A stretch of 39,066 nucleotides of DNA from Candidatus Woesearchaeota archaeon. GTDB lineage: Archaea; Nanobdellota; Nanobdellia; SCGC-AAA011-G17; GW2011-AR17. Below, one piece after another: positions 1 through 39,066 of the stretch (the first letter of the stretch is position 1; the number at the start of each line of letters is the position of its first letter). The position numbers were made by a program, and so were the translations under genes. The notes beneath the pieces are model-generated. The model did no database searches, had not been told where the DNA came from, and worked only from the letters and a program-made list of their open reading frames with translations. The DNA lies in contig JAFCFS010000007.1 in the NCBI GenBank assembly GCA_017608525.1, forward strand, positions 1 to 39,066, in the 5' to 3' direction.

Positions 1-1685
1 AATAAAAATTCTCCATCGACAAAACAATCGAGAGTTAAGCCTTTTCTTCCAACCCTAAACACGATGTTGTTGCCCCTTTCTTTGATTTCAAATTCGACAT
101 TTTTTTGCTCCGCTCTTTTGCTAGTAACAGGTCTTACCTCCAACTTAACACCTATTTTCTTTTCAATAGATGCTATTCTTTTTCCTGCCCTTCCAATCAA
201 TTTAGGAATGCTTTTCTCAGGTACATAGACAATAGCTGAATTTTCTCCTGTCATCACTGCTTCTGCCGCACCAACATATTTTAACATTTCCCTTTCTATT
301 TGTTTTGCAGCCAAAATTCTAGCTGCCGAAATCATGCTGGGTGATGCTTTAACAGGGATTACAACAGTTTCCTCACCATAGGAATAAATTTCAAATTCCA
401 ATTTTTCTGTTTCAAAATCCCTAACTTCTACAACAGGTCTGGCAAGATCAGCTTCGGTCATCCCAGTTGGAACCTTAACAACCATCCTCAAATCAAGAAC
501 CTTCCATACTTTACCATTTTTAATAAATATTACAGTATCTATTATTTGGGGAATTACACCAAGCTCTATTCTTCCAATAAATCTTTGAATTGCGTCTATT
601 GGATTAGTTGCATGAACAACTCCTATGAAGCCTATTCCCGCAAGCCTTAAATCGCTGAATAATTCAAAATCATCTGTATTTCTCATTTCGTCAAAAATTG
701 CATAATCTGGTCTTGAAAGGAGGAGAATATCGTGTATTTCTTGCGGCGTAGCATGGCTTATCGCATATTGGGTGATCTCAGCTCCTAAAACTAAATCCCT
801 AGGTGCTTCAACTGTTTTAACAACCTTTCTTTTTGAAGCATAAAATTCAGCAAGGCTCTGTGCAAATGTGGTTTTTCCATGTCCGGGTGCACCTGCTATC
901 AATATTCCTTCAGCTTGCTCACTCAGTCTTCTTTTCAATTTTTCACTTAATCTATAGTCCTCAAGTTTTAATCTCTTAACAGGCTTAACTGCAGTAATTT
1001 CCCAACCGTCAGACAATGGAGGTCTTGTTATAACAATCCTATAATTCCCAAACTGAACAATTGTACTTCCTTCTCTTTCTATTTCTATAAATGCATTCTT
1101 AACCATTTTTGTTTTTTCAATAATCTCAACTGAAAATTTTTTTATGTCTTCCTGAGTTAATATTTTCTCACCGACTTCAACAAATTCCCATCTTCCAGGG
1201 AAGCCCTTCTTTCCAAATGGCCTAAGTCCTTCTTTAAGATGTATGCTCATTATATCTTCATCGAAAAATTTCTCAATTGAAAGTTTCTTGAGTTCAATAG
1301 AAGGTCTAACAAATATAACATTAATTCCTTTAGCTTTAGCAACTTCATTTTGAACTTCGTTTGATGTGATTAGAGTACAATCTTCATCGTAAGCTAAATC
1401 TATAATTAGATTGTCTACCCCTTCCAAATCTAACTTTTCTAATTCGCTTGGTGTTGGCCGCTTTCCAGAGAAAATAATATTGCCATGCTTCCTTAACTTT
1501 TTAATCTCTTCCAAACCAATAAATCCCGTAGATTTTCCCTTTGATGCTTCCTTCCTTAAACAGCTTACAAGAGCTTCGTGTATTACAATTGTATCAACGA
1601 CAATCTCTCCTCTATCTATTTTTTTTGAAAGTACGCCTTCAACCAGTGCCGATACATCGGGAATTATTCTTTCGTATGTTTCCAT
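1..1685 (-). CDS. PIN-ATPase-KH protein (PINc/VapC-type ATPase), 3' end cut by window edge
   Basis: About 561 codons are visible on the minus strand; the gene runs off the window start. The N-terminal ~120 residues look like a PIN nuclease domain (D10 in PDVSAL, then acidic residues in DLAYDEDC). A VirB11/GspE-like ATPase follows, with Walker A GAPGHGKT (K271) and a Walker B-like RPDYAIFDEMR. A KH-like RNA-binding domain near residues 480-540 carries the GRAGKR GxxG loop (about residue 496). This order matches the archaeal PIN-ATPase-KH family (COG1855), usually about 600 aa, so only the extreme C-terminus is missing. The start ATG lies 1 nt past the trmI stop, and AAGGAGAA in the trmI end is the ribosome site, so the two are cotranscribed. 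The family is thought to act in RNA processing; its substrate is unknown. Confidence 0.9.
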   Translation of the reverse strand, partial: METYERIIPDVSALVEGVLSKKIDRGEIVVDTIVIHEALVSCLRKEASKGKSTGFIGLEEIKKLRKHGNIIFSGKRPTPSELEKLDLEGVDNLIIDLAYDEDCTLITSNEVQNEVAKAKGINVIFVRPSIELKKLSIEKFFDEDIMSIHLKEGLRPFGKKGFPGRWEFVEVGEKILTQEDIKKFSVEIIEKTKMVKNAFIEIEREGSTIVQFGNYRIVITRPPLSDGWEITAVKPVKRLKLEDYRLSEKLKRRLSEQAEGILIAGAPGHGKTTFAQSLAEFYASKRKVVKTVEAPRDLVLGAEITQYAISHATPQEIHDILLLSRPDYAIFDEMRNTDDFELFSDLRLAGIGFIGVVHATNPIDAIQRFIGRIELGVIPQIIDTVIFIKNGKVWKVLDLRMVVKVPTGMTEADLARPVVEVRDFETEKLEFEIYSYGEETVVIPVKASPSMISAARILAAKQIEREMLKYVGAAEAVMTGENSAIVYVPEKSIPKLIGRAGKRIASIEKKIGVKLEVRPVTSKRAEQKNVEFEIKERGNNIVFRVGRKGLTLDCFVDGEFL

Positions 1686-1686
1686 T

Positions 1687-2403
1687 TTATATTCTCCTTG
1701 CAAAAACGATAAATGCGCTATGCCCTATTATTTTATTTTTTGGTCTGACTTTCTTTTCTTCAACAAACCACCCCCTTTCTAAAATTTCTAAAACTTTTGT
1801 AACGATAAAATTTCTTCTCTTTGCATACTCTACCAATTTCATCACCTGAACTATTGTGGGCAAATAACATACAAGAAATGCTCCACTCTTTAAAGCTTTT
1901 TGAGCATGGTCCAAAACTTTCCAAGGTTCGGGTAAATCCAAAACAACCAAGTCAACATTTTTTTCATCAATTCCTTCTTCTATATTCTTATTTTTTATTT
2001 TCACATTTTTCGCATTGAATAACTTAATGTTCTCCCTTGCAATTTTTATGTAATGTTTGTTAACTTCATAACTTACAACTTTTTTTACAAATCTAGCAAG
2101 AGATATTGCCAGAAATCCACACCCTGTTCCTGCATCAACAACAATTGAATTTTTATCTATACTTGAATAATAAATTATAATTGCAATATCTTTCGGCATA
2201 GGTATTTGTGGTCCCCTCTTTATTTTTTTAATCAAATCGATGAATTTAGGCTCAACTACATAAAACTTTTTTCCAAGGTGTGTCTCTACAATTTTTTTAT
2301 TTTTGATATCTTTTTCTTTAACATAACCGAACTGTGTATGAAAATCTCCTCTCTCCCAAAAAAATTTTTTTCCTCTTTCATCAATTAAAACTTTCTTTAC
2401 CAT
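1687..2403 (-). CDS. trmI: tRNA (adenine57/58-N1)-methyltransferase TrmI
   Basis: This 238-aa SAM-dependent enzyme methylates N1 of adenines in the T-loop of tRNA (A58, and A57 in archaea). SAM motif I is VVDAGTGCG (residues 88-96). The family motif DLPEPW is at 156-161, and the C-terminal KIIGHSAFIVFARR is the usual TrmI ending. The N-terminal ~70 residues form the small beta domain, with the PQIPMPKD linker before the Rossmann fold. The length is normal for an archaeal TrmI tetramer subunit. The start overlaps the upstream HExxH gene by 7 nt, and GGAG lies just before the ATG. It precedes the PIN-ATPase-KH gene in the same operon, fitting an RNA-maturation theme. Confidence 0.92.
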   Translation of the reverse strand: MVKKVLIDERGKKFFWERGDFHTQFGYVKEKDIKNKKIVETHLGKKFYVVEPKFIDLIKKIKRGPQIPMPKDIAIIIYYSSIDKNSIVVDAGTGCGFLAISLARFVKKVVSYEVNKHYIKIARENIKLFNAKNVKIKNKNIEEGIDEKNVDLVVLDLPEPWKVLDHAQKALKSGAFLVCYLPTIVQVMKLVEYAKRRNFIVTKVLEILERGWFVEEKKVRPKNKIIGHSAFIVFARRI

Positions 2404-2987
2404 TTTATTACTCCATAATATTCAGCTATATCAGGATTTTTTATTATTTTAAAAACCTCTTTTAACCCGTATTTTTTATAAATTTTGCTGAAGAATTTAT
2501 AACCAAGTACATAGGACTCTAAAATATTTTCAACTTCAATCTCCTTTGAGCCGCTCTGTAAAAATTTAGTTAAAATTATTGATGGATAATACAAAACTTT
2601 TTCACATAATACAATAGCTTTTTCTTTCTTTTTTTTGAATATCTCTGCAGTTAAAAATCTTGCAGAACCCTCATTGATTATTTCATATTTTTTATTGTAT
2701 AATTTGTAAGCTTGATTAACTTTTAGATTTGCTATATGGACACATTCATGGATTAAATAATTCTCGTATTTCGTTGGGCATTTTTTTACAATTTCAATAT
2801 CTCTAACAAAAATTGTATCCGGAAATAAGGGGCTAACATAAGTAAATGGGCCAAACAAAGTAGGGAATGGTGAATCAGTTGCACTTTTTACTTCCACCCT
2901 TTTCCTTCCTAGCTTTTCATCGATGAAAGTTTCATATAAATTGAATACTTTCTCTGCAAGCTCATTAACATAGTCTTCCAGTTCCAT
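2397..2987 (-). CDS. Small HExxH zinc-metallopeptidase-like protein
   Basis: This 196-aa protein contains LIHECVH, an HExxH motif (H80, E81, H84). A second acidic residue follows in INEGSARF (E106), the spacing of a gluzincin zinc site. No signal peptide or membrane segment is visible, so it is probably cytosolic. I do not recognise a named family; it may be a minimal peptidase of the MA clan or an inactive relative. Its 3' end overlaps trmI by 7 nt, implying co-expression with tRNA modification and the PIN-ATPase. No strong ribosome site is visible. The zinc-site call rests on the motif only. Confidence 0.7.
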   Translation of the reverse strand: MELEDYVNELAEKVFNLYETFIDEKLGRKRVEVKSATDSPFPTLFGPFTYVSPLFPDTIFVRDIEIVKKCPTKYENYLIHECVHIANLKVNQAYKLYNKKYEIINEGSARFLTAEIFKKKKEKAIVLCEKVLYYPSIILTKFLQSGSKEIEVENILESYVLGYKFFSKIYKKYGLKEVFKIIKNPDIAEYYGVIKW

Positions 2988-3013
2988 TTTTAAAAGAAAT
3001 TAATTATCATTTT

Positions 3014-3667
3014 TTAAAATGTTTCGTATTTTTTAACAAGTTTAGAAATTATTTGGTCAAATTGATCGGAGGAATCAACATAAATCAACTTTGCATCTGA
3101 TTTTTTAATATAGCTTTCTATTTCATAACCAAGTCCTTTTTTAATAAATGGCCTATAAGCCAAAATAAATAGAGGCATTTTTGAACCTGCCCTAACCTCC
3201 TTGTGTATTTTTTCTCTTTTTACCCCAACATATGGTTTTTTACCGGCAAGTATTTTATAAATGTAAAGCCCATCTAAGAGTTCACTTAAAGAACCCAAAC
3301 TTAAACCTAAAAGCAAAACAACGTCGCCAAACAGTGCTATTGTCATGTGTTGCTTATACCAATCGCCAGTGTTAAAAAATTTGTACATTACTTTTTTGTC
3401 CATGTAATCTTTTAAATGCTTAATTCCAAAAACTTTATCGTTAAACGGAACAAGGCCGTAAATGATACTTTCTTTGTTTAATTCTTTACATTTTTTTGCA
3501 ATTTCGTAAGGAAGACCTTTTGCAGGTAACAATACCAACTCTACCTTTTTTCTAGATAAAATACTAGCAATCCTGTCAATTTCCTCTTTAAATCTTTTCT
3601 TTCCAATTTTCAGTAATCTAAAATAGTGGTACTCTATATTTCCAGGGCCAAGAAGGCAGATTCTCAT
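3014..3667 (-). CDS. Rossmann-fold protein, LOG/SLOG-like
   Basis: This 217-aa protein starts with a beta-alpha opening (MRICLLGPGNIEYHY) and later has GDVVLLLGLSLGSLSELLDGL. That stretch resembles the PGGxGTxxE nucleotide-binding loop of LOG/lysine-decarboxylase-like and SLOG proteins, with the glycines partly kept and one Glu retained. The middle part, with YxFFNTGDWYKQH, is not familiar. A T/A-rich TATA-like run (about 3690-3700) precedes the ATG on the minus strand, so it may head the operon with the HExxH, trmI and PIN-ATPase genes. A nucleotide- or nucleotide-sugar-binding role is possible; the activity is unknown. Confidence 0.6.
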   Translation of the reverse strand: MRICLLGPGNIEYHYFRLLKIGKKRFKEEIDRIASILSRKKVELVLLPAKGLPYEIAKKCKELNKESIIYGLVPFNDKVFGIKHLKDYMDKKVMYKFFNTGDWYKQHMTIALFGDVVLLLGLSLGSLSELLDGLYIYKILAGKKPYVGVKREKIHKEVRAGSKMPLFILAYRPFIKKGLGYEIESYIKKSDAKLIYVDSSDQFDQIISKLVKKYETF

Positions 3668-3712
3668 GTACTTTATAGATACTCTTATTTTTAAAAAATT
3701 TTTGTAGAGAAA

Positions 3713-3721
3713 TTTTATATA
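3713..3721 (+). promoter_or_regulatory. TATA box of the acyl-CoA synthetase operon
   Basis: TTTTATATA is centred 27 nt before the ATG at 3744. That is archaeal TATA-to-start-site spacing, so the mRNA is probably leaderless. This supports ATG 3744 over the in-frame TTG at 3735. Confidence 0.6.
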
Positions 3722-3743
3722 GGATTTTTTCTTATTGTTGTTT

Positions 3744-4370
3744 ATGATTTTAAATTTTGAAGATACAAAAAGGCTAATTGAAAGTTACAATATCAAATTC
3801 TGCAAAACGGAATTTGCAAAAGATAAAAAGGGAATTATACATGCAGCAAAGAAAATTGGGTTCCCAGTTGTTTTAAAAATTGTTTCACAGAAAATAGTAC
3901 ATAAGACAGATTTTGGCGGTGTGAAACTGAACCTAAAAAACGAAAATGAATTAATCGAGGCGTATAATGAAATTTTGAAAAGTATAAGCAAAAGGCTAAT
4001 TGACGGATTTTTGGTGCAAAAGATGCTAGAGGGAGTGGAATTAATAATAGGTGCAAAGCAAGATGAACAATTTGGGCCTATAGTTTTGTTTGGTGCAGGG
4101 GGTATTTTTGTAGAATTAATTAAAGATTTCTCCATAAGGATTGCTCCAATAAATAAGAATGAAGCAATGAAAATGATTAAAGAAATTAAATCCTACCCTA
4201 TTTTAAGGGGTGCAAGAAAGGGGATTTATGTTGATATTGAAAAATTGGCTAAGATAATATCAAGTGTTTCAAAGCTTATTTGCGAGAATGAAATTAGAGA
4301 GCTTGATTTGAATCCCATAATTGCTAACGGAGAAAATATTGTTGTTGTAGATGCAAGGGTGATAGTATGA
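3744..4370 (+). CDS. acdB: Acyl/acetyl-CoA synthetase (ADP-forming), beta subunit
   Basis: This 208-aa ATP-grasp subunit belongs to the two-subunit ADP-forming acetyl/acyl-CoA synthetase, which converts acyl-CoA, ADP and phosphate to acid, CoA and ATP. It has the ATP-grasp_5 features: FPVVLKIVS, then HKTDFGGVKLNL, QKMLEGVELIIGAKQDEQFGP with LFGAGGIFVEL, and the C-terminal LDLNPII. Its size matches the separate beta subunits of Thermococcales. ATG 3744 is chosen from the TATA box; the upstream TTG would add only three residues. It overlaps the alpha gene by ATGA, so translation is coupled. In a fermentative archaeon this enzyme makes ATP by substrate-level phosphorylation. Substrate preference cannot be read from the sequence. 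Confidence 0.93.
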   Translation: MILNFEDTKRLIESYNIKFCKTEFAKDKKGIIHAAKKIGFPVVLKIVSQKIVHKTDFGGVKLNLKNENELIEAYNEILKSISKRLIDGFLVQKMLEGVELIIGAKQDEQFGPIVLFGAGGIFVELIKDFSIRIAPINKNEAMKMIKEIKSYPILRGARKGIYVDIEKLAKIISSVSKLICENEIRELDLNPIIANGENIVVVDARVIV

Positions 4371-5749
4371 ATCTTGAAAAATTATTTAATCCAAAAAGCA
4401 TTGCAGTCATTGGTGCATCGAGAGATAAAAAATCTGTGGGCTATGGCATTCTAAAAAATCTTAAATGCGGTGGATTTTTCAAATGTAGATTCAATAGACC
4501 ATTTAGAGGAAAAATATTTGCAGTTAATCCAAATGCGAAAAAGATTTTGGGATTTCAATGCTATGGTAAAGTTACAGATATTCCTTTTGATGTTGATCTT
4601 GCAATTATATGTGTTCCATCAAAAATCGTAAAAAAGGTTGCTTATGATTGTGTGGAAAAAGAAGTGGGCTCGGTAATTATAATTTCTGCAGGATTCTCAG
4701 AAACTGGAAAGGCTGGAAGAGAATTAGAGGAAGAGATTATTTCGCTTTTTAAAAAGAAAAAAATACCTGTTTTGGGGCCAAATTGTTTGGGTTTGATTAG
4801 ACCATCATCAAATCTAAATGCCACTTTTTCAAGAACAATGCCGCCAAAAGGACATGTAAGCTTTATAACACAATCAGGTGCATTGGCAGACAGCGTTATA
4901 GATTGGGCTATTGTTAACGATTATGGATTTAGCAACATAGTTAGTTGTGGAAATCAAGCTTATATAGAGATACACCACTTAGTTCAATGGGCAGCAAAAG
5001 ATAAAGAAACTAAAGCAATAGCACTCTACATAGAGAGTTTAAAAGATGGAAGGAAATTTGTCGAGTGTGTTAAAAAGATTAATAAGCCGATTGTTGTACT
5101 AAAAGCTGGTAAAACCTTTACTGGAAAAAAAGCAGTTAGTTCTCATACAGGAAGTCTAGCAGGAGATTATGATGTATACAAAGCTGCTTTTAAACAATTT
5201 GGAATTATTGAAGTTGAAACAATTGATGAATTATTTGACATTGCAAAAGTAGTTGCTGAACAACCGAAATGCAAAAATGAAATTGCTATAGTCACAAATG
5301 GAGGGGGATGCGGAGTTGTAGCTGCTGACCACTGTGCAAAGCTTGGTGTAAATCTTGTTGAACTAAAGGAAAAAACCATAAAAAAGCTAGACGAAAGCGG
5401 GGAAATGCATCCTGCCTATTCTAAAAGAAACCCGTTGGACTTAATTGGCGATGCTCTCCCCAAAAGGTATGAAGTTGCAATAAACACATTACTTTCAGAA
5501 GAATACATTCATGGACTAATAGTTATTCAAACCTTACAAACTATGACAGATTCTTTAGGGGATGCTAAGGTTATTGTGAAAGCAAAAAAAAGATTTAAAG
5601 AAAAGCCAATAATTTGTGCTTTTCTTGGAGGAAAATTTACTGAGAAGGGAGTTGCATACTTAAAAAGAAATAATGTTCCTGTTTATGACAATCTAAAAAA
5701 GGCTGTTATGGCTATTTCTGCACTAATTGAACTAAATAATAGAAATTAA
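4367..5749 (+). CDS. acdA: Acyl/acetyl-CoA synthetase (ADP-forming), alpha subunit
   Basis: This 460-aa subunit has an N-terminal CoA-binding Rossmann domain (SIAVIGASRDKKSVGYG, about residues 12-28), two succinyl-CoA-ligase-like domains, and the phospho-histidine motif SHTGSLAGD with catalytic His260. The glycine-rich IAIVTNGGGCGVVAAD follows at about 308-323. The length is normal for a stand-alone alpha subunit. It is expressed with the beta subunit through a 4-nt ATGA overlap. Its stop overlaps the stop of the convergent DUF362 gene by 4 nt (TTAA). The pair is typical of peptide- or sugar-fermenting archaea. Confidence 0.94.
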   Translation: MNLEKLFNPKSIAVIGASRDKKSVGYGILKNLKCGGFFKCRFNRPFRGKIFAVNPNAKKILGFQCYGKVTDIPFDVDLAIICVPSKIVKKVAYDCVEKEVGSVIIISAGFSETGKAGRELEEEIISLFKKKKIPVLGPNCLGLIRPSSNLNATFSRTMPPKGHVSFITQSGALADSVIDWAIVNDYGFSNIVSCGNQAYIEIHHLVQWAAKDKETKAIALYIESLKDGRKFVECVKKINKPIVVLKAGKTFTGKKAVSSHTGSLAGDYDVYKAAFKQFGIIEVETIDELFDIAKVVAEQPKCKNEIAIVTNGGGCGVVAADHCAKLGVNLVELKEKTIKKLDESGEMHPAYSKRNPLDLIGDALPKRYEVAINTLLSEEYIHGLIVIQTLQTMTDSLGDAKVIVKAKKRFKEKPIICAFLGGKFTEKGVAYLKRNNVPVYDNLKKAVMAISALIELNNRN

Positions 5750-6612
5750 ATCATCGATAACCAACTCTTTGGCTTTTCAAAATTAAATTTTTTAGGAGCA
5801 TCACCAACAATTTTTATTTCTCTCTTGCCCAACAATTTTTGTGCGAGTTCTAAATAATAAATTTTTTTCGGATCAAAGCCCATCAATTTTGAACAAAAAA
5901 TATCTACTGCAATAATATCTTCAGACGCCATAAAGAAATCTGTTTTTACAGGATTTCCTCCAACTTCGCATTTTTCCATCCCATAGGTTCCATCAATGAT
6001 TGTAAGATTTATTTTTTTAACCCTCAATAAATCTATAAGCCTTCTTTCGAACAATCTTTTTGCATATCTATCTTCAGTTAAACCAAGTGTATATTCTTTG
6101 TGTATTAAATATTTATTCCATCCTGTTTTTGGTTCTGGCTCCATTACACCCATCAAATTTTTAATTCCTAAGGTTGTTCCGGCTAAAGAATGACATTTTG
6201 GGACTGGGATATTGATTACGTATTTCGCATCAAGAAAAGTTTTGGCGATTTTGATTTTTTTCCACTCGAGCGCATTTTTGATCCTAACCTCTACAAATTT
6301 ATCTTCATTTAAATCGATTAATTCAACACCCAATTTATTATACAAGGAATTTTTAAACGCATCTTTTGTACTTTCGCCACCGCTTCCCTCTGCCACATAA
6401 GCAGTTTTTCCCTGTTCTTCCAACCATCTAATTATGGCTTTCAAAGTATTGACATTTGTTGCAACCCCGCTCCCTGGTTTTCCACCAATTGTAAGGTTTG
6501 GTTTTAGCAACACTTTTTTCGGTTTGATTTTCAAATTTAACAATTCGAGGCATTTAAAAATAGTTTTCTCTATGTCTTGCTTTATTCTTTTGTAAGAAAC
6601 TATTGCTTCCAT
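5746..6612 (-). CDS. DUF362 domain protein
   Basis: This 288-aa protein is of the DUF362 family: KKVLLKPNLT near residues 32-41, GVATNVNTLKAIIRWL, YVAEGSGGEST, VINIPVPKCHSLAGTTLGIKNLMG and a late DIIAVDIFCSKLMGFDP. No 4Fe-4S ferredoxin cysteines are present; some DUF362 proteins carry them. The biochemical function is unknown. It is cytosolic and convergent with the acyl-CoA synthetase operon, sharing a TTAA stop overlap. A TATA-like A/T run (about 6630-6645) lies upstream of its ATG. Confidence 0.85.
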   Translation of the reverse strand: MEAIVSYKRIKQDIEKTIFKCLELLNLKIKPKKVLLKPNLTIGGKPGSGVATNVNTLKAIIRWLEEQGKTAYVAEGSGGESTKDAFKNSLYNKLGVELIDLNEDKFVEVRIKNALEWKKIKIAKTFLDAKYVINIPVPKCHSLAGTTLGIKNLMGVMEPEPKTGWNKYLIHKEYTLGLTEDRYAKRLFERRLIDLLRVKKINLTIIDGTYGMEKCEVGGNPVKTDFFMASEDIIAVDIFCSKLMGFDPKKIYYLELAQKLLGKREIKIVGDAPKKFNFEKPKSWLSMI

Positions 6613-6670
6613 AACTGGTTAAGTGTAGAACAAATTTTTAATTTTTACGAACAAATTTTAACTCAAAAAA

Positions 6671-6678
6671 TTTATAAA
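6671..6678 (+). promoter_or_regulatory. TATA box upstream of the 6702 gene
   Basis: TTTATAAA is centred 27 nt before ATG 6702, again fitting leaderless transcription. Confidence 0.55.
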
Positions 6679-6701
6679 AAAGTTTTAAAAATAATTAATT
6701 T

Positions 6702-7079
6702 ATGAGCAAAACAATTCCGAAAAAAGAATTCGAAAAAAGAGCAAGAGCATTGGGTGCAATAAATTTTAGAAAAGAAGGACGGGACTGGAAACTTACATTT
6801 TATGGTGTTGATATAACATACATGGTAACTCACGGGAAAAGGAAAAAAGGCAATGAAGTTCCAATTGGCGGACCTTCAGGAATTGACCATGTTGCAAATG
6901 AAATGGCAAAGATAGCTAAATGGTATAGTCTACCTTATCCAGATGATCCACAATATTTTAAAAAAGTTTTAAAAGGTTATGAAAAATTGCCGAAAAGAAA
7001 AACAAGCCTGGACGATTTATTACTTATTTCTGTGCTTTCCTTTATTGCCTATTTGCTTTTGATTAATTTGATACTTTAG
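6702..7079 (+). CDS. Small tail-anchored protein of unknown function
   Basis: This 125-aa protein has a basic soluble N-terminal part (about 100 residues) and one hydrophobic C-terminal helix (about residues 104-125, ISVLSFIAYLLLINLIL). That is the topology of a tail-anchored membrane protein with its bulk in the cytoplasm. I do not recognise the family. A stretch near residues 30-60 (YGVDITYMVTHGKRKKGNEV, then PIGGPSGIDHV) looks conserved in character. The gene is monocistronic and its end overlaps the convergent DUF429 gene by 17 nt. Confidence 0.75.
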   Translation: MSKTIPKKEFEKRARALGAINFRKEGRDWKLTFYGVDITYMVTHGKRKKGNEVPIGGPSGIDHVANEMAKIAKWYSLPYPDDPQYFKKVLKGYEKLPKRKTSLDDLLLISVLSFIAYLLLINLIL

Positions 7080-7641
7080 GTAAAACAATTTCTCCTTCTT
7101 TTTTGTTTCCGAACTTTGATGTTTTACCAAGCAATTCAAGTCTTGCAACATAGGCTGCAGTTATCGCATCTAATTCATGGTGTGTTATTTTTTTATCAAA
7201 TTTTATACCTAGATTTTTTAGTCCATTAATTAAACCATCTTTATTCTTTTTTCTAGGTATTTTTAAGATATCTTGTGCTCCCCCCGGATATGTTTCCAAA
7301 ACTCTAAAACCAATTTTTTCAAGCTTTTTCTTTAATAGGATTCCCCCTTTTGTAAGACTTTCCATGCTTTTGATTAAAGGAGGATACGCTCTTATACCAA
7401 TTTTTCTCAATTGTATTTCAGCACTTCTTAACTTCCCATTTTTCGGCATCGAAAGAGGAGCATCTATTGCTATTAATTTCGGTTTTTCTTTTTTTATCAG
7501 GTTTATAATTTCATGATTTTGGTAGACAATAAACGTTCTTGCGGTTAAGTTAACTAAAATACAAATACCTGTTTTATTTTTTGGGTTTCCTGCCAAATCT
7601 ATTCCACATACTTTCACGTTTTTTCTTATAGATTTAAACAA
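7063..7641 (-). CDS. DUF429 protein (RNase H-like fold)
   Basis: This 192-aa protein has the DUF429 pattern: VCGIDLAGNPKNKTG near the N-terminus, KLIAIDAPLSMP at about 54-65, RKIGIRAYPPL, RVLETYPGGAQDIL, and the C-terminal HHELDAITAAYVARLE. The three conserved acidic positions (GID, AIDAPL, LDA) fit the RNase H-like fold of the family. Function is unknown. The start used is TTG with AAAGGT upstream; an in-frame GTG at 7617 (184 aa, MKVCGIDLAG) is a real alternative. It is divergent from the archaemetzincin gene. Confidence 0.82.
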   Translation of the reverse strand: MFKSIRKNVKVCGIDLAGNPKNKTGICILVNLTARTFIVYQNHEIINLIKKEKPKLIAIDAPLSMPKNGKLRSAEIQLRKIGIRAYPPLIKSMESLTKGGILLKKKLEKIGFRVLETYPGGAQDILKIPRKKNKDGLINGLKNLGIKFDKKITHHELDAITAAYVARLELLGKTSKFGNKKEGEIVLPKVSN

Positions 7642-7671
7642 ATTAAACCTTTCTATGAACTTGAAGAAAAA

Positions 7672-7680
7672 GATATAAAT
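7672..7680 (+). promoter_or_regulatory. TATA box of the archaemetzincin gene
   Basis: GATATAAAT is centred 27 nt before ATG 7703. It overlaps an in-frame upstream ATG at 7679, which argues that 7703 is the true start. Confidence 0.55.
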
Positions 7681-7702
7681 GAATTTGTACTATTTTAATT
7701 TA

Positions 7703-8311
7703 ATGAAAAAAGAAAAAATTAAAGTGGTATTGTGCTGTTTTGAGAAAATACCAAGCGATGTTATAAAAGAGGCAAAGAGCATTATAGAAAAAAAATTTAA
7801 TGCTGAAGTAAAGGTTGTCAAGGGACTTTTTCTTCCACCTACAAGGGTCAGAAAAGTTGAAGGGGTGCAGCAATTATTGGCAGATTCTTTTCTTGCACCA
7901 GTAGCTGCTCAAGCAGGAGAAGGTTATGGAATAGGGATAACAGTACAAGACATATACACACCTGATACAAATTTTGTTTTCGGATTGGCTTCACCTTTGT
8001 TGAGAAGTGCAATTGTTTCAACCTATAGATTGAAAGCAAAAGGAAGCGTACTGTTTTTAAGAAGAATTGCAAAGGAAATTGTCCACGAACTAGGACATGC
8101 TATTTACGACTTACCACATTGCAAAAATCCAAAATGTGTTATGCATTTCTCGAATAGCGTGGAAGATACAGATAAAAAATTAAATTCCTTCTGTTCCGAA
8201 TGTTTAGAAAAAATTAAAAGGGCAAAAAAAGAAAAAGAAGAATTAGAAAAGGTAAAAAACTTTTTCGAGGAGGTGAAAAGATGGGAAAAAAGGAAATACA
8301 AGACAAAATAA
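7703..8311 (+). CDS. amzA: Archaemetzincin-type zinc protease
   Basis: This 202-aa protein starts MKKEKIKVVL when the TATA box is used to pick ATG 7703. Its core is the archaemetzincin zinc motif: HELGH (H128, E129, H132), third His H139 followed by C140, then C145-V-M147 and a C-terminal FCSEC (C164, C167), giving the second zinc site of four cysteines. The N-terminal part has the family LPPTRVRK stretch and LFGLASPL-like strands. Unlike the standard HExxHxxGxxHC, the loop here is one residue longer and lacks the glycine (AIYDLP between H132 and H139). The family is a stand-alone cytosolic peptidase of unknown physiological substrate. A strongly SD-led small gene overlaps its end. Confidence 0.88.
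   Translation: MKKEKIKVVLCCFEKIPSDVIKEAKSIIEKKFNAEVKVVKGLFLPPTRVRKVEGVQQLLADSFLAPVAAQAGEGYGIGITVQDIYTPDTNFVFGLASPLLRSAIVSTYRLKAKGSVLFLRRIAKEIVHELGHAIYDLPHCKNPKCVMHFSNSVEDTDKKLNSFCSECLEKIKRAKKEKEELEKVKNFFEEVKRWEKRKYKTK
8267..8276 (+). promoter_or_regulatory. Strong Shine-Dalgarno site
   Basis: GAGGAGGTGA sits 4 nt before the ATG at 8281, a near-perfect match to the archaeal 16S rRNA tail. It lies inside the archaemetzincin coding sequence and supports the short gene that follows. Confidence 0.75.
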
Positions 8312-8436
8312 GAGATTTAATCAATTGGATAGTTATATTTGAAAACGAATATGGAATACCTAAAGAAGTAGTAGACGAATTAAGGGCGAAAATTGAAGAA
8401 ATAAGCAAGATGATCGATGAGCTAGAGATAAAGTAA
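8281..8436 (+). CDS. Small charged helical protein of unknown function (51 aa)
   Basis: The reading frame starts at the ATG just after a strong ribosome site and encodes 51 residues (MGKKEIQDKIRDL to IDELEIK). It is highly charged and should fold as two helices around an NEYGIPKEVVDE turn, with a coiled-coil-like second half. It begins inside the end of the archaemetzincin gene in another frame (31-nt overlap), so the two are probably coupled. Its stop abuts the stop of the convergent DUF763 gene. It could be a small partner of the protease; that is inference from position. Confidence 0.65.
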   Translation: MGKKEIQDKIRDLINWIVIFENEYGIPKEVVDELRAKIEEISKMIDELEIK

Positions 8437-9501
8437 TTAATTGATAAATTCTTTCAGTCTCTTAATAGCTTTTAGTTTTTCAGTTTTATTTAATCTAGCT
8501 TCTTTTATGGCTTCATTTAGTATTCTTACATTTTTCTCCATAAGTTCAGTTTCAACTGGTCTCGGATAGCCGTCTTTACCACCATGAGCAAAACTAAATT
8601 TAGCAGGGTCTCTCCAATCAATCTCTGCACCATAGATAAGTTGAGAGATTAAAGCAAGAGCTCTTATGCACTTTGGTCCAAATCCCTTTAGTGCAACCAA
8701 TTCTTCATAGTTTTCTGGTTGGATTTGATAAGCTTTTTCCAATTGTTGAATAACTCTCTCACTAAAATCATTTTTAGTTAAAGAATGTTTTCTCCCCATT
8801 AGAAGCTTAGCACATCTTTCAATATGCTTTGGGCCATCCCTAACCAAATCCAAACTAATTTTTCTTCCCTCTTTACTCAAACTTGATACCATATTCAAAA
8901 CATTCTCTTCTTTTCTATTACAACATATCGCATTATGTGGTTCATTAATAAATTCGGTTACGTTTTCGGAAAGCCAATGAAACCTTCTTGCATAACCATT
9001 TTTTTCATTTAGGCCTTGCTGTATTACTGCCCATTTTCCATCTTCCGTTAATATAAAGCAATGATGGTAAAGTTGATAACCATCCTGAATTAATGAATTG
9101 TCAACTTTTGCACTTAGTCTAGAAGCATAAATAAGCTTTTCAATCTTCTTTGTAGAAATTGACAATTTTTCTCCATGTTCCATTATTTCATCAGGCGTTT
9201 TTCTGCTAAATTTTCCCTTCCCTCCTGCAATCATTATCCCAAAATTTTCTAAATTTAATGCCTTTTTTAATGCAGCACATGTTGTTATTGTCAATCCAGA
9301 ACTGTGAAAATCGAAACCTAAAACACAACCCAATGCCTGAAAGAAGAATGGGTTAGAAAGCCTCCTTAAATATTCGTCTTTTCCAAATTCATCAATTATT
9401 ATCTCAGATATAACCTTACCCAAATTAACCATTTTAGAAAAAAGCCATCTTGGGCAACTTCCATAATGTAACGGTAATTCAGCAACCCCTGTTTTTCTCA
9501 T
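8437..9501 (-). CDS. DUF763 protein
   Basis: This 354-aa protein begins MRKTGVAELPLHYGSCPRWLF, the characteristic DUF763 opening. It carries GFDFHSSGLTITTCAALK, GGKGKFSRKTP, a DGYQLYHHCFILTEDGKWAVIQQG segment, and a helix-hairpin-helix-like EELVALKGFGPKCIRAL near the C-terminus. ATG 9501 is preferred over TTG 9519 because a TATA-like sequence (about 9524-9532, minus strand) is centred 26-27 nt upstream of it and because the family starts this way. The HhH-like motif suggests nucleic acid binding. The function is not established. Confidence 0.85.
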   Translation of the reverse strand: MRKTGVAELPLHYGSCPRWLFSKMVNLGKVISEIIIDEFGKDEYLRRLSNPFFFQALGCVLGFDFHSSGLTITTCAALKKALNLENFGIMIAGGKGKFSRKTPDEIMEHGEKLSISTKKIEKLIYASRLSAKVDNSLIQDGYQLYHHCFILTEDGKWAVIQQGLNEKNGYARRFHWLSENVTEFINEPHNAICCNRKEENVLNMVSSLSKEGRKISLDLVRDGPKHIERCAKLLMGRKHSLTKNDFSERVIQQLEKAYQIQPENYEELVALKGFGPKCIRALALISQLIYGAEIDWRDPAKFSFAHGGKDGYPRPVETELMEKNVRILNEAIKEARLNKTEKLKAIKRLKEFIN

Positions 9502-9594
9502 AAATTTTAGTTTCTTCAATTGATTTTTAAATTCTACGTATTTTTGTCTGTCGTGTCGATAAAGTTAAATATTAGTTTAAATTTTAGAGAATTG

Positions 9595-11910
9595 ATGAAA
9601 AAGTATCTATTTCCTATAGTTCTTGCTATAGTGTTTTTAATAAGTGTTTCTCCTTCACTTGCAGAAAGCGGAAGTGTTCAACTAGTTGTTTTAGAAACAT
9701 TAAAGGGAAATACATCATTGAAGGAGATTAATTTTGGTGTGGGTGTAATTAATGGAAGCACATGTGTAATAAACACCAAAACAGAAGAGCTAAGCGGTTG
9801 TTACGGATTTGCTTTCCCAAAACTGAAAATTAGCAATATAGGAAATTTGGATGTTAACCTTACAACAATAATTGCTAAAAATTATTCTGAGTTTTTACAA
9901 AAAGAAAATTCTACATTTGCTGTAATGTTTTCTGACTATACAAAGGAAAGCTCTTGTAATGAATGGGTTGTTTCTGAAGGTTTGTTTGAAAATGTAACGC
10001 AAAGTAATCATTTTTTTCATATATGCAACAATTTAACAACTGGTTTAAATAATACAATTGATGTCGATTTCTTATTGAAATTTCCTTATGGCATAAAGAA
10101 TTCAACAAAATCAAATAACATTACTATTAAATTTTTAACCATAGATGGAAGTCAAGAAGAGATTCTTAGTTTAAATGTAACTCTATGCATAAATGAGCCT
10201 AGCAAAATTATTCCAGAAGAAATTTTTTCCCCTCAAGAATTTGTTATAAATACTTCAGAGTTATTTTTTATTGACATTAATGCAACAAACGATTCTATAT
10301 TGCCAGTTCTATTTTATGACAATACCACTTTGTTCGAGATAAACTTAACTACTGGTGTTATTAATTTTACACCACCTTACAGAGCAACTACAACCTACCA
10401 TGTAAATATTTCAATTGATACATGTGTTTGTCCAGGATACGAGGACTCTAAAGTTTTAAAACTTCATGTGAGATGCAAAAACCACCAACCTTTTATGAAT
10501 ATCCCCAATTTAACCTTTTGGGAGGAAACATTATGCGAAGGAGGATATTGTGGGTATAATTTAACCAGTTATGTTAACGATATAGACGGAAGCGAGTTTG
10601 TATTTAGCTATGACCCAAACATATTTACTGGAACAAGTGGAGAAGATAACGGTATTGTTTATTTTTATCCAGACGACGAGGACATAGGATCTCATATAAT
10701 TAAAGTAACAGTTCAGGAAATATCCCCACCACCTCCAAATTGTGGAGGGATTCTTCAGAATCATCAATATATAAATGTAACTGTATATAACGTTAATGAT
10801 GCTCCAACAATTACTCCAATAGGAGCTCAAACTTTAGAATCTGGAGATACATTAATTATGAATGTTACAGCTTATGATCCTGACCCAAATGAAGCAATAA
10901 TTTTTACAGCAAATTATCCATGGTTTAAAATTAACACAAGCAAAAAAACATGCATCAATGGTTGGGCAACTACTTTGGTTAATTTTACAGCAACAGATGC
11001 TTTAATTGGGAACTATATAATTAAAATTTATGCAAACGACACTAATGGTTCTATAAATTATACTACTTTTAGTCTAACAATAACAGAAAAAAATCTTCCT
11101 CCTAACATAACTGCATATTACCCTTTAGAGGATAACTTAATTATCGAACAGCCAAATTCCCAATTATTTTGGATTGAAAAAGAAGACCCAAACGGAGGAG
11201 AACCGTCCACATATTGGTATGTAAATGGAAATTTGGTTGCAAGTTTTAGAGATAACTATACATTTAAAAGTTATTATGGAGGACCTTCTGGAAATTTTAC
11301 AATTACAGTTGTTGTGTCCGATGGCAAACTTAACACAACACATAATTGGAGCCTTACTGTATTAGAAAAAACGCCTCCTCCACCTCCACCTGGGCCAGGA
11401 GGTGGTGGACCTCCAGCACCTTGTATCGAAATGTGGATTTGTTTTCCTTGGAGTGAATGCAGGCCTGACGGTACCCAAATAAGAGAGTGCTTCGATAAAA
11501 ACGAATGTGGAACTATTAAAAACAAACCAAAAACAATAAGAAACTGCACTTATATAAAGAAAAAACCAAGTTGTTTTGACGGGATTCAAAATCAAGGAGA
11601 AGAAGGAGTTGATTGTGGTGGACCATGCCCTCCATGCCCAAGTTGTTTTGACGGGATTCAAAATCAAGGAGAAGAAGGAGTTGATTGTGGTGGACCATGT
11701 AAAAAAAAGTGTATATATAACAAAAAATTAGAACCGATTTTAAAATGTGGAGATGGTATTGCTGAACCAAAAGAAATATTCACATGTTTTAGAGATTCTT
11801 GGGAATTTTGGGCCATGTTACCTGCCCTATTAATAATAGTATCTAAAATAATGATGCTTTACGGAATTCTTCCAAAATTAAAGAAAAAAATTAGGCGAAA
11901 AAGTCTATAA
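9595..11910 (+). CDS. Large secreted, membrane-anchored surface protein with Ig/cadherin-like domains
   Basis: This 771-aa protein has a Sec signal peptide ending in SPSLA before ESGSVQ. Beta-sandwich repeats of cadherin/Ig type follow (FEINLTTGVINFTPP, and VNDAPTITPIGAQTLESGDTL). Next comes a Pro/Gly linker, a thrombospondin-1-like CFPWSECRPDGTQIREC segment, two identical Cys-rich copies (CFDGIQNQGEEGVDCGGPC), a C-terminal membrane helix (WAMLPALLIIVSKIMMLYGI) and a basic tail. Many N-x-S/T sequons suggest N-glycosylation. ATG 9595 is chosen for the signal peptide and a TATA-like TTAAATAT at 9565-9572. It heads the surface cluster that ends in MoxR/DUF58/BatA. Similar architectures are frequent in DPANN archaea; the role is probably adhesion or envelope structure. 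Confidence 0.85.
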   Translation: MKKYLFPIVLAIVFLISVSPSLAESGSVQLVVLETLKGNTSLKEINFGVGVINGSTCVINTKTEELSGCYGFAFPKLKISNIGNLDVNLTTIIAKNYSEFLQKENSTFAVMFSDYTKESSCNEWVVSEGLFENVTQSNHFFHICNNLTTGLNNTIDVDFLLKFPYGIKNSTKSNNITIKFLTIDGSQEEILSLNVTLCINEPSKIIPEEIFSPQEFVINTSELFFIDINATNDSILPVLFYDNTTLFEINLTTGVINFTPPYRATTTYHVNISIDTCVCPGYEDSKVLKLHVRCKNHQPFMNIPNLTFWEETLCEGGYCGYNLTSYVNDIDGSEFVFSYDPNIFTGTSGEDNGIVYFYPDDEDIGSHIIKVTVQEISPPPPNCGGILQNHQYINVTVYNVNDAPTITPIGAQTLESGDTLIMNVTAYDPDPNEAIIFTANYPWFKINTSKKTCINGWATTLVNFTATDALIGNYIIKIYANDTNGSINYTTFSLTITEKNLPPNITAYYPLEDNLIIEQPNSQLFWIEKEDPNGGEPSTYWYVNGNLVASFRDNYTFKSYYGGPSGNFTITVVVSDGKLNTTHNWSLTVLEKTPPPPPPGPGGGGPPAPCIEMWICFPWSECRPDGTQIRECFDKNECGTIKNKPKTIRNCTYIKKKPSCFDGIQNQGEEGVDCGGPCPPCPSCFDGIQNQGEEGVDCGGPCKKKCIYNKKLEPILKCGDGIAEPKEIFTCFRDSWEFWAMLPALLIIVSKIMMLYGILPKLKKKIRRKSL
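11566..11699 (+). repeat. Perfect 62-nt tandem repeat with 72-nt period inside the surface gene
   Basis: Positions 11566-11627 and 11638-11699 are identical at the DNA level and encode the Cys-rich motif SCFDGIQNQGEEGVDCGGPC twice. The 24-codon period keeps the frame. Identity at synonymous sites points to a recent duplication or gene conversion. Confidence 0.9.
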
Positions 11911-11964
11911 AAAAGTTTATAAAAATTATTTCATTTATATTGTTGTACTACAAGGCGTGATCGA

Positions 11965-12474
11965 ATGGTCCATAAAAGATATGTTAAAAGAGGTAATAAA
12001 ATATACGGACCCTATTTTTACAAAAGCGTAAGATGTGGTGATAAAGTTAGAAATATCTATCTCGGTACTGCAGAAAAACCAACGGAGGGAGAATGGGTTT
12101 TTTTACCTACAATAGTTTTCGTTCTTGGATTTTTTTTCCTCTCTAACGTATTAAATTCAATTATGCCTACTCAAAATCATTTAGTAACTGGATTCGTTGT
12201 AAGGGAAAAACCTTTGGAGATTAATATTAAAGAACTCAAAAGCATTAATCTTCATCCTGGAGAAAGATGCTATATAAAGGTAGTAAGCAATATTGATGGA
12301 GCAAAATTTTTTACAACTTCAAAGCTACTTAAAATCGATAGAAATGGGATAATAAATTTTGTTCCCAATGAATCTGATATTGGAAGGTACCTCACTTTAA
12401 TCTTTGCCGAATCAGGTAAAAAATTTGAATATGCAATTATTGAAGTGAATATCAATAAAAATGAAAAAAAATAA
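11965..12474 (+). CDS. Single-pass membrane protein with short extracellular beta domain
   Basis: This 169-aa protein has a basic, aromatic N-terminus (VHKRYVKRGNKIYGPYFYKS, then VRNIYLG), a membrane helix at about residues 47-65 (LPTIVFVLGFFFLSNVL), and a small outer domain. The domain includes KLLKIDRNGIINFVPNESDIGRY, which matches the FTP/G-x-I-xF half-repeat seen in the neighbouring giant surface proteins. Its end overlaps the next gene by 14 nt, so the two are likely coexpressed. The N-terminal segment is reminiscent of proteins found beside S-layer-like genes in DPANN genomes. It may be a membrane partner for the following surface protein. Confidence 0.75.
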   Translation: MVHKRYVKRGNKIYGPYFYKSVRCGDKVRNIYLGTAEKPTEGEWVFLPTIVFVLGFFFLSNVLNSIMPTQNHLVTGFVVREKPLEINIKELKSINLHPGERCYIKVVSNIDGAKFFTTSKLLKIDRNGIINFVPNESDIGRYLTLIFAESGKKFEYAIIEVNINKNEKK

Positions 12475-15400
12475 TATTGCAATAATAGTATTTTTTGTAT
12501 GTTTATTATCTATAGTTATAAAGATTGCTTATTCTCCATCTTACCCAAGTTTCAACACTACAACACTGCCTGAGCAAAATGACTATTTGCTTGTTGGTGT
12601 AGAATATTATCGTGATGTAGACAACGCAACTCCGGCAGATTTGGGGGATGTCTATTTTGAAAGTATTAATATCACGGGTAAGAAGTTATTTACAATTAAT
12701 TCAACAACAGGGGAAATAAATTTCACTCCGCAGGAAGCTGATAAAGGGACTTACCTAGTTAAGCTTTTAATTTGCGATGATAATAACACTGCTGAAGGAT
12801 GGCCTAATGAATGTGATAAATATTTTTGGAATTTCACTATTATAAATTCCAGTCAAAACAATCCTCCTACTTTGATTTTAGACAATATAACAATACTTGA
12901 GGATACGCAAAAATCGTTTAATTTAAGCATTAACGTGAGTGATGAGGATACAGATAAAGAGATAACATGGACATACTATAATTATAATTCAAGTTTGATA
13001 TCTTTAACAATAGATAACGAAACTAATAATTTAACAATAACTCCTCTGCAAAATAAATACGGAAATGCGATAGTTAATATAACAGCGTATGACACAATGG
13101 GAAAAAATGCAACTGCAAAAATAATTATTCAAATACAAAACGTAAATGATACGCCAAAAATAATTTATGCATGTAATGAAACGATAAATTCTACATCTTC
13201 ATTAATGGAAGATGCATCTGTAGTTTGTTGGATTAATGCAACAGATCCAGATCCAAACGAATATTTAAAATTCGAAGCTAACTATTCTTGGTTTTTGCTT
13301 AACCAAAGCGCAATACAAACAATTAACTATAATGCTTCAACCTTGGTGAATTTTACAGCAAACGATAGTACTGTTGGAAAATGGTGGGTTAAAGTTTGTG
13401 TTAATGATACGAGCGGCTTATACGATTGTATAAATTTAAATTATACAGTAATCAATTTAAATGATGCCCCGTATTTTGTAGATATAGCAAATTTAACAGT
13501 TAATGCAAGTGTGTTATTTCATTATGATGTTAATGCTTCTGACGAGGATGAAGCAACACAATATGGAGAAACACTCTATTATTTTTCAAATGAAAGCTGG
13601 TTTAAAATAAACAAAACAACTGGCATGATTATTTTTACACCTTCTAACGAGAATAATGGCACAAACTGGATCAATATTACAGTTAACGATTCTTCCGGTG
13701 CAAGTGTCAGTACAATAATTAATTTTACAATATTAATTAATTATCCTCCAACATTAAACGTTACTCCTAATTTTAATATAACAGAAGAAAATGTGTTTTA
13801 TTATAATTTAAGCATTAATGCAAGTGATAAAGACAACAACAGCATAAAATTTTCTTCAAATGATTCATGGTTAAATTTAAGCGAAAATGGAATAATAACA
13901 CTATTAACCAATGACAGTGATGTTGGTGTTCACTGGGTAAATGTAACTCTAACTGACTCGTGTGGTGCAAATAGTAGCTATGTACTTAATTTTACTGTTT
14001 ACAATGTTGAAGAAGCACCCAATATAGTAAATATTCAATTAAGTCAGGGGTCGCTACCAAACGTAATTATTTTAGAGAATCAAACTTTAAATATAAGTAT
14101 AATTGCAATAGACGAGGATCAAAATATCCCTGATTCTACAGAAACAATTTCTTATTATGATAATACAACAATACTAGATGTCGATCCAATCACTGGATTT
14201 GCTTCATTTACACCAAATTTCACACAAGCATTTAATTCTTACTCTATTAATTTCAGTGTTATGGATTCGACACACCTTAAAGATTCCGAAATTCTAACAA
14301 TAACGGTTAATAATTTAGCTCCTGAGTTGTCCATACCTGATTTAATTGCAATAGAACACCATTTATTTAGGTATGATATTAACTCAACAAACCATCCGGA
14401 TTATGTATTAACTTATCAAACAAATTCTACATTAGAAAGGTTTGAACTAAATACTTCAAATGGAAAAATATCATTCCTCCCGAATACTTCTCAAATTGGA
14501 ACTCATTGGATAGAGATAAATGTTACAGATAATTACAACAGCAATGCTTCTGCTGTCGTTAATTTAACTGTGTATCCAAATTCAAGGCCAACTTGTAATT
14601 TTGGAAACTCTTTCTATGTTGGTTCAACAACAATTTATGAAACTAATCACACGGGAAATTTCTATGTTAGCGGGTGTAATGATACCGAAGTTAATGGAGA
14701 ACATGATAATTTAACTTTTATATGGTATTGGAATGGAACCTACAACAAATCTTTTGAATTGAGCTATGATGAGTATATTTCACAATACGTTATATGGAAT
14801 TATAGCACATATTACTTAGACGAAGGAGTCAATAATGTAACTGTGGTAATAACAGATGGCTATTTAAACACCTCCTATTCATGGTACATCAACGTACTCC
14901 ATGTAAATTCTCCACCCGTTTTAGTTAAAAAGATAGGTAATTTCAATGGCACAAATTATTATTTGGAATGGCTTCAAGACACTACATATACAATAAACCT
15001 ATCAGAATATTTTGTAGATTATGATGAATATGGACTAAATTACTCTAATGTAACATACAATTGGACGCCAACAACAAACAGAATTAGCGTTTCTTTGAGT
15101 GGGAACTACTTACACTTGTCGCCTCAAGAAGGATGGTATGGTGAAGAAAATATAACAATTACAGCATCTGACAATATAACGCAAACTACATCCAATTTAG
15201 TAATTCTCAAAGTTAAGCAAAAATATACTGAAAGGATAGTTCAAACCAGAACAGCAACCTCCACAAGAACTGTTTTCAAAAATGTAGGTTTTGACATTAT
15301 AATACCTGGTTTAATAACAATGATCGCTGGAACTGATACAATTGTTCCAATTATTATTAAAAATACTGGAGATGTAGATCTTAATATGCTGGAAATCTCT

Positions 15401-15946
15401 GCAAAAACAAACGAAACAGGAATCCAGTTGGTTTTTGACCAAAATAAATTCCAAAAACTTAAATCCGGTGAAGAAATAACTGCAAATTTAAGGATACTTG
15501 CCGGAGATTTAGCGCCTGAAAGATATGTCATAAATATCGATGCTTTTTCAAAATCTCCTTCAATAAGAAAAAGTGCAAAATTGTTTTTAGATATAACTGA
15601 AAGGGAAGCTGAATTAAAAGCTGCTGTAAGCAATGAATTAAGTTTTACAAGAGACATAATACAACAAAACCCAGAATGTTTAGAATTAAGTGAATTATTG
15701 GATAGGGCAGAAAAACTTATCAATGAAGGAAAATTTAATGAAGCTCTTAATTTAATAAGAACAACGAATCAGGCATGTAAAGATTTTCTTGCCAAACAAA
15801 AAATAACGGGTAGAATTGTTGAGAAACCGATTAAAATTTTTGAATGGAAAATAATATTGGGGGAAATAGCCATAATTTCGATAGTTTTCTTAGGTTTTAT
15901 GTACTATTTCAAAAGGAGAAGATTTAAAAAAAGATTTCGCATATAA
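12461..15946 (+). CDS. Giant surface protein with tandem cadherin/Ig-like repeats and C-terminal membrane anchor
   Basis: This 1161-aa protein has an N-terminal hydrophobic signal (IAIIVFFVCLLSIVIKIAY) and about nine beta-sandwich repeats. Their signature is W-F-x-I/L-N, then S/T-T-G-x-I-xFTP, then GTxWIxIxVxD, often linked by NVNDAP/NLNDAP, typical of cadherin-like folds. Asn-rich sequons (NxS/T) are dense. Near residues 940-1050 a CARDB/NPCBM-like domain (VPIIIKNTGDVDLNMLEI, APERYVINIDAF) precedes a helical ~60-residue stalk with cysteines (NPECLEL, NQACKDF). A membrane helix (IILGEIAIISIVFLGFMYYF) and an Arg/Lys tail follow. It is probably an adhesin or cell-envelope scaffold. The gene lies 9 nt before moxR. 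Confidence 0.88.
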   Translation: MKKNNIAIIVFFVCLLSIVIKIAYSPSYPSFNTTTLPEQNDYLLVGVEYYRDVDNATPADLGDVYFESINITGKKLFTINSTTGEINFTPQEADKGTYLVKLLICDDNNTAEGWPNECDKYFWNFTIINSSQNNPPTLILDNITILEDTQKSFNLSINVSDEDTDKEITWTYYNYNSSLISLTIDNETNNLTITPLQNKYGNAIVNITAYDTMGKNATAKIIIQIQNVNDTPKIIYACNETINSTSSLMEDASVVCWINATDPDPNEYLKFEANYSWFLLNQSAIQTINYNASTLVNFTANDSTVGKWWVKVCVNDTSGLYDCINLNYTVINLNDAPYFVDIANLTVNASVLFHYDVNASDEDEATQYGETLYYFSNESWFKINKTTGMIIFTPSNENNGTNWINITVNDSSGASVSTIINFTILINYPPTLNVTPNFNITEENVFYYNLSINASDKDNNSIKFSSNDSWLNLSENGIITLLTNDSDVGVHWVNVTLTDSCGANSSYVLNFTVYNVEEAPNIVNIQLSQGSLPNVIILENQTLNISIIAIDEDQNIPDSTETISYYDNTTILDVDPITGFASFTPNFTQAFNSYSINFSVMDSTHLKDSEILTITVNNLAPELSIPDLIAIEHHLFRYDINSTNHPDYVLTYQTNSTLERFELNTSNGKISFLPNTSQIGTHWIEINVTDNYNSNASAVVNLTVYPNSRPTCNFGNSFYVGSTTIYETNHTGNFYVSGCNDTEVNGEHDNLTFIWYWNGTYNKSFELSYDEYISQYVIWNYSTYYLDEGVNNVTVVITDGYLNTSYSWYINVLHVNSPPVLVKKIGNFNGTNYYLEWLQDTTYTINLSEYFVDYDEYGLNYSNVTYNWTPTTNRISVSLSGNYLHLSPQEGWYGEENITITASDNITQTTSNLVILKVKQKYTERIVQTRTATSTRTVFKNVGFDIIIPGLITMIAGTDTIVPIIIKNTGDVDLNMLEISAKTNETGIQLVFDQNKFQKLKSGEEITANLRILAGDLAPERYVINIDAFSKSPSIRKSAKLFLDITEREAELKAAVSNELSFTRDIIQQNPECLELSELLDRAEKLINEGKFNEALNLIRTTNQACKDFLAKQKITGRIVEKPIKIFEWKIILGEIAIISIVFLGFMYYFKRRRFKKRFRI

Positions 15947-15955
15947 ATACAATAT

Positions 15956-16927
15956 ATGAAAGAAGAAATTAAAAAGTGTCATAAATTAATAGAAAAAACT
16001 AAAAAGGAAATAGCTAAAATTATTGTAGGACAGGAAAGCATAATCAATAGCTTATTTATTGCGTTATTAGCTAACGGCCATGTTTTGGTTGAAGGTGTTC
16101 CAGGCGTTGCTAAAACACTATTAATAAAAACAATGGCTACTGCTTCTGGATGCAGTTTTAGCAGGATACAGTTTACTGTTGATCTATTGCCAACAGACAT
16201 CACAGGCATTACCGTTTATACTAAAGAAAAAGGCTTTACTATAGTTAAAGGCCCAATATTTGCAAATTTCATTGTTGCTGATGAAATCAACAGAAGTCCC
16301 CCAAAAACTCAAAGTTCTTTATTGGAAGCTATGCAGGAAAGACAAACAACAATTGGGAAAAAAACATTTCCATTGCCTTTGCCTTTCTTTGTTATGGCAA
16401 CGCAAAATCCAATAGAAACTGAAGCTGTTTATCCATTGCCAGAAGCACAGGTTGATAGGTTTTTAATGAAACTATTAATGTATTACCCAAACATGACTGA
16501 GGAAGAGGAAATACTAGAAAAGAATATTGAATTAAAAAGATTTGAAGAGTATAAAATAAAAAAGGTTCTCTCCCCTTCGTTAATATTGAAAATGCAGGAT
16601 TTAACAAAAAGAATTTACATAAGCGAGGATGTTAAAAAATACATAGTAAGGATTGTTGATTCAACTAGAAATCCAAAGAAATATGATATAAAATTGGGGA
16701 AATACATCGAATGGGGAGGGAGTCCAAGAACATCTATAGGTTTATTTATAACTTCAAAAGCAAAAGCGCTAATGGAAGGAAAGGATTATGTTACTCCCCA
16801 ACATGTAAAGGATGTTGCCCACGAAGTAATGAGACACAGAATTATAATTTCTTACGAAGGACAAGCAGAAAATATAAAAGGAGACGAAATTATTGATGAA
16901 ATTCTTTCAAAAGTTCCACTACCATAA
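15956..16927 (+). CDS. moxR: MoxR-family AAA+ ATPase
   Basis: This 323-aa MoxR ATPase has Walker A GVPGVAKT (residues 47-54), Walker B IVADEINR (D109, E110), the MoxR-typical PPKTQSSLLEAMQERQ, sensor 1 MATQNPIE and YPLPEAQVDRF arginine-finger region, and the C-terminal lid with GGSPRTSIGL. MoxR ATPases act as chaperones that mature or remodel partner proteins, usually vWA proteins encoded beside them. Here DUF58 and BatA genes follow at once (1-nt TAATG overlap). The upstream surface-protein genes suggest that its clients may be envelope proteins. Confidence 0.95.
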   Translation: MKEEIKKCHKLIEKTKKEIAKIIVGQESIINSLFIALLANGHVLVEGVPGVAKTLLIKTMATASGCSFSRIQFTVDLLPTDITGITVYTKEKGFTIVKGPIFANFIVADEINRSPPKTQSSLLEAMQERQTTIGKKTFPLPLPFFVMATQNPIETEAVYPLPEAQVDRFLMKLLMYYPNMTEEEEILEKNIELKRFEEYKIKKVLSPSLILKMQDLTKRIYISEDVKKYIVRIVDSTRNPKKYDIKLGKYIEWGGSPRTSIGLFITSKAKALMEGKDYVTPQHVKDVAHEVMRHRIIISYEGQAENIKGDEIIDEILSKVPLP

Positions 16928-17832
16928 TGACCAAACAAAAAAGAAAGCTTAACATAAACTTGAAACCCCTCATCAAGAGACTAGAATCAATAACAAAAAG
17001 GAAAGTAAAAACAAGGTTGATGGGAAATTATGCTAGTGTTTTTAGGGGAACTGGTGGTTTTGAATTTGAAGGTTATAGGGAGTATACTTTAAATGATGAT
17101 GCATCAATGATAGATTGGAAGGCATCGGCAAGAGCGAATAAGCTTCTGGTTAAAGTTCTAAAACAGGAAAGGGCATTGGAAGTTTTTTTCTTAGTTGACG
17201 TCAGCGAAAGTATGATCTTCGGAAGCACGACAAAACTAAAAAATGAATATTCTGCAGAATTAATTGGGACTTTAGCATTTGCCATTTCAGCTGCAGGAGA
17301 TAAATTTGGGTTTGCGACTTTTAGCAATAAAGTATCAAATATCCTCCCGCCGAGCAGGGGGATAAATCATTTTTATAGATTATGCAAAATACTAACAAAC
17401 CCAGATGTTTATGGGGGGAACTGCAATTTTGTTGAAGCTTTAGATTTTGCACTCTCGTATGTTAAAAGAAGAAGCACACTTGTGTTTTTTGTTTCAGATT
17501 TTGTTGGTTTAAAGGGAGAATGGGAAAAGAAACTGAAGCTCCTCTGTTCAAAATGTGATGTTGTAATGATTATGGTTAGGGATCCCAGAGATGAAACACT
17601 TCCTGAAGATACCAATCTTGTATTAGTTGAGGATCCATATTCAAAAAGAAGATTGATAATAGATCCAAAACTTATTAAACACCATTATGAATCTTATGTT
17701 AAAAGAGAGGAAAATTCGTTAAGGGAAGCATTTATAAGGGCTGGAGCAGATTTTTTAAAACTCTCGACAGCAGAAAATTTTATTACACCTCTAGTAGGAT
17801 TTTTCATTAGGAGGAGAAGGAAATGGAGGTAA
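16927..17832 (+). CDS. DUF58 protein (vWA-related)
   Basis: This 301-aa protein has the DUF58 core: GYREYTLNDDASMIDWKASAR (about residues 51-70) followed by VFFLVDVSESM, a MIDAS-like DxSxS with SES in place of SGS. Further vWA-like strands include STLVFFVSDFVGL. It is soluble, with no membrane segment. DUF58 proteins always occur with MoxR; the pair is thought to chaperone a vWA or envelope process. It starts at the A of the moxR stop (TAATG) and overlaps the BatA gene by 10 nt. A GGAGGAGAAGG site in its tail serves that next gene. Confidence 0.93.
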   Translation: MTKQKRKLNINLKPLIKRLESITKRKVKTRLMGNYASVFRGTGGFEFEGYREYTLNDDASMIDWKASARANKLLVKVLKQERALEVFFLVDVSESMIFGSTTKLKNEYSAELIGTLAFAISAAGDKFGFATFSNKVSNILPPSRGINHFYRLCKILTNPDVYGGNCNFVEALDFALSYVKRRSTLVFFVSDFVGLKGEWEKKLKLLCSKCDVVMIMVRDPRDETLPEDTNLVLVEDPYSKRRLIIDPKLIKHHYESYVKREENSLREAFIRAGADFLKLSTAENFITPLVGFFIRRRRKWR

Positions 17833-18749
17833 GCTTTCAAAATCCAGAATATTTGTGGTTGTTGGTAGCGATTCCAATTTTAGTTATAGTTCATTTTTAT
17901 GCCTTAAAATACAACAGGGGAAAAGCTCTCAAATTTGCAAATTTCGAAGCAATAGCAAGGGTAACTGGTGGGGAAATACTTTCAAAAAATATAACAGTTT
18001 TAATAATGAGGGTTTTTGCAATTCTTTTTTTAGTTTTAGCTATCTCAGGGACAATAGTTTATTATAAAGGGGAAAGTACAACACATGACATTGTTCTTGC
18101 GATTGACGCTTCGGGAAGTATGAGCGCAACAGATTATGAACCAAGCAGATTGGAAGCGGCGAAAAAAGCAGCACTTACTTTTGTTGAAATGATAAAAGGT
18201 GATGTTGGAATTGGTGTTGTTTCCTTCTCAGGTGCTTCAAGAGTTGAACAAAAAATCACAACTGACAAGATTCTTGTTTCAGAAGCCATAAAAAATATAG
18301 AGTTACAAGAACTAAGTGGAACAGATATAGGGCAGGCAATAATTACTTCCTCAAATCTATTTTTAAATGAGGAAAGGCCAAAAACAATAATTTTACTAAC
18401 TGATGGGCAGGATAATGTTGGGGTTACACCTGCTGAAGCTGTCAAATATATAAAACCAAAAATTGTTGTTCATACAATAGGAATCGGAACAACGGAAGGA
18501 GGAACATTAGGGGATGTAAATGCATTATTAAAACTTGATGAAGAAACATTAAAATTCATAGCTAACGAAACTGGAGGGAAATACTACAGGGCAAAAAATG
18601 TCGAAGAGTTAAAAAAAGCATATAAAGAAATAGCAGAAATAAAAGAAAGAAGATTAAAAAAGAATATCAGCCTTTTTCTCTCTCTGATTGCTTTTGCACT
18701 TTTGTTTATTGAATGGGGCCTTCTAAGTACAAAATACAAGATTATGTAA
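17823..18749 (+). CDS. batA: BatA-like von Willebrand A membrane protein
   Basis: This 308-aa protein has N-terminal membrane helices at about 10-28 and 57-80, a vWA domain facing out with an intact MIDAS (DASGSMS, D95-S99; T in GTDIGQA; D in LLTDGQDN), and a C-terminal helix at about 287-305. This is the Bat (aerotolerance) architecture. vWA MIDAS domains bind metal and protein ligands. With MoxR and DUF58 it forms a standard three-gene module for envelope protein handling. It is the last gene of the plus-strand surface cluster. No BatB/TPR gene follows. Confidence 0.92.
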   Translation: MEVSFQNPEYLWLLVAIPILVIVHFYALKYNRGKALKFANFEAIARVTGGEILSKNITVLIMRVFAILFLVLAISGTIVYYKGESTTHDIVLAIDASGSMSATDYEPSRLEAAKKAALTFVEMIKGDVGIGVVSFSGASRVEQKITTDKILVSEAIKNIELQELSGTDIGQAIITSSNLFLNEERPKTIILLTDGQDNVGVTPAEAVKYIKPKIVVHTIGIGTTEGGTLGDVNALLKLDEETLKFIANETGGKYYRAKNVEELKKAYKEIAEIKERRLKKNISLFLSLIAFALLFIEWGLLSTKYKIM

Positions 18750-18772
18750 CTACTAAAAAATTGCTACATAAA

Positions 18773-18789
18773 CGAAAAATTTAAATATA
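18773..18789 (+). promoter_or_regulatory. Strong BRE/TATA promoter in an intergenic region
   Basis: CGAAAAATTTAAATATA has a purine-rich BRE followed by TTTAAATATA, an excellent archaeal promoter. A start site near 18811 is expected. No protein gene lies downstream on this strand, only the hairpin pair and T-run. Confidence 0.65.
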
Positions 18790-18810
18790 AGTTATTCATA
18801 GCTCCTTATG

Positions 18811-18908
18811 TTCACCTCCTTTTCCAGCAAGAAACCCCGTTTCTTGCCAGGGTTTTCCACCTCTTTTTCCCCAGCAAGAAACGTTCGAGGGTTTCTTGCT
18901 CTTTTTTT
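18811..18908 (+). ncRNA. Putative small RNA with two tandem hairpins and an anti-Shine-Dalgarno-like 5' end
   Basis: The transcript predicted from the promoter is about 95-100 nt. It would begin TTCACCTCCTTTT, one base different from the 3' end of archaeal 16S rRNA (ATCACCTCCT). Hairpin 1 is GCAAGAAAC (18827-18835) paired with GTTTCTTGC (18839-18847), with a CCC loop. A second, variant CACCTCTTTTTCCCC follows. Hairpin 2 is AGCAAGAAAC (18873-18882) with GTTTCTTGCT (18891-18900), with an 8-nt loop. Seven Ts end it. The module (pyrimidine tract plus hairpin) is thus duplicated with a 45-nt period. It lies between convergent genes. A plain double terminator for the batA operon is the main alternative. 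Confidence 0.5.
18873..18908 (+). terminator. Hairpin plus T7 transcription terminator
   Basis: A perfect 10-bp stem, then C and seven Ts ending right at the stop codon of the minus-strand gene. It would end plus-strand transcription (the batA operon, the putative small RNA, or both). Confidence 0.65.
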
Positions 18909-19988
18909 CTACCTTTCCTCGAGAACTAATCTTGTCCAATAAGAATCTGGAAACAATTTCACAAGTTGTCTTTTAAATTCCTCTGCTTTTTTTGTATCAC
19001 CGTAATGTTTTTCAGCTTCATAGGAGTAATATAGAATTTCATCCATTTCGTATTTCACATTAAGCTTAAGAAACTCATTTCTAACCTCTTCAACTTTTTG
19101 TGGTTCTTTTAATTGAAAGTACAAATAGGCTAAATCTGCAAGAATCTCAGCTTTAGACTGCTTGCCCTCTGCAACATCAAGCAATTTAGAGTAATATATT
19201 GAGCCTGCTTTAAAATCTAGAATATCACTATAAAATCTGGCAAGGAATTCGAGATTATTTTCAGGTATGTGAAAGCCTTTCTCCCCTTCAAGTTTCCCAC
19301 CATTATCGTAAAATGTTGGATCAATATGTGAAACTACAATTTTATTTTCATAGAGTATAATTATTGCATTCCAATCGTGTGGTTGTGGGATATGTCCTAT
19401 GCCTGAATTTGTAATATAAACATTTTTTAGGTTTTTATTTAGGTCTTTAAAAACATCAAACACAGCTATAACGGCACTGGCGTATTTATCGCAATCCCCT
19501 TTACCCAATTCAAAATATACATCAATTGGCAAAAATGCACCATGCTCTTTGATAAATTTTTTATCATGGTCAACATCATAATAATTTATTCTCGAAGCAA
19601 CTACCTCTACACTCAACAATATCGCATCTTTAATTGAAAGTTTAGAAATAGATTCTTTTGTGTAACCTAATTTTCTTGCCTCCTCAAAAACTAGCCCTTC
19701 CAATTTTTCTTTGTCTTTTATTTTCGGATGTTCTAAAATAAATCCTAAATCCCATGGCACAACCAGTTCTTTTTCTTTTTCAACAGAAGAAAAATCAATT
19801 TTTGAAAAATCTTGATAAAAAATTCTTTCCCCATAAATATCATAGGTTCTTGTTTTTCTGGGCTTAACTTTCTTTTCAAATTTTTTTACAACATCAAGAT
19901 TTTTACAAGACTGAAAGCTAAATGGAATAGAGTAACCAATAGCAAAAGATGCGCCAAGCAACACCAAATTTCTCCATATCTTTTTCAT
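18909..19988 (-). CDS. Secreted or anchored transglutaminase-like protein with TPR-like tail
   Basis: This 359-aa protein has an N-terminal hydrophobic segment (about residues 8-24) followed by FSFQSCKN, possibly a degenerate lipobox (C28). Its middle has a transglutaminase-like Cys-His-Asp triad: GKGDCDKYASA (C166), PQPHDWNAII (H204), HIDPTFYDN (D223). The last ~100 residues are helical with TPR-like repeats (AEILADLAYLYFQLKEPQKVEE). ATG 19988 is preferred over GTG 19997 because a TATA box (about 20012-20022, minus strand) lies about 29 nt upstream. Such proteins act in the envelope as peptidases or crosslinkers. An Lgt gene is nearby at 24057. Its stop sits at the edge of the terminator. 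Confidence 0.75.
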   Translation of the reverse strand: MKKIWRNLVLLGASFAIGYSIPFSFQSCKNLDVVKKFEKKVKPRKTRTYDIYGERIFYQDFSKIDFSSVEKEKELVVPWDLGFILEHPKIKDKEKLEGLVFEEARKLGYTKESISKLSIKDAILLSVEVVASRINYYDVDHDKKFIKEHGAFLPIDVYFELGKGDCDKYASAVIAVFDVFKDLNKNLKNVYITNSGIGHIPQPHDWNAIIILYENKIVVSHIDPTFYDNGGKLEGEKGFHIPENNLEFLARFYSDILDFKAGSIYYSKLLDVAEGKQSKAEILADLAYLYFQLKEPQKVEEVRNEFLKLNVKYEMDEILYYSYEAEKHYGDTKKAEEFKRQLVKLFPDSYWTRLVLEER

Positions 19989-20030
19989 TTTCTTCACTAC
20001 AAAATAGTAACAAATATAAAAATGTTTCGG

Positions 20031-20876
20031 TTATAATTTTTTAAAAATTAAACCCTTAAATCTTTCTTTTATGAGAAATTTTGCCTTATTCGTTAAGTCC
20101 CCATTGCTCAAAAAGATTATCGGCAATTTTTTTTCTTGAGCATCAGAAAAAGCAAGCGAAATATCTGCATCGTTTATCTTTCTTTTCTTCTTCACTCTTA
20201 AATAATATTTCAAAGAACCTATTGAGGATGGCACCTCAACAATCGCTTCAAATTCGGAGTTTTTTCTTATCCAGTTTTGATTCAAAATTTTTATTTTATT
20301 ATTTGCTAAAAAACTTTCCACATTTATAAAGAACGTATCGGATTTAATTTCTTTCTTTTCTTTTGTTTTTATTTTGTTTTCGTCTTTTTTTTCATCTTTT
20401 TTTGTTTCTTTTTCTTTCTTTTCCTCTCTTTTAAACCCAAGAATTTTCGCAATTAATGGTTTTATTTCTTCATTTGGAAGAAGGTACCATTTCCAAAACA
20501 ATTCTTCTTTTTCACCAATTCTTACCGAAAGCGGCTTAGCAAAATCTTTTATTTGTCTTAAAGCAACCCTAAGCCATGGTTCACAAGATGAGTCCCTAAT
20601 GATTTTTTTCTCCTTTAGTATTTCAAATGCCTTTTTAAATTTTTCATTGAGGTATTTATATAAAAAAACCAACTTTTCTTTTTGCCCATTAACATAATAT
20701 ACTGGAGAATTCCCTATTTTAGTATTACTCACGAATATAACCTTTTCTTTAACCAGTTCGGAAAGAATTGCAGAGGCAAAAATAACATCAATACTTACAT
20801 GCTTTGCAACTTGAACAGGAAGAACTGGACCATTTTCTTTTACAAATTCATAGATTTTATTTTTAAGTTCTTGCAT
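20031..20876 (-). CDS. Winged-helix protein with charged linker and possible restriction-endonuclease-like domain
   Basis: This 281-aa protein starts MQELKNKIYEFVKENGPVLPVQVAKHVSID, a winged helix (residues 1-70). A helical region with WLRVALRQIKDFAKPL follows, then a Lys/Glu-rich low-complexity linker (about 150-185), then a C-terminal alpha/beta domain. The last domain has E-x-I-VEVP, LRVKKKRKIND and PIIFLSNGD, reminiscent of the PD-(D/E)XK nuclease fold, but a clear catalytic set is not visible. ATG 20876 is chosen because TTTTTATA (about 20900-20907, minus strand) lies 27 nt upstream. It is probably a DNA- or RNA-binding protein. Confidence 0.65.
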   Translation of the reverse strand: MQELKNKIYEFVKENGPVLPVQVAKHVSIDVIFASAILSELVKEKVIFVSNTKIGNSPVYYVNGQKEKLVFLYKYLNEKFKKAFEILKEKKIIRDSSCEPWLRVALRQIKDFAKPLSVRIGEKEELFWKWYLLPNEEIKPLIAKILGFKREEKKEKETKKDEKKDENKIKTKEKKEIKSDTFFINVESFLANNKIKILNQNWIRKNSEFEAIVEVPSSIGSLKYYLRVKKKRKINDADISLAFSDAQEKKLPIIFLSNGDLTNKAKFLIKERFKGLIFKKL

Positions 20877-20917
20877 GATTGAATAAATTAATTGATGGTA
20901 TAAAAATTTTTTTAAAA

Positions 20918-21682
20918 TTATTTCTCCACTACCCAAACCATTTCCTGGCTGTAAGAATTTAAAGGTCTATAGTCAAATCCTCCATAAACTTTCCATTTTT
21001 TAAAACCGACCATTTTAAGCAACAATTCAAATTCTTTTTTGTATATAAAAGCGATTCTAAACTTTCCTTCCCAATAAATTTTCCTTCCTTTTTTTAGACG
21101 CTCTATAAATTCAACAATTTGATCAACTTCATCAACCAAATATGATTTAGCATATAATGAAAATTTTTTATCGCCAATTCTAACATCCCTAATTTTTTGC
21201 CATTTTCCATAAGTGTTTAAAATTATTTCTGGATTTGGGAAGAAAAAATTTAGTATTAATTTTCCTCCAGGTTTGAGGTGCCTTTTAATGTTTTTTAGAG
21301 TTTCAATTTGGCTTTCGGTTGTTAAATTATGCAAAAATGATCTGAATGGAATTATAATTAATGAAAATTTTGTTTTGAATCTAAAATTTCTCATGTCTGC
21401 TTTTTTAACTTTAGGTTTTAGGCCTAACTTTTTTGCTTTTTCTTTGAGAACTTTTAGCATATTTTTACTTATATCGATTCCATAAGCATCTATACCTTTT
21501 TTTAGGAGATTTAGATAAATTCTACCTGTACCGCATGCAACCTCAAGAACTTTCCCTTTTGCTTTTTGTGCTTCTCTCTCGTAAAATAATATATCATCTT
21601 TATAAGCTTCATGAATTATATCATAAACCTCTGCTCCACTCTCGTAAGCTTTAATCCATTTTTCTAATTCTTTCTTGTTCAT
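20918..21682 (-). CDS. SAM-dependent methyltransferase (class I)
   Basis: This 254-aa protein has motif I KVLEVACGTGRIYL (about residues 44-57), post-I YGIDISKNML, a DMRNFRFKTKFSLIIIPFRSFLHN motif IV region, and LKPGGKLILNFFFPNPE. It resembles the ubiE/Tam type of small-molecule methyltransferases. The C-terminal IAFIYKKEFELLLKMVGF is the usual final motif of this type. Substrate is unknown. A TATA-like TTTTATAT precedes the ATG on the minus strand. Confidence 0.85.
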   Translation of the reverse strand: MNKKELEKWIKAYESGAEVYDIIHEAYKDDILFYEREAQKAKGKVLEVACGTGRIYLNLLKKGIDAYGIDISKNMLKVLKEKAKKLGLKPKVKKADMRNFRFKTKFSLIIIPFRSFLHNLTTESQIETLKNIKRHLKPGGKLILNFFFPNPEIILNTYGKWQKIRDVRIGDKKFSLYAKSYLVDEVDQIVEFIERLKKGRKIYWEGKFRIAFIYKKEFELLLKMVGFKKWKVYGGFDYRPLNSYSQEMVWVVEK

Positions 21683-21723
21683 AGAATTTATTAAAAGAAA
21701 TGGATATAAAAATATTTTGAAAA

Positions 21724-22254
21724 CTATGGCTTAATCCACCTAATTTCCCAATAAGTAACATCGCCTTCTTCATCTACGCATGCAATCAACAATCTCTTCC
21801 TTGTACTATGTGCAACTCTATTTTTAGCGCTAAATTCGTACCATGTAAAATTTGAACCTTCGTGAACAGGGAAAACGATCCATCTCGCATGCTGTTCTCC
21901 TGGTTTAACACCTCTATCGTAAACTCTAAACGGGGCCCCAAACTTTAATGCTGTTTTTGTAATATATCCTCTATTTCTTAAATCTTTATACACACAATAC
22001 CTCACCCAAAAATTCGGTTCAATTTTTCTTGCTTTTTTTAAAAAACTTTCAAAGTTGAGCTTTTTTTTGCCATCATAAATATCCATTTTTCCTTTTTCAA
22101 AAAGATAAAATGCCTCAACCAAAGAATATTGAAATCTTTCTTTTTCAAATGGAGATCCAAATCTACTTTTATCGTATAAACTTTTTGCTAATGGAACTGC
22201 TTCAGCTATTACTCTTTCATTTGCAAACATACCTTTAATTTTTTCTTCAACCAT
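21724..22254 (-). CDS. endA: tRNA-splicing endonuclease EndA
   Basis: This 176-aa endonuclease cuts introns from precursor tRNA at the bulge-helix-bulge. The catalytic triad is present: Y112 (FRVYDRG), H122 (EQHARW) and K153 (STRKRLL), each offset by 3 from Methanocaldococcus jannaschii EndA (Y115, H125, K156). The size fits the homotetrameric alpha4 class. It is divergent from rnz, with which it shares a central TTTAAA promoter element. So intron-containing tRNAs are expected in this genome. Confidence 0.94.
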   Translation of the reverse strand: MVEEKIKGMFANERVIAEAVPLAKSLYDKSRFGSPFEKERFQYSLVEAFYLFEKGKMDIYDGKKKLNFESFLKKARKIEPNFWVRYCVYKDLRNRGYITKTALKFGAPFRVYDRGVKPGEQHARWIVFPVHEGSNFTWYEFSAKNRVAHSTRKRLLIACVDEEGDVTYWEIRWIKP

Positions 22255-22278
22255 TTTATTTTTTTAATTGGAAAACTA

Positions 22279-22284
22279 TTTAAA
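22279..22284. promoter_or_regulatory. Shared palindromic TATA element between endA and rnz
   Basis: TTTAAA lies at the midpoint between the divergent starts (ATG 22254 on minus, 22307 on plus), with about 26-27 nt from its centre to each start. That is TATA spacing in both directions, so one element could drive both genes as leaderless mRNAs. Confidence 0.5.
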
Positions 22285-22306
22285 AATCTTTTGCTACTAA
22301 AACCTT

Positions 22307-23197
22307 ATGGAACTAGTATTTCTAGGAACAGGAAGTATGGTTCCAACAAAAGAAAGAAATCACTCAGCAATCCTTCTTAGATATGGAGGAGATAATATAC
22401 TTATCGATTGCGGTGAGGGAACACAAAGACAATTCAAATTTGTAGGAATATCCCCAACAAAAATAACGAAGCTACTTATTACACATTGGCACGGAGATCA
22501 TGTTCTTGGGATTCCTGGATTGATACAAACACTTGGAGCATGTGAATACAACAAAAAACTAGAAATATATGGTCCGAAAAAAACAAAAATCTTCATGAAG
22601 AAAATGTTGGATGCATTTGTTCTCGAAGAAAAAATAGACATGGAAATACACGAAATTAATGGCGGAAAATTTTACGAAAATGAGGATTTTATTTTAGAAG
22701 CAATAAATTTGGAACATGGAATAAAATGCTTAGGTTATTCTTTTATTGAAAAAGATAAAAGAAAAATAAATGTAGAGTATCTAAGAAAATTTGGCCTTGT
22801 AAGGAATCCAATACTAAAGGATTTAAAAGAGGGGAAAACAATAGTATGGAAAAATAAAAAAATAACTCCAAAAGAAGGAACAATAATCAAGAAAGGAAGA
22901 AAAATAACGATAATTGCTGACACCAAATATTGTGAGAATGCAATAAAGCTTGCAAAAAATTCTGACATATTGGTATGTGAGTCCACTTTCTCAAGAGAGC
23001 TTATTGCAAAAGCAAAGGAGTACAAACATATGACAACAGAAGAAGCCGCAAAAATAGCAAAGTATGCAAAGGCAAAAAAATTGTATCTGACACATTTTAG
23101 CCAAAGGTATAAAGATACAAAACCATTAGTCAAAGAAGCCAGAGAGATATTTAAAAACACATTTTCTGCAGAAGATTTTCTCAAAATCAAGATTTAA
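22307..23197 (+). CDS. rnz: Ribonuclease Z (tRNA 3' processing endonuclease)
   Basis: This 296-aa metallo-beta-lactamase-fold RNase Z cuts the 3' trailer from precursor tRNA. It has the ElaC opening FLGTGSMVPTKERNHSA, the zinc motif HWHGDH (H60, H62, D64, H65), HGIKCLGYSF, IADTKYCEN with the metal ligand Asp, and the final THFSQRY. Length fits short RNase Z. It starts 26 nt after the central TATA element shared with endA, and its last 11 nt overlap the convergent membrane protein gene. Confidence 0.95.
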   Translation: MELVFLGTGSMVPTKERNHSAILLRYGGDNILIDCGEGTQRQFKFVGISPTKITKLLITHWHGDHVLGIPGLIQTLGACEYNKKLEIYGPKKTKIFMKKMLDAFVLEEKIDMEIHEINGGKFYENEDFILEAINLEHGIKCLGYSFIEKDKRKINVEYLRKFGLVRNPILKDLKEGKTIVWKNKKITPKEGTIIKKGRKITIIADTKYCENAIKLAKNSDILVCESTFSRELIAKAKEYKHMTTEEAAKIAKYAKAKKLYLTHFSQRYKDTKPLVKEAREIFKNTFSAEDFLKIKI

Positions 23198-24041
23198 GAT
23201 TCAAGAAGATATAAAGATCTCCAAGAACGTCTGTAAAAATACCGACAAACAAAGCAAAAAAGGACATAAAATAATTTACAAAGGTTTTAGATATTTCGCC
23301 TATAGTTATGCTGCTAAAAAGGTTAAAAATCATCAGTCCAAGTGCTACAGCAATATTAACCAAAAGGATGACAAGCCATACATAAAAAACATGCATAGGT
23401 CTTTTTTTAAAAAATAAGAAACTTCTGTATATAGCTTTAAAAGGATTCTTTGTTTCTAAAAATAAGATAGCATAACTAAACATTAATCCAAATTTGAGAA
23501 TGATAACACCCAATATTAAAAATACCAAAGCAATACTGGCCAATGTTATGGTGTAGAATTTGGAAGTGAATTTATATGCTACAATCGCCAAAACACCTAT
23601 AAAAATGGCAAACAAAACACTTATCAAATATATTAAAATTCTTACTAGAACAATTTTCCAAAAATACTTTCCTCCTTTTTTCCAAGCATTATATAGTGTA
23701 AATTTCCTTTTTTTAACAATTTCCGCTAGCATATAATATGTAAATGCCATTAACCCACTGCCAACTATAAATGTAGCAATTACAAAAATGCAAAAAGACA
23801 CCATTAAATGAACAATATTGTTTTGAAAAAATTTGAAGATTGGTTCAAATTTTTCTAAATTTGTAACAACATTTGTTTGAAGGTTACTAATTAATGTATG
23901 TAAATCAGAAAATTTTCCAAATCTATAAAGCAAAAGGCTGAATATATTAAAAAAAAGCACATACAGAATTTTCGGCAATAAAACAATTGGAGATCTAAAT
24001 ATTTCGTTTACTGCTTTAGAAAGAGTTTTGAAATAACCCAT
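23187..24041 (-). CDS. Multi-pass membrane protein of unknown function
   Basis: This 284-aa protein has about six membrane helices. The first lies near residues 20-40 (VLLPKILYVLFFNIFSLLLY); others are at 80-105, 125-150, 155-175, 180-200 and 220-245. It carries FTLYNAWKKGGKYFWKIVLVR and KNPFKAIYRSFLFFKKRP, a pattern found in membrane proteins such as the DUF7847 or glycerophosphodiester-phosphodiesterase membrane-domain types. I cannot assign a function. It lies 15 nt downstream of lgt on the same strand, so the two are probably cotranscribed. Confidence 0.7.
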   Translation of the reverse strand: MGYFKTLSKAVNEIFRSPIVLLPKILYVLFFNIFSLLLYRFGKFSDLHTLISNLQTNVVTNLEKFEPIFKFFQNNIVHLMVSFCIFVIATFIVGSGLMAFTYYMLAEIVKKRKFTLYNAWKKGGKYFWKIVLVRILIYLISVLFAIFIGVLAIVAYKFTSKFYTITLASIALVFLILGVIILKFGLMFSYAILFLETKNPFKAIYRSFLFFKKRPMHVFYVWLVILLVNIAVALGLMIFNLFSSITIGEISKTFVNYFMSFFALFVGIFTDVLGDLYIFLNLKS

Positions 24042-24056
24042 AAATTAATTACTTCG

Positions 24057-24806
24057 TTACTGATTTATAAATTTTTTTAGATAAAAGCATGAAGCAACAA
24101 AGATAATTATACTTATATACTGGCTAAATGTTAAAGGACCGTAGTAAAAATTTTTTTGGTAATACCTTATAAATTCTATTAAAAACCTAAATGCGGAATA
24201 AGACAATAATAAACACAAAAACTCCTTATCTAGTTTTCTTAAACGCTTTGACATTAAAATGAAAAACAAAACAAGTCCAAAAATGCTCTCATACAGTTGT
24301 GTTGGGTGTCTGGGCAAATTGTCTGGTGCTGTTGGAAAAACAACCCCAATTGGAAGGTTTGTTGGCTTACCGAAACAACATCCATTAAAAAAGCAACCTA
24401 TCCTTCCAAAGAAGATTCCTAAGGCAATGTATGGTGCAACAAAATTTGCATACCTCCAAAAATTTAATTTTTTAATCTTTATATACGCATATGTAAAAAG
24501 AATAGAAAATACAACTCCTCCATACAAAACCAAACCACCATGCCAGAATTTTACAATCTCAAATGGGTGCTTTATGAAGTAGTTAAAGTTTGGCAAGACA
24601 TAAAAAAACCTTGAACCGAAGATTGCCCCAATTAGCATCAATAGAACAATGTTTAAAAGATGCTCCTCATTAATTCCCTTAGTTTTTTTAGCTTCTCTTA
24701 AACCCAACAATGTAGCAACTATAAAGGCTATTGCAAACATCAACCCCCAAATATGGATTTTAAATGGGCCGATTGCAATTTCTTTTAGATTTATGTAAGG
24801 AAGCAT
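24057..24806 (-). CDS. lgt: Prolipoprotein diacylglyceryl transferase-like protein Lgt
   Basis: This 249-aa integral membrane protein has all the Lgt signatures: WHGGLVLYGG (H89), GRIGCFFNGCCFG (R135, N141), the RHPTQLYES motif (about 166-173) and RFLIEFIRYY (E211, R214). Seven or so membrane helices fit the family. Lgt moves diacylglycerol from phosphatidylglycerol to the lipobox Cys of prolipoproteins. Most archaea lack Lgt and have ether lipids, so either the gene came by transfer or it acts on a different lipid. The transglutaminase-like protein at 18909 is a possible client. The neighbouring membrane gene follows. Confidence 0.88.
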   Translation of the reverse strand: MLPYINLKEIAIGPFKIHIWGLMFAIAFIVATLLGLREAKKTKGINEEHLLNIVLLMLIGAIFGSRFFYVLPNFNYFIKHPFEIVKFWHGGLVLYGGVVFSILFTYAYIKIKKLNFWRYANFVAPYIALGIFFGRIGCFFNGCCFGKPTNLPIGVVFPTAPDNLPRHPTQLYESIFGLVLFFILMSKRLRKLDKEFLCLLLSYSAFRFLIEFIRYYQKNFYYGPLTFSQYISIIIFVASCFYLKKFINQ

Positions 24807-24896
24807 AATCTTAATCTTAGTAATGAACTAGAGAATTAAAATTTTTGGTTTTTTCATAAATTTTAAAAACTAACTCCTGTCATTTTTTTTAAAAAA

Positions 24897-25529
24897 ATGG
24901 AAAATTTCAAAGAAACTTTGCAGGAACTTTTAAATGATGGCAATTTAAAAGATTTAGCTAGAAAACTAAGGAGTGGTGAAATTACTTTAGTTGGAAAGAT
25001 TAATGAATTAGAGAAAAAATATAATAAAGCATTTCAATCAGAACTCTATCAAAGGAGATTAAAAAGAGAACTAGAAGAGTTGGTAAAATTTTTGGCTAAA
25101 TTTAACCCTCAATTATGGAACGAGTACCATTGGGTTAAAAGCGAGGAAAAAGACATAACTAAAAAGGCAATAACTTCCTCTTTGGTAGAAGGTATAGGTT
25201 GGTCTATTGGGCTAGCGCTTATTAATCCTCCACTTATACCAATCCCATTTTTGTTCAAGGCACTTTTAGAAAAAATTGATGCACGTTGGGGAAAGACTTA
25301 TGTTTATAAACAACTACTAGCTACTGCCAAAAATACCGCTTTTTTGGTGGATAAAGAAATTTTTTCGCATTTTTATTTAGATTTCTATTTAAGAAACGAA
25401 GATGCTTTCAAGGAGCATTTTAAAAGATTAAACGTAGGGGAGATGAAATATTTTGTAAAAAAATTTGAGTCTCTTAAAAAAAGGAATACTAAGCTTGATG
25501 AATGGATGAATCAATGTATAAATAATTAA
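24897..25529 (+). CDS. Protein of unknown function, 210 aa
   Basis: I do not recognise this protein. It is mostly helical and charged, with one hydrophobic stretch at about residues 100-125 (SLVEGIGWSIGLALINPPLI and beyond) that could be a membrane hairpin. The N-terminal KINELEKKYNKAFQSELY and RRLKRELEELVKFL predict a coiled coil. TTTTAAAAA (24861-24869) upstream may be the promoter. It is divergent from lgt and upstream of the thioredoxin-fold gene, separated by a new promoter, so it is probably monocistronic. Confidence 0.65.
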   Translation: MENFKETLQELLNDGNLKDLARKLRSGEITLVGKINELEKKYNKAFQSELYQRRLKRELEELVKFLAKFNPQLWNEYHWVKSEEKDITKKAITSSLVEGIGWSIGLALINPPLIPIPFLFKALLEKIDARWGKTYVYKQLLATAKNTAFLVDKEIFSHFYLDFYLRNEDAFKEHFKRLNVGEMKYFVKKFESLKKRNTKLDEWMNQCINN

Positions 25530-25560
25530 TAAAACTGATATAATATAATTAATTAAAAAT

Positions 25561-25577
25561 CGCAAAATTTAAATATC
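25561..25577 (+). promoter_or_regulatory. BRE/TATA promoter and SD of the thioredoxin-fold gene
   Basis: CGCAAAATTTAAATATC closely matches the BRE/TATA at 18773. A start site near 25600 leaves a short leader with GAGGTG (25603-25608), 6 nt before ATG 25615. The GTG inside that SD is therefore not the start. Confidence 0.6.
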
Positions 25578-25614
25578 GTGTTGAAAAATAACTATTAAAG
25601 CTGAGGTGTTTTTA

Positions 25615-26589
25615 ATGAAAGAAAAAAAGAAAAATTTTTGGAAATATGCTACCTTTGCCCTGATCGTTATTTTTGCAATAGCAATTGTAGCAATAAATAA
25701 TAGAAACCAAAGTTGTCAATCGATTGGTAAAGATGAGGCAGCGAAGAAAGCAATAGACTTCATCAACAAAAATATATTACCACCAACAACTAAAGCAGTG
25801 TTAGAAAATGTTGAGAGAGATGGTTGTTTGTACAAGATGGCGATTAACATAGGTGGTCAGAAATTAGAAACATATCTTACAATGGATGGAAATTTATTGT
25901 TTCCGCAAGCTATTGATCTAAACACAAAATTACAACCTAGAACTACAACTCCACAACAAGAACAAAGCGATTTACCAAAAACTGAAAAACCGAAAGTTGA
26001 GTTATTTATAATGTCCTATTGTCCATTTGGAGTACAAAGCCTAAAAGGAATAATTCCAGTTGTTAAGCTACTAAAAAACAAAATCGACTTTTCTTTAGAA
26101 TTCGTTGATTATGCAATGCACGGTGAAAAAGAAGTTTATGAAAATCTCAGAATGTATTGTATAGAGAAAGAGCAGCAAGATAAACTCCTAGACTATTTGG
26201 AATGCTTTGTTAAAGATGGAAATTCGGAAAGGTGCTTAGATGAGGTTAATATTGACAAAGATTCATTGAAGGAGTGCATGGACAAAACAGACAAGGAATA
26301 CGGAATAACAGAAAGTTTAAATGATAGAACAAAATGGGCTGGAGGAAGATTCCCACCATTTACTGTTCATACAGAGCTCAATAAAAAATATGGTGTGAGG
26401 GGTTCGCCAACGCTTGTAATCAATGGCCAAGTTGCAAGAAGTGGAAGAGATCCGGCAAGTTATTTAAGTACTATATGTTCGGCATTTACTGAAGAGCCGG
26501 AAGAATGCAGTATGGAAGTGTCAACACAAACGCCATCTCCAGGATTCGGAGGTGGAACAGGAGGTAGCAGTGGAGGAAATTGCGGTTAA
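25615..26589 (+). CDS. Membrane-anchored thioredoxin-fold (DsbA/GILT-like) protein
   Basis: This 324-aa protein has an N-terminal membrane anchor (residues 10-28), a PepSY-like or cystatin-like stretch with ETYLTMDGN, a linker rich in Thr/Gln/Pro, and a thioredoxin fold. The redox motif is SYCPFG (C136), with Gly in place of the second Cys of CxxC, so it is monothiol. A DsbA-like helical insertion carries four further Cys (MYCIEKEQQ, LECFVKD, RCLDE, KECMDK). The cis-Pro loop is GSPTLVING. The C-terminus is Gly-rich and ends CG. It may form disulfides in exported proteins such as the Cys-rich surface protein. The stop overlaps the RSH stop (TTAA). Confidence 0.75.
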   Translation: MKEKKKNFWKYATFALIVIFAIAIVAINNRNQSCQSIGKDEAAKKAIDFINKNILPPTTKAVLENVERDGCLYKMAINIGGQKLETYLTMDGNLLFPQAIDLNTKLQPRTTTPQQEQSDLPKTEKPKVELFIMSYCPFGVQSLKGIIPVVKLLKNKIDFSLEFVDYAMHGEKEVYENLRMYCIEKEQQDKLLDYLECFVKDGNSERCLDEVNIDKDSLKECMDKTDKEYGITESLNDRTKWAGGRFPPFTVHTELNKKYGVRGSPTLVINGQVARSGRDPASYLSTICSAFTEEPEECSMEVSTQTPSPGFGGGTGGSSGGNCG

Positions 26590-28526
26590 TTTTTCTTTTC
26601 TTCCTTTTTTGAAAGATATACTTTTTTAACGCCATTTAAATTTTTTATTAAAGATATTATTTTCTTTAAATGGTCTATTCCTCTACTTTCCAATAAAAAA
26701 CTGCACTCTATTAATTCGCCAGCCGATTTTGCATTTGCTTTTTTAATGTTCGTCTTTGTAGAGATTATAGCATTTAATATCTCAACAAATAAACCAACTC
26801 TGTTTAATCCCCTAACTGTAATCTCAACATTTGGGCCTATTTTATCCACCCACTCTGCATGAACTATAAATTTCCTTAAAGATCTTGTTCTTCCCTTTAT
26901 AAGTTTACAATTTTTTTTATGTATCATTACCCTACCAACTTTTGAAGCAAGTCCAACAATCTGATCTCCTGGAAGAGGATTACAACATTTAGAAAGTTTA
27001 ATTTTTGGATTGGTAATTCCAGAAACAGATATTATCCACTCTTCGAGCTCTTTTTTCTCTTCGCCAACACTTGCGCTTGCACTTACTGGTATTTTTTCCA
27101 CCGATCTTATATATTGTTTGATTTTAGATCTTGCCCTTGAAGTTTTAACATATTTTAACCAGTCTCTACTCGGTCTCTGTGTCTTTGAAGTAATAACCTC
27201 AACAATATCTCCATTCTTGAGAACTGTTTTTAAGGGAACGAATTTTCCATTTACTTTTGCTCCAATTGCTCTTTCTCCAAGCTCACTATGGACAGCATAT
27301 GCAAAGTCTATTACACACGAACCTTTAGGAAGTTCAATTACCTTACCTTTTGGAGTAAAAGTAAATATTTCGTCTTCAAAAAGGTCTATATGAAGCATTT
27401 CAAGAAATTCCTTATAATCTTTTAAACTTTGTTTCCATTCCAAAACTTCCTTCAGCCAGTTTAGCTTGTTATCAAATTCGCTGTTATCACATACACCTTT
27501 ATATCTCCAATGTGCAGCTATACCATTCTCTGCTATATTATCCATTTCTTCTGTTCTTATCTGGATTTCTATAGGTTGTCCCCCTTCTCCAATAACAACT
27601 GTGTGAAGCGATTGATACATATTTGATTTCGGCATTGCAATATAATCGTCAAATTCTTTAGGGATGGGTTTCCACATATTATGTATGATTCCAAGAATTT
27701 CGTAACAATCTTTCACTGTCTTTGTTATTATTCTAATTCCGACAACATCGTATATTTCTTCAAAACTGCATTTCTTCCTTTGCATCTTTCTGTATATACT
27801 GTAAATATGTTTTGGCCTTCCTTTTATAATAACATCTTTTTTTCCATGTTTTTCCAACTCTTTTCTAACAACAGCTATAATTTTTTCTATTTCTTTTTCT
27901 CTATGCTCCATGCTCTTCTTTATCTTTTGTGAAATTTCTTCATAAATTTCAGGATGAAGGTATTTAAATGCGAGGTCTTCAAGTTGCCATTTTATGCTAC
28001 AAATTCCAAGTCTATACGCGATTGGTGCATAAATTTCCATTGCTTCCTTCGCTATCCTTTTTTGTTTTTCTTTTCTAAAATACTCTAAGGTTTGCATATT
28101 GTGAAGCTTATCAGCCAATCTTATAAACAAAATTCTTATGTCTTTTATTGAAGCCAAGATTACTTTTCTCAAACTTTCAGCATGATATTCTTCCATACTC
28201 CTAAACTCATATTTATTTAGGTTTGTTACGCCATCAACTAAGGATGCAATTTTCTCCCCGAATTCCTTCTTAATTTCATCTAAGCTCACATTTGTATCTT
28301 CTACAACATCATGCAACAATCCAGCAGCAATTGTTAAGGCATCCAGCTTTAAATCAGCTAAAATTGATGCAACCGCAAGTGGATGCCATATGAACGGTTT
28401 GCCTGATGCTCTAAATTGATCTTTATGAGCCTTTTTTGCGAAGTTGTAGGCTTTTTTAATTAACTCTATATTTTTCTCCTCCTTTTCATAGCTTTTCACT
28501 TTTTGGATTAATTCATCAATGTGCAT
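26586..28526 (-). CDS. rsh: Bifunctional (p)ppGpp synthetase/hydrolase, long RelA/SpoT homologue
   Basis: This 646-aa protein has the complete long-RSH layout. The HD hydrolase has H48, H72-D73 (LHDVVEDT) and D139 (RLADKLHNM). The synthetase domain has GRPKHIYSIYRKM, YDVVGIRI and DDYIAMPKSNMYQSLHT, with EIQIRT and IAAHWRYK. A TGS domain (FTPKGKVIELPKGS) follows, then the CC/zinc-finger-like region SKCCNPLPGD and a C-terminal ACT domain (about 575-646). Both active sites look intact. Long RSHs are common in bacteria and rare in archaea. The ATG is 26 nt after a TATA box (28548-28556), so it is leaderless. Confidence 0.94.
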   Translation of the reverse strand: MHIDELIQKVKSYEKEEKNIELIKKAYNFAKKAHKDQFRASGKPFIWHPLAVASILADLKLDALTIAAGLLHDVVEDTNVSLDEIKKEFGEKIASLVDGVTNLNKYEFRSMEEYHAESLRKVILASIKDIRILFIRLADKLHNMQTLEYFRKEKQKRIAKEAMEIYAPIAYRLGICSIKWQLEDLAFKYLHPEIYEEISQKIKKSMEHREKEIEKIIAVVRKELEKHGKKDVIIKGRPKHIYSIYRKMQRKKCSFEEIYDVVGIRIITKTVKDCYEILGIIHNMWKPIPKEFDDYIAMPKSNMYQSLHTVVIGEGGQPIEIQIRTEEMDNIAENGIAAHWRYKGVCDNSEFDNKLNWLKEVLEWKQSLKDYKEFLEMLHIDLFEDEIFTFTPKGKVIELPKGSCVIDFAYAVHSELGERAIGAKVNGKFVPLKTVLKNGDIVEVITSKTQRPSRDWLKYVKTSRARSKIKQYIRSVEKIPVSASASVGEEKKELEEWIISVSGITNPKIKLSKCCNPLPGDQIVGLASKVGRVMIHKKNCKLIKGRTRSLRKFIVHAEWVDKIGPNVEITVRGLNRVGLFVEILNAIISTKTNIKKANAKSAGELIECSFLLESRGIDHLKKIISLIKNLNGVKKVYLSKKEEKKN

Positions 28527-28547
28527 ATTATCTGCAATTTTAAAACT

Positions 28548-28556
28548 ATTTATAAA
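28548..28556 (-). promoter_or_regulatory. TATA box of the RSH gene
   Basis: TTTATAAAT (minus strand) is centred 26 nt before ATG 28526. It lies just before the end of the upstream membrane gene, so RSH has its own promoter. Confidence 0.6.
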
Positions 28557-28558
28557 AC

Positions 28559-29272
28559 TTATCTTCTTCTGAATATTCCCTTTAGTCCACCTAAGAATTT
28601 ACCGAATCTCTCTGCTGTCATCTTTCTCTTTTCCAATGCCATTCTTTCCTTATGCCTTCTCCATTCCTCCTTTTGTGCGTATTCTTCAGGAGATATTCTA
28701 GAAGTCCTGAGAACTAAGAAATACATAATTATGCATAGAATAACAACACCTACAATCTTTACATGCCAAGAATAAACTTTTAGATAGTACAATGTGTCAT
28801 CGACAAGTCTACTTCCTACCGAAATATCTTTAATTTTCAACAAAAATATAAAAATTACAACATAAATACCAAACAAAACAATTCTTCTAAACCACCCTGG
28901 TCTAAAAATTCTACTAACAAAAACATATGGAAAGCCAATTATTATTACGATCCAAAGAAGTATAAACCTAAAAACAGTACCCAACATTAAGACCCATGAC
29001 TCTGGTAAAAATCTAACTCCAATTAGAGACATCACTAACGAAACAATTATGCCAGCAGCTTTATTTTCTATGACGCTTTTACTTGCCCATAATAAAACAG
29101 CAAAAACTAAAAGAAATAAACCTAATCTTATAAATGCGATATCTGAAAAAATGCCCTCACCACCAAATAAAATTTTGGAAACTTCCTCCAAAAATCCATA
29201 AATACTAGAATCGGCTGCAAAAACAGATTTGGTAAACAGAATAAAACACAGCAAGACAAAAATTTTTTTCAT
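28559..29272 (-). CDS. Multi-pass membrane protein with signal peptide, unknown function
   Basis: This 237-aa protein starts MKKIFVLLCFILFTKSVFAAD, a Sec signal peptide, then has about five membrane helices and a charged, Arg-rich C-terminal tail (EEWRRHKERMALEKRK, ending IFRRR). ATG 29272 is chosen because TTTAAATATATA (about 29291-29302, minus strand) lies 25 nt upstream. I do not recognise the family. The topology, with a cleaved signal then membrane bundle, and a basic cytoplasmic tail, resembles components of secretion or surface systems. That is inference. Confidence 0.7.
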   Translation of the reverse strand: MKKIFVLLCFILFTKSVFAADSSIYGFLEEVSKILFGGEGIFSDIAFIRLGLFLLVFAVLLWASKSVIENKAAGIIVSLVMSLIGVRFLPESWVLMLGTVFRFILLWIVIIIGFPYVFVSRIFRPGWFRRIVLFGIYVVIFIFLLKIKDISVGSRLVDDTLYYLKVYSWHVKIVGVVILCIIMYFLVLRTSRISPEEYAQKEEWRRHKERMALEKRKMTAERFGKFLGGLKGIFRRR

Positions 29273-29290
29273 ATCTTGATAATAGTATCC

Positions 29291-29302
29291 TATATATTTA
29301 AA
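29291..29302 (-). promoter_or_regulatory. TATA box of the 28559-29272 gene
   Basis: TTTAAATATATA on the minus strand is centred 25 nt before ATG 29272. It supports that start over the longer frame that begins 28 codons upstream. Confidence 0.55.
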
Positions 29303-29304
29303 GT

Positions 29305-30663
29305 TTATTTTTTCTTCATATCCTTCTTTATACCTTCTCCAATAAGAACACCACAAGCTGCTGCTCCTGCTATCCCTCTTGACAATCCGGCACCATCTCC
29401 ACCTACATATATATCTTTTATGTTTGTTTCTAGATATTTATTCGTTTTAATTTTTAACCCATGGAATTTGATTTCGGGAGCATATAAAAGTGTAGAATCG
29501 TTCGCTACTCCTGGAATAACTTTATTTAATCTCTCTATTCCGGCAACTATATTTTTAATTATTTTTCCAGGCAAAGCAAGGGATATGTCGCCATAAACAA
29601 CATCATCCAAGGTTGGCTTTACGAGATAATTAAGTTTGTGTTTTTCTTTACTTCTCTTTTCCATTCTTAAATCCCCTAATCTTTGTAGTATTATTTTACC
29701 TTTTCCTATCGTATTTGCAAGTGCAGCAACTTCCCTTCCATATTCGTTTGTATTGCTTAATGGATTTGTCAAAAATATTCTTATTAAGAATGCAAAATTT
29801 GTGTTTTCTCCAGGGTCTCCTTTTTCTGAATAACCATTAACAAGAACGAAATCGTCATGTGTCTCCTTTGTTACCTTACCGCCAGGGCATGTACAAAATG
29901 TTCTTGCAAATATTTTATTTTTCAAATACATATGGAACTTCATATCCCTAACTAAATTTGTTATCCAGTCTGTTATTTCTCTAGAAACTTCAACCCTAAC
30001 ACCAATATCTATAGGACTATACTCGTATTTAATGCCTAATTTTTTAACAATTTTTTCCAACCAACTTGCACCAACTCTTCCAGGTGCTAAAATCAACTTA
30101 TCATATTTGTAAACACCCTTAGTTGTTCTAATTTTATTTTCGTTTGGTATTATGTCTTTTACCTCTTCTTTGCATAAAAATTCTACACCTCTTACTTCAA
30201 GATCATTCTTAAATTTAGAAATCAAGTCTTTTAGGTTATTCGTTCCAACATGCGCCTGTCTTGTATACACGAATTTTATATCTGCTTGGCTTGCTTTTTT
30301 TCTTATTTCGTTAAGCAGAGCAATCTCGTCATTTGTTAATTCACGAGCAAAAACACCATACTCTGAAAAAATTTTTTCTACTTTTCCAACTAAGTTTTTA
30401 TTTTTCTTTAACCCAATTATTTCTGTTAAATTTGTTCCTACTTCTGTATCAAATATTATTTTACCGTCAGAAAAAAGACCTGCACCTCCTATTCCGCAAA
30501 CGACATTACACGGCTTACAAGATTTTTTGCAGTTATTTGGATATGGGCAAATTCTTTTTTCGCTGTCTCTCCCTTTATCAATTATTGTAACGTCGCAAAA
30601 ATCTGCTAATTCGTAAGCTGCAAACAATCCAGCTGGCCCACCACCTACTATAATAACTTTCAT
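29305..30663 (-). CDS. FAD-dependent dehydrogenase (COG2509-like)
   Basis: This 452-aa flavoprotein has the FAD-binding GGGPAGLFAAYELA at residues 7-20. Between residues 40 and 60 is a cluster of four to five cysteines (CPYPNNCKKSCKPCNVVCG). CGIGGAGLFSDGKI, then LILAPGRVGASWLEKI, and the C-terminal FAD motif DIYVGGDGAGLSRGIAGAAACG are typical of the uncharacterised FAD-dependent dehydrogenases in COG2509. It is cytosolic. The substrate is unknown. It stands alone between the membrane protein and the start of the repeat-containing accessory region. Confidence 0.88.
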   Translation of the reverse strand: MKVIIVGGGPAGLFAAYELADFCDVTIIDKGRDSEKRICPYPNNCKKSCKPCNVVCGIGGAGLFSDGKIIFDTEVGTNLTEIIGLKKNKNLVGKVEKIFSEYGVFARELTNDEIALLNEIRKKASQADIKFVYTRQAHVGTNNLKDLISKFKNDLEVRGVEFLCKEEVKDIIPNENKIRTTKGVYKYDKLILAPGRVGASWLEKIVKKLGIKYEYSPIDIGVRVEVSREITDWITNLVRDMKFHMYLKNKIFARTFCTCPGGKVTKETHDDFVLVNGYSEKGDPGENTNFAFLIRIFLTNPLSNTNEYGREVAALANTIGKGKIILQRLGDLRMEKRSKEKHKLNYLVKPTLDDVVYGDISLALPGKIIKNIVAGIERLNKVIPGVANDSTLLYAPEIKFHGLKIKTNKYLETNIKDIYVGGDGAGLSRGIAGAAACGVLIGEGIKKDMKKK

Positions 30664-30728
30664 CCGTTTTTGTGTTTTTATTTTTGGTTAATAAATTTTT
30701 TGTTTTTTGGTTCTGTTAACATATTGCG

Positions 30729-30781
30729 GATAAACGAAGGGTCCGAGCATAGCAAACGGAGAAGTCATGCCTTCGCGAGCT
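30729..30781. repeat. GC-rich repeat element, copy C (degenerate)
   Basis: A short GC-richer stretch with an inverted pair CGAAGG (30735-30740) and CCTTCG (30770-30775). The interior TCCGAGC, TAGC and GGAGAAGTC resemble copy A (TCCGAGCGTTAGCGAGGAAG at 31358-31377) with small indels. It overlaps the stop codon and last four codons of the asparaginase-like gene. Confidence 0.5.
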
Positions 30782-31268
30782 TTTTTTCTATAAATTGTCC
30801 ATTTTCTAAATTTCTTTTAACTTTATCCCAAGAATAAATTCTACCATTCATCGCAATATAAACACCATTTTCAAGAACATTTATAGCACCAACAGCGGTT
30901 CCTAAATTAAAATCAGCATCAGAATCTTTAAATTTTTCAGGCTTCATTGCACCTGTCAGAATTATAACTTTATCTTGAATATCACTTAATTTCTTAGCGG
31001 TTTCAATCATAGTATCTGTCCCATGAGTGATAACAATTTTATCAGAATTTGCTTTCTGGCAAGCTTCATAAATTTTTTCTCTATCTTCTTCAGTAATATC
31101 TAAGCTATCTTTTTTAAGAACAGAGATTATTTCAAATTCAAAATTTGGATTAACCTTTTCTAATATTCTTTTTACAGCTGGTTCTTCAATTTCAAAAGCG
31201 TAACCTTTTGTTAATCTTGGATAATCTTTATCTATTGTTCCGCCTGTCTGAATAAATACTACTTTCAT
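30765..31268 (-). CDS. Short asparaginase-family protein (N-terminal domain only)
   Basis: This 167-aa protein carries the first asparaginase motif QTGGTID (catalytic Thr in residues 8-11) and the second THGTDT (81-86), plus VIILTGAMKPEKF and GVYIAMNGRIYSWDKV. It lacks the C-terminal domain of the ~330-aa enzymes. Short, single-domain relatives with exactly this ending are known, so this is probably not a truncation. The last residues (LAKA) are encoded by repeat copy C. TATTTAAATAAA (about 31289-31300, minus strand) is a likely promoter. Amidohydrolase activity is inferred; the substrate is unproven. It is flanked by repeats C and A. Confidence 0.78.
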   Translation of the reverse strand: MKVVFIQTGGTIDKDYPRLTKGYAFEIEEPAVKRILEKVNPNFEFEIISVLKKDSLDITEEDREKIYEACQKANSDKIVITHGTDTMIETAKKLSDIQDKVIILTGAMKPEKFKDSDADFNLGTAVGAINVLENGVYIAMNGRIYSWDKVKRNLENGQFIEKKLAKA

Positions 31269-31304
31269 ATTTCATTATAGAAATTAAATTTATTTAAATA
31301 GATT

Positions 31305-31395
31305 GCGTTCTGCGAGCCGACGCCGATTGAATATAACATTCTGGCGTTATGCGAAGCTCCGAGCGTTAGCGAGGAAGTCGGGGTCGCCGTCGCTG
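31305..31395. repeat. GC-rich repeat element, copy A
   Basis: About 90 nt, much more GC-rich than its surroundings. It shares CCGATTGAATATAACAT (31323-31339), TGGCGTTATGCGAAGCT (31342-31358) and GAGCGTTAGCGA (31361-31372) with copy B, in the same order. Its end (GGGGTCGCCGTCG) appears inverted at the start of B as CGACGGCGACCCC. The region 31269-31471 has no gene otherwise; it holds the two divergent promoters and this element. Confidence 0.85.
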
Positions 31396-31471
31396 ATTTA
31401 TATACTAGAGTATTTATTTTAAAAGTTGAAATCAAAGAATTTATAAATATTAAGTTGTTCAAGTGGTCATT

Positions 31472-32485
31472 ATGAATGTCCAAATATTTTGTGATGCTTT
31501 ACAAGAGGGTTTATGGTTCAAAAAACTTTCAGAAAAATTAAGAGATGCTGAAATAAAAACTATCAAATCAAGAGGAAACAATCCAAGAATAATTGAAGAA
31601 TTAATCAGATATGATAGGCCTGATATCATTCTGTTGATAAACAATAAACCAGTTCTTGTAGTTGAAAAAACAGAAGAAGTACCGACCGGCCATAATGTGG
31701 GTCAAAGATTTGCTAGAATAGTTAGATCCGCCGAACTTCACATCCCATTTATTTATTTCTGCCCTTTTGTGGCGATGAAACATGGAAAATATGCAAATCA
31801 ATGTTATATAAATGCTAGATTGTTTGTTGCTGTCAAAAATATGAGTAAAATCCACAATACACCAATTTTAATAATTAATTGGAAATGTGATGACGACTAT
31901 GAATTAATAAGAGATGGAAGTGAAGACAAAGAATTAAAAGAATTGATAAATGACTTATTTCAAAATAATTTTAATTTTGGGAATTCAATTATTGTGAAAA
32001 AAATTCTTGAAAAAATGGATAAAGAGTATAATGAAAGAATTAAGATGTTTCCCAACTACAAAAACCCACCACCTACAGTAAAGATTATCAAAACTTCTGA
32101 TTTTATTAAAGAAATTAATAAAACTTTCGGCAATATAGAAATACCAAAGTATTTTTTAGAGAGAGATTATACTCTTCTATATAGGCTAGGGATGACTCCT
32201 GAAAAATGTAGGAGAGAAGATCCATTTACAGGAACACAACTAGTGTATGATTATATATGGTGTAGATATGGTGAAACAGTAAAGGAAAGAAAAATTAATT
32301 TAGTTTTAACAATTCCTTTAGTTACTATTAAAAGATGGAGAGAAGCTAATCCTGATGATTTACATAGAAAAAGACATTTATATTATACAATACCAGATCT
32401 ATTAGTGTTAAAAGATGGTATAATAGTAACAAACAAAATTAAGAAAGAGAGAAAAAAGCAGAAAACTCTGGGTGAAATAAAATGA
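31472..32485 (+). CDS. PD-(D/E)XK-like restriction nuclease, subunit 1
   Basis: This 337-aa protein has a nuclease-like core: RPDIILLINNKPVLVVEKTEE, with D51 and E65, followed by VPTGHNVGQRFARIVRSAE. The usual third residue (Lys two after Glu) is Thr67, with Lys66 adjacent, so the active site is a variant. The C-terminal half (KYFLERDYTLLYRLGMTPE, ETVKERKINLVLTIPLVTIKRWRE) may bind DNA. ATG 31472 is used because TTTATAAATAT (31440-31450) lies 27 nt upstream; the GTG at 31463 is in-frame. Its stop overlaps the next nuclease gene by ATGA. Two methyltransferase genes face it, which supports a restriction role. Confidence 0.65.
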   Translation: MNVQIFCDALQEGLWFKKLSEKLRDAEIKTIKSRGNNPRIIEELIRYDRPDIILLINNKPVLVVEKTEEVPTGHNVGQRFARIVRSAELHIPFIYFCPFVAMKHGKYANQCYINARLFVAVKNMSKIHNTPILIINWKCDDDYELIRDGSEDKELKELINDLFQNNFNFGNSIIVKKILEKMDKEYNERIKMFPNYKNPPPTVKIIKTSDFIKEINKTFGNIEIPKYFLERDYTLLYRLGMTPEKCRREDPFTGTQLVYDYIWCRYGETVKERKINLVLTIPLVTIKRWREANPDDLHRKRHLYYTIPDLLVLKDGIIVTNKIKKERKKQKTLGEIK

Positions 32486-32985
32486 TAAGAGAAGATGAAA
32501 TATATGTAAGAATTAAACAATTTTTAACAAGTAAAGGATGGATTGTTATTGGTGGGGAACCTCCAAATGGAACAAACAACATACCAAGAATAGAATTAAA
32601 AGACATGGAAACAAAAGAAAAAGGCAGTAAAGGTTCAAAGAAAATAGATCTTGTATTCTTCAAAGATGGTTACTTTTTATTAAATGAATTGAAAAGTGTT
32701 TTTAATCAAAAAGATGTCAATAAACTCAATGAAATAACCCAAAATGAGAAATGGAGAAAATCCTTTATTAACGCATTATATGAGAAGAGAATATTTAAGT
32801 GGAATAATATAAAAATAAATCCAGAAGATTATATAAAATCAGATATTTATCTAATAAAATCAATAAGTTATAGCGCAGGTAACAAAATACCTAATGATTT
32901 TGTTGTATTTATTGTTGGTAAAGAAAAAATAACAATTAAATTTGGTTTAAATATAAATACTGCTATTAAAAACTTATTTGTTTAG
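32482..32985 (+). CDS. PD-(D/E)XK-like restriction nuclease, subunit 2
   Basis: This 167-aa protein contains KKIDLVFFKDGYFLLNELKS: D56, E69 and K71, the textbook D-(x12)-ExK catalytic set of PD-(D/E)XK nucleases. The N-terminal ~50 residues start with a helix and a GWIVIGGEPPNG strand. It is coupled to the preceding nuclease-like gene by ATGA. Because that partner has an altered catalytic set and this one has an intact set, the two could be recognition and cleavage subunits of one enzyme; that is inference. The end overlaps the convergent methyltransferase gene by 4 nt (TTAG). Confidence 0.65.
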   Translation: MIREDEIYVRIKQFLTSKGWIVIGGEPPNGTNNIPRIELKDMETKEKGSKGSKKIDLVFFKDGYFLLNELKSVFNQKDVNKLNEITQNEKWRKSFINALYEKRIFKWNNIKINPEDYIKSDIYLIKSISYSAGNKIPNDFVVFIVGKEKITIKFGLNINTAIKNLFV

Positions 32986-34142
32986 TTTGTTTTTCTAAAA
33001 ATCATTATGAATTCCTCTTTCATTTTACCCATTGTTGTGTTATACTTACCCCTCTTGATCTCATACTGAAATTCAAGTCCAACCTTGGACCCAAATTTGA
33101 TGAACTTTTTATTTAATTCGATGGTTTTCCCTTTCACTGTTGGATTGCCAATTACAATACAGCAAAATTTATTATCTTTTAATACTCTACTCATCTCTTC
33201 AAATGCTTTAAGCATATCTTTATCAAATCTTTTAACTACATCATTACTTTGTCTTCGTCCCCCTATAAGTTCTTTGTCTAATTTTCTATCACTAAATCCT
33301 AACCATCTAAGTGAAAGTTTTTGATATTCTGCATAAGGAACGGCGGCAATATAAGGCGGGTGGGTTACTATCAAATCTATTTCAGAATCATTAATAAAAG
33401 CTAGGTTCCTTGTATCACCACAAACAACTTTGATATTTTTACTAAATTCTTTATATTTATCTAGTTGTAATATTCTTGATTTTATTTCATTAACTTTAGA
33501 TACAAATCTTTCAAAAGTATCTGTAACTTTTCCTTTTCTTTTGCTTATCATTAAATTCCCAAATTCTGAAGAAGCATTGGATACACCTCGAATAATGCTT
33601 GAGAAAGCCACTAAGCACATATCCCTTGCATCTTTGTTCTCTATAAAGTCTATATATTTTTTAATAATTGCGAGTTCAACTATAACTTGTGGTTGAAACC
33701 ATTTATCGATATATGGGAATTTTGGTACTTCATATTCTTCAATCATGTTTTTTTTATCAAATGAATATAGTGTCTTTTGTTCTCTTACAGAATAAATAGC
33801 TTGCTTTAAACTCATAATTAATTTTCCTATTTCTTTATCGAGTACTGTTTTTTCAATAGGAGTAATTTTCACTTTGGATATAAGACATGCAAGAGGATTT
33901 ATATCAATACCAATTGCTCTTCTTTTTCTAATCATTGCCTCTACAAGAGTTGTACCAGAACCAACAAAGTTATCTAAAATCAAATCATTTTCTCTACTAA
34001 AAATATCTATTAAATTACCTGCTATTTGGGGTATATATTTAGAGGAATATCTGTGAAAATTATGAGTTAAATAAGTCGTATCTGCATTGATAAACTCCCA
34101 ATTGATTTTGTTTATTCTCTTTAGATATTTTTTCTCAAGCAT
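32982..34142 (-). CDS. DNA methyltransferase (modification subunit 2)
   Basis: This 386-aa enzyme has FHRYSSKYIPQIAGNLI ahead of SAM motif I DNFVGSGTTLVEA (about residues 57-69) and a later motif IV LIVTHPPYIA (about residue 262). The order is I then IV with about 200 residues in between, unlike the beta-class neighbour. THPPY in place of DPPY or SPPY leaves N4-cytosine or N6-adenine open. ATG 34142 is used; GAGATGAT lies 4 nt upstream. The TTAG stop overlap links it to the nuclease genes. It overlaps the upstream methyltransferase by 8 nt, so the two are coupled. Confidence 0.85.
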   Translation of the reverse strand: MLEKKYLKRINKINWEFINADTTYLTHNFHRYSSKYIPQIAGNLIDIFSRENDLILDNFVGSGTTLVEAMIRKRRAIGIDINPLACLISKVKITPIEKTVLDKEIGKLIMSLKQAIYSVREQKTLYSFDKKNMIEEYEVPKFPYIDKWFQPQVIVELAIIKKYIDFIENKDARDMCLVAFSSIIRGVSNASSEFGNLMISKRKGKVTDTFERFVSKVNEIKSRILQLDKYKEFSKNIKVVCGDTRNLAFINDSEIDLIVTHPPYIAAVPYAEYQKLSLRWLGFSDRKLDKELIGGRRQSNDVVKRFDKDMLKAFEEMSRVLKDNKFCCIVIGNPTVKGKTIELNKKFIKFGSKVGLEFQYEIKRGKYNTTMGKMKEEFIMIFRKTN

Positions 34143-34944
34143 TTTTATCATCTCTAATAATTAGTTTAAACTCATGTTTGCTATTAAGTGTTTTCTGTTC
34201 CCAGCCAACTTTAGTTTTTATAAGTTCTAAATATTTGGGGTTAATTTCATATATTACTGAGTTTCGATTTAATTCTTTAGCTACTTTCATAACAGTTCCT
34301 GAGCCACCAAAAGGGTCTAAAACAGTTTCACCTTCTTGGCTATATAATTTAATTAATCTATAAGGTAATTCTTCTGGAAATGGTGCAGGATGTCCTTTTG
34401 TATAAGATACTTTCATTTCCCAAACACTCCAACAAACTTTTTTGATGAATTCTTCGGAAAGTTTATTTTTTTCATTAAATTCTATCTTGAATTCTCCTTT
34501 TTTCTGAAAAATTAGAATATATTCATGCATAATATTCAAGTTTAAATAACCAGGATATGGTTCCTTTTTCAAAAATTTAGTTGTGCCTCTTTGCCATAAA
34601 CCTTGGGTTCCTTTTGGCTTAACCCAGATTATTTCTTTTTTAAATGTGAAACCTAATCTTTTCATTATTTCTATAATATCACAGGGAATATGTTTCATTT
34701 CAGAGTTTGATACTGCTGTTCCAACATTTATACATGCAAATCTTCCAGCTTTCAAAACTCTAGATACCTCAATTAAAACTTCTTTTATTTCTCTGATATA
34801 TTGGTTATATCCTTTTTCTGAATCCCCATTACCATATTCTTTCAAATTCCAATAGGGAGGAGAAGTTATCATTAAATCTATAGACTCATTTTTTAATTCT
34901 TTCATATTTCTAGCATCTCCAATTATTAATAGATGTTTACTCAT
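34135..34944 (-). CDS. Beta-class DNA methyltransferase (probable m4C, modification subunit 1)
   Basis: This 269-aa enzyme has motif IV TSPPYW near the N-terminus (residues 27-32) and motif I VLDPFGGSGTV near the C-terminus. The IV-before-I order defines the beta class, and TSPPY is typical of N4-cytosine methylation, though N6-adenine cannot be excluded. KGTQGLWQRG and EPYPGYLNLNIMHEYILIF fall in the target-recognition part. ATG 34944 is chosen because GGAGGT lies 4 nt before it; the ATG at 34956 contains that ribosome site. It is preceded by the ribbon-helix-helix gene and followed by the second methyltransferase. Confidence 0.9.
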   Translation of the reverse strand: MSKHLLIIGDARNMKELKNESIDLMITSPPYWNLKEYGNGDSEKGYNQYIREIKEVLIEVSRVLKAGRFACINVGTAVSNSEMKHIPCDIIEIMKRLGFTFKKEIIWVKPKGTQGLWQRGTTKFLKKEPYPGYLNLNIMHEYILIFQKKGEFKIEFNEKNKLSEEFIKKVCWSVWEMKVSYTKGHPAPFPEELPYRLIKLYSQEGETVLDPFGGSGTVMKVAKELNRNSVIYEINPKYLELIKTKVGWEQKTLNSKHEFKLIIRDDKNA

Positions 34945-34946
34945 TT

Positions 34947-35129
34947 TTACCTCCATTTTTTCTTGGCTGAATCAGATACAAATGATTTTTCAGACAACCA
35001 AGCAATTACAATATTTCTAATTATATCCGCATCTGCGTTTCCCATCTCTCCTTTTAATTTCTGAATTAGTTCCCATTGTTTCTCTGTAAAGGAAACTTGA
35101 ATCCTCTTAGAGTAACCATTGTTTCTCAT
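34947..35129 (-). CDS. Ribbon-helix-helix (CopG-like) regulator
   Basis: This 60-aa protein starts MRNNGYSKRIQVSFTEKQWE, a beta strand followed by two helices (ELIQKLKGEMGNADADIIRNI), the ribbon-helix-helix fold. ATG 35129 is preferred to an in-frame GTG three codons upstream. TAATATAT lies about 26 nt upstream. It ends 2 nt before the methyltransferase start, and its last codons contain that gene's GGAGGT site. By position it is a candidate control protein for the restriction-modification locus, though RHH proteins also serve as antitoxins and plasmid-type regulators. Confidence 0.8.
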   Translation of the reverse strand: MRNNGYSKRIQVSFTEKQWELIQKLKGEMGNADADIIRNIVIAWLSEKSFVSDSAKKKWR

Positions 35130-35200
35130 TTTACACACCTAATACACATATATTACATAATTAAAACAAAGAAGTATTTAAATGTTTCTAAATGTTTCGA

Positions 35201-35977
35201 TTATACTTCTTTCCATCGTTCTTCAAAAAGCTCTCTCATAGAAGCCACAACTTCACTAATTTCTTTTATTGTGGTGTCTTTATTACCCAAATCTTTGATA
35301 CTTGCTCCAAAATGCCAACATTTCTTACCAGAAATTAAATATCTATCGTGAATCTTCTTATTGACTTTTATTTCAACAACAATTCCCATTTCTTTTTCCA
35401 TTTTCTTTTTGTACTCTTTAAGTTTATTAGAGTCGTAAATATTAGCGGTAAGGATTTTTAACAATTCTATTTTACCTTTCAATATTGCAAAAGGGTACAA
35501 AGTCGAATGTGAAATATGAGAATCGCATAACAAAACTTCTTTTTCTTTTATTTCAGTCATTAGGAACTCTTCTAATAACCTTATAGCTGTAAAATTCTGA
35601 CCTGATTTTATGATATAAACTGGAGCTTTTTCAATTTGTCCAAGCAATTGTCTTATTCTTTTCAGACCTTTGCTTAAAAAATAAAGAGTTCGTTCTCTCT
35701 CTTCTATAAGATTATCTTTCTTAGCTTTATGTACTATTTTTCTATAATTATCTTCTCTTCTCCCTAGTAAAATGAAGAGTTTCTTACATTCATCGTATAT
35801 TGCTCCAGATTTTTTATTATTATATTCAATTAGGTAAATAGAAAGGAGCAGAACATTAATATCTGGTAAAGAATCGTCTACCAAATACTGACCATAATTT
35901 CTGTAAATTATTCCAGAAACTGTTTCGGGTATCTTTATTTCAATATCTAAGGTTCTATTTTTCTTTTTTGAGACCAT
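35201..35977 (-). CDS. Winged-helix plus PLD-like (HDR-motif) protein, operon effector candidate
   Basis: This 258-aa protein has an N-terminal winged-helix-like region (IYLIEYNNKKSGAIYDECKK, RRLKRIRQLLG-type helices) and a C-terminal domain with KIHDRYLISGKKCWHFGASIKDLGNKDT. That motif matches the degenerate phospholipase D pattern: H210-x-R in place of HxK, and GAS in place of GS. A second HKD motif is not visible; HISHSTLYPF upstream is the possible partner site. The start ATG 35977 follows GGAGAGG by about 10 nt. It is the third gene of a three-gene HTH operon. By family such proteins may cleave nucleic acid or phosphodiesters. The activity is not established. Confidence 0.55.
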   Translation of the reverse strand: MVSKKKNRTLDIEIKIPETVSGIIYRNYGQYLVDDSLPDINVLLLSIYLIEYNNKKSGAIYDECKKLFILLGRREDNYRKIVHKAKKDNLIEERERTLYFLSKGLKRIRQLLGQIEKAPVYIIKSGQNFTAIRLLEEFLMTEIKEKEVLLCDSHISHSTLYPFAILKGKIELLKILTANIYDSNKLKEYKKKMEKEMGIVVEIKVNKKIHDRYLISGKKCWHFGASIKDLGNKDTTIKEISEVVASMRELFEERWKEV

Positions 35978-36353
35978 TTTCAACGAACCTCTCCCCTGTT
36001 GAAGTTAAAGTCCAAGCTTTTAACTTATCTTTCCTTTCCTTTGTTTCCATCATAAATCCTTTTTTGATATTTTTATTTACCATATCATTAATGTTTTTTG
36101 GTGGCTTTTCCTTTGCTTCTCTAAACCCATCTTCTAAATCTTTAGCGTTAAAGGAAGACATACCACGAAAATTTTCAAGATAGTATCCTATTACAAGTGT
36201 TTTTTCTACATCATTCTTTGGTTTTTTTGTTAAAATAAACTCTTTTATGGAAATTTGCTTTTTAGTTTGAACAGGTTTTGATTCAAGTAATTTTTCAAGC
36301 TTTTGTATTCTTTTTTCATGATCATCCAATATTTTTTTGATTTCTTCATCCAT
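35955..36353 (-). CDS. Small coiled-coil/winged-helix protein
   Basis: This 132-aa protein begins with a coiled coil (EEIKKILDDHEKRIQKLEKLL, residues 3-23). A winged-helix domain follows: SIKEFILTKKPKNDVEKTLVIGYYLENF, AKDLEDGFREAKEKPPKNINDM, then KKGFMMETKERKDKLKAWTLTSTGERFV as the wing. It is a likely DNA-binding dimer. Its SD GAGGTAA overlaps the stop of the upstream gene, and its 3' end overlaps the PLD-like gene by 23 nt. I do not recognise a named family, but similar domains are frequent in archaeal defence islands. Confidence 0.65.
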   Translation of the reverse strand: MDEEIKKILDDHEKRIQKLEKLLESKPVQTKKQISIKEFILTKKPKNDVEKTLVIGYYLENFRGMSSFNAKDLEDGFREAKEKPPKNINDMVNKNIKKGFMMETKERKDKLKAWTLTSTGERFVENGLKKEK

Positions 36354-36357
36354 TTTA

Positions 36358-37266
36358 TTACCTCAAATTCTCTTCTTTATTTTCAGACTCTTTGTTTTTC
36401 AACAATTCTTTAATCAGTAAATATCCTCCATGTAAACCAGGTATTGTTATTCTGTAGCTTGTTTTTGTACTACCCCGCTTATCTTTTTTGTGTATAATAA
36501 GATCTCTATGTTCCTTTAAGTTAGTACTCAAGTTTACAAGAGAACCAATACCAACGTCCTCTAACATTCTTATTAAGTCAGACGAAGAAATTTCCCTTTT
36601 ATTGAAATAATGATTATATGCGGTTAGGATTATAAGAGACGCTTTTAATTGTTTTTCTCCCTCATTCTTTCCTTTTGGTTGAACAAGTAAATGAATTTTT
36701 TCATCAAAATCAAAAATTTTATAAAGGTCTTCCTCATCCACTCCAACCTTTTCTGCCAAATCCTTTATTCCTTCTTTAATCGGAGTTAGCTTCTTAATTT
36801 CTTGAGGTAAAATTTTAGGCATCTTTGTTTTTTTTGTTGTTTTTATTTTTTTAGAAACGGTTTTTTTATTTTCTTTTTCATTTTCAATGTTATTCAAAAC
36901 TTCCTCTATTCTATAATGTAGAATTTTATATTCCGCATTTTCTTTTTTCAGAATACCTACTTTCACGAGATCTCCAACAGGTCCAGAGACGGTTGTTACC
37001 TTCGTACCCAATTCTTTACTAATCTCTCTTAATGTAAGAGAGTCTTTTTTAATTAATCCCAATTCTTTAGAAAAGTATCTACCTATTAACAACAGCAGTA
37101 TCTTCTTTCGATTAGAGAAATTGGGGTTTTTGATTATTATTTTCCCATCTTTTTCGTTAATTCCTATGTATTTTTTGGATTTCTCAACTAATAACCTTAA
37201 CTTTTTGATAGTATCCTCTTCACTAATGATAAGTTCTTTTAAAATTTCTTTCTTTTTATCTTCCAT
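36358..37266 (-). CDS. Protein with two winged-helix domains and a Lys-rich linker
   Basis: This 302-aa protein has an N-terminal coiled region, then a winged helix (LTLREISKELGTKVTTVSGPVGDLVKVGILKKENAEYKI, about residues 75-115). A Lys/Thr-rich basic linker comes next (KKTVSKKIKTTKKTK). A second helix-turn-helix-like part (SSSDLIRMLEDVGIGSLVNLSTNLKEHRDLIIHKKDKRG) ends in SYRITIPGLHGGYLLIKELL. It is the first gene of the operon with the 132-aa and PLD-like proteins; GGTGA precedes its ATG. It is likely a DNA-binding sensor or regulator. No family name can be assigned. Confidence 0.6.
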   Translation of the reverse strand: MEDKKKEILKELIISEEDTIKKLRLLVEKSKKYIGINEKDGKIIIKNPNFSNRKKILLLLIGRYFSKELGLIKKDSLTLREISKELGTKVTTVSGPVGDLVKVGILKKENAEYKILHYRIEEVLNNIENEKENKKTVSKKIKTTKKTKMPKILPQEIKKLTPIKEGIKDLAEKVGVDEEDLYKIFDFDEKIHLLVQPKGKNEGEKQLKASLIILTAYNHYFNKREISSSDLIRMLEDVGIGSLVNLSTNLKEHRDLIIHKKDKRGSTKTSYRITIPGLHGGYLLIKELLKNKESENKEENLR

Positions 37267-37365
37267 ATTTATTCACCATCATATTTCATCTTACATAATT
37301 AATAATGATGTTAAATTATAAATCTTTCGATATTTTAAAAGGATTTGAATGATAAAATTAAAAAG

Positions 37366-37449
37366 ATGAAGGTAGATATAAAACGCATACGAATAATGTT
37401 TAAAGAAAACAAATATGGTGTAAGCCACCCGACGGCGACCCCCGATTGA
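37366..37449 (+). pseudogene. Possible 5' gene fragment cut by repeat copy B (27 codons)
   Basis: ATG 37366 starts MKVDIKRIRIMFKENKYGV and then reads into repeat B before a TGA at 37447. TATTTTAAAA (37331-37340) lies about 30 nt upstream, as for a leaderless start. The frame is short and may be chance. The rest of the 360-nt gap (37267-37626) holds divergent promoters and repeat B. Confidence 0.3.
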
Positions 37450-37590
37450 ATATAACATCACTTGGCGTTATGCGAAGCTTCCGGTAGGAAGTTTGGGTGA
37501 GCGTTAGCGAACCGCTTAACGGCTGTTAGCAGACCGAAGCCCGAAGGTCGAGGCAAGGAGCGAAGCGACGCAGAGTTCGGGGGCGAGCAG
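37421..37590. repeat. GC-rich repeat element, copy B (long)
   Basis: About 170 nt of GC-rich sequence. It shares CCGATTGAATATAACAT (37442-37458), TGGCGTTATGCGAAGCT (37463-37479) and GAGCGTTAGCGA (37499-37510) with copy A. It contains a perfect hairpin CTTCC-GGTA-GGAAG (37478-37491), a CTG-TTAG-CAG mini hairpin, and two GCGAAGC stable minihairpin motifs. It ends GTTCGGGGGCGAGCAGA, of which a reversed relative occurs in copy D. It looks structured and non-coding. Confidence 0.85.
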
Positions 37591-37626
37591 AAAACTTTAA
37601 AAAGAATGTGGTTCTACTTAAAATAA

Positions 37627-37980
37627 ATGGTAGAAAATTACATTAGTGGGCTTTTTACTTCACAAGAATACTTTATATATAGTGTTTCTTTTACTATGAT
37701 TCCAGTTATTATTATAACGGTATTAACAATTCATACAATTATAAAGAAAAACCATAGAAGATTGATGTGGGGGTCTGGTTTTTTCTTCATATTTGGACTA
37801 TTTTCATTTGCACTTCAACAAGGAATGCTTAATACATTTTTGAGTATGGATCTAGATTATAATAATGTAATCATAGCTTATGGAAGTGTTTTGAAAACTG
37901 GAATTTATTTTTTAATATCTATACTATATGCCTTATTATCAATTATATTCCTTTTAGAAAAAAATGTACGGCTTAAATAG
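37627..37980 (+). CDS. Small three-helix membrane protein
   Basis: This 117-aa protein has three membrane helices (about residues 17-40 TMIPVIIITVLTIHTII, 48-65 SGFFFIFGLFSFA, and 90-110 GIYFLISILYALLSIIFLL) and little else. A TATA-like ACTTTAAAAA (about 37593-37602) precedes the ATG. Its end overlaps the following small HTH gene by 17 nt, so the two are coupled. Family unknown. In the accessory region such membrane plus regulator pairs may form small toxin/immunity or sensor units; this is inference from position only. Confidence 0.7.
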   Translation: MVENYISGLFTSQEYFIYSVSFTMIPVIIITVLTIHTIIKKNHRRLMWGSGFFFIFGLFSFALQQGMLNTFLSMDLDYNNVIIAYGSVLKTGIYFLISILYALLSIIFLLEKNVRLK

Positions 37981-38182
37981 GCTTTTAAAACTTCTTAAGG
38001 ATTGTAAGAAACATTCATACGAAGAACTTGAAAAAGAATTTAGTAACAAAATTAAATTATCTACAATAATGAGAGAAGCAGAGGTAAAGGGATTAGTATT
38101 GGATTATAAAATGTTAAAGAAAATAAGAATTACTGCAAAAGGATTGGAATGGTTGATAAAAATAAATGGTATAAAAAATTAG
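37964..38182 (+). CDS. Small winged-helix protein (72 aa)
   Basis: This 72-aa protein has a winged-helix pattern: SYEELEKEFSNKIKLSTIMREAEVKGLVLDYKMLKKIRITAKGLEWL, with helix 2, recognition helix and a beta wing ending in ITAKG (a T/S-x-x-G closing turn common in archaeal winged helices). It overlaps the small membrane gene by 17 nt and likely reports to or regulates it. It could also be a recombination directionality factor for the adjacent integrase. Confidence 0.65.
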   Translation: MYGLNRLLKLLKDCKKHSYEELEKEFSNKIKLSTIMREAEVKGLVLDYKMLKKIRITAKGLEWLIKINGIKN

Positions 38183-38226
38183 GGGCACTTATAAAGGGCA
38201 TTATATCCTCTCTAAAATAATTTTAA

Positions 38227-38254
38227 GGCGAGCCCCCGAATTTCTGCTAACGGG
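38227..38254. repeat. GC-rich repeat element, copy D (short, inverted)
   Basis: GCGAGCCCCCGAATTTCTGCT and AACGGG, read on the minus strand, give CGTTAGCAGAAATTCGGGGGC. This resembles copy B pieces TGTTAGCAGACC (about 37522-37533) and GTTCGGGGGCGAGC (37575-37588). It is in the opposite orientation to B and lies just upstream of the integrase. Confidence 0.45.
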
Positions 38255-38278
38255 TATTTCACGCACTTTTTATTCGTA

Positions 38279-38299
38279 TAACTTCCTAAATGGAAGTTA
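38279..38299. repeat. 8-bp perfect inverted repeat upstream of the integrase
   Basis: TAACTTCC, 5-nt spacer TAAAT, GGAAGTTA. It ends 19 nt before the integrase start and sits directly upstream of a TATA-like TTTTATAAA (38308-38316). This is the place for a repressor operator or a recombinase arm site. Confidence 0.7.
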
Positions 38300-38317
38300 A
38301 AGCGAACTTTTATAAAG

Positions 38318-39066
38318 TTGAATTTCATACAATTTTTTATAGACTTAGATATTAAAAAGCTTACGTCGCAGGAACGATACGAGTTAATAGGTAAGCTCAT
38401 CGAAGAAATAAAGCTGAGAAAGTATTCTTACCAAACAGGCAAAGCTTACATCTCAGTTGTGAAAAGGTTTCTAAAATCTGGAAAGACACCCAGAGAATTC
38501 TTGCTTTCTTACTCAAACAAGAGCAGATCAACCATGAAGGGTGCTTATTTTGCCTTGAAATTCTTCTACGAAAACGTGCTTAATGAGAAATTTGATGAGA
38601 AGCTACCATTAGCTAAAAAGAGTTTAAAACTACCTTTGGTATTAAGCAGAGAAGAGATAAGCAAAATGATTGAAGTAACTACAAACATTAAGCACAAACT
38701 TGTTTTGATGTGTCTTTACTATGCTGGTCTTAGCTTAGATGAAGTTAGAAATCTGAAATGGCAAGACATAGACTTTGATAGAGATGTTATCATCTCAAAA
38801 CGGCTAAAGGAGAAAAAGAAAGAGTTGTATTTTTACATCCTAAATTAAAAGAGATGTTGAGAGTTTATGGTATTAGCAAACAAAGTCTGGTTTTCAAATC
38901 GCAAAGAGGTAAGAAATACAATAAAAGAACGATCCAACAAATAGTAAAAAACGCAAGTAAAAAGGTGGGAATAAAAAAGAAAATAACTCCCCCCCACATT
39001 AAGGCATAGTTTTGCTACGCATTTACTTAAAGCTGGAGCAGATATAAGATATTGTTGAAAGGTTGC
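38318..39066 (+). pseudogene. Tyrosine recombinase (Xer/integrase-like) broken by frameshifts, runs off the window
   Basis: The first 156 codons (TTG start) give a core-binding domain (KYSYQTGKAYISVVKRFLKS) and the start of the catalytic domain with R144 in LSLDEVRNLKW. Near 38790-38793 the frame is lost: a missing base would restore DVIHLKTAKGEKERVVFLHPKL with the catalytic Lys. A second break lies in a run of seven Cs (38989-38995) before LRHSFATHLLKAGADIRY. A third lies near 39052, where one extra T precedes VERL. With those three repaired the reading restores an XerA-type enzyme; the C-terminal Tyr lies outside the window. It may be a decayed element gene or a contig-end assembly artefact. 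Confidence 0.8.

Follow-up and report, generated by a model that had tools for sequence, protein, structure and literature searches.

What is encoded by a short stretch of archaeal DNA that carries its own promoter, two hairpins and a T run between two protein genes: the double terminator of the operon upstream, or a small RNA that carries a copy of the ribosome's mRNA-reading tail? We addressed this question for positions 18773–18908 of a 39,066-nt stretch of DNA (the window) from a Candidatus Woesearchaeota archaeon, whose genome is a 1.03 Mb, 30% G+C archaeal MAG of 88 contigs that was read in stretches covering about 1.007 of 1.028 Mb. A preliminary description made from the sequence alone had reported a near-ideal BRE/TATA, a predicted start, two hairpins with one stem sequence, a pyrimidine tract repeated with a 45-nt period and a T7 run, and had proposed a small RNA with an anti-Shine-Dalgarno 5′ end that could switch the cell between leaderless and SD-led translation, with a double terminator of the batA operon as the alternative. 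When we re-examined each of these features the observation was confirmed, whereas the interpretation was only partly supported, in that a small-RNA gene with its own promoter and an unpaired, 16S-tail-like tract is right but a general switch between leaderless and SD-led translation is not supported as stated. The coordinates of the features are collected in Table 1.

Table 1. Features of the locus and its surroundings (window positions).
Position	Strand	Feature	Basis
17823–18749	+	batA-like gene upstream, context and not part of the RNA	PF07584 BatA and VWA
18740–18771	+	Upstream promoter element (dyad ACTACT..TTGCTACATAA) overlapping the end of batA; regulatory role inferred	Upstream alignments, where the same kind of element precedes the RNA promoters of the order; scores 12.4 with a rough matrix that is not discriminating by itself
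18773–18788	+	BRE/TATA promoter CGAAAAATTTAAATAT	14.84 bits with the genome-trained motif; conserved about 22 nt before the tract in relatives
18810–18812	+	Predicted transcription start	21–23 nt after the promoter motif, the leaderless-start peak of this genome; prediction without RNA data
18811–18856	+	RNA module 1: TTCACCTCCTTTTCC tract, hairpin, CAGGGTTTT	Covariance model, 40.1 bits, E 8e-7 in the whole genome
18812–18825	+	Unpaired 5′ tract of module 1, equal to the 16S tail over TCACCTCCTTT	Predicted fold and comparison with 16S; the only member of 76 with C at that position
18827–18847	+	Hairpin 1, 9 bp GCAAGAAAC/GTTTCTTGC, loop CCC	Hairpin scan; the equivalent stem covaries in relatives
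18858–18905	+	RNA module 2: CACCTCTTTTTCCCC tract (family consensus), hairpin, diverged 3′ end	Covariance model, 29.6 bits, E 2.9e-4 in the whole genome
18873–18900	+	Hairpin 2, 10 bp, loop GTTCGAGG	Hairpin scan
18902–18908	+	T7 run, likely transcript end	Sequence; termination inferred
18909–19997	−	Convergent gene of unknown family, context	ORF of 362 aa, no Pfam match

To judge the promoter by the genome's own standard, we learned a 16-nt motif by EM from 432 upstream regions (caAAAAATTTATAAAt), without seeding it with this site. Start codons peak 21–24 nt after the motif, so that many genes appear leaderless, and the site ranks 36th in about 1.0 Mb on both strands; of the 36 sites that reach its score, 31 lie in intergenic DNA, against 4 in reversed and 0–1 in shuffled intergenic DNA. 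Strong sites without a called protein gene downstream, when read by eye, turned out mostly to be tRNA or rRNA genes, short or missed protein genes, and a few unexplained structured RNAs. Among these (L and C numbers denote the stretches of DNA as read and the contigs, G numbers the genomes), an orphan promoter of 15.4 bits at L077 from 19818 (own contig C19) is followed by a very stable structured RNA (fold −59 kcal/mol over 160 nt) with no Rfam match, a candidate new RNA, and two further strong orphan promoters, at L066 from 3591 and L055 from 6746, are followed by hairpin-rich RNAs without Rfam match, the L055 one divergent from the SRP RNA gene. A leaderless mini-gene could also be read from the ATG at 18808, 19 nt after the promoter motif, in a frame that stays open for 44 codons through both hairpins, but 19 nt is off the 21–24 nt peak, relatives have no ATG there (ATCACC), and the stem varies with compensation in base pairs, making this reading very unlikely.

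Downstream of the predicted start, the tracts CACCTCCTTTTCC (18813–18825) and CACCTCTTTTTCC (18858–18870) are 45 nt apart, and each introduces one of two near-identical tract-plus-hairpin modules, followed by CTTTTTTT. The RNA folds with z = −7.1, although, as a correction to the preliminary description, the minimum-energy fold is one long nested hairpin of the two modules rather than two separate ones; both CACCUC tracts stay unpaired either way. Two hairpins, the second followed by a T run, 80–150 nt behind batA would suit a double intrinsic terminator of that operon. However, perfect hairpins followed by T runs occur at only 4 of 1038 gene ends in this genome, against 2 in the control direction, and perfect hairpins of 8 bp or more with at least 3 G+C lie in only 18 of 476 intergenic regions, with two in one region in only four, one of these next to the rRNA genes. 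Moreover, the unit has its own top-ranked promoter and occurs across the class without being tied to batA: family members lie at unrelated places, and where the downstream side could be read no such hairpin lay directly behind batA, apart from one copy about 650 nt behind batA in G002. Termination is thus refuted as the main function, while a secondary terminator role remains possible.

Synteny of batA and of the convergent gene gave no comparable intergenic region, no genome of the same genus turned up among the relatives searched (the nearest named relative found by batA is a Woesearchaeota MAG), and an exact search with the stem in the own genome found only this site. Other intergenic CACCTCC sites did not form a class of anti-SD RNAs: L155:9005 has no strong promoter, and L129 2390–2580 (own contig C71) is a gene leader with a 12-bp hairpin showing CUCCU in its loop, inside a 126-bp duplicate with an N run that looks like an assembly artefact. 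Instead, BLASTN of 18800–18910 against 99 related genomes showed a shared core at query 59–83 (CACCTCTTTTTCCCCAGCAAGAAAC), with per-genome E down to 6e-10; antisense or unrelated matches (L187, L193, L195, L200, L204, L210, L213) were set aside as false positives. The loci share a layout of upstream dyad, BRE/TATA, about 22 nt, ATCACCTCTTTTTCCCC, a hairpin of changing sequence and CAGGGTTT, so that relatives keep promoter, tract and hairpin, a condition on which the preliminary description had staked its reading. A dyad like GTAACTACTnnnnAnTTGTTACAA directly upstream of the BRE in the RNA promoters (window 18740–18771; L024 2430–2474; own contig C20 5154; L089 421) also precedes a few protein genes, suggesting a possible regulon of one transcription factor, although the matrix for this dyad was too poorly aligned to define one.

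Both modules of the window match one RNA family built here, which consists of UCACCUCUUUUUCC, a covarying hairpin and then GGGUUU. In an alignment of 26 members, 97.4% of cells were paired against 82.8% shuffled, with 39 double-change cells against 11.8 and covariation of 0.470 against 0.186 shuffled and at most 0.115 when the partner was slid. A covariance model from this alignment finds the family in 94 of 103 genomes of the order (44 of 47 of the best-quality ones) and in 287 of 371 sampled from the phylum, where every listed genome is labelled same class or closer; these are lower bounds because strict filters were used. It gave 0 matches at E<=1e-3 in 20 bacterial genomes, with nothing below E 0.02. 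Divergent members keep tract and tail but change the whole stem, and on 39 mostly divergent members covariation is 0.698 against 0.202 shuffled, with 155 double-change cells against 48, though that alignment was fitted to the structure. Over 76 members CACCUC is invariant (76/76), UCACCUCUUUUU is exact in 66 and GGGUU is nearly so, while the stem changes freely with compensation. The first base varies (A, C, G, T), and in some divergent members the promoter lies 40–50 nt upstream, so the tract is not always at the very 5′ end. Rfam 15 has no match in the window at the gathering score and gave only weak, chance-level hits far below cut-off for a family member, the C/D boxes (RUGAUGA, CUGA) or ACA box of a guide RNA are absent from the consensus, and literature searches, including the sequence itself but not subscription journals, found no description. 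RNA-seq of Nanoarchaeum equitans reports C/D, H/ACA and CRISPR RNAs (PMC3491384).

The copy in the window is a diverged, duplicated member of this family, in which the unit is one hairpin. Module 1 keeps the 3′ end but has the 16S-like tract CACCTCC, the exception to the family consensus CACCTCTTTTT, whereas module 2 keeps the consensus tract. The duplication is a local feature of this genome and a few others, with tandem copies also at L250, L252 and L255.

What, then, might the tract do? The genome's own 16S ends GGATCACCTCCTTTAAT, as read from the gene rather than from a mapped mature 3′ end, and the family tract equals the 16S rRNA tail over AUCACCUC, an anti-SD copy that goes on as UUUUU. 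(Contig C55, L113 1–20, begins with a 16S 3′ end followed by other sequence, either a second rRNA fragment or a contaminant contig.) We searched 102 genomes for its complement AAAAAGAGGTGA followed by ATG within 2–10 nt, which gave perfect complements of 12–15 nt ahead of ATG at loci away from the RNA gene. Of 71 sites read, 12 were classed as the RNA gene's own opposite strand (at least one of them, L328, wrongly, as it is a target); of the 59 others, 22 open tiny (8–50 aa) Lys/Arg-rich ORFs such as MAAKKKKAAKKRR, MAAKKKAKKRR and MATIKQLANKIRSLKKQ..RRRRR, from many genera, and 37 precede other genes. Behind the 16S-optimal site GGAGGTGAT (searched as GGAGGTGATN..ATG) only 1 of 30 does so (p=3e-4). 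GGG, which extends pairing into the RNA's CCC and was not part of the search pattern, stands directly before the site in 7 of 24 tiny-basic sites and 0 of 36 others (p=9e-4; this count uses a slightly wider cut-off and includes L328). These p-values are optimistic, since related genomes are pooled and the sites are not independent. The target class was seen in the data before the control was run, and the enrichment comes without a control for the A-tract (AAAAAGGAGGTGA..ATG), which could simply be part of strong ribosome-binding sites. Furthermore, G032 (97% complete) has two such target ORFs but no detected copy of the RNA. Several of these recurrent ultra-short ORFs (L307–L406, e.g. L313, L315, L317, L323, L324, L377) have a TATA-like sequence upstream and some a leader hairpin ending GGGAAAAAGAGGTGA; they are possibly nucleoid or ribosome-associated peptides.

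The window genome itself has no AAAAAGAGGTGA..ATG site and no tiny basic ORF with the full complement. Its Lys-rich ORF at C19:18583 has the RBS AGAAGGAGGTT, which would suit module 1's CACCTCC tract, but this is one case; if module 1 (CACCTCCTTTT) is the active seed, target RBSs in close relatives would be expected to have shifted to AAAAGGAGGTG. An uncalled 35-aa ORF at L110 14168 (−), MKRSSRRWKKKGQMRWKWQRKRMKKEKRRRKALAG, appears from its sequence alone to resemble ribosomal protein eL41.

The preliminary description had instead proposed that the RNA could titrate many SD sites and so favor leaderless mRNAs, citing strong sites such as GAGGAGGTGA at 8267, which does exist, 4 nt before an ATG. 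In line with this idea, the tract equals the 16S tail, SD sites are a minority in this genome (any of four 4-mers in 21% of genes, GGAGG in 6.5%), and a strong leaderless promoter spacing exists. However, the conserved tract fits AAAAAGAGGUGA better than the 16S-optimal SD: predicted duplexes at the tiny-basic sites reach about −16 to −17 kcal/mol with the sRNA against about −12 to −13 with the 16S tail, whereas on a 16S-optimal SD the order is reversed (−15.8 against −19.5), the 16S tail winning by about 4 kcal/mol. Complementarity thus points to a narrower set, the SD sites of tiny Lys/Arg-rich proteins that match the sRNA better than they match 16S, and we consider a general SD competitor unlikely. 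Alternatively, the RNA could be a decoy of the 16S 3′ end for a protein that recognizes AUCACCUC, candidates being a ribosome-maturation factor (Dim2/Nob1 type) or an Sm-like protein bound to the U tract. The total invariance of CACCUC would also suit a protein site, as would the U-rich tract and 3′ UUU, but a decoy does not explain the complementarity to tiny basic ORFs or its GGG extension, and 16S goes on with CU where the RNA has UUUUU, leaving this alternative equally doubtful.

We therefore favor, with moderate confidence, a small trans-acting RNA of a class-wide archaeal family. In this view, the cell makes from its own promoter an RNA of about 53 nt (about 95 nt here because the unit is duplicated) with an unpaired 5′ tract UCACCUCUUUUU followed by a stable hairpin and GGGUUU; the tract would pair with the extended ribosome-binding site (GGG)AAAAAGAGGUGA of selected mRNAs, above all those of tiny Lys/Arg-rich proteins, cover the SD and so probably repress their translation, while the hairpin and the U-rich ends would stabilize the RNA. 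The gene, its promoter, structure and conservation, and the complementarity and target enrichment with the limits given above, come from the computation, whereas transcription in the cell, the pairing, and repression as its direction, which follows from the SD overlap alone, are inferred. A precedent is Methanosarcina mazei sRNA162, an archaeal trans-acting small RNA whose single-stranded stretch pairs with a ribosome-binding site and masks it (PMC3510493), although that RNA is described in one methanogen, is not reported to mimic the 16S tail, and differs in its target class from the one proposed here. The 16S 3′ end itself shares AUCACCUC and pairs with GAGGUGA, but in the present family this sequence is the 5′ end of a separate small RNA. 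Bacterial sRNAs with C/U-rich SD-binding motifs, of the RsaE type, likewise aim an unpaired pyrimidine motif next to a stable hairpin at SD sequences, but are unrelated in sequence and taxa. The arrangement does not fit a type I toxin-antitoxin RNA encoded opposite its toxin gene, as the RNA and the tiny basic ORFs lie on different contigs or far apart (e.g. G055 C5 and C26; G047 C1:655916 and C1:117821).

More tentatively, and less likely than not on present evidence, we speculate that a single small RNA, nearly universal in a class of ultra-small archaea, uses its copy of the ribosome's own anti-Shine-Dalgarno tail to control in trans the translation of minimal (8–50 aa) Lys/Arg-rich nucleic-acid-binding peptides, which would make it a core post-transcriptional circuit for the whole lineage. 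Little is known of RNA regulation in these mostly uncultured archaea, and a class-wide RNA as regular as this one, absent from Rfam 15 and from the literature that could be searched, gives a first handle in the form of a defined (predicted) transcript, a defined seed and a short list of predicted targets that can be tested. It would also show an RNA that copies the ribosome's own mRNA-reading tail being kept across many archaeal families.
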